From Micromonospora chaiyaphumensis (lineage in GTDB: Bacteria > Actinomycetota > Actinomycetes > Mycobacteriales > Micromonosporaceae): DNA of 64,000 nucleotides. Below are positions 1 to 64,000 of the stretch, one piece after another (within the stretch, counting starts at the first letter, position 1; every line of letters starts with the position of its first letter). Under the pieces are notes generated by a model. It did no database searches, was not told where the DNA came from, and saw only the letters and a list, made by a program, of their open reading frames with translations. The position numbers were made by a program, and so were the translations under genes. The stretch covers positions 62,001 through 126,000 of the forward strand of contig NZ_FMCS01000001.1 in the NCBI RefSeq assembly GCF_900091435.1, written 5' to 3'.

Positions 1-875
1 CCCTGCTGGAGCTGCACGGCTTCGTCCGCCCGCCCGAAGACCTCGCACTCTTCCGGGCCGAGATGGCCGAGTGGCCGGGCCGCCCGCCGCTGCGCGACTG
101 GCAGGAGGGCCTGCGGGACTGGGTGGACGCCAACAACGGCTGCCGGCTGGACATCCTGGCCCGACTCCGCTCCGACGGGCCGCTGTCGTCGCGCGAACTG
201 CCGGACACGTGCGTGGTTTCCTGGCGCTCATCCGGCTGGACGAACAACCGCAACGTCACCAAGATGATCGACTTTCTCGTCCAGCGCGGCGAGGTCGCGG
301 CCGCCGGCCGGCGCGGCGCCGACCGGCTGTGGGACCTCGCCGAACGGGTCTACCCGGACGAGGCGGTGCCGTACGAGGAGGCGTGCCGGATCCGTGCGGA
401 GCGGCGGCTGCGCGCGCTGGGCATAGCGCGCCCCCGGGCACCGGAGAGCGCGGGCGAACCGAACGACGTGGGGACGGTGGGGGAGCCCGCGGTGGTCGAG
501 GGCGTGAATGGCCAGTGGCGGGTGCACCCCGAGCTGTTGGACCAGGAGTTCACCGGCCGCGCGGCGTTGCTGTCCCCGCTGGACCGGCTCGTCTACGACC
601 GCCGGCGGATGACCGAGCTGTTCGAGTACGACTACCAGCTGGAGATGTACAAGCCCGCCGCCAAGCGCCGCTGGGGCTACTGGGCGCTGCCGATCCTCTA
701 CGGCGACCGCCTGGTCGGCAAGCTCGACGCCACCGCCGACCGCAGGGCGGGCGTGCTCCGGGTCGACGCGATCCACCAGGACGTGGCGTTGACCAGGGCG
801 ATGACGAACGCGGTGCGGAACGAGATCGAGGAGCTGGCGCGGTGGCTCGGGCTCAAGCTGGCCCTGGCCTCCTGA
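1..875 (+). CDS. Winged-helix YcaQ-like protein (5' end outside window)
   Basis: The reading frame is already open at the left edge (L-L-E-L-H-G-F), so the gene starts upstream of the window and only its last 291 residues are seen. The visible part resembles the YcaQ/HTH_42 family of winged-helix proteins; E. coli YcaQ is a DNA glycosylase that unhooks interstrand crosslinks. Typical family blocks are the W-R-S-S-G-W-T-N-N-R-N segment, a helix-turn-helix (I-D-F-L-V-Q-R-G-E-V), the R-L-W-D-L-A-E-R-V-Y-P block and the late L-L-S-P-L-D-R-L-V-Y-D-R block. The catalytic part expected in the N-terminal region is outside the window, so activity cannot be judged. It converges on the methyltransferase gene, whose stop lies 15 bases downstream. 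I am fairly sure of the family but not of the substrate. Confidence 0.8.
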   Translation, partial: LLELHGFVRPPEDLALFRAEMAEWPGRPPLRDWQEGLRDWVDANNGCRLDILARLRSDGPLSSRELPDTCVVSWRSSGWTNNRNVTKMIDFLVQRGEVAAAGRRGADRLWDLAERVYPDEAVPYEEACRIRAERRLRALGIARPRAPESAGEPNDVGTVGEPAVVEGVNGQWRVHPELLDQEFTGRAALLSPLDRLVYDRRRMTELFEYDYQLEMYKPAAKRRWGYWALPILYGDRLVGKLDATADRRAGVLRVDAIHQDVALTRAMTNAVRNEIEELARWLGLKLALAS

Positions 876-889
876 ACCGTCGCCGGCGG

Positions 890-1762
890 TCAGGCCCGGT
901 CGGCCACCATGACCTGACCGTGGCGCAGCGACCTCGCGTGGCGGACCGGTAGGGCCAGTGCCCGCGCCGTGCCGAGCAGGTTCTCGCCGGCGGTGACGGT
1001 ATAGCCGTGCCGGCCGAGCAGGGCGGCCATGGCGGCGGGCGTCCAGGTCGAGCGCCACGGCTCGTTCGCCCAGACGCTCGACCGGCCGGTGGAGGCCGTC
1101 AGCAGCCGGGCGACGACGCGGCCCACCCGCGCGGACGTGGCGGGGCTCTGGAAGTTGACGACCAGGCGGCTGCCGGGCGCGGAGCAGGCGGCGAGTTCGG
1201 CCACCGTGGCGGTCACCTCGGCCCGGGTCAGGTACGGCACGACGCCCTCCCAGATCCAGGTGGTGGCCACGTCGGCACGGTGCCCGTGGGCAGCCAGCGT
1301 CCCGGCCAGGCGGTCGCGGCCGAAGTCCACCGGAACGAACCGGGGCGGCGTGCCGGGCAGGGCGGCGGCGCGGTCGCGCTTGTCCCGCTGGGTGGCCGGC
1401 TGGTCGACCTCGAAGACCGTCACCTCGGCGAGCTCCGGCATCCGCCAGGCGCGGCCGTCCAGCCCGGCGCCGAGGATCACCAGCTGCGGGCACCGGCGGG
1501 CGCGGACCGCGTCGTCGATGAAGATCGTCCGCGGGACCATCAGCTCGGCGGAGGCGCGGACCGTCTCGTAGTCGACCCGCTGCCGCCACCCCGGGGGCGG
1601 GGCACCGTCGCGGACCTGCTGGACGGCCTCCCGCTCGTCGGGGCGCAGCAGGGGCAGGGCGGTCGGATCCGCGAACCGGTCGGCGGCGGTGAGCCCGTCC
1701 GCGGCGGCGCGGCCCTGGCAGACCAGCACCGCGGTGCGGCTCGCCGGCGGCGTGCTCGGCAT
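890..1762 (-). CDS. Class I SAM-dependent methyltransferase, LCM/PPM family
   Basis: This 290-residue protein belongs to the leucine carboxyl methyltransferase-like group of SAM-dependent enzymes common in actinomycetes. The SAM-binding loop is seen as V-I-L-G-A-G-L-D-G-R-A-W-R-M at about residues 94-107, followed by the acidic strand end V-F-E-V-D-Q-P-A-T-Q-R-D-K and the W-I-W-E-G-V-V-P-Y-L block typical of this family. Many family members act in secondary metabolism on carboxylates or hydroxyls, and the substrate cannot be read from the sequence. The ATG start is preceded by an AGGA motif at good spacing. It follows the transhydrogenase gene on the same strand with a 26-base gap, so both may share a transcript. 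Confidence 0.85.
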   Translation of the reverse strand: MPSTPPASRTAVLVCQGRAAADGLTAADRFADPTALPLLRPDEREAVQQVRDGAPPPGWRQRVDYETVRASAELMVPRTIFIDDAVRARRCPQLVILGAGLDGRAWRMPELAEVTVFEVDQPATQRDKRDRAAALPGTPPRFVPVDFGRDRLAGTLAAHGHRADVATTWIWEGVVPYLTRAEVTATVAELAACSAPGSRLVVNFQSPATSARVGRVVARLLTASTGRSSVWANEPWRSTWTPAAMAALLGRHGYTVTAGENLLGTARALALPVRHARSLRHGQVMVADRA

Positions 1763-1788
1763 CGGGTCCTACTCTCTCTCCGGGACGG

Positions 1789-3192
1789 TCAGCCGTCGAT
1801 CCGGGTGATGTTGCGGATCTTGTTGGCGGCGTCCAGCGCGGCCACCTTGTACGCCTCGGCCAGGGTCGGATAGTTGAACACCGCGTCCACCAGGTAGTCG
1901 ACGGTCCCGCCGCAGCCCATCACGGCCTGCCCGACGTGGACGATCTCGGTGGCCCCGGTCCCGAACACGTGCACTCCGAGCAGCCGTCCGTCGTCGGGCG
2001 AGACGAGCAGCTTCAGCATGCCGTACGAGTCACCGACGATCTGGCCCCGCGCCAGCTCGCGGTAGCGGGCGATGCCCACCTCGAACGGGGTCGAGCTGTC
2101 GGTCAGCTCCTCCTCGGTCTTCCCGACGAAACTGATCTCCGGGATCGTGTAGATGCCGATGGGCTGCAACTCCGGCATCGCGCGCACCGGCTCACCGCAG
2201 GCGTGCTGCGCGGCCAGGCGACCCTGCTCCATCGAGGTGGACGCCAGCGCCGGGAAGCCGATGACGTCGCCGACGGCGTAGATGTTGTCGACCGCGGTGC
2301 GGTAGTTCGCGTCGACCTGGATCCGGCCCCGGTGGTCCGCCGCCAGGCCGGCCGCCTCCAGCGCCAGGTCGTCGGTCTGGCCCTGGCGGCCGGCCGAGTA
2401 CATGACCGTGTCGGCGACGATCCGCTTGCCGCTCTTCAGGACGCACAGCGCCGCGGTCTGGTGCTTCTCCACGGCGGCGACCTCCTCGCCGAAGCGGAAC
2501 GTCACGGACAGGTCCCGCAGGTGGTACTTGAGCGACTCGACGATCTCCTCGTCGCAGAACTCGAGCATCCGGTCGCGGCGCTCCACCACGGTCACCTTGG
2601 TGCCGAGGGCGGCGAACAGGGACGCGTACTCCATGCCGATCACGCCGGCGCCCACCACGACCATGCTGCGGGGTACGGCCTGCAGGTTGATGACCCCGTC
2701 GGAGTCCACGATGGTCCGGTCGTCGAAGTCGACGCTGTCCGGCCGGGCCGGCCGGGTGCCTGCGGCGATGACGATCTTGTCGAAGGTGACCCGGGACTCA
2801 CGGCCGGAGCCGCCGTCGACCCAGACCGCGTGCGCGTCGGCGAACCGCCCGGTGCCGGTGATCATCGCGACCCGGTTGCGGGCCAGCTGGTTGCGGATCA
2901 CGTCGGTCTGCCGGCTGATCACGTGCTGGGTCCGGGCGGCCAGGTCGCTGACCGTGATCTCTTCCTTGACCCGGTAGCTGCTGCCGTAGAGGTCCCGCTG
3001 GCTCAGGCCGGTCAGGTAGAGGACGGCCTCGCGCAGCGTCTTGGAGGGGACGGTGCCGGTGTTGATGCACACCCCACCGATCATGTCGCGGCGGTCCACG
3101 ATGCCGACCCGCCGGCCGAGCTTGGCCGCGGCGATCGCGGCCTTCTGACCGCTCGGACCGGAGCCCAGCACCAGCAGGTCGTAGTCGTACAC
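1789..3192 (-). CDS. sthA: Soluble NAD(P)(+) transhydrogenase
   Basis: The 467-residue flavoprotein belongs to the pyridine nucleotide-disulfide oxidoreductase family, with the FAD-binding G-S-G-P-S-G at residues 10-15, a central NAD(P) site ([13 protein letters not shown]) and a C-terminal dimerisation domain. At the position of the usual redox-active disulfide only one cysteine is present (C42-I-N-T-G-T47); the second cysteine of the CxxxxC motif is replaced by threonine. That loss is typical of soluble transhydrogenase and argues against lipoamide dehydrogenase or mercuric reductase. The enzyme would equilibrate NADPH and NADH in the cytoplasm. The start is GTG, with no strong ribosome-binding site visible. 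Length matches the family. Confidence 0.9.
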
Positions 3193-3243
3193 AACCGCCA
3201 GCGTGGCAGCCCGACGCGGCGCGCGCCAGAGCTGATCGACGCC

Positions 3244-3681
3244 TCAGTGCGGCCCGGGCCGCGACAGCGGTGGCCCGACCCGCGCGGCCAGCTTCTTCGG
3301 GGCCAGGACGCAGTAGCTCTCGGTCATCAGCTCGGCGACCTCGTCCCAGTCGGTCCCGTCGTCGAGCACCATGCCGACCACGTCGGCGCCCCAGCCGGGC
3401 TTGAAGAAGGGAGGGCCGCCGGCCAGCAGGCCGGCGATCTCGTCGCCGGGGGAGCGGAACGTCAGCACGCAGATCGGCTCGTCGGTGGCGGCCGCCCGGG
3501 CGTAGGCGGCCTGGTGATCGGGGTCGACGGTGAGCACGTGGGCGAAGGTCCGCTTGCGGATCCGCCAGCGGGTGCCCACCCACGCCGGTTCCTCGTAGGT
3601 CTCCGGCAGGCCGAGGCAGACCGGCCGGAGCCGATCGAGGATCTCGGGTGGGACGTCGCCAGGATCGGTCACGCGCGGCAC
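3244..3681 (-). CDS. MmcQ/YjbR family protein
   Basis: This is a 145-residue protein of the MmcQ/YjbR (double wing) family, recognised from the early C-L-G-L-P-E-T-Y-E-E-P-A-W segment, the W-R-I-R-K-R-T-F-A-H block and the closing E-S-Y-C-V-L-A-P-K-K-L-A segment. Family members are small cytoplasmic proteins with a CyaY-like or DNA-binding-like fold, and most have no known function. The start is GTG. It lies 51 bases downstream of nothing on its own strand except the transhydrogenase gene, which it follows into; on the other side it is divergent from the MBL-fold hydrolase with a short 74-base intergenic region. The assignment to the family is secure, the role is unknown. Confidence 0.8.
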   Translation of the reverse strand: MPRVTDPGDVPPEILDRLRPVCLGLPETYEEPAWVGTRWRIRKRTFAHVLTVDPDHQAAYARAAATDEPICVLTFRSPGDEIAGLLAGGPPFFKPGWGADVVGMVLDDGTDWDEVAELMTESYCVLAPKKLAARVGPPLSRPGPH

Positions 3682-3755
3682 GTTACGCGCCCCCTCCGAC
3701 AGTTCCGCCCCGCTCCGGATACGGTGGCAGGCGTGACCGAGCTGGTGCGGGTGTC

Positions 3756-4520
3756 GTGGTCGAGCTGACCTGGTACGGGCACAGCACCGTGTGGATCGAG
3801 GACGCGGGCACCCGGCTGCTGACCGACCCGCTGCTGCGGAACCGGCTGGCCCACCTGCGGCGGCGCCGGGGAACGGCTCCGCGACTGCCGGCCGCCCCGG
3901 ACGCCGTACTCGTGTCGCACCTGCACGCCGACCACCTGGACTTCGCGTCGCTGCGCCGCCTGCCTCCGGACACCGCGCTGGTGGTCCCGGCGGGAGCCGG
4001 GCCGCTGGTCCGCCAGGCCCTCGGCGCGTCGGCCGCCGGCCGGTGCACGGAGCTGGCGATCGGCGAGCGGATCACCATCGGCGGGCTCGACGTCACCGCC
4101 GTGCCCGCCGCCCACCACGCCGGTCGGGGCCCCTGGTCCCGGCACCGGGCGCCCGCCCTCGGCTACCTCGTCGAGGGTCGCGCGCGGACCTGGTTCGCCG
4201 GGGACACCGGCCTCTTCGACGAGATGGTGGCCCTCGCGCCGCTGGACCTCGCGCTGATCCCGGTCGGCGGGTGGGGGCCGACGCTCGGCCCCGGCCACCT
4301 CGACCCGGCCGGGGCCGCCGAGGCGGTACGGCGGGCCGGGGCGGCGTGGGCCGTGCCCATCCACTACGGCACCTTCTGGCCCGTCGGCCTCGACGCGGTC
4401 CGGCCGGACCGCTTCCACGGGCCCGGTGACGAGTTCGCCCGGCAGGCGGCGGCGGTCTCCCCGGCCACCGAGGTACGAGTGCTGCGGCCGGGCGAGTCGC
4501 TCGCGGTGTGCCGGCCGTGA
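3756..4520 (+). CDS. Metallo-beta-lactamase-fold metal-dependent hydrolase (UlaG-like)
   Basis: This is a single-domain MBL-fold hydrolase of about 254 residues. The metal-binding signature is H-L-H-A-D-H-L-D, the first strand reads L-T-W-Y-G-H-S-T-V-W-I-E as in UlaG/YtnP-type L-ascorbate-6-phosphate lactonase relatives, and later ligands are seen in A-A-H-H-A-G, F-A-G-D-T-G-L-F and P-I-H-Y-G-T-F. I chose the GTG at 3756 because the protein family begins almost directly at the first beta strand and longer reading would overlap the divergent YjbR gene. The stop overlaps the start of the next gene in a GTGA, so the two are probably translated together. The substrate is unknown. Confidence 0.85.
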   Translation: MVELTWYGHSTVWIEDAGTRLLTDPLLRNRLAHLRRRRGTAPRLPAAPDAVLVSHLHADHLDFASLRRLPPDTALVVPAGAGPLVRQALGASAAGRCTELAIGERITIGGLDVTAVPAAHHAGRGPWSRHRAPALGYLVEGRARTWFAGDTGLFDEMVALAPLDLALIPVGGWGPTLGPGHLDPAGAAEAVRRAGAAWAVPIHYGTFWPVGLDAVRPDRFHGPGDEFARQAAAVSPATEVRVLRPGESLAVCRP

Positions 4521-5098
4521 CGGCGACCCTGGGTGCGCTGGGCTCGCTGCTCCTCGTGGTGCTGTTCGGCTCCGTGGTGCCCGTGGTGCCGACCGGCGCG
4601 GCGGTCAGCGGCGCCGCCGCGCTCGCCGCCCACCAGCATCCGGTGACCGTGGTCCTGGTGGTGCTCGCCGGCGCCCTCGGCGCGTACGTCGGCGACCTCG
4701 CGACGTTCCGCCTGCTCGGCTGGGGCGGCGGAAGCATGGCCCGCCGGGTGCCGGGCCTGCGCGGCGGCCAGCGGATCGACCGGGTGCCGGCCCGGGTCCG
4801 GGAGGCGCGGGTCTCGACGCTCCTGGTGTCCCGGCTCATTCCCGGCGGCCGGATCCCGGTGCTGCTGGCGGCCGCCGTGGCGGGGCTGGCCTGGCGCCGC
4901 TTCGCCGTCGCCAACGCACCGGCCAGCCTGCTGTGGTCGGTGCTCTACGCCGCGATCGGGGTCCTCGGCCGCGCGGTCTTCCCCGAGCCCTGGGAGAGCG
5001 TCGTGGCCGCCATCCTGCTCGTCGTGGTGGTCACCCAGGCGCTGGGCTGGCTGAGCCGGCGCCGGGAGGCGCGGGAGGATCCGCTGGCGACGCGGTAG
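4517..5098 (+). CDS. DedA/VTT-domain membrane protein
   Basis: This is an integral membrane protein of about 193 residues with roughly four to five hydrophobic segments. The family hallmark is the G-A-L-G-A-Y-V-G-D-L-A-T-F segment followed by a basic loop and the conserved S-R-L-I-P-G-G-R-I-P motif of DedA/SNARE-associated (VTT) proteins, which are thought to translocate lipids or couple to proton-motive force. The GTG at 4517 overlaps the upstream stop as GTGA; an alternative GTG lies at 4508. Its last 68 bases overlap the end of the convergent phosphodiesterase gene on the other strand. The function of this particular member is unknown. Confidence 0.82.
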   Translation: MTATLGALGSLLLVVLFGSVVPVVPTGAAVSGAAALAAHQHPVTVVLVVLAGALGAYVGDLATFRLLGWGGGSMARRVPGLRGGQRIDRVPARVREARVSTLLVSRLIPGGRIPVLLAAAVAGLAWRRFAVANAPASLLWSVLYAAIGVLGRAVFPEPWESVVAAILLVVVVTQALGWLSRRREAREDPLATR

Positions 5099-7409
5099 CC
5101 GCCGCCCGCGCCGGCCTCCCATCCCCGGAGCCGTCCGCCCGCCCCGACGCGTCGCCGGCGTGCTCGTCGGGCCGGCGCAGGCCCAGCCGGCACAGCCAGC
5201 CGAGCAGTTGGCGGTGGACGGCGTCCGGGCCGACCAGCTCGCCGTCGCGCGGCCAGTCCGCGGGATGGACGAGCAGGGCCTGCGTCTGCCAGCCGCCGAG
5301 CCCCCCATGGCAGCCGACCAGCTCCTCGAAGGCCGCCACCTCCTCGAGGCCCGGATCCACCGTGCTGATCACCACGAGGTCGCCCACGTGCTCCGTCGCC
5401 TGGTGGCGCAGCAGGTCGTGGCGCGCCCGCGGACCGTACGGGACCAGCGGGTCCTCGCCGTCGACCCGCCCGTCGCGCAGGCGGTGGCAGCCCCGCGCCC
5501 CGATCGCCAGGGGGCCGGCCGCGGAGTCGACCACGACCAGCCCGACGCCGGGGTGCGTGGCCAGGCCGTCGATCAGCCCCGGCGCCACGGCGTCGACGCG
5601 CTCGCGGGTCAGCCGTCCCGGGTGGCGGGCCAGGTAGATCATCGCGAGGTTGCCCGAGGCCACCACCACCGTGGCGGGGTCGGTGTGGGTCGCCGCCTCC
5701 TCGCGGTCGGCGGGCCCGAGGCTGACCTCACCGCCGTCGGCGTGCGAGCGCAACGCCAGCCGGGTCGCCGTGCCGGTCGCCCCGCCCGAGCCGGCCGCCT
5801 CGGTGAGCAGGGTGTTCAGCCGTCCCCACTCCTCGTCGGGGCCGGTGACCTCGGCGGCGGCCACCTGCGGGACCGGGCCGGCGGCGGTCGTCCGGCCGTC
5901 GGCTGCGACCTCGCGTACCGGGGGCGTGGCGAGCCGGGCGACCACGTCGGCGAGGGACTCGCCGTACCGCTGGCGGAAGGTGGCGCCCTGGCTCTGCCCG
6001 TGGTCGCTCAGCACCACGATGTGGTAGCGCCGGGCCGCCTCGCCCGCCAGGCGCTGCAGGACGCCCAGCGTCTGGTCGAGCGCCTCGAGGACCGCCATCG
6101 CCTGCGGGCGGGCCGGTCCGGCGTGGTGGGCGACCTCGTCGTAGTCCAGGAAGTCGCAGAAGACGACCGGCGCCCCGGCGGCCATCTGCTCGGCGATGAG
6201 CGAGACGTTCAGGTCGCTGAGCAGACTGGCCATCGGGCGCAGCGCCAGGTAGGAGCCGCTGCGCCGGCCGCGGGGCCGGATGTCGCGCAGCCGTTGCCGT
6301 CGCGCCTCGTACAGCTCGCGGACGACCTGCCCGGCGCCGCGGACGACGGCGCGGGCGAAACCGTACGGGCTGGCCATGAAGACCGCGTAGCCCCGGGTGG
6401 ACCGGCCGGGCAGCCCGGCGCGGCTCACCGTGAGCAGGCTGGTGGGGGCGTCGCCGGAGAAGACGGTGCTGATGCTGACGCCGCCGTCGCGCAGCAGCCC
6501 CTGCCCGGTGGAGAGGCGCTGCTCGATCTCGGCGGCGTCGCGGGGCCGGCTGGTGACCACGAGCCGGCCGGGGGAGTGGCCGCCGTCGTCGTTCGGGGTC
6601 GCCTTCTCGTACCAGCGATAGGCCGGCAGCCGGCGGACGTCGCCGTGGAGCAGGCCCGCCTGGGCCGCGGGCGTGGTGGCCGGGAGGCCGGTGTGCCAGC
6701 CGGCCAGCCGGTGGCTGCCGGTGCGCAGCCACCGGCCGATGGTGGGCAGGTTGCCGGCGCGGATGGCCCACTGCACGAGCGGCGCGGCCACGCCGTCGAG
6801 CTGGACGACGAGCAGGCCGTCGGGCTTGTGCGCCTGGGCTGCCACCGCTGCGGCACGGCCGTGCCGCAGCCGGTGCCGCCATCCGGGATGGAGGCGCCGC
6901 TCCCGCCGGCGCCGCACCCGGGTCATCACCCACAGCATCTCGCTGACGAAGGCGTCGTCGGTGCCGGCGTCGGCGAGCCAGTTCACGACCGCCGCGAGCG
7001 CCACGGCGAGCCACGCGGCGGCGAAGGCGTCGGCGAACCCGGCGACGTCCGCTTCCGGGTCCAGCCGCAGCGCGACGTACATGACGACGGCCTGCACGGA
7101 CACGCCGATGACGAGTGCGCCGAGCCCGCCGAGCAGGGTGGCCAGCGCGAACAGCACCGGGCGCAGCACCGCGCCGATCGCGGCGATCAGACCGACCAGC
7201 CACAGCGTCGCGAGCAGCCCGCTGGCGGTGACCCCCGGCAGCAGCCAGAGCGTCACGCTGAGCACCACGAACGAGGTGACCGCGCTGCGCAGCAGGCTCC
7301 GCAGCCGGGCGACCGTGGGCCGGTAGTCGCGCAGCACCCGCAGGCCGACGCGGCCGGGCTGGGGAAGGCGCCGGTCGCCATCGGCGTCCGCGTCCGGCTC
7401 CATTCCCAT
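5031..7409 (-). CDS. Membrane-anchored alkaline-phosphatase-superfamily phosphodiesterase with holin-IV-like N-terminus
   Basis: This protein of about 792 residues has two parts. The first roughly 150 residues carry four hydrophobic segments resembling the mycobacterial-type phage holin superfamily IV membrane domain. After a basic linker comes a type I phosphodiesterase/nucleotide pyrophosphatase domain: L-L-V-V-Q-L-D-G-V-A holds the first metal aspartate, A-T-T-P-A-A-Q-A-G follows where the nucleophile Thr/Ser lies, then F-L-D-Y-D-E-V-A-H-H and V-L-S-D-H-G-Q-S-Q-G-A carry the remaining metal ligands. I chose the ATG at 7409; another ATG is at 7403. The C-terminal 40 residues are Pro/Ala-rich and overlap the convergent DedA-like gene. 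The substrate is unknown, possibly a phospho- or phosphonolipid head group. The HxlR gene lies 43 bases upstream. Confidence 0.82.
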   Translation of the reverse strand: MGMEPDADADGDRRLPQPGRVGLRVLRDYRPTVARLRSLLRSAVTSFVVLSVTLWLLPGVTASGLLATLWLVGLIAAIGAVLRPVLFALATLLGGLGALVIGVSVQAVVMYVALRLDPEADVAGFADAFAAAWLAVALAAVVNWLADAGTDDAFVSEMLWVMTRVRRRRERRLHPGWRHRLRHGRAAAVAAQAHKPDGLLVVQLDGVAAPLVQWAIRAGNLPTIGRWLRTGSHRLAGWHTGLPATTPAAQAGLLHGDVRRLPAYRWYEKATPNDDGGHSPGRLVVTSRPRDAAEIEQRLSTGQGLLRDGGVSISTVFSGDAPTSLLTVSRAGLPGRSTRGYAVFMASPYGFARAVVRGAGQVVRELYEARRQRLRDIRPRGRRSGSYLALRPMASLLSDLNVSLIAEQMAAGAPVVFCDFLDYDEVAHHAGPARPQAMAVLEALDQTLGVLQRLAGEAARRYHIVVLSDHGQSQGATFRQRYGESLADVVARLATPPVREVAADGRTTAAGPVPQVAAAEVTGPDEEWGRLNTLLTEAAGSGGATGTATRLALRSHADGGEVSLGPADREEAATHTDPATVVVASGNLAMIYLARHPGRLTRERVDAVAPGLIDGLATHPGVGLVVVDSAAGPLAIGARGCHRLRDGRVDGEDPLVPYGPRARHDLLRHQATEHVGDLVVISTVDPGLEEVAAFEELVGCHGGLGGWQTQALLVHPADWPRDGELVGPDAVHRQLLGWLCRLGLRRPDEHAGDASGRADGSGDGRPARAAATASPADPPAPPGAGSASPAPG

Positions 7410-7452
7410 GACAATGCCACACCTGAGCTGGCAAGATCCGCGAGAGGGGTGG

Positions 7453-7902
7453 TCAGGCGGCCCCGGGCCCGGGCAGCGGGTCGACGTCGCCGGCGTGCAT
7501 CGGCTGCCCGCAGTGCGCGCAGCGCAGCTCGACATGGCTGACCTGGCCGCAGGCGTGGTGGCGGTAGAGCACCGGTGGGCCGGCCGCACCGGCCAGCCAC
7601 CGGTCGCCCCACCCGACCATGACCATGAGCAGGTCGACCAGCTCGGTGCCCTTCTCGGTCAGCACGTACTCGAAGCGGGGTCTCCGGTCGTAGGGCCGGC
7701 GTTCCAGCACGCCGTGGGCGACCAGGTGGTTGAGCCGTTCGGTGAGGACCTTGCGGGAGATGCCGAGGTCGGCCTGGAGCTGCTCGAACCGGGTCAGGCC
7801 GACGTTCACGTCACGCAGGATCAGCGGCGACCAGGGTTCGCCGATGACGTCGAGCGTGCGCGCGATCGAGCAGGCCATCTGGCCGAAGTCGGTGCGCTGC
7901 AT
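7453..7902 (-). CDS. HxlR-family winged-helix transcriptional regulator
   Basis: This is a 149-residue HxlR/MarR-like regulator. The family pattern is clear: C-S-I-A-R-T-L-D-V-I-G-E-P-W-S-P-L-I-L-R-D at the N-terminus, the L-G-I-S-R-K-V-L-T-E-R-L recognition helix, and the wing Y-D-R-R-P-R-F-E-Y-V-L-T. Unusually for short HxlR proteins it has a C-terminal zinc-ribbon-like tail, H-A-C-G followed by C-A-H-C-G. It is divergent from the reductase/PPOX pair and the shared region has a palindrome, so it probably controls those genes and itself. The ATG has no ribosome-binding site, but a TAGATT hexamer (7909-7914 on the complement) ends 6 bases before it, which suggests a leaderless transcript. Confidence 0.9.
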   Translation of the reverse strand: MQRTDFGQMACSIARTLDVIGEPWSPLILRDVNVGLTRFEQLQADLGISRKVLTERLNHLVAHGVLERRPYDRRPRFEYVLTEKGTELVDLLMVMVGWGDRWLAGAAGPPVLYRHHACGQVSHVELRCAHCGQPMHAGDVDPLPGPGAA

Positions 7903-7908
7903 GGAATC

Positions 7909-7953
7909 AATCTACCACTTGAGGTTCCCTCAAGGAACCCTGACTGCTACGGT
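7909..7953. promoter_or_regulatory. Divergent promoters with palindromic operator (HxlR candidate)
   Basis: Between the HxlR gene and the reductase gene lies the perfect inverted repeat GGTTCC-CTCAA-GGAACC at 7923-7939. A third copy of the half-site, with the identical 9-base AAGGAACCC, is repeated exactly 36 bases further at 7968-7976. On the minus side a TAGATT hexamer (7909-7914) sits just before the HxlR start. On the plus side TTCCCT (7925-7930) and TACGGT (7948-7953) form a -35/-10 pair with 17-base spacing, overlapping the palindrome. Binding by HxlR is inferred from position. Confidence 0.6.
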
Positions 7954-7992
7954 GGCGAAGTCTCCTGAAGGAACCCAGAAGGGGTGAGCGGA

Positions 7993-8586
7993 ATGAGCAA
8001 GGTCCTCGTCGCACTGTCGGTGTCGGTCGACGGCTACATCACCGGTCGCGATCCCGGCACCGGTCGCGGGCTCGGCGACGCGCCGATGCTGTTCGACTGG
8101 TACTTCGACGGCGACACGCCCAGCGGGGTGTTCGACGGGTTCCGGCTGAGCGAGCCCAGCGCCCGCGTCTTCGACGCCCTGGCCGCACGCGTCGGCGCCA
8201 GCCTGGTGGGTCGCCACACCTACGACGACTCCGGCTGGTCGGGAGGCGGCACCCCGCACCCCGACGCGCCGCTGGTCGTGCTCAGCCATCGGCCGGCGCC
8301 GCAGCGCAACGACCGGCAGACCTTCGTGAGCACCGGCATCGCCGACGCCGTTGCCGCGGCCCGCGAGATCGCCGGCGACAAGGACGTCGCACTCATGGGC
8401 GGCGGCGTCGCGACCGAGGCCCTGGCGGCGGGCCTCGTCGACGAGGTGATCCTGCACCAGGTGCCGATCCTGCTCGGCGGCGGGCGACCCTTCTTCCAGC
8501 CGCTGCCCGCGCACGTGCGCCTGCGCCTGGTCGAGGCCGTCGCGGCCCCCGGCGTCACCCACCTGCACTACGAGGTCGTGCGATGA
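7993..8586 (+). CDS. Dihydrofolate reductase/RibD C-terminal-family reductase
   Basis: This is a 197-residue protein of the DHFR-like RibD C-terminal reductase family, seen from the start S-K-V-L-V-A-L-S-V-S-V-D-G-Y-I, the A-S-L-V-G-R-H-T-Y-D block and the nucleotide-binding D-V-A-L-M-G-G-G-V-A-T-E-A-L. Such stand-alone proteins are NADPH-dependent reductases of unknown substrate, common next to HxlR or other regulators. The ATG at 7993 has an AAGGGG about ten bases upstream; an in-frame GTG at 7984 overlaps that site. The stop overlaps the start of the PPOX gene in an ATGA, so the two form an operon divergent from HxlR. Confidence 0.85.
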   Translation: MSKVLVALSVSVDGYITGRDPGTGRGLGDAPMLFDWYFDGDTPSGVFDGFRLSEPSARVFDALAARVGASLVGRHTYDDSGWSGGGTPHPDAPLVVLSHRPAPQRNDRQTFVSTGIADAVAAAREIAGDKDVALMGGGVATEALAAGLVDEVILHQVPILLGGGRPFFQPLPAHVRLRLVEAVAAPGVTHLHYEVVR

Positions 8587-8984
8587 GCACCGTGACCGGC
8601 GGCCTCGACCCCGAGGTGCGGCGCGTGCTCGATGGCGCCCCGATCGCCCACCTCGCCACCGTCCGGCCCGACGGCTCGCCGCACACCACCCCCGTCTACA
8701 TCGGTACGCACGGCGACCGCGTCGTCTTCTTCACCGGCCCGGCGACACGCAAGGCGCGGAACCTGCGCCACGACCAGCGCATGGCGCTGTCCGTCGCACC
8801 GGCCGACAACCCGTTCACGCCGGTCGTCGTCCGCGGCCGCGTCGTCGAATGGGTCGAGGGTGACGCGGCGTGGCAGATCATCGACCGGCTGGTCGCCAAG
8901 TACACCGATCAGCCGTACCCCCGTGGGCAGGAGCGTGTCGTGGCCGTGATCGAAGCCGACCACCAGACCGTCGACGTCGGCTGA
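8583..8984 (+). CDS. PPOX-class flavin/F420-dependent oxidoreductase
   Basis: This 133-residue protein has the split-barrel fold of pyridoxamine 5'-phosphate oxidase-like enzymes. Visible blocks are I-A-H-L-A-T-V-R-P-D-G-S-P-H-T-T-P-V, the cofactor-contacting V-V-F-F-T-G-P-A-T-R-K-A-R-N-L-R and the dimer strand V-V-V-R-G-R-V-V-E-W. Small actinobacterial members of this type use F420 or FMN and reduce small molecules; which cofactor is used here cannot be told. It overlaps the upstream reductase by four bases (ATGA) and the two probably act together or share control by the divergent HxlR protein. Confidence 0.85.
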   Translation: MSTVTGGLDPEVRRVLDGAPIAHLATVRPDGSPHTTPVYIGTHGDRVVFFTGPATRKARNLRHDQRMALSVAPADNPFTPVVVRGRVVEWVEGDAAWQIIDRLVAKYTDQPYPRGQERVVAVIEADHQTVDVG

Positions 8985-9010
8985 GCCAACTCGACCGAGC
9001 GGAGTCGGCT
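8984..9010 (+). terminator. Stem-loop after the PPOX gene
   Basis: AGCCAACTC and GAGTCGGCT form a nine-base stem with one mismatch and a nine-base loop, starting at the last base of the PPOX stop codon. No T-run follows. It probably separates the PPOX transcript from the convergent hypothetical gene. Confidence 0.4.
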
Positions 9011-9034
9011 GAACCGGGCCGGCGGGCGTGGCGA

Positions 9035-9337
9035 TCAGGGCAGCCGGCGCACCGCAGGGTCGGTGTGCTCGGCCAGGACGAACCGCCCCTGATCGTCGAG
9101 AGCGTGCACGGTGACGGGGACGGAGCTTCCGTCTTCGAAGCTCAGCGTGAAGACGGGATCGAGGCCGCACAGGAAGGCGAGCCCCTGGCGCCCCTCGTCG
9201 TCGTCGTGGATCAGGCGGCCGCGCGCGTCCCAGCCGCCGCCGCTGTCCGCGATGACCACCGCGATGTCAACCCTGGCGAGGAGGGTGGACGGGTTCGCCC
9301 ACCAGTCCAGGGAACACCGGCCCTCGAACCGCTCCAT
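9035..9337 (-). CDS. Hypothetical protein (100 residues)
   Basis: I do not recognise this small acidic protein. It has strong G/C third-position bias and no signal peptide or membrane segment. Its start contains the R-C-S-L-D-W-W-A-N-P run and the C-terminal half has alternating beta-like strands (F-T-L-S-F-E-D-G-S-S-V-P-V-T-V-H-A-L-D). The ATG at 9337 is chosen because GAGAGG lies eight bases upstream; a GTG at 9346 would overlap that site. It follows another hypothetical gene on the same strand by about 60 bases, so the two may be cotranscribed. Confidence 0.65.
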   Translation of the reverse strand: MERFEGRCSLDWWANPSTLLARVDIAVVIADSGGGWDARGRLIHDDDEGRQGLAFLCGLDPVFTLSFEDGSSVPVTVHALDDQGRFVLAEHTDPAVRRLP

Positions 9338-9397
9338 GGGCACCACCTCTCGAAACCCGACTATCCACCCTGCCGCGACAAGGCCGCGCCAGCTTGA

Positions 9398-10114
9398 TCA
9401 GGTACCCACGATGCTTCCCGAGGGCTGGAGCGAGTCGGCGACGAGGCGGAGTTGGTCTGGCGACAGCTCACCTCCGCGGCGGCGGTAGGCATGAGGTCCG
9501 AGGGCGACGAGGCCATCAGCGGTGCTCGCCCATCGGCACGGTGCCCAGTACCTGCTGTGCAGCAGTTCCTCGCCGACCTGGCACACCTCGGACCGAGCGC
9601 CGACAGCAGTCAGCGCTTCCGCGACCAGGTCCACGGCACTGCCCGGCCGGTTGCTGTCGGCGCAGGCCGGGAGGATCAGGAGCAGCCGCTCGGCCGGGGT
9701 GTGGTCGTGGTCCGGATGGTGCGCGGCGGCGACGACTTCCGGCCATGCGAACGCCGGCCCCCGGAAGTGGCCCTCGACGGCCGCCAGGGGGATTCGCGCG
9801 TCGCCGGTGCCGGGATCGAGCACGTAGTCGACGCCGCCGTCGTCTCGGGCGTTGCGCATGACGACGTGCAGGCGACAACGCCCGGCAAGTGGCAGCGAGA
9901 ACACGGGCCAACTGTGTGGGTCGAGGAAGGTGTCGGCAATCTGCTCCAGGTCGGCCGGATCGACGCCGAAGGCCTCCGGCGCTGTCGCCGATTCGCCGAC
10001 GGCGAAGAGGAACGTGGGCCAGAACAGTGGATGCGTCATCAGGGCCGACCCGTCGACCAGCGGGGAGTGTGGAAACGGCGGCTCGTACCCGTCCAGATAT
10101 CCGGGGATGATCAC
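9398..10114 (-). CDS. Hypothetical protein (238 residues)
   Basis: No family is recognised. The protein is cytoplasmic in appearance, rich in aspartate and histidine (A-A-H-H-P-D-H-D-H), with an N-terminal block I-I-P-G-Y-L-D-G-Y-E-P-P-F-P and a middle segment L-L-L-I-L-P-A-C-A-D-S-N that could be a buried strand. Codon use is like its neighbours, supporting a real gene. The start is GTG with only a weak upstream site. It precedes the 100-residue hypothetical gene on the same strand, and the pair may work together, but nothing in the sequence says how. Confidence 0.65.
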   Translation of the reverse strand: MIIPGYLDGYEPPFPHSPLVDGSALMTHPLFWPTFLFAVGESATAPEAFGVDPADLEQIADTFLDPHSWPVFSLPLAGRCRLHVVMRNARDDGGVDYVLDPGTGDARIPLAAVEGHFRGPAFAWPEVVAAAHHPDHDHTPAERLLLILPACADSNRPGSAVDLVAEALTAVGARSEVCQVGEELLHSRYWAPCRWASTADGLVALGPHAYRRRGGELSPDQLRLVADSLQPSGSIVGT

Positions 10115-10196
10115 GTCGTCATCATGGCACTGCGGCAGCCCGGGCCGGGTCCTCCGAGGTTGCCGCCGGGACGTCCGTCCACCCCGACCCGCCGGC

Positions 10197-10242
10197 GCCG
10201 CCAGGATCGCCGAGCCTGTCGAGCGACTCGACGCCTGGCGGC
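10197..10242 (-). terminator. Nested stem-loop downstream of rph
   Basis: GCCGCCAGG (10197-10205) pairs perfectly with CCTGGCGGC (10234-10242), and inside it GTCGAG pairs with CTCGAC around a three-base loop. The element lies 43 bases past the rph stop in an otherwise gene-free 171-base stretch (10115-10285), so it is a likely rph terminator. No T-run is present. Confidence 0.5.
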
Positions 10243-10285
10243 ACGCGGGCCTACCGCGGCGCCGGCATCCGGCGGACCGTGGCGA

Positions 10286-12886
10286 TCAGTCGGGCAGGAT
10301 CTCGACGTAGCCGTCGGTGCCGTGCAGGCGGATCCGCTGCCCGTCCCGGATCAGCCTTGTCGCGTCGTGCACGCCGACGACGGCGGGTAGGCCGTACTCC
10401 CGGGCGATCACCGCACCGTGGGTCATGAGGCCGCCCACCTCCGTCACCAACCCGTCCACCGCCACGAACAGGGGTGACCAGCTCGGGTCGGTGAAGGCGG
10501 TGACCAGGATGTCGCCCGGTTCGAGATCGGCCTCGGCCACGTCGAGGATGACGCGGGCCCGCCCCTCGACGATCCCGCCGGAGACGGGGAGGCCGACCAG
10601 GGCGCCGTCCGGCACGTCGTCGCGCCGGTACGCCCCGGACAGGCCCTCGCCCTCGGACGTGAGCACCCGGGGCGGGACGAGCGCCTGATACGACCGGAAC
10701 TCGTCCCTGCGCCGGCGGATGAGCTGATCATCGGCGTGCTCCGTGCGGACGACGTCGTGCAGCTCGGCGAACGTGAGGTAGAAGATGTCCTCCTGCTCGC
10801 GCAGCACACCGGCCCGCACGAGCCGCTCGGCCTCCTTCAGCAGGGCCTGCTTGTAGACGAAGTAGCGGCTCACGATGGCGTACTTCGGATACTCCCGGTA
10901 GCCGATGAAGGTGCGGACCCGGTCGATCATCCGCTTGGTCTCCCCGGCCTTCCGCTCCCCGTCCGGCAGGGCCCGCAGGCGCTCCAGGACCTCCTGTTCC
11001 TTCCTCTGCGCCTCCCGGCGCCCGTGCTCGAAGCGCCGCGTGCGAGCGCCCGGCTCGAAGTTCCGGACGTTGTCGAGGATGAGGGACACGAGCGCGGTGG
11101 GGCGCTCGCTCCAGCGTGGCCTCGTGATGTCGATCTCGCCGACGCAGCGCATCCCGTACGTGTCGAGGTAGTCCCGGATGGCGTCGCGCGCTTCCCGGCC
11201 CCCCGGGAGCCTGGGCAGCTCGTCCAGGAAGCCGTCGTCCTCGACCTTCTCCAGGAAGGCCACCACCTCCGGGTGCGGGCGGATGACGTCGGCGACGTCC
11301 AGGAGCGCGAGTCCCATCTCCGACGTGACGTTGTGGGGCGCGGACAGCGTGAGCGTGTCGGAGGCGTTCTTCTCGCCGAGCCACGCGAGCAGCTGCTCGT
11401 TGAGCCACCACGAGGCCTCCATCCCCGCCATGATCGCCTGCATGCTCTGCGGGTCGCCCAGGAGCCGCTTGTGCTCCTCGAAGGCCGCGAGGAGGAAATC
11501 GAACAGCGCCGGTCCCGACTTCGCGGCGATGTCGCGCCGCAGGGCGGCGAGAGCGGTCTGGCTGCGGTCGATCAGCTCGGTGACGATGGCCGGATCGGTC
11601 TCGATCGGGGCGGGCGCGCCGCCGGCGCGCGGTCCCGCCGGACCCTGATCGGGAAGCGACGGGATGAAGTCGCCCCGGTCGATGAGGGTCTCCAGGGCGT
11701 CCCTGGTCAGCGGATCGGCCTTGCCCGCCATCTCCAGCAGGCCCGCGCGGCTCGACGGCGCTGCCAGCGCCCGGGTGGCGTCGACGAACAGCCTTCCGCC
11801 GGCCTCGTGCATCGGCGCCATGGCCGTCAGCTGCCACATGGAGAAGCCCAGGGGCTTCATGGCGTCCGTCATCATCTGCTGGTGACCGACCGAGAGGTAG
11901 ACATGGTTCTCTCCGTCGCCGGCCTGCGGGATCGGGAAGAGCGTGGTGATCGGCCGGCTCTGGACGATCTGGAAGTCGTCGTCGACCAGGCACCATTCGA
12001 TGTCCTGAGGGCGGCCGAAGTGGGCCTCGATCCGCCGGCCGAGCTGCACCAGCCGCAGGACCTGCGCATCCGTCAGCGCCGGCTGCTCCTGCCGCTCCGG
12101 GTCGATCGCCTGTTCCGTCGTCCCGCCGCCCGGCAGCGCGTGGATGGCGAGCCGCTTGGTGGCGATCGTCCGGTCGACGATCGCACCGTCCCGCACCGTG
12201 TACGCGTCCGCGTTGACCAGCCCCGAGACCAGCGCCTCGCCGAGGCCGAAGCTGGCCTCCACGGAGGCGACCTTCCGGTTGGACGTGACGGGGTCGGCCG
12301 TGAACAGCACGCCGGCCACCTGCGGGAAGACCATCTTCTGCACGACGACGGCCATCTGGACCCGGCGGTGGTCCATGCCGTTCCGCTGGCGGTAGGTCAC
12401 GGCCCGCTCGGTGAAGAGTGAGGCCCAGCACCGGCTGACGTGCTGGAGGACCGCCGCCGGCCCCACGACGTTCAGGTACGTGTCCTGCTGGCCGGCGAAG
12501 GATGCCGTCGGCAGGTCCTCGGCCGTCGCGCTGGACCGGACGGCACAGGCCGCTCGCTCGCCGAGCCGGGCGAGCGCTCGGCTGATCTCCGCCGCCACGT
12601 CGTCGGGCAGCGCGATCCCTTCGATGGTCCGGCGGATCTCCGCGCTGAGCGTGCGGATCGCCTCCCGGTCGTCCGGTTCCAGGCGCGACAGCCGGTCGAG
12701 TCGCTCGTCGATCGCCGGCGCCTCGGACACGATCCTCCGGAAGGCATCCGTCGTCACGCAGAATCCGGCCGGCACGCGAATGCCGTCGATCCGCGACAAC
12801 GCCCCCAGGTGCGCGCCCTTGCCGCCGACGACCGCGACCTGCGTCTCGTCGACCTCGTGGAAATCTGACACGTACTGCTCGGTCAT
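10286..12886 (-). CDS. rph: Rifamycin-inactivating phosphotransferase
   Basis: This 866-residue protein has the three-part layout of rifampin phosphotransferase. First is an ATP-grasp domain (V-V-G-G-K-G-A-H-L-G-A-L-S-R-I near residue 17 onward, S-S-A-T-A-E-D, Q-D-I-E-W-C in a later strand), next a rifampin-binding middle domain, and last a PEP-synthase-like swivelling histidine domain with G-G-L-M-T-H-G-A-V-I-A-R-E-Y-G. The histidine, at about residue 823, matches the phosphate-carrying residue of the known enzymes. The family phosphorylates the C21 hydroxyl of rifamycins, giving resistance. I chose the ATG at 12886 because relatives begin just there; in-frame codons extend to 12946. A rifamycin-associated element lies 66 bases upstream. 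PEP synthase is excluded by length and the early motif. Confidence 0.92.
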   Translation of the reverse strand: MTEQYVSDFHEVDETQVAVVGGKGAHLGALSRIDGIRVPAGFCVTTDAFRRIVSEAPAIDERLDRLSRLEPDDREAIRTLSAEIRRTIEGIALPDDVAAEISRALARLGERAACAVRSSATAEDLPTASFAGQQDTYLNVVGPAAVLQHVSRCWASLFTERAVTYRQRNGMDHRRVQMAVVVQKMVFPQVAGVLFTADPVTSNRKVASVEASFGLGEALVSGLVNADAYTVRDGAIVDRTIATKRLAIHALPGGGTTEQAIDPERQEQPALTDAQVLRLVQLGRRIEAHFGRPQDIEWCLVDDDFQIVQSRPITTLFPIPQAGDGENHVYLSVGHQQMMTDAMKPLGFSMWQLTAMAPMHEAGGRLFVDATRALAAPSSRAGLLEMAGKADPLTRDALETLIDRGDFIPSLPDQGPAGPRAGGAPAPIETDPAIVTELIDRSQTALAALRRDIAAKSGPALFDFLLAAFEEHKRLLGDPQSMQAIMAGMEASWWLNEQLLAWLGEKNASDTLTLSAPHNVTSEMGLALLDVADVIRPHPEVVAFLEKVEDDGFLDELPRLPGGREARDAIRDYLDTYGMRCVGEIDITRPRWSERPTALVSLILDNVRNFEPGARTRRFEHGRREAQRKEQEVLERLRALPDGERKAGETKRMIDRVRTFIGYREYPKYAIVSRYFVYKQALLKEAERLVRAGVLREQEDIFYLTFAELHDVVRTEHADDQLIRRRRDEFRSYQALVPPRVLTSEGEGLSGAYRRDDVPDGALVGLPVSGGIVEGRARVILDVAEADLEPGDILVTAFTDPSWSPLFVAVDGLVTEVGGLMTHGAVIAREYGLPAVVGVHDATRLIRDGQRIRLHGTDGYVEILPD

Positions 12887-12951
12887 CGCGATGTCGTGCC
12901 CCAATTCTTCGTCCGTTTCTCCGTCCGGCCGACGATTCTGCGGCACGACCC

Positions 12952-12970
12952 GGGTCTTGCGGCAAGGCCC
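12952..12970 (-). promoter_or_regulatory. Rifamycin-associated element (RAE) upstream of rph
   Basis: The 19-base sequence GGGTCTTGCGGCAAGGCCC is an inverted repeat with nine-base arms, one mismatch and a central G. From memory it matches the rifamycin-associated element described upstream of rifamycin-inactivating genes in actinomycetes. Read on the minus strand it contains TTGCCG, and CAGAAT follows 19 bases later, a possible -35/-10 pair. AT-rich DNA (GATATACGTTAAAG, 12978-12991) lies just beyond it. Confidence 0.8.
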
Positions 12971-13024
12971 CCGGTCCGATATACGTTAAAGTGGGGCCGC
13001 GAAATGTCTCGCGAAGTCACCCAA

Positions 13025-13540
13025 TCAAATCAACGGGCGACTGACCACGCTTTCGGTGCGGCCGCTCAACTCCCGGTCCAGGGTCTCCTGCGCGTCGCGC
13101 ATCGCCTCGGCGTACCGCGGTTCGGCGAGCCGCCGCATCCCCACCTCGGGTGCGACCTCCTCCACCACCGCGCTGATCCACCAGATGTTGCCGAACGGGT
13201 CGCGCACCCGTCCGCCCCGCTGACCGAAGGCGTGGGTGGCCGGTGCGGTGACCACGCGCGCCCCGGCGGCGACCGCGCGCTCGGTCGCGGCGTCGGCGTC
13301 GGCGACGAAGACCCGCACCAGCGACGGCATGGCCGGCCAGTCCGGCTGCCGGTCGAAGGCGAGCAGGATCGTGTCGCCGACGCGGATCTCGGCGTGGCCG
13401 ATCGTCCCGTCCTCCAGGCGTACCCGTCCGAGTTCGACACCGTCGAACACCGCGGTGACGAAGTCCAGCAACTGCCCGGTGTCCGGCGTGACGATCCACG
13501 GCGCGGCGGTCGTGTACCCGGCGGGCGCGGTGCGGCTCAT
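13025..13540 (-). CDS. VOC-family (glyoxalase/bleomycin-resistance-like) protein
   Basis: The 171-residue protein is a PhnB/VOC-type protein. Visible are the first-module strand A-A-P-W-I-V-T-P-D-T, the pairing block G-H-A-E-I-R-V-G-D-T-I-L-L-A-F, and the second-module V-F-V-A-D-A-D-A-A-T-E-R-A-V-A-A-G-A and G-G-R-V-R-D-P-F-G-N-I-W-W. VOC proteins are metal-dependent isomerases, lyases or drug-binding proteins; the substrate is unknown. A C-terminal tail of about 40 residues extends beyond the fold. It is divergent from a YafY/WYL regulator across an 82-base region carrying a palindrome, a common pairing that suggests local control. Confidence 0.85.
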   Translation of the reverse strand: MSRTAPAGYTTAAPWIVTPDTGQLLDFVTAVFDGVELGRVRLEDGTIGHAEIRVGDTILLAFDRQPDWPAMPSLVRVFVADADAATERAVAAGARVVTAPATHAFGQRGGRVRDPFGNIWWISAVVEEVAPEVGMRRLAEPRYAEAMRDAQETLDRELSGRTESVVSRPLI

Positions 13541-13579
13541 GGCAAATCTCCCTCGTGTCGTGACGAACTGCGCCCACGC

Positions 13580-13609
13580 TAGGACCCGTATAGGTCAGAT
13601 CCCGTCCTA
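13580..13609. promoter_or_regulatory. Nested inverted repeats between VOC gene and YafY regulator
   Basis: TAGGAC (13580-13585) and GTCCTA (13604-13609) are perfect inverted arms, and inside them GACC (13583) and GGTC (13593) flank CGTATA. The element is centred in the 82-base divergent region. It is a candidate operator for the WYL regulator, inferred from position only. Confidence 0.5.
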
Positions 13610-13622
13610 CTCCCGCGGCACA

Positions 13623-14603
13623 ATGACGGCCATGTCCGACCCGCGTGCCCGGCTGCTGTCCCTGCTGTCGTTGTTGCAGACCCCACGGTTGTGGCCGGGC
13701 AGCGAGCTGGCACAGCGGCTCGGGGTGTCCGGCCGGACCCTGCGACGGGACGTCGACCGGCTGCGGGACCTGGGCTATCCGGTGTACGCGGAGCAGGGCG
13801 GGCTGGGCGGGTACCGGTTGGCGGCCGGCGCGGCGATGCCGCCGCTGCTCCTCGAGGACGACGAGGCCGTCGCGATGGCCATCGGGCTGCGCACGGCCGC
13901 GGCGCAGCCGGTGGCCGGGGTGGACGAGGCGGCGGTGCGGGCACTGGCCAAGCTGCTGCAGGTGCTGCCGGCGCGGCTGCGCCGCAGGGTCGACACCCTG
14001 GCCTCCTCCACTGTGGCCCACCCGTTCGCACCGGCCATGGCGCCGGTGGACCCGGACACGCTGGTCGTCACCTCCGCGACGATTGCCAACCACGAGCGGC
14101 TGCGGTTCCGGTACCGCGACCAGGGCCGGCACGTCGAGCCGCGCGCCCTGGTGACGGCCGGGCGGCGCTGGTACCTCCTCGCCTTCGACCTCGACCGCGA
14201 CGACTGGCGGACCTTCCGGCTGGACCGGGTCACCACCGCCGTCGCGACGGGCGCCCGGGCGACCACGAGGGACGTACCCGGCGGGGACGTCGCCGCCTTC
14301 GTCGCCAGCCGGACCATGCGCATGGCCCCCACGTGTAAGGCCGACGTCATGCTGCACGCACCGGCCGCCCGGGTGGTGGATCGCCTCGGCGGGCCGCCGC
14401 CGGGCACCCTGACCGATCAGCCGGACGGCACCTGCCGGTGGCTCGCCCCGCCGGACACCCCCGAGTGGCACGCGCTGCGGCTGGCGTCGATCGGGCTGCC
14501 GTTCACCGTCAACGGCCCGCCCGAGCTGGTCGCCCACCTCAGGTCGACGGCCGCGCTGTTCCGGTCCGGCACGGCGGGGCCGCGTCCTCGACCGGTCGCG
14601 TAA
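13623..14603 (+). CDS. YafY-like HTH/WYL-domain transcriptional regulator
   Basis: This is a 326-residue regulator. Residues about 5-65 form an HTH_11 winged helix (L-A-Q-R-L-G-V-S-G-R-T-L-R-R-D-V-D-R-L-R-D-L-G-Y-P-V), followed by a linker and a WYL domain (L-R-F-R-Y-R-D-Q-G-R-H-V-E-P-R-A-L-V and R-R-W-Y-L-L-A-F-D) and a C-terminal WCX part. WYL domains sense small ligands, often nucleotides or metabolites. The ATG at 13623 and a second at 13632 are both possible; neither has a good ribosome-binding site. It is divergent from the VOC gene, its likely target. Confidence 0.87.
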   Translation: MTAMSDPRARLLSLLSLLQTPRLWPGSELAQRLGVSGRTLRRDVDRLRDLGYPVYAEQGGLGGYRLAAGAAMPPLLLEDDEAVAMAIGLRTAAAQPVAGVDEAAVRALAKLLQVLPARLRRRVDTLASSTVAHPFAPAMAPVDPDTLVVTSATIANHERLRFRYRDQGRHVEPRALVTAGRRWYLLAFDLDRDDWRTFRLDRVTTAVATGARATTRDVPGGDVAAFVASRTMRMAPTCKADVMLHAPAARVVDRLGGPPPGTLTDQPDGTCRWLAPPDTPEWHALRLASIGLPFTVNGPPELVAHLRSTAALFRSGTAGPRPRPVA

Positions 14604-14711
14604 CGGCACGGCGAGCCGCAGCGCCGGTCTTATACAGCGCCTTCCAGGGTGCGGGCGGGAACTCGGGACCGAGAGCTGCCGCCCAATCGAGTCGAGTGCG
14701 GGGAAGTGTTC

Positions 14712-14996
14712 ATGGTGGAGCCCACGACGTCCGTCCCACATCCGCAGCGGCGGCCCGGCCCGCCGTCGGCGGGCGCCGCCGTGCAGGAAGCCCCGGCGGT
14801 GGCACCGGCCGCCGGTGGTGGCGCCGCTCCGGCCGGACAACCGGAGCCGGGGGAGGGGCGGCGGCCGACCTGCCAGCACTGCCGGCAGCCCCTGTTCGAG
14901 GACAGCCTCTGGGGGTGGATGCACGCGGGCAGCCGGTACCTGTGCCAGGACCCGGCCACCGGTGAACCGTTGTGCCAGCCGGCCACGCCCGCCTAG
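14712..14996 (+). CDS. Small Pro/Ala-rich protein with C-terminal zinc-finger-like motif
   Basis: I do not recognise this 94-residue protein. The first 50 residues are Pro/Ala/Gly-rich and probably disordered. The C-terminal part has C54-Q-H-C57, His71, Cys78 and Cys88, spaced like a small zinc ribbon, around the conserved-looking W-G-W-M-H-A-G-S-R-Y-L-C. The ATG at 14712 has GGGGA at good spacing; an in-frame ATG-free extension to 14649 has none. Upstream, TATACA at 14632-14637 could be a -10. No obvious operon partner exists, and the function is unknown. Confidence 0.6.
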   Translation: MVEPTTSVPHPQRRPGPPSAGAAVQEAPAVAPAAGGGAAPAGQPEPGEGRRPTCQHCRQPLFEDSLWGWMHAGSRYLCQDPATGEPLCQPATPA

Positions 14997-15158
14997 CTCC
15001 GCGGACCGGCTCACTCGGTCGGGCTATTCGCGCTGCTCGTCCGGGCAAGCGACCCGGTCGCGAGGTGTGGTGCGCCTAGGGTGGAGAGTCGACAGTCGTA
15101 GCGGGGCGGGCTCCGGTCCGGGGCCGCACACGCCCGCGGGTACAGCCGGAAGGCATCG

Positions 15159-15266
15159 ATGGCCGAGACAACCGTGCCGGGCCGCGTCCGGAACGCCGGG
15201 CGGCCACCGCTCGACAGGCGTGCGGGGCCGCCGGCCGCCGGGGCGTGCCGCGGCGGCCACCGCTGA
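15159..15266 (+). CDS. Possible 35-residue small ORF upstream of membrane protein
   Basis: An ATG with a strong ribosome-binding site (GGAAGG, five bases upstream) opens a 35-codon frame with about 90 percent G/C third positions. It ends one base before the ATG of the membrane protein. The product is basic (many Arg, Gly, Pro) and unlike anything I know. It could be a leader that couples translation of the next gene, or a chance frame in GC-rich DNA. The rest of 14997-15267 holds only a TAGGGT hexamer (15077-15082) that could be a -10. Confidence 0.35.
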   Translation: MAETTVPGRVRNAGRPPLDRRAGPPAAGACRGGHR

Positions 15267-15267
15267 G

Positions 15268-15744
15268 ATGGACTGGGCCGGATGGGCGGTGTTCGGGCTG
15301 GTCGCCACCGCTGCGCTCACCGCGGCGATGATCAGCGCACAGATGGCCGGCTTGACCCGCCTCGACCTTCCCCTGGTGCTCGGCACCCTCGTGACCGAGG
15401 ACCCCGACCGGGCCCGGGTCGTCGGCTTCTTCATCCACCTCCTCGCCGGTCAGGGCTTCGCCCTGGGGTACGCGGTCGCGTTCGCCCTGCTGCACCGCGC
15501 CACCTGGTGGATCGGCGCGCTGTTCGGCGGGCTCCACGTCGCGATCGCGTTGACGGTGATCCTGCCGCTGCTGCCCGGCGTCCATCCGCGGATGGCCTCG
15601 CTGCGGGCCGGCCCGTCCAGCACTGCCGTGCTGGAGCCACCCGGCCTGTTCGCCCTCAACTACGGCGTCCAGACGCCCGCGGTCACGGCTGTGGTCCACG
15701 TGATCTACGGGGTCGTGCTCGGGCTGCTCCTGCGCGCCGGTTGA
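15268..15744 (+). CDS. Hypothetical membrane protein (158 residues)
   Basis: The protein has about four hydrophobic segments: A-V-F-G-L-V-A-T-A-A-L-T-A-A-M near the start, F-I-H-L-L-A-G-Q-G-F-A-L-G-Y-A-V-A-F-A-L-L in the middle, W-I-G-A-L-F-G-G-L-H-V-A-I-A-L next, and A-V-V-H-V-I-Y-G-V-V-L-G-L-L-L at the end. The two G-x-H and V-I-Y-G-V-V-L-G patterns resemble small actinobacterial DUF-type membrane proteins, and I cannot name the family with confidence. It stands 43 bases before the GH15 gene on the same strand and may be cotranscribed with it. Confidence 0.7.
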   Translation: MDWAGWAVFGLVATAALTAAMISAQMAGLTRLDLPLVLGTLVTEDPDRARVVGFFIHLLAGQGFALGYAVAFALLHRATWWIGALFGGLHVAIALTVILPLLPGVHPRMASLRAGPSSTAVLEPPGLFALNYGVQTPAVTAVVHVIYGVVLGLLLRAG

Positions 15745-15787
15745 TCGGCCTTCGGGTGCGCACCACAGGACCTGAGGGGAGCCCGCC

Positions 15788-17593
15788 GTGACGGACCCCC
15801 GACCGCCGGCACCGATCAGCGACTACGGGCTGCTCGGCGACACCCGCACCGCTGCCCTCGTGAGCGGCGACGGCGCGATCGACTGGCTCTGCGTACCCCG
15901 GTTCGACGGTGAGCCCCTGTTCGGACGCCTCGTGGGCGGCCCCGCCGCGGGGACCTTCCGGGCCGGTCCGGCCACGCCGGCCCCGATCGTCGAGCGGCGT
16001 TACCGGCAGGACACTGCGACGCTGGAGACGACGTGGGAGGTGGGCGGCCGGCGGCTGACCCTCACCGAGTCGATGGTGGCCGAGATCAAGGGACGGCTGC
16101 TGCCCACGACACTGCTCGTGCGACGGCTGTCGGTCGAGGGTGGCGCAGTGGGTGCTGTCGTCGAGTTCGACCCCCGCCTCGGGGTACGGCACCGCCGGCC
16201 CCGACTCCGCCACCGCGGCAACGCCCTGGTGTGCCAGTGGGGGGCGCTGGCCGTATCCCTGGACTGCACACCCGGGGTCACGGTCGAACCGGGCCGGCCC
16301 GCCTCCGTCGAGGTGGCGCCGGGCCGCCCCGTCACCCTCGTCCTCGCCGTGGCGGACCGGGAACCGCTGATCCACGTCGAGCCGGAGGCCGCCTGGGAAC
16401 TCGTCCTCGGCGACGAGGCCCGCTGGCGGGACTGGACGGCCGAGATCCACGGCTCGCTGCCGTTCCGGGAGGCCGTCGTCCGCAGCCTGCTCACCCTGCG
16501 GCTGCTCACCTACTCACCGTCGCAGGCCCCGGTCGCCGCGCCGACGACGTCGTTGCCCGAGAACCCCGGAGGGGCACGCAACTGGGACTACCGCTACGTC
16601 TGGCCCCGGGACGCCAGCATCGGGGTCAACGCGTTCCTCGGCGTCGGCAAGCTCGACGAGGCCCACGGCTTCCTCGCGTGGCTCCTGCACGCCAGCCGGC
16701 TGGAACGCCCGCGCCTGCCGGCACTGTTCACCCTGACCGGCCGCCACGTGCCGCGGGAACGGGAGCTGCCCGGCTGGCCCGGCTACCTCCGCAGCGTGCC
16801 GGTCCGGTCCGGCAACGGCGCCGCCAACCAGCACCAGCTCGACGGCTACGGCTGGGTGGTCGACGCGGCCTGGGTGTTCGTGCAGGCCGGGCACCGCCTC
16901 TACTCCGAGACGTGGCGGGCCGTGCGCGGCTTCGCCGACGTCGTCGCCGGCCGCTGGAACGAGCCCGACGCCGGCATCTGGGAGGTCCGCGAACCCGGCC
17001 ACCACGTGCACTCGAAGCTCATGGGCTGGCTCGCCCTCGACCGGGCACTCCGCATCGGTGACACCCACCCGCTTCCCGACCGGCAACGCCGGCGCTGGCA
17101 GGAGGCCCGGGACGCCATCGCCGCCGAGGTCCGGACGCGGGGCTTCGACCCGGCCCAGGTCAGCTACGTCCGTAGCTACGGAACGCCGGACCTGGATTCG
17201 GCTCTGCTCGTTCTCCCGCTGCTCGGCCTGGACGACGTGGCGTCCCCCCGCGTGCGGGGGACCGTCGACGCCATCCGCGAGCGGCTCTCCGCCGGCGGCC
17301 CGCTGCTCTACCGCTACCCGCCGGGACGCGACGGCCTCGCCGGCACCGAAGGCGCCTTCCTGCCCTGCTCGTTCTGGCTCGTCCAGGCCCTCGCCAGCAC
17401 CGGGCGACGCCGCGAGGCCGAGGAGCTGTTCCAGGAACTGCTCGACCACGCCAGCCCGCTGGGCCTCTACGCCGAGGAACTCGACCCCGCGACCGGCGCC
17501 CACCTCGGAAACTATCCGCAGACGCTGACCCACGCCGCCCTCGTCCAGGCTGCACTCGCGATCCGCGACAGCCCCGATCGAACCCCGACCTGA
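15788..17593 (+). CDS. Glycoside hydrolase family 15 (glucoamylase/trehalase-like)
   Basis: This 601-residue protein has the typical bacterial GH15 layout: an N-terminal beta-sandwich (I-S-D-Y-G-L-L-G-D-T-R-T-A-A-L-V-S, D-G-A-I-D-W-L-C-V-P-R-F-D) and a C-terminal alpha/alpha barrel with N-W-D-Y-R-Y-V-W-P-R-D-A-S at about 265-277. Likely catalytic acids are the Glu of D-A-G-I-W-E (about 399) and of G-T-E-G-A-F (about 521). No signal peptide is present, so it acts in the cytoplasm, on glucan or trehalose; in actinomycetes several such proteins are trehalases. The start is GTG with GGGGAG upstream. Confidence 0.9.
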   Translation: MTDPRPPAPISDYGLLGDTRTAALVSGDGAIDWLCVPRFDGEPLFGRLVGGPAAGTFRAGPATPAPIVERRYRQDTATLETTWEVGGRRLTLTESMVAEIKGRLLPTTLLVRRLSVEGGAVGAVVEFDPRLGVRHRRPRLRHRGNALVCQWGALAVSLDCTPGVTVEPGRPASVEVAPGRPVTLVLAVADREPLIHVEPEAAWELVLGDEARWRDWTAEIHGSLPFREAVVRSLLTLRLLTYSPSQAPVAAPTTSLPENPGGARNWDYRYVWPRDASIGVNAFLGVGKLDEAHGFLAWLLHASRLERPRLPALFTLTGRHVPRERELPGWPGYLRSVPVRSGNGAANQHQLDGYGWVVDAAWVFVQAGHRLYSETWRAVRGFADVVAGRWNEPDAGIWEVREPGHHVHSKLMGWLALDRALRIGDTHPLPDRQRRRWQEARDAIAAEVRTRGFDPAQVSYVRSYGTPDLDSALLVLPLLGLDDVASPRVRGTVDAIRERLSAGGPLLYRYPPGRDGLAGTEGAFLPCSFWLVQALASTGRRREAEELFQELLDHASPLGLYAEELDPATGAHLGNYPQTLTHAALVQAALAIRDSPDRTPT

Positions 17594-17605
17594 CATGATC
17601 ACGAC

Positions 17606-17767
17606 GTGCCCGACCCCGACCACGATCCCACCGACGACAACCCGGCGTCCGAGCTGCCGGCGCCGAGGGTGCGCAGCGAGCTGCTGACGCTGGTCGTGCT
17701 GCTGCTCACCTCGGCCGTGCTGCTGACGGTCTTCTTCTGCTGTGCGGCCTTCTGGGTGTACGGCTGA
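17606..17767 (+). CDS. 53-residue single-pass membrane peptide
   Basis: A GTG opens a 53-codon frame twelve bases after the GH15 stop. The first half is acidic and proline-rich (P-D-P-D-H-D-P-T-D-D-N), the second half is one transmembrane helix (L-V-V-L-L-L-T-S-A-V-L-L-T-V-F-F-C-C-A-A-F). Third positions are strongly G/C. The N-in/C-out arrangement is not certain. Similar tiny membrane proteins are frequent in actinomycetes and unstudied. It is probably in the GH15 transcript. Confidence 0.6.
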   Translation: MPDPDHDPTDDNPASELPAPRVRSELLTLVVLLLTSAVLLTVFFCCAAFWVYG

Positions 17768-17836
17768 TCGCCCTCGCCGTCGGGCGACTGCGGGAACTGG
17801 TCCCGCACGGGTCCGGAGGTCGCCCGAGACAGAGCC

Positions 17837-18250
17837 TCATCGAGAGAGAAACCGCAGGACGGTGTCGCGGACCAGCCGGGCCGGGTCGCGTGGTTTGAGA
17901 CCCGGGTCCAGGGGCGGAGAACTGGCAACGAGTTCAGTTAGCACGGATACCAACTGACCCCGCTCTGCGGGCAGGCCCGACCAGGACGGCTCAGGCAGCC
18001 CGAGCACGTTCACGAGCAGGTCGCCTGGGTAGTAGTCGCCCTCGGCCAGCGGGTCCTGGAGCAGCACGTGTAGCGCGAGAGGCAACAGCGCCGGCACGGC
18101 GATCTGTTGACCGAGCATGAGGCGCAGGTCTTCGACCGTGAATTCGTCCAGCGGCGTACGTGCCAGCGCGGAGCAGCGCCTCACAAGAGCCGATGCGTCC
18201 GGACCGGGATCGGGCCAGGTGGCCCGTTCCAGCTGCTCGATCGTCGTCAC
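17837..18250 (-). CDS. CdiI-type contact-dependent inhibition immunity protein
   Basis: This 137-residue protein resembles the CdiI_2 immunity family: T-I-E-Q-L-E near the start, A-R-T-P-L-D-E-F-T-V-E-D-L-R-L-M-L-G-Q in the middle, and P-L-A-L-H-V-L-L-Q-D-P-L-A-E-G-D-Y-Y-P-G-D-L-L afterwards. Family members bind and neutralise toxin domains delivered by contact. No toxin or secretion gene is next to it, so it is an orphan. I chose the GTG at 18250 because TACCCT (18258-18263 on the complement) ends seven bases before it, a leaderless-promoter pattern; frame continues open to 18295 but would overlap the divergent gene. Confidence 0.78.
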   Translation of the reverse strand: MTTIEQLERATWPDPGPDASALVRRCSALARTPLDEFTVEDLRLMLGQQIAVPALLPLALHVLLQDPLAEGDYYPGDLLVNVLGLPEPSWSGLPAERGQLVSVLTELVASSPPLDPGLKPRDPARLVRDTVLRFLSR

Positions 18251-18278
18251 GACAGTCAGGGTAATTCTGAGTCTCCCT

Positions 18279-18692
18279 GTGGTGGCCACGGGCAACGACG
18301 GTCGGCTCTCGCATCGCGTCCGGGCCGTGCTGCGCCACTACATCGACCACAGCGGTGCCGACGAGGACGCCGCCCACGAGATCTACCACGACGACGCCGT
18401 GCTGGAGTTCCCGCAGTCCGGCGAGCGCTTCGAGGGCGTGGCGAACTTCCGGGAGTGGCGGCGCGCGTACCCGGCCGACGTGGACCTGGAGGTGGTCCGG
18501 GTGCGCGGCGGCGGCGACGCCTGGGTGGCGGAACTGCGCATCCGGTACGACGGCGGCGAGTGGCGGCCCGCCGTCGACATCCTGGAGTTCCGCGGCGACC
18601 GGGTGGCCCGCGAGACGATCTACGTGACCGAGCCCTTCCCGGCACCGGAGTGGCGGTCCCGGTGGCGTGCCGCCCCGGGCCGAGACGGGTGA
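18279..18692 (+). CDS. SnoaL-like/NTF2-fold protein
   Basis: This is a 137-residue protein with an NTF2-like fold: a helical start (V-R-A-V-L-R-H-Y-I-D-H), the D-D-A-V-L-E-F-P-Q-S-G-E-R-F-E-G strand region and the closing strands R-V-A-R-E-T-I-Y-V-T-E-P-F. SnoaL-like proteins are small isomerases, hydrolases or ligand binders. Two adjacent GTG codons (18279, 18282) can start it. It is divergent from the CdiI-like gene across about 28 bases, so their promoters must overlap. Confidence 0.75.
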   Translation: MVATGNDGRLSHRVRAVLRHYIDHSGADEDAAHEIYHDDAVLEFPQSGERFEGVANFREWRRAYPADVDLEVVRVRGGGDAWVAELRIRYDGGEWRPAVDILEFRGDRVARETIYVTEPFPAPEWRSRWRAAPGRDG

Positions 18693-18693
18693 C

Positions 18694-18727
18694 GGGCACC
18701 GTCGCAGCGACGGGACGGGACGTGCCC
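18694..18727. terminator. Stem-loop between SnoaL-like gene and MFS gene
   Basis: GGGCAC (18694-18699) pairs with GTGCCC (18722-18727), and CCGTCGC-A-GCGACGG (18699-18713) forms a second stem inside it. It begins two bases after the SnoaL-like stop, in the 139-base convergent gap. Confidence 0.45.
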
Positions 18728-18831
18728 CGGTCGGCGGGACGGGACCGGCAGGCGAAAGATGCGCGCATCGGTTCGTCCGAGCGGACCTCGGTCACCCTCT
18801 GCCGAGCCGTGCGCGAGAAGTGGCCGGAGGC

Positions 18832-20325
18832 TCACGGCCGACGGCCTCCGGGATCGCGCCCGACTCCTCTCCGACGGGTCAAGGGACGCCGCGGGTGCGG
18901 GGACCAGCCCGGTCCCGGCCTACCCGGCGCACCCACGCCGGTCGCGCCCGGGCCACGCCCGGCCACCCGCCGCGCCCGACAGGTGGTGCCGGACCCCGAA
19001 GCGCCGGGGCCTGCGCGACGAGTCGACCGACGGCCGGCGGAGGCCGTGGGCGTCGCGGCAGTCCGGAGGGGCGGGTCGCTGGGCGGCCCCGGTACCGCAA
19101 CGTCCTGGCCGTGCCGCAGCGGGGACAGCAGCAACGGAACCGGGGCTAGCGTCAGGCCGGCGCCGATGACCAACAGGGTCGAGCGGATGCCGATGAGCTC
19201 CCCGAGGGCGCCGCCGAGCAGGCCGCCGAGCGGCAGCGCGCCCATGACCAGGAACCGCATGGTGGCGTTGACCCGGCACTGGAGGCGTGCGGGCACGGTC
19301 GCCTGCCGGTAGGTGGTCTGAGCGATGCCGTAGACGACCTGGCCGGCGCCACTGCCGAGGAGTCCGACCACGAAGAAGGCCAGGCCCCAGCCGCAGCCGG
19401 TCAGGGGGACCAGGAGGTTGAACGGGCTGCTCGCCACCGCGGACAGCCAGATGGTGCGGGCCAGGCCGATCCGGCGGGCGAGCCGGCCCGCCGTGACGGC
19501 GCCCAGCAGCGCGGCGGCGGGAGCGGCGGACAGCAGCACACCGGCGGCACCGGGCGAGACGCCGACGGTGTCGACGAGGAACAGGATGATCAGGGCGGAG
19601 GCGGCAGTAAACAGCAGGTTGACCAGGGCGCTGGTGGCCGCGATCGCGCGGAGCACCGGATCCCGGAGGACGTGGGACAGTCCCTCCCGGGCCTCGTGGG
19701 CCGTGCCGGCCCGGGCGGGCGGCCGGGGCGCCGGCTCGCGGGCCCGGATCCGGGCCAGGCAGGCGGCACTGATCAGGAAGCTCACGGCGTCGACCAGCAG
19801 GGTGTTCGTCGCGCCGACCAGGTGGGTGAGCCAGCCGCCGAGGCTTGGGCCGGCGACCTGCCCCGAGGAGCGGACGGTCTCCAGCGTGCAGTTGCCGCGG
19901 AGCAGGTCCGCCCGGTGCAGCAGCCTCGGCAGGTACGACTGGTGGCCGATGTCGAACAGCACCCGCATGGCGGCCATGACCGCGGCCGCCGCGATGAGCA
20001 GCGGCAGGGTCAGCCGGCCCAGCGCGGCCGTCACGGTGACCGCGACGAGCGCCGCGCACCGGACCAGATCGGTGGTGATCAGCACCGGCCGGAGCCGCCG
20101 CCGGTCCAGCCAGACCCCGGCCGGCACCCCGAGCAGGAGGAACGCGCCGTTCTGCACGGCCACGAGGACGCCCAACTGCCACGGTGTGGCGTGCAGGAGC
20201 AGCACGGCGATCAGCGGGAACGCGATCGCCGTGACGTCGGTGCCGAGCTGGGTGACCGTCTGGCCGGCGACGAGCAGCCGGAAGTCGGTGGACCGCCAGG
20301 GCAGGCCCTGAGGTCGTACTGTCAT
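18832..20325 (-). CDS. MFS exporter (MFS_3-like) with unusual C-terminal extension
   Basis: This is a 497-residue major facilitator protein with about twelve hydrophobic segments in the first 405 residues. Family marks include F-R-L-L-V-A-G-Q-T-V-T-Q-L-G-T at the start, the L-D-R-R-R-L-R-P-V-L loop 2-3 motif and a central basic loop. Such MFS_3-type transporters export drugs, macrolides or siderophores; the substrate is unknown. Relatives usually end soon after the last helix at roughly 410-420 residues. Here about 90 further residues follow, made almost only of Arg, Gly, Pro, Ala and Ser, which looks like read-through into noncoding DNA after loss of the original stop. The 245 bases upstream (20326-20570) hold its promoter region and the chitinase terminator. 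Confidence 0.8.
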   Translation of the reverse strand: MTVRPQGLPWRSTDFRLLVAGQTVTQLGTDVTAIAFPLIAVLLLHATPWQLGVLVAVQNGAFLLLGVPAGVWLDRRRLRPVLITTDLVRCAALVAVTVTAALGRLTLPLLIAAAAVMAAMRVLFDIGHQSYLPRLLHRADLLRGNCTLETVRSSGQVAGPSLGGWLTHLVGATNTLLVDAVSFLISAACLARIRAREPAPRPPARAGTAHEAREGLSHVLRDPVLRAIAATSALVNLLFTAASALIILFLVDTVGVSPGAAGVLLSAAPAAALLGAVTAGRLARRIGLARTIWLSAVASSPFNLLVPLTGCGWGLAFFVVGLLGSGAGQVVYGIAQTTYRQATVPARLQCRVNATMRFLVMGALPLGGLLGGALGELIGIRSTLLVIGAGLTLAPVPLLLSPLRHGQDVAVPGPPSDPPLRTAATPTASAGRRSTRRAGPGASGSGTTCRARRVAGRGPGATGVGAPGRPGPGWSPHPRRPLTRRRGVGRDPGGRRP

Positions 20326-20532
20326 CTGCGCCCTCGCACGTGCCGTGGTTCCCGTGCGGACACCGCCGCGGGGGAGCCGGCCACCGGCCCGCCGGTCGGC
20401 GGCGGGCGGGAGCGTGCGAAGAGCGGCTCATGGGCGTTGGGGAGACCCGCGGCCCTCGGTCAGAGGTTAGCCCAGCGGCTCGGGCCACGCGCCGGATCGA
20501 CCAGGGCAGGAGGACGTCAATCCGCGCGCCCG

Positions 20533-20566
20533 GCGCGGGGCCCCGCGCGCCTGCGGGGCCCCGCGC
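20533..20566 (-). terminator. Strong stem-loop after the chitinase gene
   Basis: GCGCGGGGCCCC (20533-20544) and GGGGCCCCGCGC (20555-20566) pair perfectly over twelve bases around a ten-base loop, five bases past the chitinase stop. No T-run follows, as is usual in this genome. Confidence 0.75.
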
Positions 20567-20570
20567 GGCC

Positions 20571-21929
20571 TCAGCGGCCCTGGAGGGACTTGACGTTGTC
20601 GCCGAAGGTCCAGCCCTTCGAACCGTCCCAGTTGACCGACCAGGTCATCAGCCCCTTGAGGCTGCCCCGGTAGGTGTTCCACGCCTGCGCCACCAGCGCC
20701 GGGCTCAGGTACCCGCCGCCGGCGCCGATCTGGGCGGGCAGCCCGGGGACCTGCTTGTCGTACGGGACGCGGATGGTGGTGCCCTGCACGACCAGGCCGG
20801 TGTTGAGGCAGTCGGTCTGCACGGTGAAGCCCTGCACGGTGCCGGCCGGGTACGAGTCGCCCGCGCAGCCGTACATCGAGCCGTTGTAGTACTGCATGTT
20901 CAGCCACCAGAGCCGGCCGTTGTCCGCGTACTTCTTGACGATCGGCAGGTACGCGCCCCAGATCGAGCCGTAGGTGACGCTGCCGCCGGTGACGTACGCG
21001 GTCTCGGGGGCCATGGTGAGCCCGAAGCCGGCGGGCATCTGGGCCAGCACCCCGTCGATGATCCGCACGAGGTTGGCCTGCGAGGTGGACAGCTGGTTGA
21101 TGTTGCCGCTGCCGGTCAGCCCGGTCTCGATGTCGATGTCGATGCCGTCGAAGTTGAACCGCTTGAGGATCGGCACGACGGTGGCGACGAACCGGTCGGC
21201 GACCGCGCTGGAGCCGAGGTCGATGCCGGCGGTCGCGCCGCCGATCGACAGCAGGACGGTCAGGCCGGCGGCCTTGGCCTGGCACACCTCGGCGGGGGTG
21301 GGCACCTTGACGCCGGCGTCCATGCCGTTCTCCCAGAGCACGGTGCCGTCGGCGCGGATCACCGGGAACGCCGCGGTGACCACGTTGTAGCCGTGGGCGG
21401 TGATCCGGGAGTCGGTGACCGGGATCCACCCCATGCCGGGGTGCACGCCGTTGGCTGCGCCGTCCCAGTTCTCCCAGTAGCCCTGGAGCACCTTGCCGGC
21501 CGGCCGGGACTTCAGCGCGCAGGTGCTGCCGCCGGGCGGCGTCGTCGAGGTCGGGGTCGGGGTGGGCGTCGCGGTGGGGGACGGTGACGACGTCGGCGTC
21601 GGGGTGGGGGAGGGCGGCTTCGTGGTGGGGCTCGGCGTCGGGGTGCCGCCGTCACACGCGCCCAGGTCGGACCAGAGCGCCGGGGTGGCGGGCGGGGTCC
21701 AGCCGGCGCCCGCCGGCGGGGTGTGCGTCACCAGCGCCTGGTACAGGCGGCCGGCGTAGGTGGCCCGGCTGCCGGCGGTCCAGGTGACCCCTTCCGCCCA
21801 GGCCGGCGCGGAGCAGGCCACCAGGGCGGTCTGCGCGGCGGCGAGCCCGGTGGCGACGGGCAGGGCGGCGGTGGCGGCGAGCAGGGCGGCGCCGCCGAGC
21901 AGTGCGGTCAACCCGCGTCGAAGTCGCAT
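20571..21929 (-). CDS. Secreted GH18 chitinase with N-terminal chitin-binding domain
   Basis: This protein of 452 residues has a signal peptide (basic M-R-L-R-R-G, hydrophobic core, cleavage near A-L-V-A), a carbohydrate-binding module of the CBM5/12 type (about residues 39-92, with W-A-E-G-V-T-W and L-Y-Q-A-L-V-T-H-T-P-P), a Thr/Pro/Ser linker to about 135 and a GH18 catalytic barrel. The catalytic motif is F-D-G-I-D-I-D-I-E with Glu268 as proton donor and Asp266 assisting. It cleaves chitin outside the cell. The ATG at 21929 is fixed by AGGAGG six bases upstream; the earlier ATG at 21944 overlaps that site. The short upstream region has a TTAAC palindrome. Confidence 0.93.
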   Translation of the reverse strand: MRLRRGLTALLGGAALLAATAALPVATGLAAAQTALVACSAPAWAEGVTWTAGSRATYAGRLYQALVTHTPPAGAGWTPPATPALWSDLGACDGGTPTPSPTTKPPSPTPTPTSSPSPTATPTPTPTSTTPPGGSTCALKSRPAGKVLQGYWENWDGAANGVHPGMGWIPVTDSRITAHGYNVVTAAFPVIRADGTVLWENGMDAGVKVPTPAEVCQAKAAGLTVLLSIGGATAGIDLGSSAVADRFVATVVPILKRFNFDGIDIDIETGLTGSGNINQLSTSQANLVRIIDGVLAQMPAGFGLTMAPETAYVTGGSVTYGSIWGAYLPIVKKYADNGRLWWLNMQYYNGSMYGCAGDSYPAGTVQGFTVQTDCLNTGLVVQGTTIRVPYDKQVPGLPAQIGAGGGYLSPALVAQAWNTYRGSLKGLMTWSVNWDGSKGWTFGDNVKSLQGR

Positions 21930-21965
21930 GACATACCTCCTCATCGATGCGCCGGAGGTTATCAG

Positions 21966-21978
21966 TTAACTTTGTTAA
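21966..21978 (-). promoter_or_regulatory. Palindrome upstream of the chitinase gene
   Basis: TTAAC-TTT-GTTAA is a perfect inverted repeat in the AT-rich stretch 21961-21985, 37 bases before the chitinase ATG. In such GC-rich DNA it stands out and is a candidate operator or -10 region; the regulator is unknown. Confidence 0.5.
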
Positions 21979-21997
21979 ATGTAAATGCCTCGTCGGC

Positions 21998-23203
21998 TCA
22001 GGGCGTTGCCGCCACGCCCTCGCGCTGCCGGCGGGCGAACTCGGCGGCCGCGACGCCGAACAGGACGAGCGTGGCGACCAGGCTCAGCATCAGATTCCCC
22101 AGGCGTGGAGCCGCCGGCACGAGGGCGACGGCCGCGAGGACGCCGACCACGTGGGAGAGGGGGACGCGCCCGAGCACTTCGTGGTCGAGGGTGGCCCGGC
22201 CGACCAGGAAGAGCACGACACCGCCGAGCACGAGCGCGGCCTGGTTCGCCTCCGGCCGTGCGCCCGGCTGCGCGATGACCCGGCTGAAGCCCGCCGCCAG
22301 GCCCACCACGCCGACCACCATCAGCCAGTGGGCGTACGGGTTGGTCTGCACCAGCCGGTAGCGGTGCGGGGCCCGCTCGATCGCGCCGCGCAGGCGGGCG
22401 CCGGCGCCGCGGGCGTAGCTCCACCACAGCAGCACGGTCGCGACGAACGCGGTGGCGAACGCGCCGACGCGGTCCATGCTGAACGGCATGTGGCTCAGGG
22501 TCAGGACGGTGACGAGGATCAGCTCGCCCAGGGTGAGGACGTAGATCTGCTGATACCGCTCGGCGAGGTGTTCCGGCACCACCCTGTACCGCGGCAGCGG
22601 GGGCCGGCCGGGGATCGGGAACCGGAAGCCGAACGCCACGTAGTCGACGGCCAGCGCGACCAGCCACACCCCGAGACGGCCGCCGGGATCGGCGACCAGG
22701 CCGCCGGCGAGCCACAGGCTGCCGGAGACGATGGTCCACAGCAGGACCCGGATCGGCCGCTCCCGCTCCGGACGGCTGCGGAGCGCCACGATGATCACCA
22801 GCCCCCGGCTCCAGTTGATGCCGGCCCAGGTGGCGCCGAAGATCAGCCCGTGGCCGTCGAACGCGGTCGGCAGGGCGGCCGACATCAGCATGCCGCCGAA
22901 CATGATGCCCAGCACCACGAGCTGAATGGGGCGCTCCTGAGGGCTGTAGAGGTCGGTGAACGACGTGGTGGTCACCCAGACCGCCCACAGCGTCGACAAC
23001 GTCAGCAGGGCCTGGGCCAGCCCCGTCCAGCCCTCGCCGGCCATCTTCTCCGACGTCAGGGTCAGGGTGGCGATCAGCGAGAGATCGAAGAACAGCTCCA
23101 GAAGATCGGATCGGGAGCCCGCCATCATGGTCCGCGTAACCGACCGACGTCCGCCATCCACCACAGCAGGCCTTCTTGATCTCGCGGCGCCGAGGGCCGT
23201 CAC
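21998..23203 (-). CDS. Low temperature requirement A-like membrane protein
   Basis: The protein of up to 401 residues belongs to the bacterial LtrA family. It starts with the family signature D-L-L-E-L-F-F-D-L-S-L-I-A and has about ten hydrophobic segments, including Q-Q-I-Y-V-L-T-L-G-E-L-I-L-V-T-V, the other conserved block. LtrA was named from cold growth in Listeria; its molecular role is unknown. The frame opens with GTG at 23203, but the two ATG codons at 23128 and 23125 are nearer to the conserved start and may be the true start. It stops 69 bases before the chitinase ATG on the same strand. Confidence 0.82.
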   Translation of the reverse strand: MTALGAARSRRPAVVDGGRRSVTRTMMAGSRSDLLELFFDLSLIATLTLTSEKMAGEGWTGLAQALLTLSTLWAVWVTTTSFTDLYSPQERPIQLVVLGIMFGGMLMSAALPTAFDGHGLIFGATWAGINWSRGLVIIVALRSRPERERPIRVLLWTIVSGSLWLAGGLVADPGGRLGVWLVALAVDYVAFGFRFPIPGRPPLPRYRVVPEHLAERYQQIYVLTLGELILVTVLTLSHMPFSMDRVGAFATAFVATVLLWWSYARGAGARLRGAIERAPHRYRLVQTNPYAHWLMVVGVVGLAAGFSRVIAQPGARPEANQAALVLGGVVLFLVGRATLDHEVLGRVPLSHVVGVLAAVALVPAAPRLGNLMLSLVATLVLFGVAAAEFARRQREGVAATP

Positions 23204-23392
23204 CGAGCTCGGCCGGCGCCCGCCCCGTGGCTCAAGCTAACCGACGTGCGCCGCGGCGATCCGCCGAACGCGGAACCCCGGGGTCGTCGCGGGCGGCGGC
23301 CCACGTTCTTCACTACTTGGTTCACCGCATTAACCTTGGGTGACGTGTCCGGGGCGGGTCGCCGCGGATGGTGACCGGAGAGGTAGGCGGAC

Positions 23393-24655
23393 GTGGACGC
23401 CAGACGCACCACCGTGCGCGACATGCGTCGTGCCAACCGCTCTGTCCTGCTCACCCGGATCTGGCTGGACGGCCCGCTGAGCCGGCACGAGCTGGGGCAG
23501 TCCACCGCGCTCAGCCTGGCCAGCGTGAGCAACCTGGTCGGCGAGATGATCGCCGAGGGCCTGGTCGAGGAGGCCGGCTCGGTCGAGTCCGACGGCGGCC
23601 GTCCCCGGGTCCTGCTCCGGGTCGCCCCCGCCTACGGCTACCTGGTCGGCGCCGACGTCGGCGAGACCCGGGTGCAGGTCGAGCTGTTCGACCTGGCCAT
23701 GACCGCCCTGGCCAAGGCGGAGTACCCGATCGCCGCCGCCGAGCCCGACCCCCGGCGGGTCACCGACCACCTGCTGCACGGCCTCGCCGCGGTGATCGAG
23801 CAGGCCGGCGTCGACCCGGCCGCGGTGCTCGGTTTCGGCGTCGCCGTCTCCGGCACCGTCGAGCGCACCGCCGACGCCGTCGTGCACGCCCAGACCCTCG
23901 GCTGGGACGGCGTGCCGCTCGGCGCCATGCTCCGCGCCGGCACCGACATCCCCGTGCACATCGACAACGGCGCCAAGACCCTCGGCCAGGCCGAGATGTG
24001 GTTCGGCGCCGGGCGCGGCGTCCGGCACGCGGTCGTCGCCCTGGTCGGCTCCGGCGTCGGGGCCTGCGTGGTCGCCGACGGCGTGGGCTACCGCGGCGCG
24101 CACAGCAGCGCCGGCGAGTGGGGGCACACCACCATCGTGTACGGGGGCCGCCGCTGCCGCTGCGGCAACCTCGGCTGCCTGGAGGCGTACGTCGGGGCGG
24201 AAGGGGTGCTGGACCGGTTCCGGCAGGCCAACCGGGGCCGCCCCGCGGCCGGCGGCGACGAGGAGACCGCCTTCGGCGAGCTGCTGCGTGCCAGCAGCCG
24301 CACCGCCGCGAAGGTGCTCGACGACACGGTGGGCTACCTGGGTGCCGGGGTGGCGAACCTCGTGAACCTGTTCAACCCCGAGCGGGTGGTGCTGGGCGGC
24401 TGGGCCGGCCTGGCCCTGGGCGAGCGCTACCTGCCGCAGATCCGCGAGGTCACCGCGCGGCACGCGCTGCGCCAGCCGTACGCCCAGACGTCGATCGAGC
24501 TGTGCCGGCTCGGACCGGACGCGGTCGCGATGGGCGCGGCCACCCTGCCGATGGCCCGGCTGCTGCGCGACGGCGGTGTGCCGCGCGAACCGGCCGCCCG
24601 GCTGTCCCCGGCGCCGGTGCCGCCGGCCCGCCGGCCCCGCACGCGCACCCGCTGA
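23393..24655 (+). CDS. ROK-family transcriptional regulator
   Basis: The 420-residue protein has an N-terminal winged helix (L-S-R-H-E-L-G-Q-S-T-A-L-S-L-A-S-V-S-N-L) and a ROK sugar-kinase-like domain from about residue 80. The zinc site C-R-C-G-N-L-G-C-L-E is present, as are the D-V-G-E-T phosphate loop and S-S-A-G-E-W-G-H-T-T. ROK repressors such as NagC and XylR respond to sugars and control uptake and glycosidase genes. The GTG has GAGAGG at useful spacing. It is convergent with the GH30 gene and near the chitinase, so either may be its target. GGTT-N9-AACC (23321-23337) lies upstream. Confidence 0.9.
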   Translation: MDARRTTVRDMRRANRSVLLTRIWLDGPLSRHELGQSTALSLASVSNLVGEMIAEGLVEEAGSVESDGGRPRVLLRVAPAYGYLVGADVGETRVQVELFDLAMTALAKAEYPIAAAEPDPRRVTDHLLHGLAAVIEQAGVDPAAVLGFGVAVSGTVERTADAVVHAQTLGWDGVPLGAMLRAGTDIPVHIDNGAKTLGQAEMWFGAGRGVRHAVVALVGSGVGACVVADGVGYRGAHSSAGEWGHTTIVYGGRRCRCGNLGCLEAYVGAEGVLDRFRQANRGRPAAGGDEETAFGELLRASSRTAAKVLDDTVGYLGAGVANLVNLFNPERVVLGGWAGLALGERYLPQIREVTARHALRQPYAQTSIELCRLGPDAVAMGAATLPMARLLRDGGVPREPAARLSPAPVPPARRPRTRTR

Positions 24656-24660
24656 GCGAC

Positions 24661-24690
24661 CGGGCCGGCGGCGGGAGCGCCGCCGGCCCG
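24661..24690. terminator. Bidirectional terminator between ROK and GH30 genes
   Basis: CGGGCCGGCGGCG and CGCCGCCGGCCCG pair perfectly over thirteen bases around a GGAG loop, in the 43-base gap between the two convergent stop codons. Confidence 0.8.
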
Positions 24691-24698
24691 GCCCCGGG

Positions 24699-26591
24699 TC
24701 AGGACGGAAGGTTCCACTTCTGGTTGGCCGCGCCGGTGCAGCTCCAGATCTGCGTCTTCGTGCCGTCGGCCGACGTGTTGCCGGTGACGTCGAGGCACTT
24801 GTTGGCCTGCGGGTTCACCAGGTCCCGCGCGGCCGTCCAGGTCCACCGCTGGGCGGCGCTGCCGTTGCAGGTCCACAGTTGCACCCTGGTGCCGTCGGCG
24901 GTGCCGCCCCCGGAGACGTCGAGGCACTTGCCCAGCACGCGGATGGTGCCGTCGGCGGCCCGGGTCCACTGCTGGTTCGCGCCGCCGGTGCAGCTCCAGA
25001 TCTGCGCCGGCGTGCCGTCGGCGCTGCTGTTGTCGGTGGCGTCGAGGCACTTGCCGCCGATGCCGGTGATCGGGCCGGTCGGCGTGCCGCCCCCGCCGCC
25101 GGACTGCGTGCCCGCCCAGGTGAACGTGGCGGTGGTGCGGGCGGGCAGGGTGTAGGTGAAGGACTGGCCGCCCCAGACGACCTTCATCGACTGGGCGGAG
25201 CCGCCGCCGTTGTGCGCGAGCAGCGCCTTCGTGCCGTCCGGGTTCCGGTACGCGACGTTCTGCACCGTGCCGTTGGCGGTGGAGTCGATCCGCAGCGCGC
25301 CGGGCCGGACGAACTTGGTGAGGTGCCCGGTCGTGTAGTACTCGATCGTGTAGTCGACCTGGCCGGCGCGGGCGCCGCCCTCCTGGACGGTGATGAGGCC
25401 GGTGCAGGTGCCGCAGCCACCGTTGTGCGGGCCCATGAACTGGTTGACCGCGAGGCTCCACTTCACCACGCTCCGGCTCCAGTTCCGGGCGTAGTTCACG
25501 ATGTCGGCCATGTCCTCGTTGTGCTGGTTGCCGATCCAGGTGCCGCCCGAGTGCTCGGTGCTGAACTGCGGCACCGCCGGGTACTGGCCGTGCACCTGGC
25601 TGCCGACCGCCGGGTCACCCCAGTAGCCGTGCCAGGCGATGCCGCCGAAGAGCGGATCGGTGCGCACGGCGCTGTCGGCCAGCAGCCCCGCGCCGATCGT
25701 GCCGTAGTCGCCGTAGTTCCAGTCGTGCACCAGCACCTTCGTGGTGATGCCGGCGGCGCGGAACGCCGGGTAGACGAAGTTCTTGGTCAGCTCGACCAGG
25801 CCGGAGGAGTTCCAGCTCATCCCCGGGTAGTCCATGGCGGTGGGGTTGCCGGACTGGCAGCAGTTCGGCTCGTTCTGCACCGAGAGGTAGTCGACCTTCA
25901 CGCCCCGGGCCGCGTACGCCTGGATGGTCTTCACGAAGTACTGGGCGTAGGTGGCGTAGTACTCCCACTTGAGCCAGCCCATCTGGTCCATCCGGCCGTT
26001 GTCCTTCATCCAGCCGGGCGCGCTCCACGGCACGACCATCACCCGCAGCGCCGGGTTGAGCTGCCGGGCCTGCGCGGTGAGCAGTTCGACGTTGGTGTCG
26101 TAACCGTTGGCGCCGAAGTCGTTCAGGTCGCAGCAGGTGTCGTCGAGCGAGACGTTGCCGGGCCGGGACAGGTCGGAGGCGCCGATCGGGTTGCGCACGT
26201 AGGACAGGCCGATGCCGTCGGTGGGACTGAACAGCTTGCGCATCACCTCGTCCCGGGTCGCCGCGCTCACCGGTCCGCCGCGCAGCAGGTACGCCGTGGT
26301 GTCCGTGATGGACGCGCCGGCGCCCTCGAACGGCTGGTAGCGGGTGTTCTCGTCGACGGTGATCGTGTGGGTGGCGCCCGGGCTGGTGGCGGCGAAGGCC
26401 AGCGGGCTCTGCTGTTGCAGGCCCCGGGTGACGGTCCGCCCGCCGGAGTCGGAGGTGGTGGTGAGCCAGACGTTGACGCTCTCGCCGGCCGCCTGGGCGG
26501 CCGGTGGCGGGGCGAGGGCGAGGGTGCCGGCGGCGAGGCAGAGCGCCAGGGTGGCGCGGCCGGCGAGTCGGGGAACGGTGGTGGGGGACAC
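24699..26591 (-). CDS. Secreted GH30 glycosidase with C-terminal ricin-type lectin
   Basis: This 630-residue secreted enzyme starts with a signal peptide (to about residue 34). A GH30 catalytic domain runs to about 490: F-E-G-A-G-A-S-I-T-D-T near 88, acid/base Glu241 in S-V-Q-N-E-P-N and nucleophile Glu346 in F-S-T-E-H-S-G-G. A Gly linker leads to a ricin-B/CBM13 lectin with three Q-x-W repeats (Q-I-W-S-C, Q-L-W-T-C, Q-I-W-S-C). GH30 includes glucosylceramidases, endo-beta-1,6-glucanases, galactanases and xylanases; the G-L-S-Y-V-R-N-P-I-G-A-S-D block favours the glucosylceramidase/beta-1,6-glucanase side, which would suit the beta-glucoside operon next to it. GTG at 26591 has GGAAGGAG five bases upstream. 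Confidence 0.9.
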   Translation of the reverse strand: MSPTTVPRLAGRATLALCLAAGTLALAPPPAAQAAGESVNVWLTTTSDSGGRTVTRGLQQQSPLAFAATSPGATHTITVDENTRYQPFEGAGASITDTTAYLLRGGPVSAATRDEVMRKLFSPTDGIGLSYVRNPIGASDLSRPGNVSLDDTCCDLNDFGANGYDTNVELLTAQARQLNPALRVMVVPWSAPGWMKDNGRMDQMGWLKWEYYATYAQYFVKTIQAYAARGVKVDYLSVQNEPNCCQSGNPTAMDYPGMSWNSSGLVELTKNFVYPAFRAAGITTKVLVHDWNYGDYGTIGAGLLADSAVRTDPLFGGIAWHGYWGDPAVGSQVHGQYPAVPQFSTEHSGGTWIGNQHNEDMADIVNYARNWSRSVVKWSLAVNQFMGPHNGGCGTCTGLITVQEGGARAGQVDYTIEYYTTGHLTKFVRPGALRIDSTANGTVQNVAYRNPDGTKALLAHNGGGSAQSMKVVWGGQSFTYTLPARTTATFTWAGTQSGGGGGTPTGPITGIGGKCLDATDNSSADGTPAQIWSCTGGANQQWTRAADGTIRVLGKCLDVSGGGTADGTRVQLWTCNGSAAQRWTWTAARDLVNPQANKCLDVTGNTSADGTKTQIWSCTGAANQKWNLPS

Positions 26592-26603
26592 GGATGCTCC
26601 TTC

Positions 26604-26656
26604 CGGATAAATAGACATCCGCGAATGAGAAAACCCCTCGCACCTGCTTATGTCAA
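26604..26656 (-). promoter_or_regulatory. Promoter and operator-like repeat of the GH30 gene
   Basis: Read on the minus strand, TTGACA (26651-26656) is followed after 17 bases by TTTTCT (26628-26633), a vegetative-like promoter. Just downstream CGGAT-N8-ATCCG (26604-26621) is a perfect inverted repeat that also covers the ribosome-binding site, a good place for a repressor to act. Confidence 0.5.
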
Positions 26657-26694
26657 GATATGAAAAAAGAGTCCGAGTTTGTGGGCGGGCACGG

Positions 26695-26733
26695 CGGGGC
26701 GGCCGCCCGGGATGCCCCCGGGCGGCCGCCCCG
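26695..26733 (-). terminator. Strong terminator after the GH1 gene
   Basis: CGGGGCGGCCGCCCGGG pairs perfectly with CCCGGGCGGCCGCCCCG over seventeen bases, loop ATGCC, ten bases past the GH1 stop. It closes the oligosaccharide operon and isolates the GH30 promoter. Confidence 0.85.
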
Positions 26734-26742
26734 AGCGGCCCG

Positions 26743-28155
26743 TCAGCGCTCCCCGCGCACCCGCCGGATGGTGTCGCGGTACCAGTGCGCGCTGCGCTTC
26801 GGCGTGCGCCGCTGGGTGTCGTAGTCCACCCGCACGATGCCGAACCGCTTGTCGTAGCCGTACGCCCACTCGAAGTTGTCCAGCAGCGACCAGGCGAAGT
26901 AGCCGCGCACGTCCGCGCCGGCCTGCCGGGCCCGGGCCACCGCCCGCAGGTGCTCGGTCAGGTACGCCACCCGGTCGTCGTCGGCCACGAACCCGTCGGC
27001 GTCCGGCTTGTCGTCGAAGGCCGCGCCGTTCTCCGTGATCACCAGGGGCACGCCCGGGTAGTCCCGGTGCAGCCGGACCAGCAGCTCGGTGAAGGAGTCC
27101 GGCACGATCTCCCAGTCCATCGCGGTGCGCGGCAGGTCCCGGCGGATGACCCGGCGCACCGGGCGGCCGTCGTCGTCGCGCTCCCGGCCCTGCTCGTCCA
27201 CCCCGGAGTGCACCTGCCCGAAGTAGAAGTTCACCCCGAGCACGTCGATCGGCGACGAAATGACCTCCAGATCGCCGTCCTGCACCGGGATGCGCACCCC
27301 CTCGGCCGCCAGGTCGGCCACCACGTCCTCGGGGTAGGAGCCGCGGAACACCGGGTCGAGGTAGAGCCGGTTGCCCAGCCCGTCGGCCGCCCGCGCCGCG
27401 TCCCGGTCGGCCGCGCTGTCGCTGGCCGGGTCCGCGGTGGACAGGTTGACGGTCAGGCCCAGCTCGATCGGGGTGGTCGCCGCGGCGCGCAGCCGCTGCA
27501 CCGCCAGCCCGTGCCCGAGCAGCAGGTGGTGGGCGGCGGCGATCCCGTCACCCAGGTTCCGCCGGCCCGGGGCGTGGTTGCCGTACGCGTACCCGAGCAT
27601 CGCCGAGCACCACGGCTCGTTGAGCGTGGTCCAGGTCTTCACCCGGTCGCCGAGGGCGCCGAAGACCAGCTCCGCGTAGTCGGCGAACCGGTGGGCGGTG
27701 TCCCGGTTCGGCCAGCCGCCCGCGTCCTCCAACTCCTGCGGCAGGTCCCAGTGGTAGAGCGTCACCCACGGGTCGATCCCGCGGCCCAGCAGCTCGTCCA
27801 CCAGCCGGTCGTAGAAGGCCAGCCCGGCCGGGTTCGCCGGCCCGCGGCCGCCCGGCTGCACCCGCGGCCACGCCACGGAGAACCGGTAGGTGTCCAGGCC
27901 CAGGTCGGCGATGAGCGCGACGTCCTGCGGCATCCGGTGGTAGTGGTCGCAGGCCACGTCGCCGTGGTCGCCGTTGGCCACCGCGCCCGGCACGCGGCAG
28001 AAGGTGTCCCAGATCGACGGGGTCCGGCCGTCCTCGGCCACCGCGCCCTCGATCTGGTACGACGAGGTCGCCACCCCCCACCGGAAGGTCGGCGGCAGGG
28101 TGTCGATCGGGTCGGCCTGCCCGGTGGTGCTGGGGCGGGTGAGGTCGGTGTCCAT
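26743..28155 (-). CDS. GH1 beta-glucosidase
   Basis: This 470-residue enzyme is a family 1 glycosidase without signal peptide, so it acts in the cytoplasm on imported oligosaccharides. The N-terminal signature F-R-W-G-V-A-T-S-S-Y-Q-I-E-G-A is present, the acid/base is Glu180 in T-L-N-E-P-W and the nucleophile Glu375 in V-I-T-E-N-G-A-A-F. It is last in the operon, 47 bases after the ATPase gene. The ATG at 28155 has GAGGAG at good spacing. It would release glucose from beta-glucosides such as cellobiose, laminaribiose or gentiobiose; which one is not visible. Confidence 0.93.
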   Translation of the reverse strand: MDTDLTRPSTTGQADPIDTLPPTFRWGVATSSYQIEGAVAEDGRTPSIWDTFCRVPGAVANGDHGDVACDHYHRMPQDVALIADLGLDTYRFSVAWPRVQPGGRGPANPAGLAFYDRLVDELLGRGIDPWVTLYHWDLPQELEDAGGWPNRDTAHRFADYAELVFGALGDRVKTWTTLNEPWCSAMLGYAYGNHAPGRRNLGDGIAAAHHLLLGHGLAVQRLRAAATTPIELGLTVNLSTADPASDSAADRDAARAADGLGNRLYLDPVFRGSYPEDVVADLAAEGVRIPVQDGDLEVISSPIDVLGVNFYFGQVHSGVDEQGRERDDDGRPVRRVIRRDLPRTAMDWEIVPDSFTELLVRLHRDYPGVPLVITENGAAFDDKPDADGFVADDDRVAYLTEHLRAVARARQAGADVRGYFAWSLLDNFEWAYGYDKRFGIVRVDYDTQRRTPKRSAHWYRDTIRRVRGER

Positions 28156-28202
28156 GGTTCTCCTCGCGGTAGCGGGTCGTTCGGTCGGACGGAGAGCGGG
28201 GG

Positions 28203-29197
<995 letters not shown>

Positions 29198-29201
<4 letters not shown>

Positions 29202-30235
29202 GGTGCGACCTCCTCTCGGGGGGCCGGTACCGGACGGGAGGCCGGGGCCAGCACGGGGGTGAAGCCGACCCGCATCCGCACGGTGCGACCGTCTGCGGTG
29301 CGGATCCGGGTCTTGCCGGCGCTGCGCAGCCGGGGGCTCACGAACTCGTCGATGCCGAAGTTGATCAGGGCGAGGGCGGTGCCGAGCAGCGCGATGGCCA
29401 GCCCGGCCGGCACGAACCACCACCAGGCGCCCTGCGCGAGGGCCTGCTGGCCCTGCGCCCAGAACAGGATGGTGCCCCAGTTCCACGACGAGATCGACGA
29501 GATGCCGATGAAGGCCAGCGTGATCTCCGACATGACCGCGAAGATGACGGTGCCCACGAAGCCGGAGGCGATGATCGCGGTGAGGTTGGGCAGGATCTCG
29601 AACAGGATGATCCGCCAGGTCCGCTCGCCGGTGGCCCGGGCCGCCTCGACGTAGTCGCGGCGCCGCAGCGACAGGGTCTGGGCGCGCAGCACGCGGGCGC
29701 CCCACGCCCACGAGGTGAAGCCGATGATGAGCGCCACCAGCGTGTCGCTGGCCTGCTCGACGATCGACGTCACGATGATGATCAGCGGCAGGGCGGGGAT
29801 GACCAGGAACACGTTGGACAGCGCCGACAGCCCCTCGTCGGGCACCCCGCCGATGTAGCCGGCCGTCACGCCGATGAGGATGGACAGGATCGTCGCCAGC
29901 ACGCCGGCGAGCAGGCCCACCAGCATGACGCTGCGCGCGCCGACCAGGATCTGGCTGAAGATGTCCTGACCGAGGTGGGTGGTGCCGAACCAGTGCCGGG
30001 CCGACGGCCCCTGGAGCACGTCGGCGCTGCGCGCGTTCGGGTCGTACGGCGCCACCCAGGGCCCGATGACCGCGAACAGGCAGTAGATGCCCAGGATGAC
30101 CAGGCCGGTGGCGGCCTTGGCGTTGGCGACGAACCGGAACCGGCGCCGCTTCGCCCGGCCCGGCGCGGCCGACGGCTGGGCCATCGCCCCCTGGCCGGGA
30201 ATGACCTGCTCGATGCTCGACGGTGAGATGGTCAT
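29198..30235 (-). CDS. ABC transporter permease (DppC-like)
   Basis: This 345-residue inner-membrane permease has an N-terminal OppC_N segment (A-T-G-L-V-I-L-G-I-Y-C-L-F-A-V-I-G-P-W) and five further helices. The EAA loop that contacts the ATPase reads Y-V-E-A-A-R-A-T-G-E. The G-T-T-H-L-G-Q-D-I-F block is typical of DppC. It starts three bases after the partner permease stop and overlaps the next ATPase gene by four bases. Confidence 0.92.
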
Positions 30236-30238
30236 CGC

Positions 30239-31212
<974 letters not shown>

Positions 31213-31216
<4 letters not shown>

Positions 31217-32379
31217 CGTGCCTCCCCCAGGGTGGCGGTGTCGTCCCGCTCGACCGCAGAGGCGGGCGGTGGCACGGTCGGGTCGGCGTCGGGCGCGGCC
31301 GAGCCGGGGGCGTCGGCGGCGACGGTGTCCGGGTCGTAGAGCCAGCAGGCCGCCCAGTGGCCGGGCCGGTCGGCGATGTCCAGTCGCGGCGGCAGGTCGG
31401 TGGTGCAGCGCCGCATGGCGTGCGGGCACCGGGGATGGAACCGGCAGCCCGACGGCGGGGCGATCAGGCTCGGCGGCTCGCCCTGACCGCGGTCCGCACC
31501 GGCGGCCGCGTCGGCGCCGGCGCCGTCGCCGGTGATCCGCTCCGGGTCCGGCGCGGAGTCGGTGAGCAACCGCGTGTACGGGTGGGCCGGGCTCTGGGTG
31601 ACGGTCTCGCTGTCGCCGCCCTCGACCATTCGCCCGGCGTACATCACGATCGTCTCGTCGGCGAAGTAGCGGGCCGAGGCGATGTCGTGCGTGATGTAGA
31701 GGATGGCGATGTTGAGCCGCTGCTTGAGGTCCTGCAGCAGGTTGAGCACGCCGAGGCGGATCGAGACGTCGAGCATGGAGACCGGCTCGTCGGCGAGGAG
31801 CACCTCCGGGTCGGCGCCGAGCGCCCGCGCGATGGCCACGCGCTGCCGCTGGCCGCCGGAGAGCTCGTGCGGGAACGCGTCCAGGTAGCGCTCGGGCGGG
31901 GTGAGGCTCACCCGGGTGAGCAGCTTGGCGAGGGCCGCGTCCAGCTCCTCGGCGCCGCGCCCGGCGTTGCCGTGGATCCGCAGCGACCGGGTCAGGTGGT
32001 AGCGGACGGTGTGCACCGGGTTCAACGAGGCGAACGGATCCTGCAGGATCAGTTGGACCCGCCGCACGTACGACCGGAACGGCCGGCCACCGCGCACCCG
32101 GGTCGAGGTGCCGTGCAGGCGGATGTCGCCGGCGGTGCGGGGATAGATCTGCGCCAGCAGCCGCGCCACCGTGGACTTGCCGGAGCCGGACTCTCCGACC
32201 AGCGCGGTCACCCGGCCGCGGCGCAGCGCGAACGATACGTCGTCGACGGCGTGCACGACGGCCGGCGTCCGGGAGAAGAGGTCACGCAGCCGCCTGCGGA
32301 CGGGGAAGTGCTTGGTCAGGCCGACGGCCTCCAGCACCACCTCGTCGACCGGCGCCGCCGCGCTCTCGCTCAACGTCAT
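31213..32379 (-). CDS. ABC transporter ATPase (DppF-like)
   Basis: The 388-residue ATPase has Walker [11 protein letters not shown]-loop Q-D-P-F-A-S-L-N-P, signature L-S-G-G-Q-R-Q-R and Walker [13 protein letters not shown]. The OppF-type zinc-like cysteine cluster appears as [10 protein letters not shown] loosely composed Ala/Asp/Pro tail of about 35 residues follows. It is the first transport gene after the binding protein, behind a stable hairpin that may reduce its expression. Confidence 0.92.
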
Positions 32380-32409
32380 GCCGAGTTCCTGTCTGAGCGT
32401 GGGGGTGCG

Positions 32410-32438
32410 CCTCCCCGGCCGGGAGCCGGCCGGGGAGG
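32410..32438 (-). terminator. Intra-operon hairpin after the binding-protein gene
   Basis: CCTCCCCGGCC (32410-32420) and GGCCGGGGAGG (32428-32438) pair perfectly around a seven-base loop. It lies 13 bases past the binding-protein stop and 31 bases before the ATPase start. Placed here it may be an attenuator or an mRNA 3' stabiliser that makes the binding protein more abundant than the membrane parts. Confidence 0.65.
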
Positions 32439-32450
32439 CGGTTGGCGAGG

Positions 32451-34127
32451 TCAGCCGTTGGCGGGCTTGAGGTGCAGGACCACGTCCACGGCGTTGGGCT
32501 GGGTGGGCTGCATGGCGCCGTACGGGTTCGAGTCGTCCGGCCATCCGGTCCAGTTCTTCGTGCTGTACGCGCCGCCGATGTTGTCCGCGCCGACCGGGAT
32601 CATCGGCATCTGGTCGACGAAGATCTTCTGCAGCGTGTTCATGGCGGTGGTGCGCGCGGTCTCGTCGGTCGCGTTCGCGTAGGCGACCAGGGCGTCGGTC
32701 GCCTCCTTGTTGTTGAAGCGGCCGAAGTTGCCGGCGGGCGAGGCGGTGCCGATCGGCTTGAGCTGCCGGCCGTCCATGACGGTCCGGTAGATGTCGTACG
32801 GCGTCGCGCCGCTCTCGGTCCACCGGAAGGTCGCCTCGAAGTTGCCCTGCTCGACGTTGCGGAACCAGGCGTCCTGGTTGGCCTTGTCGACCGTGGCCGC
32901 GATGCCGATCTTCGACAGGTTGTCCTTCACGATCTCCAGGCTGGTCTGGTAGTCGGACCAGCCGGCCGGGTCGGTCAGCTTGACGGTGACGGCCTTGCCG
33001 GTCTTGTCCTTGAGGGTGTTGCCCTCCAGCTTGTAGCCGGCGCCGGTCAGCAGCGTCTTGGCGCCCTCGACGTCGACCTTGTGGTCCTGGCCCTTGTACT
33101 CCGGCGCGATGAACGAGTCACCGGCCGGGCTGGGCAGGCCGGTCACGCTCTTCACCTGCGGGTGGAAGTAGCCGGCCTCGGCCGTGGTGAAGATGTCGGC
33201 GCGGTCGATGACCATGTTCATGGCACGGCGCAGCGCCGGGTCGTCGAACGGCTTCTTCGTGGTGTTGAGGTAGAGACCGTGGATGCCCAGGACCGGCGGC
33301 GCCCACACCTTGTGGTGCTCCTGGTCCTTCGCCACGAAGACGGCCTGGTAGTTCGGGATGAAGACGAAGCTCCACTCCGACTCGCCGTTGGCCAGGGCCG
33401 TGGTCTGCGCGCTGTTGTCCGTGTAGGAGGTGTAGCGCAGTTCCTTGACCTTCGGCGGGTCCTGCCAGTAGCCCTTGTCGCGCACCGACAGGGTCATGCT
33501 GGCCGGGGTGAAGGACTTCAGGGTGTACGGGCCGCTGCCGACCGGCTGCTTGACGGTGTCGGTCGTCGGGTCGCTGATCTTCTCCCAGATGTGCTTGGGC
33601 ACGATCGGCACCCGCCACAGCACCTTCTGCTGGTTGACGAACTGCGGGCTCTCCATCTTGATGGTGACTTCGTTGCCGCTGGCGGTCGCGTCCGTGTAGG
33701 GCACGCCCTGGTCGTTCAGCGCCGGGTACTTCTTCACCAGGTTGTAGGTGAAGGCGACGTCCTCGGCGGTGACCTTCTGCCCGTCCGACCAGGTGGCGTT
33801 GTCCCGGATGGTGACCTTCACCGAGGTGTAGTCCTGCGACCACTCGGCCTTGGTGGCCAGCCACGGCTTGAACGGGTCGGCCGGCTTCACCGGGTTCCAC
33901 ATCATCAGCGGCTCGTAGATCTGCCAGCGGTAGCCCAGCGAGGCCGCGGCGGACGTGGTGAGGAACGGGTTGTTGTTCTCGGCCTGCGGGCCGTTCGGCA
34001 TGCCGACGTTCAGCACCGTGGCCGCCTGGCCGTTCTTCTTGTTGGCGTTCGGGCTGTCGCCGCAGGCGGCGACGCCGGTGGCCATCGCGCCGGCCAGCGC
34101 GACGGCGAGGAGTTGCCTTCTTCTCAT
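32451..34127 (-). CDS. Family 5 extracellular solute-binding lipoprotein
   Basis: This 558-residue protein has a lipoprotein signal peptide with lipobox V-A-A-C (Cys22) and a family 5 (SBP_bac_5) fold. It shows I-Y-E-P-L-M-M-W-N, the [18 protein letters not shown] signature and [10 protein letters not shown]. Cluster 5 proteins bind peptides, nickel or oligosaccharides; the LacI regulator and GH1 enzyme beside it argue for cello- or other beta-gluco-oligosaccharides. The ATG has GAGGGAG six bases upstream. It is the first gene of the operon and is followed by a hairpin. Confidence 0.92.
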
Positions 34128-34145
34128 GGAGGTCTCCCTCGGTGC

Positions 34146-34166
34146 TCCCGCGGTCCTCGAGCGGGA
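34146..34166 (-). promoter_or_regulatory. Inverted repeat before the binding-protein gene
   Basis: TCCCGC-N9-GCGGGA is a perfect repeat 19 bases upstream of the binding-protein ATG, in the region between the LacI terminator and the operon start. It is a possible operator for the neighbouring LacI protein, although it differs from the repeat before the LacI gene. Confidence 0.35.
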
Positions 34167-34195
34167 TGTGGCGGATGAAGGGTGTGCGGTGTTAC

Positions 34196-34222
34196 CACCG
34201 GCGGGCGGGGCGCCCGCCGGTG
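34196..34222 (-). terminator. Terminator after the LacI-family gene
   Basis: CACCGGCGGGCG and CGCCCGCCGGTG pair perfectly over twelve bases around GGG, 26 bases past the LacI stop. It separates the regulator from the transport operon, which therefore needs its own promoter in 34128-34195. Confidence 0.75.
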
Positions 34223-34248
34223 CGGGTGGTGCTACAGCGGTGGCGAGG

Positions 34249-35250
34249 TCAGGTCGCGCCGGTCGACGCGCGGACGGTGAAGCTGGTCGGGATCACGGTC
34301 GGGGTGGCGGGCAGCGGCGTCCCGCCGAGGTGGGCGATGAGGGTACGGGCGGCGACCGCACCCATCTCCCGCAACGGCTGGCGCACCGAGCTCAGCGGTG
34401 GATGGGTGTGCCCGGCCAGCGGCAGGTCGTCGAAGCCGACCACGGCCACGTCCTCCGGGACCCGCCGGCCGGCGTCCCGCAGCGCCTGGAGCGCCCCGGC
34501 GGCGGAGAGGTCGTTGTGGGCGAAGACGGCGTCGAACGGCACGCCGTCGGCGAGCAGGTTCTCCACCGCGACCCGCCCGCACTCGAAGGTGAAGTCGCCC
34601 TCCACGACGAGGGCGGGATCGATGGGCAGGCCGGCGTCGGCGTAGCCGGCCGCGAACCCGGCGAGCCGCTCCCGGGTACAGCCGAAGCGGCTCAGGCCGG
34701 TGACGACCAGCGGCCGCTTCCGCCCGTGCGTCAGCAGGTGCGCCGCCGCCGCCCGCGCGCCGGCCTCGTTGGTGGTCCGCACCGACGGGAAGCCGGGCTG
34801 GTGGCCGCGGTCGTCGATGAGGATCACCGGCAGGCCGCGCTCGTGCAGCTCGGTGATGTAGTCGAGGGTGCCCTCCGGCTCGACCACGAGCAGGCCGTCG
34901 AAGGACTTCGCGGAGACCTGGGAGGCGAACCGCCGCATCGACTCGTCGCCGTGGGTGCAGGTGAACAGCAGCATGCCGTACCCCTCGGCCTCGACCACGT
35001 CGGCCGCGCCCTGGAGCACCTCGCCCATCCACGGCCAGGTCAGGGCGGGGACCAGCATGCCCACCACCCGGGTACGCCCGCGGGCCAGGCCGACCGCGCG
35101 GGCGCTCGGCACGTACCCGAGGGCGTTGATGACGGCGCGGACCCGGTCGGCCGTGCGCACGTGCACCTCGCCCTTGCCGTTGAGCACCCGCGAGACCGTC
35201 GTCTTGCTCACCCCGGCACGGGTGGCGACGTCGGCGATGGTGATCGGCAC
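34249..35250 (-). CDS. LacI-family transcriptional regulator
   Basis: This 333-residue regulator begins with the LacI helix-turn-helix [24 protein letters not shown] and hinge, followed by a periplasmic-binding-protein-like sensor domain ([31 protein letters not shown] and [10 protein letters not shown]). The GTG at 35250 places the start right at the helix-turn-helix and has GGGAG upstream; the frame stays open to 35322 but that part is noncoding-like. It very likely represses the adjacent sugar operon. Confidence 0.92.
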
Positions 35251-35286
35251 GTGACGCTCCCGGGTCGCAGGGTGAGGCGGATGTTT

Positions 35287-35312
35287 CGGAACCGGTTGCG
35301 GAAGCGGTTCCG
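35287..35312 (-). promoter_or_regulatory. Double palindromic operator upstream of the LacI gene
   Basis: CGGAACCG (35287-35294) and CGGTTCCG (35305-35312) are perfect inverted arms around ten bases. The same stretch reads as two tandem, overlapping twelve-base half-palindromes, GGAACCGGTTGC and GGAAGCGGTTCC, one after the other. Its place 37 bases before the regulator suggests autoregulation. Confidence 0.6.
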
Positions 35313-35445
35313 TCGCAGTCAACCGAAGTGGCGGCGGTCACGTCAATAACGGGCGCGTAACGAAACATGGCTAAGTTCGAAACCTGAAAAAAGTGCCTCT
35401 GGACGGCGCCGCCGATCAAGGGTGTGAGCAGCGTCGATGCGCGAA

Positions 35446-36249
35446 CTACGCCGGGCCGGTGCGGGCGTAGACGTCGCCGGAGTTGGCCTCGTACGGCAGG
35501 GCCCGCAGGTACGCCGCCACCTCGTCCGACGGCCGCCAGCCGGGCAGGGCGAACGCCATCTCGTCCCCGAGCGCCACGGTGAACGAGGTGAACCCCAGCC
35601 CGGTGAGCCGGTCCAGGCAGCGCACGGCCAGGTCGCGCTCGATGGTGGTGAACTCGAACGACAGTGCCGGCAGTGGCCGGCTCAACCCGGCCAGCACGGC
35701 GTCCTCGAAGCCCTCCACGTCGATCTTCACGAAGGCCGGCACGCCGTGCGCCGCGATCAGGGTGTCGAGCGTCGTGCCGGCCACCTCGATCTCGGCGTCC
35801 CAGACCTCGTGCGCCCAGCCGCCGGCCCCGCGGGCCGACTGCAGGAATCCCGCCGACACCGTCGAGATGGTGGGGTTCGCCGAGTTCACGTGCAGCCGCA
35901 CCGGCCCGGTACGCGCCCCGCACGCCGCCTCCACCACGGTCACCCGTTCGTCGCCCGCGTAGAGGGCGTGCAGGGCCCGGGTGCAGAGCGGCTGCGGCTC
36001 GACGGCCACCACGCGGGCACCCAGCCGCCGGAAGCTGCCGAGCCGGTCGCCCACGTGGGCGCCGACGTCGAAGACCAGGTCGCCGGGGCGGACCAGGGGC
36101 GCGTAGAAGGCGTCCATCGCCGTGTCGCGGGCCGGGTCGCCGTAGTACGTCTCCAGCGACCGGCGCAGGCCCGACATGGTGGGGTCTGCCTTGAGTGCCT
36201 CGATCACCCCGATATGACCGCCCACCACTCCGACGCTAGCCGCGCTCAC
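35446..36249 (-). CDS. FkbM-family methyltransferase
   Basis: This 267-residue protein has a SAM-binding Rossmann start D-L-V-F-D-V-G-A-H-V-G-D-R and the FkbM block F-V-K-I-D-V-E-G-F-E-D-A-V-L-A-G-L. FkbM enzymes methylate hydroxyls on sugars, polyketides and other small molecules. The GTG at 36249 is the first start in frame; shorter starts are possible. It stands alone, divergent from the YCII/sigma pair across a 191-base region. Confidence 0.85.
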   Translation of the reverse strand: MSAASVGVVGGHIGVIEALKADPTMSGLRRSLETYYGDPARDTAMDAFYAPLVRPGDLVFDVGAHVGDRLGSFRRLGARVVAVEPQPLCTRALHALYAGDERVTVVEAACGARTGPVRLHVNSANPTISTVSAGFLQSARGAGGWAHEVWDAEIEVAGTTLDTLIAAHGVPAFVKIDVEGFEDAVLAGLSRPLPALSFEFTTIERDLAVRCLDRLTGLGFTSFTVALGDEMAFALPGWRPSDEVAAYLRALPYEANSGDVYARTGPA

Positions 36250-36364
36250 CCGTTCGCGAGCCTCTTTCGGGTGAGGCCGCGCCCTGCCTCATCCCTAGCC
36301 TCCTAGGACGCTTTAGGGGGAGTGTGTGGTGTCATCAAGACCGCCAGAAAAAGTCGCGGTGCGA

Positions 36365-36391
36365 TGTCGAGAACCCGGGGGCGGCTCCGTC
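36365..36391 (+). promoter_or_regulatory. ECF42-type promoter of the DGPF/sigma operon
   Basis: TGTCGA (36365-36370) and CGTC (36388-36391) are separated by 17 bases, upstream of the DGPF gene. As I recall, ECF42 sigma factors recognise TGTCGA at -35 and CGA/TC at -10, so the sigma factor encoded here probably drives its own operon. A perfect repeat CCCGGGGG-N9-CCCCCGGG (36374-36398) covers the spacer and -10, and could bind a repressor or form a hairpin in the leader. Confidence 0.72.
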
Positions 36392-36440
36392 CCCCGGGTG
36401 AACACGGCGACGACGGCCGTACCGCACTGAGGAGAACACG

Positions 36441-36845
36441 ATGAAGTACCTGCTGCTCAAGCACTACCGGGGCGCCCCGGCCGCGGTCAACGACGTGCCG
36501 ATGGACCAGTGGACGCCGGAGGAGGTCTCGGCCCACATCCAGTACATGCGGGACTTCGCCGCCCGGCTCGAGGGCACCGGCGAGTTCGTCGACGGTCAGG
36601 CGCTCTCCCCGGAGGGCACGTTCGTCCGCTACGACGGCGAGGGGCGGCCGCCGGTCACCGACGGCCCGTTCGCGGAGACCAAGGACCTGATCGCCGGCTG
36701 GATGGTGATCGACGTCGACAGCTACGACCGGGCGCTCGCGCTCGCCGGTGAGCTGTCCGCGGCACCGGGTGCCGGCGGGAAGCCGATCCACGAGTGGCTC
36801 GAGGTGCGGCCGTTCCTCACCGAGCCCCCGACCATCACGGAGTGA
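36441..36845 (+). CDS. YCII-related DGPF protein
   Basis: This is a 134-residue YCII/DGPF protein with M-K-Y-L-L-L-K-H-Y at the start and the defining D-G-P-F-A-E-T-K-D-L-I-A-G-W. DGPF proteins are small, ferredoxin-like, and are characteristic partners of ECF41/ECF42 sigma factors; their biochemical role is unknown. The ATG has GAGGAG at ideal spacing. Its stop overlaps the sigma-factor GTG in a GTGA, so translation is coupled. Confidence 0.9.
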   Translation: MKYLLLKHYRGAPAAVNDVPMDQWTPEEVSAHIQYMRDFAARLEGTGEFVDGQALSPEGTFVRYDGEGRPPVTDGPFAETKDLIAGWMVIDVDSYDRALALAGELSAAPGAGGKPIHEWLEVRPFLTEPPTITE

Positions 36846-37996
36846 CCACGGTGGACGAGGCCCTGCTGAGGACCCTCACCCCCACCGTGATCGGCATCCT
36901 CGTCCGCCGCGGAGCCGACTTCGCGGCGGCCGAGGACGCCGTCCAGGACGCCCTCATCGAGGCGGTACGCGGGTGGCCGGACGACCCGCCGCGCGACCCG
37001 AGGGGCTGGCTGGTCACGGTGGCCTGGCGGAAGTTCCTCGACGCCGTCCGCGCCGACGCCTCCCGGCGGCACCGCGAGGTACGCGTCGACGCCGAGCCGA
37101 TGCCCGGCCCGGTCGAGGGGGTGGACGACACGCTCCAGCTGTACTTCCTGTGCGCGCACCCGTCCCTGACGCCGGCCTCGGCCGTCGCGCTCACGCTGCG
37201 CGCGGTCGGCGGCCTGACCACGCGCCAGATCGCGCAGGCCTACCTGGTGCCGGAGGCCACCATGGCCCAGCGGATCAGCCGGGCCAAGCGGACCGTCTCG
37301 GAGGTGCGGTTCGACCAGCCCGGTGACGTCGCCACGGTGGTGCGCGTGCTCTACCTGGTCTTCAACGAGGGCTACTCCGGCGACGTCGACCTGGCCGCCG
37401 AGGCGATCCGGCTCACCCGCGAGCTGGCGGCCCGGATCGACCACGAGGAGGTCGCGGGACTGCTCGCGCTGATGCTGCTCCACCATGCGCGACGTCCGGC
37501 ACGGACCGGCCCCGACGGCCGGCTCGTGCCCCTGGCCGAGCAGGACCGCGGCCGGTGGAACACCCGGCTGATCGCCGAGGGCGTCGAGGTGCTCCAGCGG
37601 GCGCTCGCCCGTGACCGGCTGGGCGAGTTCCAGGCCCAGGCCGCCATCGCCGCGCTCCACGCCGACGCCCGGACCACCGAGGAGACCGACTGGGTGCAGA
37701 TCGTCGAGTGGTACGACGAACTGGTGCGCCTCACCGACAGCCCGGTGGCCCGCCTCAACCGGGCCGTCGCGGTCGGCGAGGCCGACGGGCCGAGGGCGGG
37801 ACTCGCGGCCCTGGCGAAGCTGGACCCCGCGCTGCCCAGGTATGCCGCCGTCGCGGCGTACCTGCACGAGCGGGACGGTGACCCCGGGACCGCGGCCCGG
37901 CTCTACGCCGAGGCCGCCCGGTCGGCGTCCAGCCTCGCCGAACGCGACCACCTCACCCGGCAGGCCGCACGGCTCAACGCGCGGCTGCGCCGCTGA
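36842..37996 (+). CDS. ECF42-group RNA polymerase sigma factor
   Basis: This 384-residue sigma factor is much longer than ordinary ECF proteins. Region 2 is seen as A-A-E-D-A-V-Q-D-A-L-I-E-A-V-R-G-W-P, region 4 as L-T-T-R-Q-I-A-Q-A-Y-L-V-P-E-A-T-M-A-Q-R-I-S-R-A-K. From about residue 180 an extension of TPR-like helices follows (V-L-Y-L-V-F-N-E-G-Y-S, H-L-T-R-Q-A-A-R-L), which defines the ECF42 group and replaces an anti-sigma factor. It is coupled to a DGPF gene, the standard context. GTG at 36842 overlaps that gene by four bases. Confidence 0.9.
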   Translation: MTTVDEALLRTLTPTVIGILVRRGADFAAAEDAVQDALIEAVRGWPDDPPRDPRGWLVTVAWRKFLDAVRADASRRHREVRVDAEPMPGPVEGVDDTLQLYFLCAHPSLTPASAVALTLRAVGGLTTRQIAQAYLVPEATMAQRISRAKRTVSEVRFDQPGDVATVVRVLYLVFNEGYSGDVDLAAEAIRLTRELAARIDHEEVAGLLALMLLHHARRPARTGPDGRLVPLAEQDRGRWNTRLIAEGVEVLQRALARDRLGEFQAQAAIAALHADARTTEETDWVQIVEWYDELVRLTDSPVARLNRAVAVGEADGPRAGLAALAKLDPALPRYAAVAAYLHERDGDPGTAARLYAEAARSASSLAERDHLTRQAARLNARLRR

Positions 37997-38023
37997 GCGG
38001 CCCGCCGGGTGCGGTGGTCCGAC

Positions 38024-38404
38024 TCACGGCGTCTCGACGACCTCCTGGCCGAGTGGCCAGAGTGCGGCGGGGACGAGCTTGAAGTTGGCCACCCCGAACG
38101 GGATGCCGATGATCGTGACGCAGAGCGCGACGCCGGCGAGGATGTGCGACAGAGCCAGCCACCAGCCGGCCAGCAGCACCCACAGCACGTTCGCCAGGCC
38201 GGAGGCGACCCCGGCGCCGGGCTTCGGAACGAGCGTGCGGCCGAACGGCCACAGCGCGTACGAGGCGAGGCGGAGCGAGGCCACCCCGAACGGAATGGTG
38301 ATCACCAGCGCGAAGCAGATCAGGGCGGCGACCCCGTAGCCCAGGGCCAGGACCGCACCACCGCCGAAGACGAGCCACAACAGGTTCAGCAGGAAGCGAA
38401 GCAC
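38024..38404 (-). CDS. YccF-domain membrane protein
   Basis: The 126-residue protein has two copies of the YccF block, each a hydrophobic pair followed by I-P-F-G-V-A. Visible are V-I-T-I-P-F-G-V-A-S-L-R-L-A and V-T-I-I-G-I-P-F-G-V-A-N-F-K-L, each ahead of an A-L-W-P-x-G motif. YccF proteins are small inner-membrane proteins of unknown role. I start at GTG 38404 because relatives begin with this L-R-F-L-L-N segment; the frame is open to 38449. Confidence 0.82.
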   Translation of the reverse strand: MLRFLLNLLWLVFGGGAVLALGYGVAALICFALVITIPFGVASLRLASYALWPFGRTLVPKPGAGVASGLANVLWVLLAGWWLALSHILAGVALCVTIIGIPFGVANFKLVPAALWPLGQEVVETP

Positions 38405-38457
38405 ACTCCCATCGTGGCCACCGCCCGCAAGGTCACCGCACGGCAGCACCCTGGGGA

Positions 38458-39648
38458 TCAGCGGCCCTCGCCGAGGCGGTGCCGCAGCGCGAGGTGGAGC
38501 ACCAGCCGCCGGTCGGGATCGTCGAGGTCCGCGCCGAACAGCTCGCGCAGCCGGCGCATCCGGTAGCGCACGGTCTGCGGGTGGGTGTGCAGGTCCTCGG
38601 CCACGGCGACCACCTGCCCCTGCCGGCGCAGCCAGCCGTGCAGCGTCTCCGCGAGGGCCCGCCGGGCGGCCGGCCGCAGGCCGGCCAGCGGCGCGAGGCA
38701 GGCGTCGGCGAGGTGGTCGGCCAGGCCCGGCTCCCAGCGCAGCAGCAGGGTGAGCAGGTGCTCGTCCCCGACGACCGGGTCGGCGGGCAGCACCCCGTCG
38801 CGCCGCAGCGCCAGGGCCCGCCCGGAGATCCGGTACGACAGCCGGGCCCGGCCCAGCGCCACGCTCGGCCCGAGCGCCGCCCGCCGCCCGGCGAGTGCCT
38901 GGCGGGCCCGGTCGAGCCGGCCCGGGAGGTCCGGGTCGGGCAGCACGATCCGTACCGCGTCGTCGATGACCGTGGCGATGGCGCCGCCGCCGATGGTGCG
39001 GCTTAGGTGGTCGGCGTCGTCGCCGTCGACGCTGAGCACGGCGACCGTGGGGGGCAGCGGCCAGCGGGCCGCGTCGGCGGCGGCGCGCAGCGCGGCCTCG
39101 GCCGGCGGTTGCGGCTGCACGAGCAGGGTGATGAGCCGCCGCCGGGTGGTCGCCCAGTCCCGCGCGGCCGCACGCTGCTCGTCGAGGTACCCCTCGGCGG
39201 CGGCGCCGGCCAGCGCGTCGACGTAGCCGAAGAGCGCACCGGCGACCACGTAGAGGTCCGCCGGGGCGGGACCGGCGGGCGTGGTGTGGGCGACCAGGAA
39301 CGCCCAGATCTCCCGGCCGCCGAGGGTGAGCACGGCGCGCAGCGCGTCGACCCGGTGCCCCTCCCGGTACTCCGTGCGGCCCAGCTCGTGGAACACGGCC
39401 CGGGTGGCGGCCAGGTCGCGGGCCGGCTCGGCGACCGCGTCGACGAAGGCGTCCACCGCGGTACGCACACCGAGGGACAGCCCGCGCCCCTGCCCGCCGG
39501 TCAGCGACCGGCCCTGCGCCCGCATGGCGGCGCGGACGGTCTCCAGGATCCGCTCGTGCAGCGGGGCCCGCAGCCCGCGCAGCTGCTCACCGACGGCCGG
39601 CGCGAGCCGCGCCAGGCCGGGTTCGATGTCGAGCAGTGTGTCCGCCAT
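38458..39648 (-). CDS. PucR/CdaR-like transcriptional regulator
   Basis: This 396-residue regulator has a long sensory region and a C-terminal PucR-type helix-turn-helix (A-E-D-L-H-T-H-P-Q-T-V-R-Y-R-M-R-R-L-R-E-L-F-G) near residue 355. A GGDEF-like regulator part lies in the middle (T-V-A-V-L-S-V-D-G-D-D-A). Related proteins control catabolic genes and respond to metabolites. The ATG has AAGGAG six bases upstream. It is divergent from the FAD dehydrogenase, with a perfect palindrome directly ahead of its ribosome-binding site. Confidence 0.87.
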   Translation of the reverse strand: MADTLLDIEPGLARLAPAVGEQLRGLRAPLHERILETVRAAMRAQGRSLTGGQGRGLSLGVRTAVDAFVDAVAEPARDLAATRAVFHELGRTEYREGHRVDALRAVLTLGGREIWAFLVAHTTPAGPAPADLYVVAGALFGYVDALAGAAAEGYLDEQRAAARDWATTRRRLITLLVQPQPPAEAALRAAADAARWPLPPTVAVLSVDGDDADHLSRTIGGGAIATVIDDAVRIVLPDPDLPGRLDRARQALAGRRAALGPSVALGRARLSYRISGRALALRRDGVLPADPVVGDEHLLTLLLRWEPGLADHLADACLAPLAGLRPAARRALAETLHGWLRRQGQVVAVAEDLHTHPQTVRYRMRRLRELFGADLDDPDRRLVLHLALRHRLGEGR

Positions 39649-39659
39649 CGTCGGCTCCT

Positions 39660-39679
39660 TTTGTCATCGCGGTGACAAA
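39660..39679. promoter_or_regulatory. Perfect palindrome between PucR regulator and FAD dehydrogenase
   Basis: TTTGTCA-TCGCGG-TGACAAA has seven-base perfect arms and begins 12 bases upstream of the regulator ATG. In the 96-base divergent region it is the best operator candidate for the PucR-like protein. A weaker CCAA-N5-TTGG lies at 39707-39719. Confidence 0.6.
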
Positions 39680-39744
39680 CCCGGCGGCGGATCATGCACG
39701 CCCCGACCAAGGATTTTGGCATCCCGCTACGTACGGTCGGTGCC

Positions 39745-41402
39745 GTGGATACCGATGTGATCGTGATCGGCGCCGGACTGGCCGGCCTGGTCGCCGCCGC
39801 CGAGGCGGCCGACGCGGGCCGCCGGGTGCTGCTGCTGGACCAGGAGCCGGAGCAGAACCTCGGCGGGCAGGCGTGGTGGTCGTTCGGCGGGCTCTTCCTG
39901 GTCGACTCGCCCGAGCAGCGGCGGATGGGCATCCGGGACTCCGTCGAGCTGGCCTGGCAGGACTGGACCGGCAGCGCCGCGTTCGACCGCCCGGAGGACC
40001 ACTGGCCCCGCCGGTGGGCGGAGGCGTACGTGCACTTCGCCGCCGGGGAGAAGCGCGCCTGGCTGCGGGGCCTGGGCCACCGGGTCTTCCCGGTGGTGAG
40101 CTGGGCCGAGCGGGGCGGGGGAGCGGCGCACGGGCACGGCAACTCGGTGCCCCGGTTCCACGTCACCTGGGGCACCGGCCCGGGGGTGGTCGAACCGTTC
40201 GCCCGGCGGGTCCGCGCCGCGGCCGAGCAGGGCCGGATCCGGCTGCTGTTCCGGCACCGCGTCGACGAGCTGGTCACCAGCGGTGGTGCGGTCACCGGCG
40301 TCCGCGGCGCGATCCTGGCCCCCGACGACGCCCCGCGCGGCCGGCCCACCTCCCGGACCGTGGTCGGTGACTTCGCGTACGGGGCGCAGGCCGTGATCAT
40401 CACCTCGGGCGGCATCGGCGGGAACCACGACCTGGTCCGACGGGCCTGGCCGGCGCGGCTCGGCACCCCACCGGCCCGGATGGTCACCGGCGTGCCCGCC
40501 TACGTCGACGGCCGGATGCTCGCCGTCGCCGAGACGGCCGGCGGTCAGGTGATCAACCCGACCGGATGTGGCACTACACCGAAGGGCTGCGCAACTGGGA
40601 CCCGGTCTGGCCGGGGCACGGCATCCGCATCCTGCCCGGACCGTCCTCGCTGTGGCTCGACGCGACCGGCGAGCGGCTGCCGGCGCCCCTGTTCCCGGGC
40701 TTCGACACCCTCGCCACGCTGCGCCATCTGCGCGCCACCGGCCACGACTACAGCTGGTTCGTGCTCACCCAGAAGATCCTCGAGAAGGAGTTCGCGCTCT
40801 CCGGCTCGGAGCAGAACCCGGACCTGACCAACCGCAGCGTGCGGCAGGTGCTCCAGCGGGTCCGCCCCGGCGCGCCCGGCCCGGTGGAGGCGTTCAAGCG
40901 GCACGGCGCGGACTTCGTCGTCGCCGACGGCCTGCCGGAGCTGGTCGACCGGATGAACAAGCTGGCCGCCGAGAGCGGCGGGCCGCAGCTCGACGCGACG
41001 GCGCTGCGCCGGGTCGTCGAGGCGCGGGACCGGGAGATCGCCCACCCGTTCGGCAAGGACGCCCAGCTGCACGCCATCCGCGGCGCCCGCCGCTACCGGG
41101 GCGACCGGCTGATCCGGGTGGCCACCCCGCACCGGCTGCTCGACCCGGCCGCCGGCCCGCTGATCGCCGTGCAGCTGCACGTGCTGACCCGCAAGACCCT
41201 CGGCGGCCTGCACACCGACCTGTCCGGGCGGGTGCTGCGCCCCGACGGCGAACCCCTCGCCGGGGTGTACGCCGCCGGCGAGGTCGCCGGCTTCGGGGGC
41301 GGCGGCATGCACGGCTACAACGCCCTGGAGGGCACGTTCCTCGGCGGCTGCCTCTTCTCCGGCCGCACGGCCGGCCGGGCCGCCGCGGCTGCGGTCGGGT
41401 AG
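39745..41402 (+). pseudogene. FAD-binding dehydrogenase (KstD-like) interrupted by a one-base frameshift
   Basis: Two frames together encode one FAD-dependent dehydrogenase of the fumarate-reductase/3-ketosteroid-dehydrogenase-like group of about 552 residues. Frame one gives D-V-I-V-I-G-A-G-L-A-G-L-V-A-A-A-E, L-G-G-Q-A-W-W-S-F-G-G-L-F and on to A-G-G-Q-V-I-N-P at 40560. Frame two takes up at R-M-W-H-Y-T-E-G-L-R-N-W (40563 on) and ends with the FAD-binding G-E-V-A-G-F-G-G-G-G-M-H-G-Y-N. A single G is missing after 40560: CCGACCGGATG would need to be CCGGACCGGATG. Both halves look intact and well conserved, so this is either a very recent mutation or a sequencing error. GTG at 39745 is preceded by TACGGT seven bases upstream, a leaderless pattern; ATG at 39694 is the alternative. 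Confidence 0.85.
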
Positions 41403-41421
41403 CCCGGACACCGGCCGATCG

Positions 41422-41643
41422 TCAGCGCCCGGCAGGTTCCGCGCCCGGTGTGAGCAGCCGCCGGATCTCCGCGGCGGCCGGGTGCTCCGGTGCGACGGCC
41501 AGGAAACGCCGCAGCGTGTCGACCGCCTCGACGGGCCGGCTGTTCCGCTGCGCCAGGCCCAGCACCAGCAGGCCGTCGGGGGAATCCGGTTCGCGGGCGA
41601 GCCCGTCCCGGGCGGTTCGTTGCGCGGCCGCGCCGTCACGGCC
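41422..41643 (-). pseudogene. 3' remnant of a tetratricopeptide-like gene
   Basis: The last 73 codons before the stop at 41422 read as a TPR-like protein (A-R-E-P-D-S-P-D-G-L-L-V-L-G-L-A-Q-R-N and A-V-D-T-L-R-R-F-L-A-V-A-P-E-H-P). Beyond 41643 the frame stays open but turns into Ser/Arg-rich nonsense antisense to another coding fragment. No start with a ribosome-binding site exists at the break. I read it as a 5'-truncated gene. Confidence 0.6.
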
Positions 41644-41782
41644 GGGGGAGCGGATCGAGCTGTGGCCGGAGGGGGAGGTGCTCGTCGTGGCGCTGGTCGA
41701 GCGCAGGCGCGACCGCCGCCGGCAGCGGGACGGCGACGGCGCCGATCCGCCGGAGAAGATGGACGCGGGCGACCGCCGATAA
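41640..41782 (+). pseudogene. 3' remnant of an unidentified gene
   Basis: A frame ending in TAA at 41782 has nearly complete G/C third positions (about 95 percent) and reads R-I-E-L-W-P-E-G-E-V-L-V-V-A-L-V-E-R-R-R-D-R. No ATG or GTG start with a ribosome-binding site lies at its left end, and coding character stops near 41640, where the opposite-strand remnant begins. The product is unknown. The gap 41403-41421 and 41783-41845 holds nothing else I can support. Confidence 0.4.
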
Positions 41783-41845
41783 AACCGGCAATCCTCCTCT
41801 TGAGGACGGGCAGGTCCGCACGGAACCGGTGGACCGCAGGGTGGA

Positions 41846-41888
41846 GATGCCCGGTGCCCCGCCCGAAACGGGCGGGGCACCGGGCATC
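41846..41888 (-). terminator. Perfect 20-base terminator stem
   Basis: A 20-base arm beginning GATGCCCGG (41846-41865) pairs without mismatch to 41869-41888 around AAA, ten bases past the stop of the Rho-N-like gene. It also closes the plus-strand remnant from the other side. Confidence 0.85.
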
Positions 41889-41898
41889 GGCTGGTCGG

Positions 41899-42117
41899 TC
41901 AGGTCTGGTTGCCGGGGACGTTCTTGTAGTCCTTCGGGCTCATCCCCTTCGGGCGGGGGTCCTTCTGCCGTTGGCCGCCGCCCTGGTGGGCGTTGGCCGA
42001 CCCACCGAGTTTCTGGATCATCTCGCCCTTGTTCATCTGGTCGACGTTGCGCATTCCGGCGCGTTCCGCCTGCTTGCGCAGCTCGCCGGTCTTCATCTGA
42101 GCGGGATCGCGGGCCAT
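41899..42117 (-). CDS. Small Rho-N-like protein (72 residues)
   Basis: The protein has a helical segment E-L-R-K-Q-A-E-R-A-G-M-R-N-V-D-Q-M-N-K-G-E-M-I-Q-K-L-G that resembles the Rho termination factor N-terminal (SAP-like) fold, then a basic Gln/Gly/Lys-rich tail. Similar short proteins are common in actinomycetes and of unknown role; nucleic-acid binding is a fair guess. The ATG has GGAGG at ideal spacing. The 202 bases upstream (42118-42319) show no gene; they must hold its promoter, which I could not place. Confidence 0.65.
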   Translation of the reverse strand: MARDPAQMKTGELRKQAERAGMRNVDQMNKGEMIQKLGGSANAHQGGGQRQKDPRPKGMSPKDYKNVPGNQT

Positions 42118-42319
42118 CGTTCCTCCTTCGGTCAGCGGACGGACGGGGAACCCGGTCGGCATCCGCCGGGTCGCGGGCTGGTCGTGCCGGTGTCGGCATC
42201 GCCGCACCATGTGGCCGCTGTCGTCCGTCTCGCCCCGTTGTCGGTTCACGGTCCCGACTCGCTTACCCGGCGACCGGCCGCACCAACGTTGACGGGCGCC
42301 GGTCCATACGGGTCCTCGA

Positions 42320-43162
42320 TCAGCACCGGCCTCCGGCGACGGTGGGGGCGGGCTCTCCGTCGCTGCCGGACCTGCGCACCGTCGGGAGGACCAGCGGCGT
42401 GCCGGTCTCCGGGTCCTCGATGATCCGGCAGGGCAGGCCGAACACCTCCTCGACCAGCTCGGTGGTGACGATCCGCCGCGGGTCCCCGGCGGCGACCACC
42501 CGCCCGGCGCGCATGGCCACCAGGTGCGTGGCGTACCGCGCGGCCTGGTGCAGGTCGTGCAGCACCGCCACCAGGGTGCGGCCCTGCTCCTCGTGCAGCC
42601 GGGCACACAGGTCCAGCACCTCGACCTGGTGGGCGATGTCCAGGTAGGTGGTCGGTTCGTCGAGCAGCAGCAGCGGCGTCTGCTGGGCCAGCGCCATGGC
42701 GATCCAGACCCGCTGCCGCTGCCCGCCGGACAGCTCGTCGACCGGCCGGTCGGCCAGCTCGGCGACCCCGGTGTCGGCCATCGCCCGGTCGACCACCCGC
42801 TCGTCCTCTCGGGACCACTGCCGCAGCAGGCCCTGGTGCGGGTAGCGGCCCCGGGACACCAGCTCGGCCACCGTCAGCCCGTCCGGGGCGACCGCCGACT
42901 GCGGGAGCAGCCCGAGGGTACGGGCCACCTGCCGCGCGGGCCGGCGGTGGATGTCGGCGCCGTCGAGCAGCACGGTGCCCCGGGCCGGGCGCAGCAGCCG
43001 GGCCAGGGCGCGCAGCAGTGTTGACTTGCCGCACGCGTTCGGCCCGATGATCACGGTGAACGACCCGTCGGGAACCGCGACGGTCAGGTCCTCGGCGACG
43101 GTGCGCCGGTCGTAGCCGAGGGTCAGCGCCTCGCCGACCAGCCGGGAGGTGTCGGGTCGCAT
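42320..43162 (-). CDS. Iron-siderophore ABC transporter ATPase (FepC/FecE-like)
   Basis: This ATPase of 280 residues has Walker [10 protein letters not shown], the [24 protein letters not shown] block typical of siderophore importers, signature L-S-G-G-Q-R-Q-R and Walker [13 protein letters not shown]. It drives import through the two FecCD permeases. AAGGGA lies eight bases before ATG 43162; an earlier ATG at 43192 overlaps the permease stop as ATGA and is also possible. It is the last gene of the iron operon on this strand. Confidence 0.92.
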
Positions 43163-43188
43163 CAGGGTTCCCTTCTCGTCGGGGCCGG

Positions 43189-44214
43189 TCATCGCCGGCC
43201 CCCGCGTTCGCCGGCGAGCAGCCAGGCCAGGTAGCCGCCGCCGAGCACGCCGGTGACCACACCGACGGGCAGTTGCCGGCCCGCGACCGCGTGCTGGGCC
43301 AGCTGGTCGGCGGCGAGCAGCAGGGCCGCGCCGACGACCGCCGACGGCAGCAGGTTCGGCCCGGGCGCGCGGGTGAGCCGGCGGGCCAGGTGCGGCGCGG
43401 TCAGCGCCAGGAACGACACCGGCCCCGCGGCCGCCGCGGCGACCGAGACGAGCAGCACGGCCGAACCGAGCGCGGCGACCCGGACGCGGCGCACCGGCAC
43501 GCCGAGCCCGGCCGCCGAGTCGTCGCCCATCTCCAGCAGCCGCAGCGCGGGGGCGCGGGCCAGCAGCACGGCGGGCAGCAGCACTGCCAGCGCACCGAGC
43601 ACGGGCAGCGCGTTCGCCCAGCCCCGGCCGTCCAGGCTGCCGGTGATCCAGAGCGCGGCGCGGGCGGCGTCCATGAGCGGGGCGCGGGTGAGCAGCCAGC
43701 CGTTGACCCCGGTGAGGATCGCGGTGACCCCGATGCCCACCAGCACGAGCCGGTACCCGCCCACGCCGTGCCGGCCGGCCAGGGCGTACAGCAGCAGGCC
43801 GGTGGCCACTCCACCGGCGGCGGCCGCACCGGCCAGCGCGGCGCTGCCGCCGCCGAGCACCACCACGACCAGCGCGCCGGTGGCCGCGCCGGAGGTGACG
43901 CCGAGGACGTCCGGGCTGCCCAGCGGGTTGCGGGTCAGGGACTGGAACACCGCGCCGGCCAGGCCGAGGGCGGCGCCGACCGCGAGGGCCGTGACGAGCC
44001 GGGGCAGCCGCAGCTCGGTGACGATGAACCGGTCGGCGGGGCTGCCGCCGCCTGCGAGGACGCGTAGCACGTCGGCCGGGGCGATCGGGTAGTCGCCGGC
44101 GCCGACGGCCAGCACGGCGAGGGCGAGGGCGAGCAGCGTGCCGGCCACGCCGACGACGAAGGCGCGGGGGCGCAGGCGCAGCGACAGCCCGCCGGGAAGG
44201 CGCAGCACGATCAC
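43189..44214 (-). CDS. FecCD-family iron-siderophore permease
   Basis: The 341-residue protein has about nine to ten helices and the FecCD signatures [37 protein letters not shown] and L-G-V-P-V-R-R-V-R. The C-terminal [14 protein letters not shown] motif is present. It pairs with the upstream permease. Its GTG overlaps that gene's stop as GTGA. Confidence 0.92.
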
Positions 44215-45161
44215 AGCCGGCCCACCCGTCCGCGCCGGACCAGGTGCAGGAAGAGCGGCCCGCCGAGCACGGCGGTGACCAGGCCCACCTGGAGTTCGCC
44301 GGGGCGGCCCAGCACCCGGCCGGCCACGTCGGCGGTGAGCAGGAGCACCGGCGCGAACACCGCGCACCAGGGCAGCAGCCGGCGCGGGTCCGGACCGGTG
44401 AGGGCGCGCACCAGGTGCGGGGCGAGCAGCCCCACGAAGACGATCGGCCCGCAGGCCGCGGTGGCCGCCCCGCACAGCAGCGTGATGGCGACGACCACGG
44501 CGCCCCGGACCAGGCCGGGCCGGGCGCCGAGCGCCCGGGCCGAGTCGTCGCCGAGGGCCAGGGCGGCCAGCGGGCGGGTCACCAGCAGGGCGATCAGCAG
44601 GCCGACCAGGATGAACGGCAGCAGGCTCGGCACGGTGTCGGTGCGCGCGCCGGCCAGGGAGCCGACGGTCCAGAACCGCATGCGCTCCAGCGAGGTGCTG
44701 TCGACCAGCATCATGGCGCTGACGTAGGAGTAGAGGGCCGCGTTGAGTGCCGCCCCGGCCAGGGCCAGCCGGGCCGGGGTGGCCTGCCGGCCGCCGGCGA
44801 TCGCGTGCACGGCGACGGTGACCGCGGCGGCGCCGAGCAGCGCGTACCAGACCTGGTGGTCCAGGTCGGCGACGCCGAGCAGCACGGTGGCGGTGGCCAC
44901 GGCGGCCGACGCGCCCGCGTTGATGCCGAGCAGGCCGGGGTCGGCGAGGGGGTTGCGGGTCAGCGTCTGCATGGCCGCACCGGCGACGCCGAGCGCCGCG
45001 CCGGCGGCCAGGCCGAGCAGCGTCCGGGGCAGCCGTCCCTGGTGCACCACGGCGTACTCGGGGGAGGCCGGGTCGGTGAGGCCGTGCCACACGTCGGCGA
45101 GGGGGAGCGGCTTCGCGCCGAGGGCGAGGCTGAGCACGGCCACGGCGGCGAGCAGCAGCAC
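44211..45161 (-). CDS. FecCD-family iron-siderophore permease (start probably further upstream)
   Basis: From the first standard start (GTG 45161) the protein has 316 residues with the FecCD blocks [33 protein letters not shown] and [11 protein letters not shown]. That start cuts into the first helix. The frame is open upstream with about 90 percent G/C third positions and gives a normal cytoplasmic leader (P-A-S-G-R-R-R-L-R-T-G-G-L-A-L-G), but no ATG, GTG or TTG. A CTG at 45251 has GGAG six bases upstream and is the likely true start. The gene opens the minus-strand arm at the iron box. Confidence 0.88.
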
Positions 45162-45293
45162 GCCGAGGGCCAGCCCGCCGGTCCGGAGCCGGCGGCGGCC
45201 GGACGCCGGTGCGGCGACGGCGCCGCTTCGGGGTGGGGTGATGACGGACAGCGTGGGCTCCGGGGGCAGGAAGGGCCTTGACGGGAACGTGGG

Positions 45294-45310
45294 TTAGGTT
45301 AGCCTAACCT
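45294..45310. promoter_or_regulatory. IdeR/DtxR-type iron box
   Basis: TTAGGTTAGCCTAACCT contains the perfect palindrome AGGTTAG-C-CTAACCT and matches the actinobacterial iron-box consensus. It lies between the permease gene and the binding-protein gene, so an IdeR/DtxR regulator would shut both arms when iron is plentiful. Confidence 0.92.
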
Positions 45311-45354
45311 CGCTGTCCATGGTCATTCGCCGACCCGTACCGAAAGACTTCGCC

Positions 45355-46392
45355 ATGCCCGACATCGTGTCCAGCCGCCGGCTCTCCCGCCGTGGCCTCC
45401 TCGCCGCCGCCGGTGCCGCCGGCCTCACCGCTCTCCTCGCCGGCTGCGGCAAGGACGGCGGCGACGCCCCCACCAGCGCCGGCCCGATCGGCGGCCCCTG
45501 GTCGTTCACCGACGACCGGTCCGAGAAGGTCGACGCCGCCGCGCGACCGTCCCGGATCGTCGCCTTCACCGGAGTCGCCGCCGCCCTGGTCGACTTCGGA
45601 CTCGACAAGCAGATCGTCGGCGTGTTCGGCGAGACGAAGAAGGCCGACGGCAGCAAGGAGCCGCAGGCCGGCGACCTCAACGTCGAGCAGGTCGAGATCC
45701 TCGGCAACGCGTGGGGCGAGTTCAACCTCGAGAAGTACGCCGGCCTCCGGCCCGACCTGCTGGTCACCCACATGTACGACCCGGGCGCGCTCTGGTACGT
45801 CCCGGACGAGAGCAAGGCGAAGATCCTCCCGCTGGCGCCGAGCGTCGCCATCACCACCGCCCGCGTGCCGATGACCAAGCCGATCGAGCGGTACGCCGAA
45901 CTCGCCGGCTCCCTCGGCGCCGATCTGAACGCGAAGAAGGTCACCGACGCGAAGGCCCGGTTCACCGCCGCCGCCGACGCGGTGCGCCAGGCGGTCAAGG
46001 CGAACCCGGGCATCAAGGTGATGGCCGCCTCCGGCAGCCCCGACCTGTTCTACGTCTCCAACCCGAAGGTCAGCACCGACCTCATGTACTTCGCCGAACT
46101 CGGCGTCGACATCGTGGTGCCGACCAAGCTCGAACAGGGCGACTACTTCGAGGCGCTGAGCTGGGAGAACACGGCCAAGTTCCCGGCCGACCTCATCCTG
46201 CTCGACAACCGCCCCACCGCCCTGCAGCCGAAGGACCTCGCCGCCAAGCCCACCTGGGCGCAGCTGCCCGCGGTCAAGGCCAACCAGGTCACCCCGTGGG
46301 ACGCGGTGCCCCGCTTCTCGTACGCCGGCGCCGCCCCGCTGCTGGAGAACCTCGCCACCGCCATCCGGGGCGCCAGGAAGGTCACGGCGTGA
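45355..46392 (+). CDS. Iron-siderophore-binding lipoprotein
   Basis: The 345-residue protein has a twin-arginine signal (S-R-R-G-L-L) with lipobox L-A-G-C at Cys31, so it is probably exported folded and lipid-anchored. The mature part is a FepB/FecB-like helical-backbone binding protein (R-P-S-R-I-V-A-F-T-G-V-A-A-A-L, L-R-P-D-L-L-V-T-H, P-A-V-K-A-N-Q-V). The ATG at 45355 has GAAAG upstream; an earlier ATG at 45319 is possible. Its stop overlaps the reductase GTG. Confidence 0.9.
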   Translation: MPDIVSSRRLSRRGLLAAAGAAGLTALLAGCGKDGGDAPTSAGPIGGPWSFTDDRSEKVDAAARPSRIVAFTGVAAALVDFGLDKQIVGVFGETKKADGSKEPQAGDLNVEQVEILGNAWGEFNLEKYAGLRPDLLVTHMYDPGALWYVPDESKAKILPLAPSVAITTARVPMTKPIERYAELAGSLGADLNAKKVTDAKARFTAAADAVRQAVKANPGIKVMAASGSPDLFYVSNPKVSTDLMYFAELGVDIVVPTKLEQGDYFEALSWENTAKFPADLILLDNRPTALQPKDLAAKPTWAQLPAVKANQVTPWDAVPRFSYAGAAPLLENLATAIRGARKVTA

Positions 46393-47225
46393 CCACCGCC
46401 GTCGCCCTGCGGTACCGGTTCTACGCCGCCCGGGTGACCGCCACCCGGGCGGTGGGCGACTGCCTGGTCCGGGTCACCTTCGGCGGCGCGGACCTCGGCG
46501 GGTTCGCCGGCGGCGGGCGGGACCAGAGCGTCTCGGTCTTCCTGCCGCACCCCGGCCAGGACGCCCCCGTCGTCCCCGTCGAGGCGGGGGAGGACTGGTA
46601 CGCGGCCTGGCGGGCCCTGGATCCGGACGTGCGGGCGGTGATGCGCTCCTACACGATCCGCGCGCAGCGCCCCGAAGCCGGCGAGCTGGACATCGACTTC
46701 GTGCGCCACGGCGACACCGGCCCGGCCACCCGCTGGGCCGGCCGGGCCCGCCCCGGTGACCGGGTGCTGCTGCTCGGCCCGGCCGTGCCCGACGAGCGCA
46801 CGGTGCGCTTCCAGCCGCCCACCGGCGCCGACTCCGTGCTCCTGGTCGCCGACGAGACCGCGCTGCCGGCCGTCGGCGGCATCCTCGACTGGCTGCCCGC
46901 CGGCACCCCGGTCCGGGCCTTCGTCGAGGTGCCCGCGGCCGGCGACATCCAGCCGCTGCCCAGCGCCGCCCGCGCCGAGGTGACCTGGCTGGTCCGGGGC
47001 GCCACCACACCCGGCAGCAGCCTGCTGGCCGACACGCTGCGCGCCGCTCGACTGCCCGGCGCCGCACCGTACGCGTGGATCGCCGGGGAGGCCGGCATGG
47101 TCCGGGCGGTCCGCCGGCACCTCGTCGGCGAGCGCGGCCTGGACCGGCGCCGGGTCACCTTCGCCGGCTACTGGCGGCGCGGCGCGTCGGAGGAGGACCT
47201 CCGGGCCGAGGCCGCAAGCGCCTGA
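46389..47225 (+). CDS. Siderophore-interacting FAD/NAD(P)H reductase
   Basis: This 278-residue SIP-family protein has the FAD-binding R-S-Y-T-I-R, the [11 protein letters not shown] block and the NAD(P)H domain start [15 protein letters not shown]-terminal Y-W-R-R-G motif is typical. SIPs reduce ferric siderophore inside the cell to free the iron, completing the import route encoded around it. GTG 46389 overlaps the upstream stop as GTGA. Confidence 0.92.
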
Positions 47226-47324
47226 CGGGCGCCGCCGGGACTACCGGAGCGCCGCCGGGGTAGAGGGGAGCGTGACCGCGCCCGGGCCGTACCGCCGGTG
47301 GCGCCCGGACCGCCGGGACGCGCC

Positions 47325-48410
47325 GTGACCGGCGTGGTGGCCGTCGCCCGGCGGCACGCCCAGGAGGCGTACGAGCGGCTGCGCCGGTACTTCATCGTCG
47401 CCCTCCAGGCCGGGCTGGCGGCCGGGCTGTCCTGGTACATCGCCAACACCCTGCTGCACAACCCGCAGCCGCTGTTCGCGCCCGCCGCCGCCGTCGGCAC
47501 CATCGCCGCGGCGATCGGCAACCGGGTACGCCGCACCGCCGAACTGCTCGGCGGGGTGGTCCTCGGGGTGCTCGTGGGCGACGTGATCATCCAGGTGATC
47601 GGGAACGGGCCCGTGCAGACCGGGCTGGTCGTCGCGCTGGCCATCTCGGCGGCGGTGGTGTTCCGCGGCAGCGGGGCGGTGATGGTGCAGGCCGGCAGCA
47701 CGGCCGTCCTGCTGGGCACCGTCGAGCCCGCCGGACCGGACCTCGCCGTGCCGCGGACCGCCAACGCCCTGGTCGGCGGCGGGGTGGCCGTGGTGGTGGC
47801 GCTGCTCCTGCTGCCGCTGAACCCGGTCCGGGTGGTGCACCGGGCCGCCGGTCCCACCCTGGACCTGTTCGCCCACCAGCTGACGGTCGCGGCCGAGGCC
47901 CTCGCCGCCGGCGACCCGGGACGGGCCGACGCCGCGTTGGAGCGGCTCCAGTCCGCCGAGGCGGAGCGGAGACAGACCACCGAGATCGTCGCGGCGGCCG
48001 CGGAGGTGGCGTCGCTGTCCCCGTGGCGGTGGGGGCGCCGGTCCCAGCTGCGCCGCTACGAGCACGCCGCCAACCACCTGGAGCTGGCCTTCACCAACAG
48101 CCGCAACATGGTCCGCCGGGTGGTCGCGCTGCTCGACGCCCGGGAGCCGGTGCCGGCCGACCTGCCGAAGGCGATCGAGACCTTCGGGCAGTCGCTGCGG
48201 CTGCTGCACCGGGACTTCCTGGCCGGCCGGACCCCCGAGATCGCCCGGTCCCGGGCCCTGCACGCCGCCGCCGCGGCCCGCCGGGCCCGGACCGCGGGGC
48301 TCGGCTTCTCCGGCACCATCGTCGCCTCGCAGGTGTTCATCGTGGTCGGCGAGCTGCTGCAGGCGTCCGGGCTGACCAAGGCCGAGGCGGACCGGATGGC
48401 CGGGGTCTGA
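47325..48410 (+). CDS. FUSC/aromatic-acid-exporter-like membrane protein
   Basis: This 361-residue protein has about six N-terminal helices (Y-F-I-V-A-L-Q-A-G-L-A-A-G-L-S-W-Y-I-A start, then A-P-A-A-A-V-G-T-I-A-A and a G-N-R-V-R-R-T-A-E-L-L-G-G-V-V-L-G-V block), a long cytoplasmic helical middle and a last hydrophobic segment. It resembles FUSC/ArAE-type exporters, a half-length version. GTG 47325 is chosen because a short frame with its own ribosome-binding site ends there as GTGA; GTG 47298 is in frame too. The substrate is unknown. Confidence 0.78.
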   Translation: MTGVVAVARRHAQEAYERLRRYFIVALQAGLAAGLSWYIANTLLHNPQPLFAPAAAVGTIAAAIGNRVRRTAELLGGVVLGVLVGDVIIQVIGNGPVQTGLVVALAISAAVVFRGSGAVMVQAGSTAVLLGTVEPAGPDLAVPRTANALVGGGVAVVVALLLLPLNPVRVVHRAAGPTLDLFAHQLTVAAEALAAGDPGRADAALERLQSAEAERRQTTEIVAAAAEVASLSPWRWGRRSQLRRYEHAANHLELAFTNSRNMVRRVVALLDAREPVPADLPKAIETFGQSLRLLHRDFLAGRTPEIARSRALHAAAAARRARTAGLGFSGTIVASQVFIVVGELLQASGLTKAEADRMAGV

Positions 48411-48447
48411 ACGGCCACCGGGGTCCCGCCACCGCCCAAACGACCGT

Positions 48448-48453
48448 TAAGCT
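48448..48453 (+). promoter_or_regulatory. -10 element of a leaderless M24 peptidase transcript
   Basis: TAAGCT fits the TANNNT -10 consensus and ends six bases before the GTG start of the M24 peptidase gene. The gene lacks a clear ribosome-binding site, so transcription probably begins at or near the start codon. Confidence 0.5.
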
Positions 48454-48459
48454 CTGGGG

Positions 48460-49569
48460 GTGGGAACCGACGAGTTGTACCCGGCCGAGCGGCTGGCCGC
48501 CGCCCAGCGCGCCACGGCCGCCGCCGGGCTGGACGCGCTGCTGCTCACCCCGGGCTCCGACCTGCGCTACCTGACCGGCTACGACGCGCACGAGGGGGAG
48601 CGGCTCACCTGCCTGGTGCTCCCCGCCGAGGGCGAGCCCACCCTCATCGTGCCGGTGCTGGAACGCCCCGGCGCGGAGGCCGCGCCCGGCACCGGCTACC
48701 GGATCGTCGACCACGCCGACGGCACCGACCCGTGGCCGCTCGTGCGGGCCGCGCTGCCCGGCCCGGCCACCGCCGTGGGGCTCGCCGACCGGATGTGGGC
48801 CGAGCAGGTGCTCGCCCTGCGCGCCACGCTGCCCGACGCGACCCAGCGGCTCGCCTCCGAGGTGCTGCGCGAGCTGCGGATCCGCAAGTCGCCCGCCGAG
48901 GTGGCCGCCCTGGCCGAGGCGGGCGCCGCGATCGACGCGGTGCACCGGCGGATGGGGGAGTGGCTGCGCCCCGGCCGGACCGAGGCCGAGGTGGCCGCCG
49001 ACATCGCCGCCGCCATCCGGACCGCCGGGCACGTCCGCGTCGACTTCGTCATCGTGGCCGCCGGCCCGAACGGCGCCAGCCCGCACCACCTGACCGGCGA
49101 CCGGCCGATCCGGGCGGGCGAGCCCGTGGTCGTCGACATCGGCGGCACCATGCCGTCCGGCTACCGCTCCGACTGCACCCGCACCTACGTCGCCGGCGGT
49201 CCCGCCCCGGCCGAGTTCACCGACGACTACGCCGTCCTGCACGAGGCGCAGCGCGCCGCCGTGGCGGCCGTCCGCCCGGGGGTGACCGCCGAGGCGCTCG
49301 ACGCGGTCGCCCGGGACATCATCGCCGCCGCCGGTCACGGTGACGCGTTCCTGCACCGCACCGGCCACGGCATCGGCCTCGACACCCACGAGGACCCGTA
49401 CGTCGTGGCCGGCAACCCCCGGCCGCTCGAGGCCGGCATGGCGTTCTCGGTCGAACCCGGGATCTACCTCGCCGGGCGGCACGGCGCCCGGATCGAGGAC
49501 ATCGTCGTCTGCACGACGGACGGCGGGCAGCGGCTCAACACCACCCCCACGGAGCTCATCGCGCTATGA
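48460..49569 (+). CDS. M24-family Xaa-Pro aminopeptidase-like protein
   Basis: This 369-residue protein has an N-terminal creatinase/prolidase domain (G-S-D-L-R-Y-L-T-G-Y) and a C-terminal pita-bread metallopeptidase domain. The metal ligands are visible: V-V-D-I-G-G, S-D-C-T-R-T-Y, H-R-T-G-H-G-I-G, E-P-G-I-Y and R-I-E-D-I. It would release residues before proline in the cytoplasm. The stop overlaps the acyl-CoA dehydrogenase start as ATGA, so the pair is translated together, an odd combination suggesting linked amino-acid or short-acyl catabolism. Confidence 0.88.
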   Translation: MGTDELYPAERLAAAQRATAAAGLDALLLTPGSDLRYLTGYDAHEGERLTCLVLPAEGEPTLIVPVLERPGAEAAPGTGYRIVDHADGTDPWPLVRAALPGPATAVGLADRMWAEQVLALRATLPDATQRLASEVLRELRIRKSPAEVAALAEAGAAIDAVHRRMGEWLRPGRTEAEVAADIAAAIRTAGHVRVDFVIVAAGPNGASPHHLTGDRPIRAGEPVVVDIGGTMPSGYRSDCTRTYVAGGPAPAEFTDDYAVLHEAQRAAVAAVRPGVTAEALDAVARDIIAAAGHGDAFLHRTGHGIGLDTHEDPYVVAGNPRPLEAGMAFSVEPGIYLAGRHGARIEDIVVCTTDGGQRLNTTPTELIAL

Positions 49570-50708
49570 CTGTCGACCGGATCCTCCCCACCGACGAGGC
49601 CCACGACCTGCTGGACCTCGCCACCGAACTCGCCGACCGGGAGCTCGCCCCCAGGGCCGCCGGCTTCGAGGAGCGCGCCGAGTTCCCCCGCGACGTCCTG
49701 CGCACCCTGGGCCGGGCCGGCCTGCTCGGCCTGCCCTACGCCGAGGAGCACGGCGGCGCCGCCCAGCCGTACGAGGTCTACCTCCAGGTGCTGGAGATCC
49801 TCGCCAGCCGCTGGCTCGCCGTCGCCGAGGCGGTCAGCGTGCACACCCTGTCCTGCTACCCGGTCGCCCAGTTCGGCACCGACGCGCAGCGCAAGCTGCT
49901 GCCCGACATGATCGGCGGCGAGCTGCTGGGGGCGTACTGCCTGTCCGAGCCGCAGGGCGGCTCCGACGCCGCGGCCCTGACCACGAAGGCGGTCCGCGAC
50001 GGCGACGACTACGTCGTCTCCGGCACCAAGGCGTGGATCACCCACGCCCGGGTCGCCGACTTCTACAACATCTTCTGCCGCACCGGCGGCCCCGGCCCGA
50101 AGGGCATCTCCTGCCTGCTGGCCGACCGGAACACCCCGGGCATCCACCCGCAGGCCGCCGAGCGGACCATGGGCCTGCACGCCTCCCCGGTCGCCCAGAT
50201 CGCCTTCGACGACGCCCGGGTGTCGGCCGACCGGCTCATCGGCGGCGAGGGGGCGGGCTTCACCATCGCCATGTCGGCCCTGGACTCGGGACGGCTCGGC
50301 ATCGCCGCCTGCGCGGTCGGCCTCGCCCAGGCCGCCCTGGACTACGCCATCGGCTACGCCCGGGAGCGCCAGCAGTTCGGCCGGCCCATCATCGACTTCC
50401 AGGGGCTCGGCTTCACCCTGGCCGACCACGCCACCCAGATCTCCGCCGCCCGGGCGCTGACGCTGGCCGCGGCCCGGCTGCGCGACGCCGGCCGGCCGTA
50501 CTCGATCGAGGCGGCGAAGGCGAAGCTGTTCGCCACCGACATGGCCATGCGGGTGACCACCGACGCGGTGCAGGTGCTCGGTGGCGCCGGCTACGTCGCC
50601 GACCACCCCGTCGAGCGGTACATGCGCGAGGCGAAGGTGCTCCAGATCGTCGAGGGCACCAACCAGATCCAGCGGCTGGTCATCTCCCGGGCCCTCGCCA
50701 AGGGCTGA
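49566..50708 (+). CDS. Acyl-CoA dehydrogenase
   Basis: This 380-residue protein has all acyl-CoA dehydrogenase parts: the N-terminal helical domain, the FAD strand A-Y-C-L-S-E-P-Q-G-G-S-D, W-I-T-H-A in the middle domain, and the C-terminal helical domain with R-Q-Q-F-G-R-P-I and Q-V-L-G-G-A-G-Y. The catalytic base is the Glu of I-V-E-G-T-N-Q-I-Q. The chain-length preference cannot be read. It overlaps the peptidase gene by four bases and precedes an Lrp-type regulator. Confidence 0.92.
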   Translation: MTVDRILPTDEAHDLLDLATELADRELAPRAAGFEERAEFPRDVLRTLGRAGLLGLPYAEEHGGAAQPYEVYLQVLEILASRWLAVAEAVSVHTLSCYPVAQFGTDAQRKLLPDMIGGELLGAYCLSEPQGGSDAAALTTKAVRDGDDYVVSGTKAWITHARVADFYNIFCRTGGPGPKGISCLLADRNTPGIHPQAAERTMGLHASPVAQIAFDDARVSADRLIGGEGAGFTIAMSALDSGRLGIAACAVGLAQAALDYAIGYARERQQFGRPIIDFQGLGFTLADHATQISAARALTLAAARLRDAGRPYSIEAAKAKLFATDMAMRVTTDAVQVLGGAGYVADHPVERYMREAKVLQIVEGTNQIQRLVISRALAKG

Positions 50709-50786
50709 TCGACCCGCTGCGCGACGACCCGGCCCGCACAGCGTCACGGTGGCGGGCCGGGTGCACCGTGGGAGCGCTTTTCCAGG

Positions 50787-50792
50787 TAGGTT
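50787..50792 (+). promoter_or_regulatory. -10 element of a leaderless Lrp-like transcript
   Basis: TAGGTT ends exactly seven bases before the GTG start of the Lrp-like gene, the spacing of leaderless actinobacterial promoters. The palindrome GGTGCACC (50760-50767) lies just upstream, with a partial repeat TTGCACC at 50791-50797, a possible autoregulatory site. Confidence 0.5.
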
Positions 50793-50799
50793 GCACCGC

Positions 50800-51282
50800 G
50801 TGGAGGAGATCGACCGCGCCATCGTCGCCGCACTGACCGGGGACGGTCGGCTGTCGTACACGGACCTCGCCGAGAAGGTGGGGCTGTCGGTGTCGGCCGT
50901 GCACCAGCGGGTCCGCCGGCTGGAGCAGCGCGGCGTCATCAAGGGATACACGGCCCGGGTGTCGTTCGAGGCGCTGGAGCTGCCGCTGACCGCGTTCGTG
51001 GCGATCCGGCCGTTCGACCCCTCGCAGCCGGACGACGCCCCGGAGCGGCTCGCCCACCTGCCCGAGATCGACTCGTGCTACTCGGTGGCCGGCGAGGACT
51101 TCTACCTGCTGCTGGTGCGGGTGGCCAGCCCGGCGGACCTGGAGCGGGTGCTGCAGGAGATCCGGACGGCGGCGAACGTCACGACCCGGACGACCGTCGT
51201 GCTCTCCACCCCGTACGAACACCGCCCGCCGAAGGTCGGCCCGGACCCGGTGGACCAGCACCGGCTGCGCGGCGTCGGCTGA
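50800..51282 (+). CDS. Lrp/AsnC-family regulator
   Basis: This is a 160-residue regulator. Residues 1-50 form the AsnC helix-turn-helix (E-I-D-R-A-I-V-A-A-L, L-S-Y-T-D-L-A-E-K-V-G-L-S-V-S-A-V-H-Q-R-V-R-R-L) and the rest is the RAM ligand domain (I-K-G-Y-T-A-R-V, C-Y-S-V-A-G-E-D-F-Y-L-L-L-V-R-V). Lrp proteins respond to amino acids. It stands after the acyl-CoA dehydrogenase but has its own promoter-like element. It may regulate that pair or distant genes. Confidence 0.9.
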   Translation: MEEIDRAIVAALTGDGRLSYTDLAEKVGLSVSAVHQRVRRLEQRGVIKGYTARVSFEALELPLTAFVAIRPFDPSQPDDAPERLAHLPEIDSCYSVAGEDFYLLLVRVASPADLERVLQEIRTAANVTTRTTVVLSTPYEHRPPKVGPDPVDQHRLRGVG

Positions 51283-51492
51283 GCCGGCGGGCCGACAAGG
51301 CTCCAGGCTCGACCACCACCTCACCGCCGAACGGCATGGATGTCGCCGGACCGGACAGGTGCGGTGGCGCGTGCGCCGCCAGGGGCGGGGACGTGCGGGC
51401 CCGCCCCCGCGGTTCGCCTACTGTGAACCCACCGTTCACCGAGCCGCGACGGCTCGCGGAGCGGGTTCAGCACGGCGAAGAAGGAGTTGGCG

Positions 51493-51579
51493 TTGCATCA
51501 GAACCTGCTGGCGACATGCCGGGGCCGGGCGAGGCGGCCACGGTGGATCGGCCCGTCGTCGATGGGGATCGGGCGGTGA
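51493..51579 (+). CDS. Possible leader peptide ahead of the glycerophosphotransferase gene
   Basis: GAAGGAG (51480-51486) stands six bases before a TTG that opens a 28-codon frame (H-Q-N-L-L-A-T-C-R-G-R-A-R-R-P-R). It ends in a TGA overlapping the in-frame GTG 51576 of the main gene. It may be a translated leader that couples expression, or chance. Confidence 0.3.
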   Translation: MHQNLLATCRGRARRPRWIGPSSMGIGR

Positions 51580-53282
51580 CGGCGGCGAAGCCGGGCCGGT
51601 CCCGGTTGAGCGGAAGGCTGGCGGAGGCGCGGACGTCGGCCGCCGGCGCGCGCCTGCCCGCCCTGACGGTCGAGCTGGCGGCCCTTGCCGCCCTGCTGCT
51701 GGCGGCGGTGGGCGACTCCCGCCTCTGGGCGCTCGCCCCGGCCGTCGTCGCGGTCGGGCTGCTGGCCCGGACCTGGCGCGCCGGCCCGGTGGTCGCCGGC
51801 AGCTCCGTCGTGGCGCGCGTGCTCCTGCTCGCCTGCGCGTACCTGCTCGGCGCGGTCCGCGGTCTCGATCCCACCTTGGCCGTCGGTGTCGCCGTCGCGA
51901 GCCTGGCGGTGCTCATCGAACCGCTGGTGGCGGCCATGTACGAGGCGGTCTACCCCGTCGCGGCCAACCTGCCCGGCCTCGGGTCGCAGCCGGAGCGGAG
52001 CCCCAACCCGGGCCGGGTGGCGCTGGTCAACGGCGCCGCGGTGCTCGTGGCGCTGGTCTGCGCGTTCACCGACCTGTCCGGGGGGATCGCGCTGGCGGTG
52101 GCCGCCGTGGCGCTCGGGTTCACCGGGTTCACCGCGCTGCAGGGGCTGCGGGCGTTCCGGGCGCGGCGCGGCCAGGAGAGGAAGCTGCTCGCCGCGCTGA
52201 CCGCCTACGAGCCGGCCTTCGTGGTGCACTGGAACGCCCCCGCCGGCACCGCCTACCAGCTCGCGATGTGGTTGCCCTACCTGGAGCGCCTCGGCCGGAA
52301 GTTCTTCGTGCTGGTGCGCAACCAGACCAACTTCGACGAGGTCGTGGCCCTCACCAAGGTGCCGGTCGTCATGCGGATGGGGCTGAACCAGCTGGACGAC
52401 GTCATCGCCCCGTCGCTGCGGGCGGCCTTCTACGTCAACACCGCGACGGTGAACAACCACGTCATCCGGTACACGAACCTGAAGCACATCCAGCTCAACC
52501 ACGGCGACAGCGACAAGGTGCCGAGCCACAACCCGGTCTTCCGGATCTACGACAAGAACTTCGTGGCGGGCCAGGCCGCGATCGACCGGTTCGCGGCCAA
52601 CGGCGTCAGCATGCCCGCGGAGATGTTCACCATCGTCGGGCGCCCCCAGGTCGAGAACGTCGAGATCGCCACCGGGCCGATCGCGTCGATCGCCAACCCC
52701 CGGGTCCTGTACGCCCCGACCTGGGCCGGCTTCTACGCCGACTCCAACTACTCGTCGCTGCTGGCCGGCTACGACATCGTCAAGGCGCTCGTCGCTCGCG
52801 GGTGCAGCGTCGTCTTCCGGCCGCACCCGTACTCGAAGCGGTCCGTGGAGCTGACCCGCGAGTGCGAGCGGATCCGCACGCTGCTGGCCGACGACCGCCG
52901 GACGAACGGGCGGCCCCACGTCTTCGGCGCGGAGGCGGAGGTGGCCATGACGGTCGCCGACTGCTTCAACGCCTCGGACGCCATGGTGTCGGACGTGTCG
53001 AGCGTGGTGGCGGACTACCTGTACTCGGAGAAGCCCTTCGTGATGGTGGCCGTCTCGACGCCGGCGGCCCAGTTCGCCGAGGCGTTCCCGCTGGCCCGGG
53101 CGGCCTATGTGATCGACGCCCACGGCGGCCGTGTGCAGGGCCTCGACGCGGCCCTCGACGACCTGCTCGGCAGCGACCCCCTGGCCGCCACCCGGCGCGA
53201 CCTCAAGAAGTACTACCTGGGGGACATCCCGGCGGACCGGTACGCGCAGCGCTTCCTCGACGAGGCCGGTCGCTACCTCTGA
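51516..53282 (+). CDS. CDP-glycerol glycerophosphotransferase-family protein
   Basis: The protein of about 588 residues has four to five hydrophobic segments in its first 260 residues and then a TagB/TagF-like glycosyltransferase-B domain. Visible are H-W-N-A-P-A-G-T-A-Y-Q, I-Q-L-N-H-G-D-S-D-K (the catalytic-histidine region), L-Y-A-P-T-W-A-G-F and D-V-S-S-V-V-A-D-Y-L-Y-S-E-K-P-F. Such enzymes polymerise or prime glycerol-phosphate-type wall polymers at the membrane. The start is uncertain: ATG 51516 has no ribosome-binding site and GTG 51576 overlaps the end of a short upstream frame. The gap 51283-51515 has a TACTGT hexamer (51419) and that short frame. Confidence 0.82.
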   Translation: MPGPGEAATVDRPVVDGDRAVTAAKPGRSRLSGRLAEARTSAAGARLPALTVELAALAALLLAAVGDSRLWALAPAVVAVGLLARTWRAGPVVAGSSVVARVLLLACAYLLGAVRGLDPTLAVGVAVASLAVLIEPLVAAMYEAVYPVAANLPGLGSQPERSPNPGRVALVNGAAVLVALVCAFTDLSGGIALAVAAVALGFTGFTALQGLRAFRARRGQERKLLAALTAYEPAFVVHWNAPAGTAYQLAMWLPYLERLGRKFFVLVRNQTNFDEVVALTKVPVVMRMGLNQLDDVIAPSLRAAFYVNTATVNNHVIRYTNLKHIQLNHGDSDKVPSHNPVFRIYDKNFVAGQAAIDRFAANGVSMPAEMFTIVGRPQVENVEIATGPIASIANPRVLYAPTWAGFYADSNYSSLLAGYDIVKALVARGCSVVFRPHPYSKRSVELTRECERIRTLLADDRRTNGRPHVFGAEAEVAMTVADCFNASDAMVSDVSSVVADYLYSEKPFVMVAVSTPAAQFAEAFPLARAAYVIDAHGGRVQGLDAALDDLLGSDPLAATRRDLKKYYLGDIPADRYAQRFLDEAGRYL

Positions 53283-53290
53283 CCGTCGAC

Positions 53291-53324
53291 GGCTCCGGTT
53301 CGGCGTCGCCGCCGAACCGGAGCC
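53291..53324. terminator. Bidirectional terminator
   Basis: GGCTCCGGTTCGGC and GCCGAACCGGAGCC pair perfectly over fourteen bases around GTCGCC, midway between the convergent glycerophosphotransferase and phosphatase genes. Confidence 0.85.
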
Positions 53325-53337
53325 GGCCGGTGAACGG

Positions 53338-53949
53338 TCAGTGCCGGGCCGCCCGGTCGGGGCCGGTCGTGGTCGTCTGCGGCACCGGCTGGTTCCACCG
53401 CAGGATGACCCGCCGGCCGTGCTCGTGACCGAGCACGCTCACGGTTGCGGTGTCCAGCCGCAGCAGCCCGCCCGCGGACGGCGGCAGGCCGATCCAGCGC
53501 GCGCCGAGGACCCGCAGGCTGTGCGCGTGGCCGACCAGCGCGACGCTGCCCCGCTCCAGCAGCGGGGTCACCCGGTCGAGCACCCGGTCGAGCCGGGCGC
53601 CGACCTCGGCGGGGGACTCCCCGTCGGGGCAGCCGTCGGTCCAGATGTTCCACCGCGGGTTCTCCTCGTGGATGTCCACGGTGGTGCGCCCCTCGTAGGC
53701 GCCGTAGTTCCACTCGGCCAGGTCCGGGTCGGTGGCGTCGACGGTGAGCCCGGCGAGGTGGGCGGTGCGGGTCGCGCGCTGCCGGGGGCTGGACAGGACC
53801 CGGGCGAAGCGCCGGCCCGCGAGCGCCGCGGCGAGCGCCCGCGACTGCCGCTCGCCGTCGGGGGTCAGCTCCAGATCGGTGTACGAGGTGTGCCGGCGGC
53901 TGGCGCTCCAGGTGGTCTCGCCGTGCCGGATCAGCAGGATCTCGCTCAC
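53338..53949 (-). CDS. Histidine phosphatase (phosphoglycerate mutase-like)
   Basis: This 203-residue protein has the phosphatase motif L-I-R-H-G-E-T at the start, S-S-P-R-Q-R-A-T-R-T, E-W-N-Y-G-A-Y-E-G and V-G-H-A-H-S-L-R-V-L-G with the second histidine. Such enzymes dephosphorylate small metabolites; the substrate is open. The GTG at 53949 begins just before the catalytic strand; a TTG at 53961 is in frame. Confidence 0.88.
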   Translation of the reverse strand: MSEILLIRHGETTWSASRRHTSYTDLELTPDGERQSRALAAALAGRRFARVLSSPRQRATRTAHLAGLTVDATDPDLAEWNYGAYEGRTTVDIHEENPRWNIWTDGCPDGESPAEVGARLDRVLDRVTPLLERGSVALVGHAHSLRVLGARWIGLPPSAGGLLRLDTATVSVLGHEHGRRVILRWNQPVPQTTTTGPDRAARH

Positions 53950-53997
53950 CCGTCCAGTCAACCACGGACCGGCGGTCCGGGCTCCCGTGGCGGGAGG

Positions 53998-54843
53998 TCA
54001 CCCTCGCAACGACTGGGTGCCGAGCACGGTCAGCAGGGCGAAACGTTCGGCGTCCGTACTGCCCGGATCGGCGGAGTAGACCATGATCCGCAGGTCGCTG
54101 CCGGCCACGGTGAGCACGTCGCAGTCGAGGGTCAGCGGCCCCACGTGCGGGTGGTCGACGGTCTTGCGCGCCGCCGTGTGCCGGCCGACCGCGCCCGCGT
54201 CCCACAGCTCGGCGAACCGGGGGCTGTGTGCCCGCAGGTCGGCCAGGAGCCGGCCCAACCGCGGGTCGGCCGGGTAACGGGCGGCGGCGGCGCGCAGATC
54301 GCCGACCAGTGCGGCCTCGAACCCGCGTCGCTCCTCCGGGCTGAGCCGGACCCGCGAACCGGTGCCGAGGAAGTGCCGCCACACGCCGTTGCGCTGCTCG
54401 CCCCGCCACCCGGACGGGTCGCCCATGAGCGCCGCGTACGGCGGGTTGGCCACCAGCAGCGTCCAGGAGGCGTCGTAGACCGCGACCGGGGTACCGGTCA
54501 GCCGGTCCAGCAGCCGCTGCACGCTCGGCGTGACCTCGGTGGGCATGACCTGCGGGCCGGGTGGCGCGAGCCCGGCCAGCCGGTGGAGATGGTCCCGCTC
54601 GACGCCGGAGAGCCGCAGCGCCCGGGCCAGCGCCGCGACGACCTGCGCCGACGGGTGGGAGGCGCGGCCCTGCTCGAGGCGGGTGAGGTAGTCGACCGAG
54701 ATTCCGGCCAGCAGGGCCAACTCCTCCCGGCGCAGTCCGGCCGCCCGGCGTGACCGGCCGGCGGGCAGCCCGGCGGCCTCGGGCGGCACCCGGTCGCGCC
54801 AGCGCCGAACCGCCTGCCCGAACTCCGCCTCCGTCACGCTCAC
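53998..54843 (-). CDS. XRE-family regulator with MmyB-like ligand domain
   Basis: This regulator of 281 residues has an N-terminal helix-turn-helix (G-L-R-R-E-E-L-A-L-L-A-G-I-S-V-D-Y-L-T-R-L-E-Q-G-R) and a PAS-like MmyB domain (V-A-V-Y-D-A-S-W-T-L-L-V-A-N-P-P-Y, H-P-H-V-G-P-L-T-L-D-C-D). This class usually controls a divergent short-chain dehydrogenase, which is what stands next to it. GTG 54843 is preferred, GTG 54837 possible. Confidence 0.9.
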   Translation of the reverse strand: MSVTEAEFGQAVRRWRDRVPPEAAGLPAGRSRRAAGLRREELALLAGISVDYLTRLEQGRASHPSAQVVAALARALRLSGVERDHLHRLAGLAPPGPQVMPTEVTPSVQRLLDRLTGTPVAVYDASWTLLVANPPYAALMGDPSGWRGEQRNGVWRHFLGTGSRVRLSPEERRGFEAALVGDLRAAAARYPADPRLGRLLADLRAHSPRFAELWDAGAVGRHTAARKTVDHPHVGPLTLDCDVLTVAGSDLRIMVYSADPGSTDAERFALLTVLGTQSLRG

Positions 54844-54876
54844 CAGTCTGCCCGGCGGCCCTCCCGACCGGGTGGC

Positions 54877-54891
54877 CCTGGCAGTCCCAGG
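54877..54891. promoter_or_regulatory. Inverted repeat between XRE regulator and SDR gene
   Basis: CCTGG-CAGTC-CCAGG is a perfect five-base-arm repeat in the 95-base divergent region, a modest operator candidate. Confidence 0.35.
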
Positions 54892-54938
54892 AAAACCGGC
54901 GCCTGGCTGGCCGCCTGGTGCGGGCGGAGCCTTGTGCC

Positions 54939-55646
54939 ATGACGACGACACTGATCACCGGAGCCAACAAGGGGCTCGGGTTCGAGACCGCCCGCCGGCT
55001 GGTGGCCGCCGGGCACACCGTCTGGATCGGCAGCCGGGACGCGGAGCGCGGCCGCCGCGCCGCCGAGCGGCTGGGTGCGCGTTTCGTCCCGCTGGACGTC
55101 ACCGACGACGCCTCGGTGGCGGCCGCGGCACGCATCGTCGAGGCCGGCGGGGGACTGGACGTGCTGGTCAACAATGCCGGGATCGAGGGCCGCACGGAGG
55201 GCAACGGCGTCATCGGCGCCGCCGAGACGACCGCTGAGGTGATGCGGACGCTGTTCGACACGAACGTCTTCGGCACCGTCCGGGTCACCCACGTGTTCCT
55301 GCCGCTGCTGCAACGCTCGGCCGCCCCGGTCGTGGTGAACGTGAGCAGTGGCCTGGCCTCGGTGACCCGGCTCACCGACCCGGCGGACCCGGCGTACGGC
55401 TACCCCGGCGTGGCGTATCCCGCCTCGAAGGCGGCGGTCAACATGCTCACCGTGCAGTACGCCAAGGCGTTCCCCGGGATGCGGATCAACGCGGTGGAGC
55501 CGGGGTTCACCGCTACGGACCTCAACGGGCGCACGGGCACCCAGACCGTCGAGGAGGGCGCGGAGATCATCGTCCGGATGGCCCAGGTGGGCCGGGACGG
55601 CCCGACCGCCGGTTACTTCGATTCCTCCGGCCCGTTGCCCTGGTGA
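54939..55646 (+). CDS. Short-chain dehydrogenase/reductase
   Basis: This 235-residue SDR has the cofactor loop T-G-A-N-K-G-L-G, the structural N-N-A-G, catalytic Ser in V-N-V-S-S-G and the Y-P-A-S-K motif (Y and K active). The S-R-D after the second strand favours NADP(H). The substrate is unknown. It is divergent from the XRE/MmyB regulator that probably controls it. Confidence 0.92.
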   Translation: MTTTLITGANKGLGFETARRLVAAGHTVWIGSRDAERGRRAAERLGARFVPLDVTDDASVAAAARIVEAGGGLDVLVNNAGIEGRTEGNGVIGAAETTAEVMRTLFDTNVFGTVRVTHVFLPLLQRSAAPVVVNVSSGLASVTRLTDPADPAYGYPGVAYPASKAAVNMLTVQYAKAFPGMRINAVEPGFTATDLNGRTGTQTVEEGAEIIVRMAQVGRDGPTAGYFDSSGPLPW

Positions 55647-55703
55647 ACCCGCTCACAACCTATCTTCCTAGGATGCCTTACACGACGTGCGCTCCGGCAC
55701 AGC

Positions 55704-55728
55704 GTTTGGGGGAACCGGCACCGGGGAC
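55704..55728 (+). promoter_or_regulatory. Possible stress-sigma (SigB-like) promoter of the CsbD gene
   Basis: GTTT (55704-55707) and GGGGAC (55723-55728) are 15 bases apart, close to the GTTT/GGGTAC pattern of actinobacterial SigB-like factors. The downstream gene belongs to a stress family, which fits. Confidence 0.35.
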
Positions 55729-55764
55729 GCAACCGCGGAAGCCCGAACGAGCCGAGGAGGCGGG

Positions 55765-55959
55765 ATGAGCTTCACCGACAAGGCGAAGAGCCGGGCCCAG
55801 GAGATGGCCGGCATGGCCAAGGAGCGGATCGGCAACGCCACCGACAACGAGCGGTTGCGGGCCGAGGGCGCCAACGAGCAGAGCGCCGCCCGGGCGCGGC
55901 AGGCCGGGCAGAACGTCAAGGAGGCCGGACGCAACGTCCGCGACGCCTTCGACAAGTGA
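55765..55959 (+). CDS. CsbD-like stress protein
   Basis: This 64-residue hydrophilic protein is CsbD-like: S-F-T-D-K-A-K-S-R-A-Q-E-M-A-G-M-A-K-E-R-I-G-N-A-T-D-N, followed by a second similar helix. CsbD proteins are abundant under general stress; their function is unknown. The ATG has GAGGAGG nearby. Confidence 0.85.
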   Translation: MSFTDKAKSRAQEMAGMAKERIGNATDNERLRAEGANEQSAARARQAGQNVKEAGRNVRDAFDK

Positions 55960-55965
55960 TTCGTG

Positions 55966-56005
55966 CGCCGGCGGGCCCCCGGGTGGATTCGGGGGCCCGC
56001 CGGCG
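55966..56005 (+). terminator. Terminator after the CsbD gene
   Basis: CGCCGGCGGGCCCCCG and CGGGGGCCCGCCGGCG pair perfectly over sixteen bases with an eight-base loop, six bases past the CsbD stop. Confidence 0.85.
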
Positions 56006-56020
56006 TGCGCCTGGATGCGC

Positions 56021-56056
56021 GTCGCCCCCGCGGGCCGGGTGGCTCGCGGGGGCGAC
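56021..56056 (-). terminator. Terminator after the lysine aminomutase gene
   Basis: GTCGCCCCCGCG and CGCGGGGGCGAC pair perfectly over twelve bases, 13 bases past the kamA stop on the minus strand. Together with the CsbD terminator it gives each convergent gene its own. Confidence 0.8.
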
Positions 56057-56069
56057 GAGGTGGTGCGGG

Positions 56070-57476
56070 TCAGTCGTCGCGGTGGGCGCTCCACCAGGCC
56101 TGACCGGCCTCCGGCAGGGTGTCGATCGGGTCGTAGTAGGCGTAGCGCTTGTTGAGCGCTTCGAGGTCGGCGGACTCGATCGACGTGCGGTAGTTCTTGG
56201 TCCAGTACGAGATGCCGCGTTCACGGTCGTACTCGGTGAGCATGTGCACCCAGCGCTTGCCGACGAACGGGACGTCACAGACGATCCGCGGGGTCGCGTA
56301 GCCGGGCAGGTAGCCCATGATGTCGTGCTGGAGCTGCTGGGCGTGCCACACGGGGACCCGCCAGTGCTCGGCGTTGGGGATCATGTCGCACATGTAGAAG
56401 TAGTACGGCAGGATGCCCGCCTCGCCCTGGAGGGCGAAGCAGAGGTCGAGCAGGTCGGCGCTGGTGGCGTTGACGCCGCGCATGAGCACGCCCTGGTTGC
56501 GGACGTCGCGGACGCCGACGTCGAGGGCGGTCTGGGCGGCCTTGGCGACCAGCGGGGTGATCGACTGCCGGTGGTTGACGTGCGTGTGGATGGCCAGGTT
56601 GACGCCGCGGCGGGCGGCGGTGCGGGCGACCCGTTCGAGGCCCTCGACGACGTCGGCCTGGAGCCAGTGCTGGGGCAGGCCCATGAGGGCCTTGGTGGCG
56701 AGGCGGATGTCGCGGATGGTCTCGATCTCGAGCAGCCGCATGAGGTAGGACTCGAGGTTCTTCCACGGCACGTTGGCCACGTCGCCGCCGGAGACGACCA
56801 CGTCGCGGACGCCCGGGTGGGCCTTGAGGTAGGCGATGTGGGCGTCGTAGCGGTCGACGGGCTTGAGGGTGAGCTTGAGCTTGTCGACGGCGGGGGTGGA
56901 GTTGCCGACGAGATCCATCCGGGTGCAGTGCCCGCAGTACTGCGGGCAGGTGGAGAGCAGCTCGGCGAGGACCTTGGTGGGGTAGCGGTGGGTGAGGCCT
57001 TCGGCGACCCACATGTCGTGCTCGTGGAGGCTGTCGCGGCTGGCGTAGGGGTGCGAGGGCCAGTCGGTGCGCCGGTCGGAGGCGACGGGGATCATGTAGC
57101 GGCGGATCGGGTCGGCGAGGAACGCCTCGGTGCTCATGGGCTCGAACGGCACCATGGTGTTGAGCATCTGCGGCGGCACCAGCATCGACATGGTGGCCAG
57201 GGCCTTCTGGTCGGCCTCGAGGTCGGCGTAGAAGGTCTCGTCGACGAGGTCGCCGAGGACGGTGCGCAGCTGCTTGATGTTCTTGACGCAGTTGACCCGC
57301 TGCCACTGGGCGTTCTCCCACTGCTCGCGGGTGACGTGGCGCCAGCCGGGGAAGCGGGTCCAGTCGGGTTCGACCAGGGGGCTGCGGCGGTATTCGTACG
57401 GCTGCCCGGCGGTCGGTACGGCGACCGGGGCGTGACGGGGTTGAGGGATGGTCTCAACCGGTTGGGTCTGGGTCAC
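56070..57476 (-). CDS. kamA: Lysine 2,3-aminomutase (radical SAM)
   Basis: This 468-residue protein is KamA-like. The radical-SAM cluster is C177-P-Q-Y-C181-G-H-C184, followed by T-R-M-D-L-V-G; G-G-D and later barrel strands of the family are present. The enzyme uses a 4Fe-4S cluster, SAM and PLP to shift the amino group of L-lysine from C2 to C3, giving beta-lysine. The usual Arg after the second cysteine is Gly here, as far as I recall a feature of an actinobacterial branch. The GTG has AGGAGG at ideal spacing. It is divergent from the other lysine-degradation genes across a 143-base region. Confidence 0.88.
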   Translation of the reverse strand: MTQTQPVETIPQPRHAPVAVPTAGQPYEYRRSPLVEPDWTRFPGWRHVTREQWENAQWQRVNCVKNIKQLRTVLGDLVDETFYADLEADQKALATMSMLVPPQMLNTMVPFEPMSTEAFLADPIRRYMIPVASDRRTDWPSHPYASRDSLHEHDMWVAEGLTHRYPTKVLAELLSTCPQYCGHCTRMDLVGNSTPAVDKLKLTLKPVDRYDAHIAYLKAHPGVRDVVVSGGDVANVPWKNLESYLMRLLEIETIRDIRLATKALMGLPQHWLQADVVEGLERVARTAARRGVNLAIHTHVNHRQSITPLVAKAAQTALDVGVRDVRNQGVLMRGVNATSADLLDLCFALQGEAGILPYYFYMCDMIPNAEHWRVPVWHAQQLQHDIMGYLPGYATPRIVCDVPFVGKRWVHMLTEYDRERGISYWTKNYRTSIESADLEALNKRYAYYDPIDTLPEAGQAWWSAHRDD

Positions 57477-57524
57477 GGCCCCTCCTGACTGTGGTGCGGG
57501 TGATCAGCGATCCCGAAGGCTACT

Positions 57525-57566
57525 GGAAAATATCCGGTGAAGAAATTAGTCTGCCGGAAGTTTTCC
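57525..57566. promoter_or_regulatory. Long imperfect palindrome in the divergent kam promoter region
   Basis: GGAAAATATCCGG (57525-57537) and CCGGAAGTTTTCC (57554-57566) are inverted copies with two mismatches in thirteen, separated by sixteen AT-rich bases. It is centred between kamA and kdd, so one regulator could control both arms. The regulator is not in the window. Confidence 0.6.
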
Positions 57567-57619
57567 CGCGACGCGAGCCCTGACCGGGGTTTCGGGCGGC
57601 TGGACATTGGGGGGTCGGC

Positions 57620-58681
57620 GTGACGTCACCGGTGGGTCTGCACCGAGTCGTGGAACCGGCGGGGGTGCTGCCGCAGGCGGCGTGGCGGCTGGACGCCGAC
57701 CCGCGGATCGCCGCGAACGAGGTGCGGATCCGGGTCGAGCGGCTGAACCTGGACGCGGCGAGCTTCCGGCAGCTGTCGGAGAAGCACGGCGGCGACGGGG
57801 AGAAGGTCCGCGCCGAGGTGCTGGAGATCATCTCGATCCGGGGGAAGATGCAGAACCCGGTCACCGGCTCCGGCGGCATGCTGATCGGCACGGTGGACGA
57901 GGCCGGGAAGCGGTCCCCGCTGGGCCTGCGGCCGGGCGACCGGGTGGCCACCCTGGTGTCGTTGACGCTGACCCCGCTGACGATCCTCGACGGGCTGGCC
58001 CGCTGGGACGGGCGCAGCGAGCAGGTTCCCTGCGACGGGTACGCGATCCTGTTCGCCCGGTCGATCGCCGCGGTCCTGCCGGCCGACCTGCACCCGGAGC
58101 TGTCGCTGGCCGTGCTGGACGTGTGCGGCGCGCCCGCGCTGACCGCGCGCGTGGTGGCCGAGCAGGTGGCGCGGCGCCGCCGCGAGGAGGACCCGCGCCC
58201 GGTGACGGTGGCGGTGATCGGCGGGGCCGGCAAGAGCGGTTCGCTGTCGCTGGCTGCGGCGCGGCGGGCGGGTGCCGGCCGTACCGTCGGGGTGGTGCCC
58301 GTGGCCGGGGAGCGCGCCGCCCTCGAAGCGGCCGGCCTGGCCGACGTGGTGGCGCTGGCCGACGCCCGCGACCCGGTGGGCCTGTCCACGGCGGTGACCA
58401 CGGCGCTGGGCGCCCCCGCCGACGTGACGGTGGTCTGCGTGGACGTGCCGGGCTGCGAGCACGGGGCGGTCCTGGCCACCGAGGACGGCGGCACGGTGAT
58501 CTTCTTCTCGATGGCGACGAGCTTCGCGGCGGCGGCGCTGGGCGCGGAGGGCCTGGCCGCGGATGTGACCATGCTGGTGGGCAACGGGTACGTGCCGGGT
58601 CACGCCGAGCTGGCGCTGGACCTGCTGCGCGGCGAGCCGGGGGTGCGTCGTCTGTTCGAGGCCCGCCTGGCGGCAGACTGA
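57620..58681 (+). CDS. kdd: L-erythro-3,5-diaminohexanoate dehydrogenase
   Basis: This 353-residue protein matches the Kdd family by its N-terminal part (G-V-L-P-Q-A-A-W-R-L-D, V-R-I-R-V-E-R-L-N-L-D-A-A-S-F) and its Rossmann loop V-A-V-I-G-G-A-G-K-S-G-S-L-S. Kdd oxidises 3,5-diaminohexanoate to 3-keto-5-aminohexanoate with NAD. It is the first gene of the plus-strand arm. GTG 57620 has a G-rich site upstream. Context with kamA and kamDE confirms it. Confidence 0.9.
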   Translation: MTSPVGLHRVVEPAGVLPQAAWRLDADPRIAANEVRIRVERLNLDAASFRQLSEKHGGDGEKVRAEVLEIISIRGKMQNPVTGSGGMLIGTVDEAGKRSPLGLRPGDRVATLVSLTLTPLTILDGLARWDGRSEQVPCDGYAILFARSIAAVLPADLHPELSLAVLDVCGAPALTARVVAEQVARRRREEDPRPVTVAVIGGAGKSGSLSLAAARRAGAGRTVGVVPVAGERAALEAAGLADVVALADARDPVGLSTAVTTALGAPADVTVVCVDVPGCEHGAVLATEDGGTVIFFSMATSFAAAALGAEGLAADVTMLVGNGYVPGHAELALDLLRGEPGVRRLFEARLAAD

Positions 58682-58686
58682 GCATC

Positions 58687-60258
58687 ATGACGAACCCCTC
58701 GACCTTGTACCGCGGCGGAGTGCTGCACTGTCCGGCCGACCCGAGCGCGACGGCGTTGCTGGTGCGTGACGGGCGGATCGCCTGGTTGGGCGCCGACGGC
58801 GACGCGCCGGCCGCCGACCGGGTGGTGGAGCTGGGCGGGGCGCTGGTGACGCCGGCGTTCGTGGACGCGCACGTGCACGCCACGGACACGGGGTTGGCGC
58901 TGTCGGGGCTGGACCTGTCGGCGGTGCGGTCGGCGTCCGGGCTGCTGGAGGCGGTGGCCGCGTTCGCGGCCGGCTTGCCGGGTGACGCGGTGGTGCTGGG
59001 GCACGGCTGGGACGAGTCGTTCTGGGCGGAGCCGGTGCTGCCGGACGCGGCGGCGCTGGACCGGGCGGCGGGGGGCCGCAAGGTGTACCTGTCGCAGGCG
59101 TCGATCCATTCGGCGCTGGTGTCGGCGGCGCTGCTGGCGGCGTGCCCGGATGCGGCGGCGGCGGCCGGTTTCGACCCTTCGGGTTGGCTGCGGCGCGACG
59201 CGCACCATGTGGTGCGGGCGGCGGCGTTCGCGTCGGTGACGCGGGCGCAGCGGGTGGCGGCGCAGCGGCGGGCCCTGGCGCACGCGGCGTCGCTGGGTAT
59301 CGCGGCGGTGCACGAGTGCGGCGGTCCGGACATCTCCGACGAGGAGGACTTCACCGGGCTGCTGGCGATCTCGGGTGCCGGGGTGCCGGAGGTGTACGGG
59401 TACTGGGGTGAGCTGCTGGGCGCGGCGCGGGCGCGGGAGCTGGGCGCGGTGGGCGCCGGGGGTGACCTGTTCGCCGACGGGGCGCTGGGTTCGCGGACGG
59501 CGCACGTGTCGGCGGCGTACCTGGACGGGGAGCCGGGGGCGTGCGGGCACGGGTACGTGACGGCGGAGCAGGTGCGTGACCATCTGCTGGACTGCTCGGC
59601 GCACGGGTTGCAGGGCGGTTTCCACGCGATCGGGGACGCGGCGATCGGCACGGTGCTGGAGGGGTTCGCGCAGGCCGCGCAGAAGGTGGGCGTGGACCGG
59701 TTGCGGGCGGCCCGGCACCGGGTGGAGCACGCGGAGATCATGAGCAAGCGGTTGATCGCCGGGTTCGTGGAGTACGGGATCGTGGCGTCGATGCAGCCGG
59801 CGTTCGACCGGTTGTGGGGCGGGGCGGGCCGGATGTACGAGTCGCGGCTGGGGCTGTCCCGGTCGTTGGAGTCGAACCCGATGGGCGCCATGCACGGGGT
59901 GGGTGTGGCGCTGGCGTTCGGGTCGGATTCGCCGGTGACGCCGCTGGACCCGTGGGGGTCGGTGCGGGCGGCGGCGGCGCACCACAACCCGGTGCAGCGG
60001 ATGAGTGTGCGGGCGGCGTTCGCGGCGCACACCCGGGGCGGGTGGCGGGCGGTGCACCTGGACAACGAGGGGGTCCTGGCGTTGGGGGCGCCGGCGACGT
60101 TCGCGGTGTGGGAGACCCCGGCCGGGGTGGAGCGGGGGCTGCCGGTGTTGCAGGCCGAGGACCCGGAGGCGCGCGGCGCGGAGGATCCGACGCCGCTGCC
60201 GGTGTGCCGGGCCACGGTGCTGCGCGGTGACGTGATCTATCAGGAAGGCGTTTCGTGA
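58687..60258 (+). CDS. YtcJ-like amidohydrolase embedded in the lysine-degradation operon
   Basis: This 523-residue protein is an amidohydrolase-3/YtcJ-type enzyme: metal ligands in F-V-D-A-H-V-H-A-T-D, D-G-A-L-G-S-R-T-A as in the family, F-H-A-I-G-D-A-A-I and F-G-S-D-S-P-V-T-P-L-D-P. No signal peptide is seen. It lies five bases after kdd and overlaps kamD as GTGA, so it is a built-in part of this operon, although no amide-hydrolysis step belongs to the known lysine fermentation pathway. It might open a lactam formed from an intermediate or release lysine or beta-lysine from an amide; both are guesses. Confidence 0.85.
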   Translation: MTNPSTLYRGGVLHCPADPSATALLVRDGRIAWLGADGDAPAADRVVELGGALVTPAFVDAHVHATDTGLALSGLDLSAVRSASGLLEAVAAFAAGLPGDAVVLGHGWDESFWAEPVLPDAAALDRAAGGRKVYLSQASIHSALVSAALLAACPDAAAAAGFDPSGWLRRDAHHVVRAAAFASVTRAQRVAAQRRALAHAASLGIAAVHECGGPDISDEEDFTGLLAISGAGVPEVYGYWGELLGAARARELGAVGAGGDLFADGALGSRTAHVSAAYLDGEPGACGHGYVTAEQVRDHLLDCSAHGLQGGFHAIGDAAIGTVLEGFAQAAQKVGVDRLRAARHRVEHAEIMSKRLIAGFVEYGIVASMQPAFDRLWGGAGRMYESRLGLSRSLESNPMGAMHGVGVALAFGSDSPVTPLDPWGSVRAAAAHHNPVQRMSVRAAFAAHTRGGWRAVHLDNEGVLALGAPATFAVWETPAGVERGLPVLQAEDPEARGAEDPTPLPVCRATVLRGDVIYQEGVS

Positions 60259-61814
60259 GCGGCAAGCTTGGGTTGGATCCGGCGCTGGTGGCGCGGGCGC
60301 GGGAGTTGGCGCGCCGGGCCGGGCAGCCGGTGGTGGATCTGGCGCGCAGCCACACCACGGTGTCGGTGGAGCGGGCGGTGCTGCGGCTGGCCGGGGTGAC
60401 CGGCGCCGACCCGGACGGGATCCCGTGGGTGAACCGTCTCGTGGACGCGGTGGTGGCCGATGTCGGTCTGGGCCACGGGGTGGCGGCGCCGGTGTTCGAC
60501 GCTCTCGCGCGGGAGCAGATCGGCGACGTGACGTTGCTGGCGCAGAAGGCCGCCGCCGGGTCGGTGCGGTTCACCCAGCCGACCGGCAAGGCCGCCACGG
60601 CGGCCCGGCGGGCGGCCCGCAAGGCGGTCGCCGCGGGGGTGCGGCAGATCGACCGGCGGCGGGCCGAGCGGGACCGCCTGGTGAAGCGGTACGGGGATCC
60701 GGAGCAGCGGCCGTGGATCTACCTGATCGTGGCGACCGGTGACATCTACGAGGACATCCCGCAGGCGCAGGCCGCGGCGCGGGCCGGGGCGGACATCATC
60801 GCGGTGATCCGCTCGACGGGGCAGTCGCTGCTGGACTACGTGCCCGAGGGCGCCACCCGGGAGGGTTTCGCCGGCACGTACGCGACGCAGGAGAACTTCC
60901 GGTTGATGCGGGCGGCGCTGGACGAGTCGTCGCGGGAGCTGGGCCGGTACGTGCGGTTGACGAACTACGCGTCGGGTCTGTGCATGCCGGAGATGGCCAC
61001 CCTGGCGGGCCTGGAGCGGCTGGACATGATGCTCAACGACTCGATGTACGGGATCCTGTTCCGGGACATCAACCCGATCCGCACGTTCGTGGACCAGCGG
61101 TTCTCCCGGCAGGTGCACGCCCGCGCCGGGATCATCATCAACACCGGTGAGGACAACTACCTGACCACCGCCGACGCGGTGGACGAGGCGCACACGGTGA
61201 CGGTGTCGCAGCTGCTCAACGAGTATTTCGCGCACGAGGCGGGGCTGGCGGACTGGCAGCTCGGGCTGGGGCACGCGTTCGAGATCAACCCGGACCTGCC
61301 GGAGTCGTTCCGGCTGGAGCTGGCGCACGCGCTGCTGGCGCGGGAGTTGTTCCCCGACGCGCCGTTGAAGTGGATGCCGCCGACGAAGCACATGACCGGT
61401 GACGTGTTCCGCGGCAACCTGCTCGACGGGTTCTTCAACCTGGTGGGCACCATGACGGGGCAGGGCATCCTGCTGGTGGGGATGATGACCGAGGCGGTGG
61501 TCACCCCGTGGCTGTCGGACCGGGACATCGCCCTGCAGAACGTGCGGTACGTGCTGGGCGCGGCGGGCGGGCTGCACGAGGACTTCGTGCCGGCGCCGGG
61601 CGGGTTCATCCAGCAGCGCGCCCACCGGGTGCTCGGGGAGGCCGTGGATCTGCTGGAGCGCATCGGTGACCAGTCGCTGCTGACGGCGATCGCCGAGGGC
61701 ACGTTCGGGATCATGAAGCGGCCCGCGGACCGGGGCAAGGGCCTCGACGGTGTCGCGAGGCACGAGGCCGACTACTACAACCCGGCCACGGACATCCTGG
61801 AGCAGGCGGCATGA
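60255..61814 (+). CDS. kamD: Beta-lysine/D-lysine 5,6-aminomutase alpha subunit
   Basis: This 519-residue protein is the large subunit of the adenosylcobalamin- and PLP-dependent aminomutase (Y-L-I-V-A-T-G-D-I-Y-E-D-I-P-Q-A, Q-S-L-L-D-Y-V-P-E-G-A-T, L-T-N-Y-A-S-G-L-C-M-P-E-M, K-W-M-P-P-T-K-H-M-T-G-D). It holds most of the substrate barrel. The reaction turns beta-lysine into 3,5-diaminohexanoate. It overlaps the amidohydrolase gene (GTGA) and kamE (ATGA). Confidence 0.93.
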   Translation: MSGKLGLDPALVARARELARRAGQPVVDLARSHTTVSVERAVLRLAGVTGADPDGIPWVNRLVDAVVADVGLGHGVAAPVFDALAREQIGDVTLLAQKAAAGSVRFTQPTGKAATAARRAARKAVAAGVRQIDRRRAERDRLVKRYGDPEQRPWIYLIVATGDIYEDIPQAQAAARAGADIIAVIRSTGQSLLDYVPEGATREGFAGTYATQENFRLMRAALDESSRELGRYVRLTNYASGLCMPEMATLAGLERLDMMLNDSMYGILFRDINPIRTFVDQRFSRQVHARAGIIINTGEDNYLTTADAVDEAHTVTVSQLLNEYFAHEAGLADWQLGLGHAFEINPDLPESFRLELAHALLARELFPDAPLKWMPPTKHMTGDVFRGNLLDGFFNLVGTMTGQGILLVGMMTEAVVTPWLSDRDIALQNVRYVLGAAGGLHEDFVPAPGGFIQQRAHRVLGEAVDLLERIGDQSLLTAIAEGTFGIMKRPADRGKGLDGVARHEADYYNPATDILEQAA

Positions 61815-62563
61815 CGGAGAAGAAGATCGTCCGGCCGTACGGGGACACGACCGGCGACGGCATGGTGCAGGTGTCGTTCACGCTGCCGGTGCCGCACGAC
61901 AAGCGCGCCGAGGGCGCCGCGGTGCAGCTGGCGAACAAGATGGGCATGGACCCGGCGATGCTGGTGCACGCCAAGCAGATGGGCGACGGGTTCACCTTCT
62001 TCGTGGTCTACGGGCGGGTGAACCACCTCGTGGACCTGGACAAGGTGCAGGTGGTGGAACGGGACTTCCCGCTGCTGTCGGCCAAGGAGGTGAACACGGT
62101 GGTGAAGCAGCGGCTGCGGCGCAAGCTGTCCGTGGTGGGCGCCTGCATCGGCACCGACGCGCACACCGTGGGCATCGACGCGATCCTCAACGTCAAGGGC
62201 ATCGCGGGGGAGAAGGGCCTGGAGTACTACCGGGAGCTGAAGGTCACCAACCTGGGCGCGCAGGTCAGCGTGCCCGAGCTGGTCGAGGCGGCCCGGCAGG
62301 AGAAGGCCGACGCCGTGCTCGTCTCCCAGGTCGTGACGCAGCGCGACGCGCACCTGCACAACACCCGGGAGATGTCCGCGGCGTTCCGGGAGGCCCTGCC
62401 CGCGGGCAAGCGGCCCCTGCTGATCGTCGGCGGTCCCCGCTTCGACGAGACCATGACCGGGGAGCTGGGCGTCGACCGGATCTTCGGCCGCGGCACCACC
62501 CCCGGCGAGGTCGCCAGCTACCTGGTCCACGCCCTCATCACGGACAAGAAGGCGAGAGCATGA
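61811..62563 (+). CDS. kamE: Beta-lysine/D-lysine 5,6-aminomutase beta subunit
   Basis: The 250-residue small subunit carries the B12-binding motif D116-A-H118-T-V-G121, where His118 is the lower cobalt ligand. Lys129 in N-V-K-G is the likely PLP Schiff-base lysine. The C-terminal Rossmann part ends with R-I-F-G-R-G-T-T-P. ATGA overlaps on both sides couple it to kamD and kal. Confidence 0.93.
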   Translation: MTEKKIVRPYGDTTGDGMVQVSFTLPVPHDKRAEGAAVQLANKMGMDPAMLVHAKQMGDGFTFFVVYGRVNHLVDLDKVQVVERDFPLLSAKEVNTVVKQRLRRKLSVVGACIGTDAHTVGIDAILNVKGIAGEKGLEYYRELKVTNLGAQVSVPELVEAARQEKADAVLVSQVVTQRDAHLHNTREMSAAFREALPAGKRPLLIVGGPRFDETMTGELGVDRIFGRGTTPGEVASYLVHALITDKKARA

Positions 62564-62952
62564 GCGATCCCCGGGTCGGCCTGACCGTCACCCACCGCCG
62601 GTACGTGCCGTACTCCCACGCCCACTACGCGGGCAACCTCGTCGACGGGGCGTACGCGCTGGGGTTGTTCGGGGACGTCGCCACCGAGGTGTGCATCCGC
62701 ACCGACGGCGACGAGGGGCTGTTCGCCTCCTACTCCGACGTGCAGTTCAAGGCGCCCATGAAGGCCGGTGACGTGCTCGAGGTGATCGCCACCGTCACCC
62801 GGGTCGGCACCCGCAGCCGCACCATCGACTTCGCCGCCCGGGTGGTGTGCCGGGGCCGCCCCGACAAGTCGGAGTCGGCCGCCGAGGTCCTCGCCGAGCC
62901 GATCGTGGCGGTCACCGCGACCGGCACGGTGGTCGTCCCCCCAGCGGCGTGA
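62560..62952 (+). CDS. kal: 3-aminobutyryl-CoA ammonia lyase (hotdog fold)
   Basis: This 130-residue protein has a hotdog thioesterase-like fold (H-R-R-Y-V-P-Y-S-H-A-H-Y-A-G-N-L-V-D-G-A, F-K-A-P-M-K-A-G-D-V-L-E-V). By context and start it is Kal, which eliminates ammonia from 3-aminobutyryl-CoA to give crotonyl-CoA. Its ATG overlaps kamE. The gap before the next gene (62953-63010) holds a GAAGGAAGG ribosome-binding site and no gene. Confidence 0.87.
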   Translation: MSDPRVGLTVTHRRYVPYSHAHYAGNLVDGAYALGLFGDVATEVCIRTDGDEGLFASYSDVQFKAPMKAGDVLEVIATVTRVGTRSRTIDFAARVVCRGRPDKSESAAEVLAEPIVAVTATGTVVVPPAA

Positions 62953-63010
62953 GCGCGAGGAGCGAGCCGGGGTTGCGAGTTCCGAAGTCGCGAAGGAAGG
63001 ACAGCTCCGG

Positions 63011-64000
63011 GTGAACCTCGCCGTCTGCGCCGACGTCGGGTCGACGTACACCAAGGCGGCGGTGGTCGACCTCGACGGCGGCCGGCTCGTCGCGGCGGCG
63101 GCCGCGCCGACGACCGTGGGCACGGACGTGCTGCACGGCCTGGACGCCGCGGTCGGCGCCGCCACCGCCGGGCTCACCGCCGGTGACCTGCCCTGGTACG
63201 TCTGCTCGTCGGCCGGCGGTGGCCTGCGCCTGGCCGTCGTCGGCTACGAGCCCCTCGTCACCGCGCAGGCCGGCCGGCGCGTCGGGTTGTCCGCCGGGGC
63301 GAACGTGGTGCACGTGGCCGCCGGGCGGCTCGGTCAGGCCGACCTGACCGCGCTGCGCGCCGCCCGCCCCGACGTGGTGCTGCTCGTCGGCGGCACCGAC
63401 GGCGGCGACGCCGACACCCTCACCCACAACGCCACCCGGCTGGCGCGGGCGCGCTGGCGGGTGCCGGTGGTGCTCGCCGGCAACGCCGACGCCCGCGACG
63501 ACCTGCACGCCCTGCTGGCCGCGGCGGCGGTGCCGGTCACGGCCGCCGACAACGTGCTGCCCCGCATCGGGGTGCTCGCGCCCGCGCCGGCGCGCGCCGC
63601 GATCCGGGAGGTGTTCCTGCGGCACGTCATCGGCGGCAAGAAGCTGTCCCGCGGCGGCCGGTTCGCCCGCCTGGTGCGGGCCGCCACCCCCGACGCGGTG
63701 CTCACCGGCGTGGAGGTCCTCGCCGACGCCCTCGGCGGCGATCTGGCCGTCGTCGACGTCGGCGGCGCCACCACCGACGTGTACTCGGTGCTCACCCCGG
63801 ACGAGCGGGACACCGGCCCCAGCCAGGAGGTCGCCGGCACCCTGTGGCGGGCCCGCACCGTCGAGGGGGACCTCGGCATGCGGTGGAGCGCCCCCGGTGT
63901 GGTCCGCGCCGCCGCCGAGGAACGCCTCCTCGCCCCCGGCGAGGCCGACGACCTGGCCGCGGCGGCGGCGGTGCGGGCCGCCGACCCCGGCTTCCTGCCC
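63011..64000 (+). CDS. MutL/GlmL-like reactivating ATPase of B12 aminomutases (3' end outside window)
   Basis: The frame runs off the right edge after 330 residues. It starts with the actin-like ATPase motif C-A-D-V-G-S-T-Y-T-K and later shows V-L-L-V-G-G-T-D-G-G-D and V-V-D-V-G-G-A-T-T-D-V-Y. It resembles GlmL/MutL, the protein next to glutamate mutase and lysine aminomutase genes that is thought to reactivate the damaged cobalamin enzyme. GTG 63011 follows a good ribosome-binding site. Confidence 0.88.
   Translation, partial: MNLAVCADVGSTYTKAAVVDLDGGRLVAAAAAPTTVGTDVLHGLDAAVGAATAGLTAGDLPWYVCSSAGGGLRLAVVGYEPLVTAQAGRRVGLSAGANVVHVAAGRLGQADLTALRAARPDVVLLVGGTDGGDADTLTHNATRLARARWRVPVVLAGNADARDDLHALLAAAAVPVTAADNVLPRIGVLAPAPARAAIREVFLRHVIGGKKLSRGGRFARLVRAATPDAVLTGVEVLADALGGDLAVVDVGGATTDVYSVLTPDERDTGPSQEVAGTLWRARTVEGDLGMRWSAPGVVRAAAEERLLAPGEADDLAAAAAVRAADPGFLP

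What the first reader, a model, noticed from the sequence alone, without database searches (positions are those of the whole stretch)
56070..64000. Complete-looking lysine fermentation-type pathway with an embedded amidohydrolase in an actinomycete
kamA, kdd, kamD, kamE, kal and a reactivating ATPase are all here, overlapping or closely spaced. The amidohydrolase between kdd and kamD is locked in by a GTGA overlap, yet the described route (L-lysine to beta-lysine to 3,5-diaminohexanoate to 3-keto-5-aminohexanoate to 3-aminobutyryl-CoA to crotonyl-CoA) has no hydrolytic amide step. The keto acid cleavage enzyme (kce) and a CoA-transferase are not in the window. The embedded enzyme may open a lactam side product or let the cell feed on beta-lysyl amides such as those in streptothricin-type antibiotics.
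Basis: partly seen in the sequence, partly recalled or inferred. Interest (0 to 1): 0.8.

Follow-up and report, generated by a model that had tools for sequence, protein, structure and literature searches.

The report
Lysine-degradation operon with built-in deacylase
A Micromonospora-like actinomycete carries a gene cluster of the lysine-fermentation type, and the puzzling amidohydrolase inside it is likely an epsilon-lysine acylase, a known enzyme type that would strip acyl groups from modified lysine so that the lysine can be broken down.

Summary
The missing genes are elsewhere in the genome: kce on contig C9, and an acetoacetyl-CoA synthetase on C3 in place of a CoA-transferase. Kce co-occurs with KamD in 54 of 54 kamD+ and 0 of 146 kamD- genomes of the order.

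AH lies beside kamD in 47 of 54 kamD+ genomes but is not confined to the pathway: it is in 125 of 146 kamD- genomes too, and usually sits upstream of lnt-ppm1-rbpA. In one genus the kam operon lies elsewhere and AH is with lnt.

AH belongs to the clade of the Streptomyces epsilon-lysine acylases (EC 3.5.1.17). Five Streptomyces orthologs reproduce the published SgELA residue numbers and mass. AH keeps the metal ligands and, like those enzymes, lacks the carboxylated lysine (Asp260).

Best reading: AH very likely hydrolyses N-epsilon-acyl-lysine to lysine, which feeds KamA. The proposed lactam and beta-lysyl-amide substrates have no support here. That feeding KamA is its main role is an inference: natural cases run the operon with AH absent or unlinked. 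Activity is untested in this organism.

The parts
56070..57476 (-). kamA: lysine 2,3-aminomutase-like radical SAM protein (468 aa), divergent from the operon
   Evidence: TIGR00238 170 bits (cut-off 199), AblA 157 (525); alignment to 2A5H with CxxxCxxC, CTR and both Asp motifs kept; in 52 of 54 kamD+ genomes
57620..58681 (+). kdd: 3,5-diaminohexanoate dehydrogenase (353 aa)
   Evidence: NF052381 265.7 bits, cut-off 200
58687..60258 (+). AH: Amidohydro_3 protein (523 aa), predicted N-epsilon-acyl-lysine deacylase (epsilon-lysine acylase, EC 3.5.1.17)
   Evidence: PF07969 244 bits; H62, H64, H313, H348, D414 and Asp260 in place of the carboxylated Lys; clade with Streptomyces ELA-type orthologs
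60255..61814 (+). [quoted passage not shown] GTGA overlap with AH
   Evidence: NF052384 699.6 bits, cut-off 600; overlap
61811..62563 (+). [quoted passage not shown]
   Evidence: NF052385 355.8 bits, cut-off 280
62560..62952 (+). kal: 3-aminobutyryl-CoA ammonia lyase (130 aa)
   Evidence: NF052388 198 bits, cut-off 160
63011..64000 (+). GlmL/MutL-like ATPase, presumed reactivase of the B12 mutase; continues 345 bases past the window end
   Evidence: PF13941 368 bits; full protein TIGR01319 248.5 bits, cut-off 204; the narrower GlmL and Or-4 models stay under their cut-offs

Best explanation
The amidohydrolase embedded in this lysine-degradation operon is very likely an epsilon-lysine acylase that would remove acyl groups from the side-chain nitrogen of N-epsilon-acyl-lysine and so supply free lysine to KamA. 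SHOWN here by sequence: the operon and its genes; a full gene set in the genome (kce and acetoacetyl-CoA synthetase on other contigs); AH in one clade with Streptomyces proteins that match the published epsilon-lysine acylases in residue numbers and mass and nearly in identities; a kept metal site with Asp where the nearest paralogs have Lys; frequent adjacency to kamD in the order and in a distant family; AH kept in many genomes without the pathway. INFERRED: substrate N-epsilon-acyl-L-lysine (acetyl and perhaps longer), probably from turnover of acylated proteins, since AH shows no export signal by eye. PREDICTED chain: acyl-lysine -> lysine (AH) -> beta-lysine (KamA) -> 3,5-diaminohexanoate (KamDE, kept active by the ATPase) -> 3-keto-5-aminohexanoate (Kdd) -> 3-aminobutyryl-CoA + acetoacetate (Kce) -> crotonyl-CoA (Kal); acetoacetate would re-enter through acetoacetyl-CoA synthetase.
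For: (1) Five Streptomyces orthologs (S. microflavus, S. fimicarius, S. anulatus x2, S. sindenensis; that they belong to the griseus clade is recalled) have, from an ATG start, H76, H78, H177, H330, H365 and D431, the residues printed for SgELA, and 56.8-57.0 kDa against 56.9 for SgELA. (2) Their identity to the S. violaceoruber ortholog, my stand-in for ScELA, is 78.6-79.6% (79.8% printed for SgELA-ScELA); that ortholog is 55.5 kDa (ScELA 55.3) and 79.2-80.7% identical to three species used as stand-ins for SmELA (80.9% printed). (3) A review names the missing carboxylated lysine as what sets epsilon-lysine acylases apart from the other M38 enzymes it compares (PMC11511702, passage). AH-type rows have Asp there in 65 of 67; the four nearest Amidohydro_3 paralogs have Lys (by eye on the printed motif). 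(4) The 19 AH/ELA rows lie on one side of a branch from 12 paralogs in 92% of 200 bootstrap trees; the 15 rows of AH's own class are starred 100/100. (5) AH is beside kamD in 47 of 54 kamD+ genomes of the order (coordinates) and between kdd and kamD in 7 of 7 kamD+ genomes of the distant family f23. (6) Pathway completeness: Kce 54/54 vs 0/146; acetoacetyl-CoA synthetase 830 bits vs cut-off 521.
Against: AH is only 50-54% identical over the alignment to the Streptomyces proteins, so its substrate may differ. It occurs in 125 of 146 kamD- genomes and is often next to lnt/ppm1, so linkage to kam could be inherited gene order. One kamD+ genome (G006) gave no AH at E 1e-30 (7 of its 10 candidates scored), and in five genomes of one genus AH is on a different contig from kamD. 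No alignment column conserved in kam+ AHs is different in kam- AHs. S. griseus DSM 40236 itself and the published accessions were not in hand. The stand-ins for the S. mobaraensis enzyme gave 77.8-80.6% with the five orthologs where the paper prints 75.6%, and a locus labelled S. griseus BIG105 is shifted by two residues. The H177 that the authors call oxyanion-forming is not conserved in my alignment (window Asp163). The f23 AH keeps 135 of 372 ELA-invariant columns, hardly more than the 110-128 of the four nearest paralogs.
Confidence: 0.62

Rival explanations
1. AH is a bystander: a resident of the lnt-ppm1-fxsA-rbpA neighbourhood that works in something else (for instance envelope or lipoprotein metabolism), and kam genes merely flank it by old gene order.
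For: lnt on the same stretch within about 5 kb of AH in 19 of 19 sampled order loci without kamD at that place; lnt and/or ppm1 near AH in 15 of 20 sampled phylum loci; ppm1 and rbpA with AH in 68 of 68 Streptomyces loci with both flanks, none with kam genes. In three of the five genomes of genus g3 the stretch was read: AH is with lnt while kam is on another contig. The kam label changes 13 times on the AH tree, at least 9 by starred branches.
Against: The nearest biochemically known relatives act on acyl-lysine, a substrate that fits the operon; kdd and kamD embrace AH in two distant lineages.
Confidence: 0.22
2. AH deacylates N-epsilon-acyl-beta-lysine, so it feeds the pathway one step later than lysine.
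For: The epsilon-amide would be the same; in 19 kamD- genomes a kamA remains, in several directly beside AH (L135, L144; coordinates of G138 and G144).
Against: No genome of 200 in the order has the beta-lysine N-acetyltransferase AblB above its cut-off; 13 have only weak matches.
Confidence: 0.08
3. One reading: AH opens a lactam formed from 3,5-diaminohexanoate or 5-amino-3-oxohexanoate, or attacks beta-lysyl amides of antibiotics.
For: Position between kdd and kamD; lactam formation is chemically conceivable (general knowledge).
Against: AH is in 125 of 146 genomes with no kamD, where no such lactam would arise by this route; nearest characterised relatives are epsilon-lysine acylases.
Confidence: 0.04

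Closest known systems
Streptomyces epsilon-lysine acylases SgELA, SmELA, ScELA, SamELA (EC 3.5.1.17; M38, YtcJ-like; PMC10699109, PMC11511702)
   Same: Clade, metal ligands, no carboxylated lysine, similar length; as to Streptomyces, judged on orthologs, not on the deposited sequences
   Different: 50-54% identity; in Micromonospora the gene lies inside the kam operon, whereas in 68 Streptomyces loci it lies by ppm1-rbpA with no kam genes
Lysine fermentation pathway and gene clusters (kamA, kdd, kce, kamD, kamE, kal; figure legends and passages of PMC3149608)
   Same: Same enzymes and predicted route to crotonyl-CoA
   Different: kce unlinked, divergent kamA below NCBIfam cut-offs, no CoA-transferase PF01144 in the genome but an acetoacetyl-CoA synthetase; AH embedded
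3icj / 3igh, uncharacterised Pyrococcus metal-dependent hydrolases
   Different: 24-26% identity; they have Lys where AH has Asp (alignments)

Membership tests
epsilon-lysine acylase (EC 3.5.1.17) | Metal ligands of SgELA (H76, H78, H330, H365, D431) | tested here: met
   H62, H64, H313, H348, D414 aligned, invariant in 27 of 27 rows; spacing of the last three identical to the SgELA numbers
epsilon-lysine acylase (EC 3.5.1.17) | No carboxylated lysine | tested here: met
   Asp260 in the window, Asp in 65 of 67 AH rows
epsilon-lysine acylase (EC 3.5.1.17) | Groups with Streptomyces ELA-type proteins apart from other Amidohydro_3 of sampled genomes | tested here: met
   One split, but only 91/52 support over all 19 rows against 12 paralogs; 100/100 for the 15 rows of its class
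epsilon-lysine acylase (EC 3.5.1.17) | His at SgELA position 177 (called oxyanion-forming by the authors) | tested here: inconclusive
   Asp163 in the window; the loop has gaps and the position also varies among Streptomyces orthologs
epsilon-lysine acylase (EC 3.5.1.17) | Hydrolysis of N-epsilon-acyl-L-lysine | not testable with these tools
   Needs the purified protein
lysine fermentation pathway | Kdd, KamD, KamE, Kal | tested here: met
   All four above NCBIfam equivalog cut-offs
lysine fermentation pathway | KamA | tested here: inconclusive
   Below cut-offs of TIGR00238 and TIGR03820; CxxxCxxC and the two Asp motifs align with 2A5H, the C-terminal Lys one column off (residue roles recalled)
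lysine fermentation pathway | Kce | tested here: inconclusive
   NF052387 is the best family but 274 bits under a cut-off of 382; best PDB match 2y7d Kce; present in 54 of 54 kamD+ and 0 of 146 kamD- genomes at E below 1e-100

The most novel reading that the evidence does not exclude
Actinobacteria inherited from a common ancestor a lysine-salvage island in which an N-epsilon-acyl-lysine deacylase feeds a fermentation-type, radical- and B12-dependent lysine pathway in aerobes; the island breaks up by loss of kam genes, and the orphaned deacylase is the industrial epsilon-lysine acylase of Streptomyces, whose natural job is recycling acylated lysine from protein turnover.
Probability: 0.4. Interest if true: 0.7.

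Novelty: new variant of a known kind. Interest (0 to 1): 0.52.

Why it matters
Epsilon-lysine acylases are studied for making surfactants; the passages I saw of two papers on them name no metabolic role. If the link holds, the gene's neighbours supply one: salvage of acylated lysine into a pathway described from anaerobes. It would also give a function to a gene found in 178 of 200 sampled genomes of the order.

Tried and rejected
Lactam or streptothricin substrate: rejected as main reading because AH is kept where kamD is absent and its known kin are epsilon-acylases.

AH as a replacement for Kce: rejected, since each of the 54 kamD+ genomes of the order has a Kce.

AH as an obligate pathway enzyme: rejected. 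G006 has the operon and no AH was found there, and five genomes of one genus have AH on another contig. The AH-kamD association by presence is weak (Fisher p 0.01, not corrected for kinship).

AH specialised for kam operons: no column with one residue in at least 90% of 29 kam+ rows has it in under half of 38 kam- rows (rows labelled by whether kamD lies on the same stretch).

N-epsilon-acetyl-beta-lysine made by AblB: no genome over the cut-off in 200.

CoA-transferase PF01144: none in the genome; acetoacetyl-CoA synthetase found instead.

Piperine amidohydrolase PipM (PMC12753220, passages): subtype VIII by its authors' account, dropped. Metal-dependent bile salt hydrolases (PMC13081902, passages): same Pfam family, but described with the conserved lysine.

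Literature: no paper tying this enzyme type to kam genes was seen in the listings (searches returned nothing; 44 and 71 list 15 of 145 and 10 of 260 papers). Of PMC10699109 I saw the abstract, section 17 and passages; of PMC11511702, PMC13081902, PMC12753220 and PMC3149608 passages only.

My working note says KamA is in 53 of 54 kamD+ genomes and 18 others; the correct counts are 52 and 19.
Full report
WHAT IS THERE. The window belongs to a 6.74 Mb genome in 22 contigs (C14:62001-126000); the nearest proteins to AH, up to 97% identical, are from Micromonospora. kamA lies on the - strand (56070-57476), and kdd, AH, kamD, kamE, kal and a GlmL/MutL-like ATPase on the + strand. AH and kamD share GTGA, kamD/kamE and kamE/kal share ATGA, and kdd is 5 bases before AH. 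Kdd, KamD, KamE and Kal pass NCBIfam equivalog cut-offs; KamA does not, but it aligns along L-lysine 2,3-aminomutase 2A5H with the cluster cysteines and both aspartate motifs kept (the roles of those residues are recalled).

IS THE PATHWAY COMPLETE? Yes at genome level. Kce is on contig C9, its best family is NF052387 though under the cut-off, and its best solved relative is the Kce 2y7d. In 200 genomes of the order, kamD is found in 54 (53 over the family cut-off), and Kce at E below 1e-100 is in those 54 and in none of the other 146 (at most 12 candidates a genome were scored, and weaker BKACE relatives occur in 21 of the 146). In three genomes of genus g3, kce stands next to kamA (L074, L076, L099). 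No CoA-transferase of PF01144 was found, but an acetoacetyl-CoA synthetase well over its cut-off is on C3, which would take up the acetoacetate.

WHERE IS AH? Within 200 bases upstream of kamD (matched stretches) in 47 of the 54 kamD+ genomes of the order (coordinates). Of the other seven, five (genus g3) have AH on another contig, one (G006) gave none at E 1e-30, and one (G008) cannot be judged because the kamD contig ends. In the distant family f23 it is between kdd and kamD in 7 of 7 kamD+ genomes, with 32-37% identity. Other kamD+ genomes of the phylum sample differ: G259 has AH in place, G281 about 1.5 kb upstream, G334 a strongly diverged copy, G381 only a remote relative elsewhere in the stretch, and G233 and G576 (family f44) none.

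AH is in 178 of 200 genomes of the order at E 1e-30, including 125 of 146 without kamD (at most 7 candidates a genome scored), and in 98 of 396 genomes of the phylum at E 1e-50, where kamD passes its cut-off in 15 of 396.

In 19 order loci chosen by me, without kamD at that place, lnt is on the same stretch within about 5 kb of AH in 19 of 19. In 20 phylum loci chosen, lnt and/or ppm1 is near AH in 15 of 20; of the misses, L158 has under 1 kb downstream, L166 and L167 hold kamA upstream instead, and L165 and L168 show none of the genes sought. In 68 of 68 Streptomyces loci with both flanks (12 shorter loci dropped), ppm1 and rbpA are with AH and no kam gene is. In genus g3, AH stands with lnt-ppm1-rbpA and kam on another contig in the three genomes read of five (L136-L138 and L074, L076, L099).

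HOW OLD IS THE LINK? On a tree of 67 AH rows (labelled by kamD on the same stretch) the kamDE label needs 13 changes, at least 9 forced by starred branches, so kam+ and kam- AHs interleave. L083 and L092 are long, doubtful rows there. Distances of KamD, AH and Lnt over 20 kam+ loci that hold all six genes (L083 and L092 left out) correlate: AH-KamD 0.88, AH-Lnt 0.90, KamD-Lnt 0.93, all p 0.001 by 999 permutations. This fits an old island kamA-kdd-AH-kamDE-kal-lnt-ppm1 that loses kam genes piecemeal; 19 kamD- genomes still hold kamA. That is inference; an ancestral AH-lnt pair with kam genes gained on both sides is not excluded.

WHAT DOES AH DO? Passages of PMC10699109 describe SgELA, an epsilon-lysine acylase of Streptomyces griseus, with metal ligands H76, H78, H330, H365 and D431, active on N-epsilon-acetyl-lysine (11.1 U/mg) and on none of the N-alpha-acyl amino acids tested. 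Passages of PMC11511702 add masses, identities and the missing carboxylated lysine. Of 30 Amidohydro_3 loci fetched from three Streptomyces genomes and the own genome, only the AH ortholog of G302 shows the full SgELA spacing with ATG at position 1; the other AH orthologs match loosely, and two further loose matches (L186, L188) look like chance frames by eye.

A scan of named genomes (the best 80 loci kept, more exist) gave Streptomyces orthologs, of which I examined 11 chosen by name. Five have exactly H76, H78, H177, H330, H365, D431 and 56.8-57.0 kDa (SgELA 56.9). Their identity to S. violaceoruber is 78.6-79.6% (printed SgELA-ScELA 79.8%). S. violaceoruber against three species used as stand-ins for S. 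mobaraensis gives 79.2-80.7% (printed ScELA-SmELA 80.9%); the five against those species give 77.8-80.6%, above the 75.6% printed for SgELA-SmELA, so those stand-ins are imperfect. The choice of stand-ins rests on recalled taxonomy. A locus labelled S. griseus BIG105 is shifted by two residues and about 86% identical to the five; it may not be the type species.

VERDICT. AH very likely is an N-epsilon-acyl-lysine deacylase. Supplying the kam pathway is the most economical reason for its place in the operon, but its wide retention elsewhere says it has value without that pathway, and natural cases suggest that the operon can do without it or with it unlinked. The lactam and beta-lysyl-amide ideas are not supported.

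Noticed in passing
L003:5597-9001 (would be window 67597 to 71001, beyond the end): lnt, a ppm1-like glycosyltransferase, fxsA and an RbpA-like gene (the last named by recall, no family hit) follow the kam operon; AH-lnt-ppm1 linkage is common in the phylum without kam genes.
   Followed up: yes
19 kamD- genomes, e.g. L144:10857-12263, L135:3176-4630: kamA is kept (in several beside AH) although kamD is not found; what beta-lysine would serve there is unknown, and no AblB passes its cut-off.
   Followed up: partly
G000:C10:172652-173389: A second BKACE-family stretch with one inner TGA, weakly like Kce (32% identity).
   Followed up: no
L068:7619-9013: In G006, where no AH was found, an open frame that reads like an ATPase (by eye) sits between kamD and kamE.
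   Followed up: no
L097: G334 carries an ornithine 4,5-aminomutase-like locus with a GlmL-like gene (27-38% identity to the window's KamD, KamE and ATPase) as well as its kam operon, whose AH position holds a strongly diverged copy (33% identity).
   Followed up: no
L083:15633-17123: In G381 (family f36) a remote AH-like gene (26%) lies near a kam cluster whose KamA is only 28% identical to the window's; probably not an ortholog.
   Followed up: no
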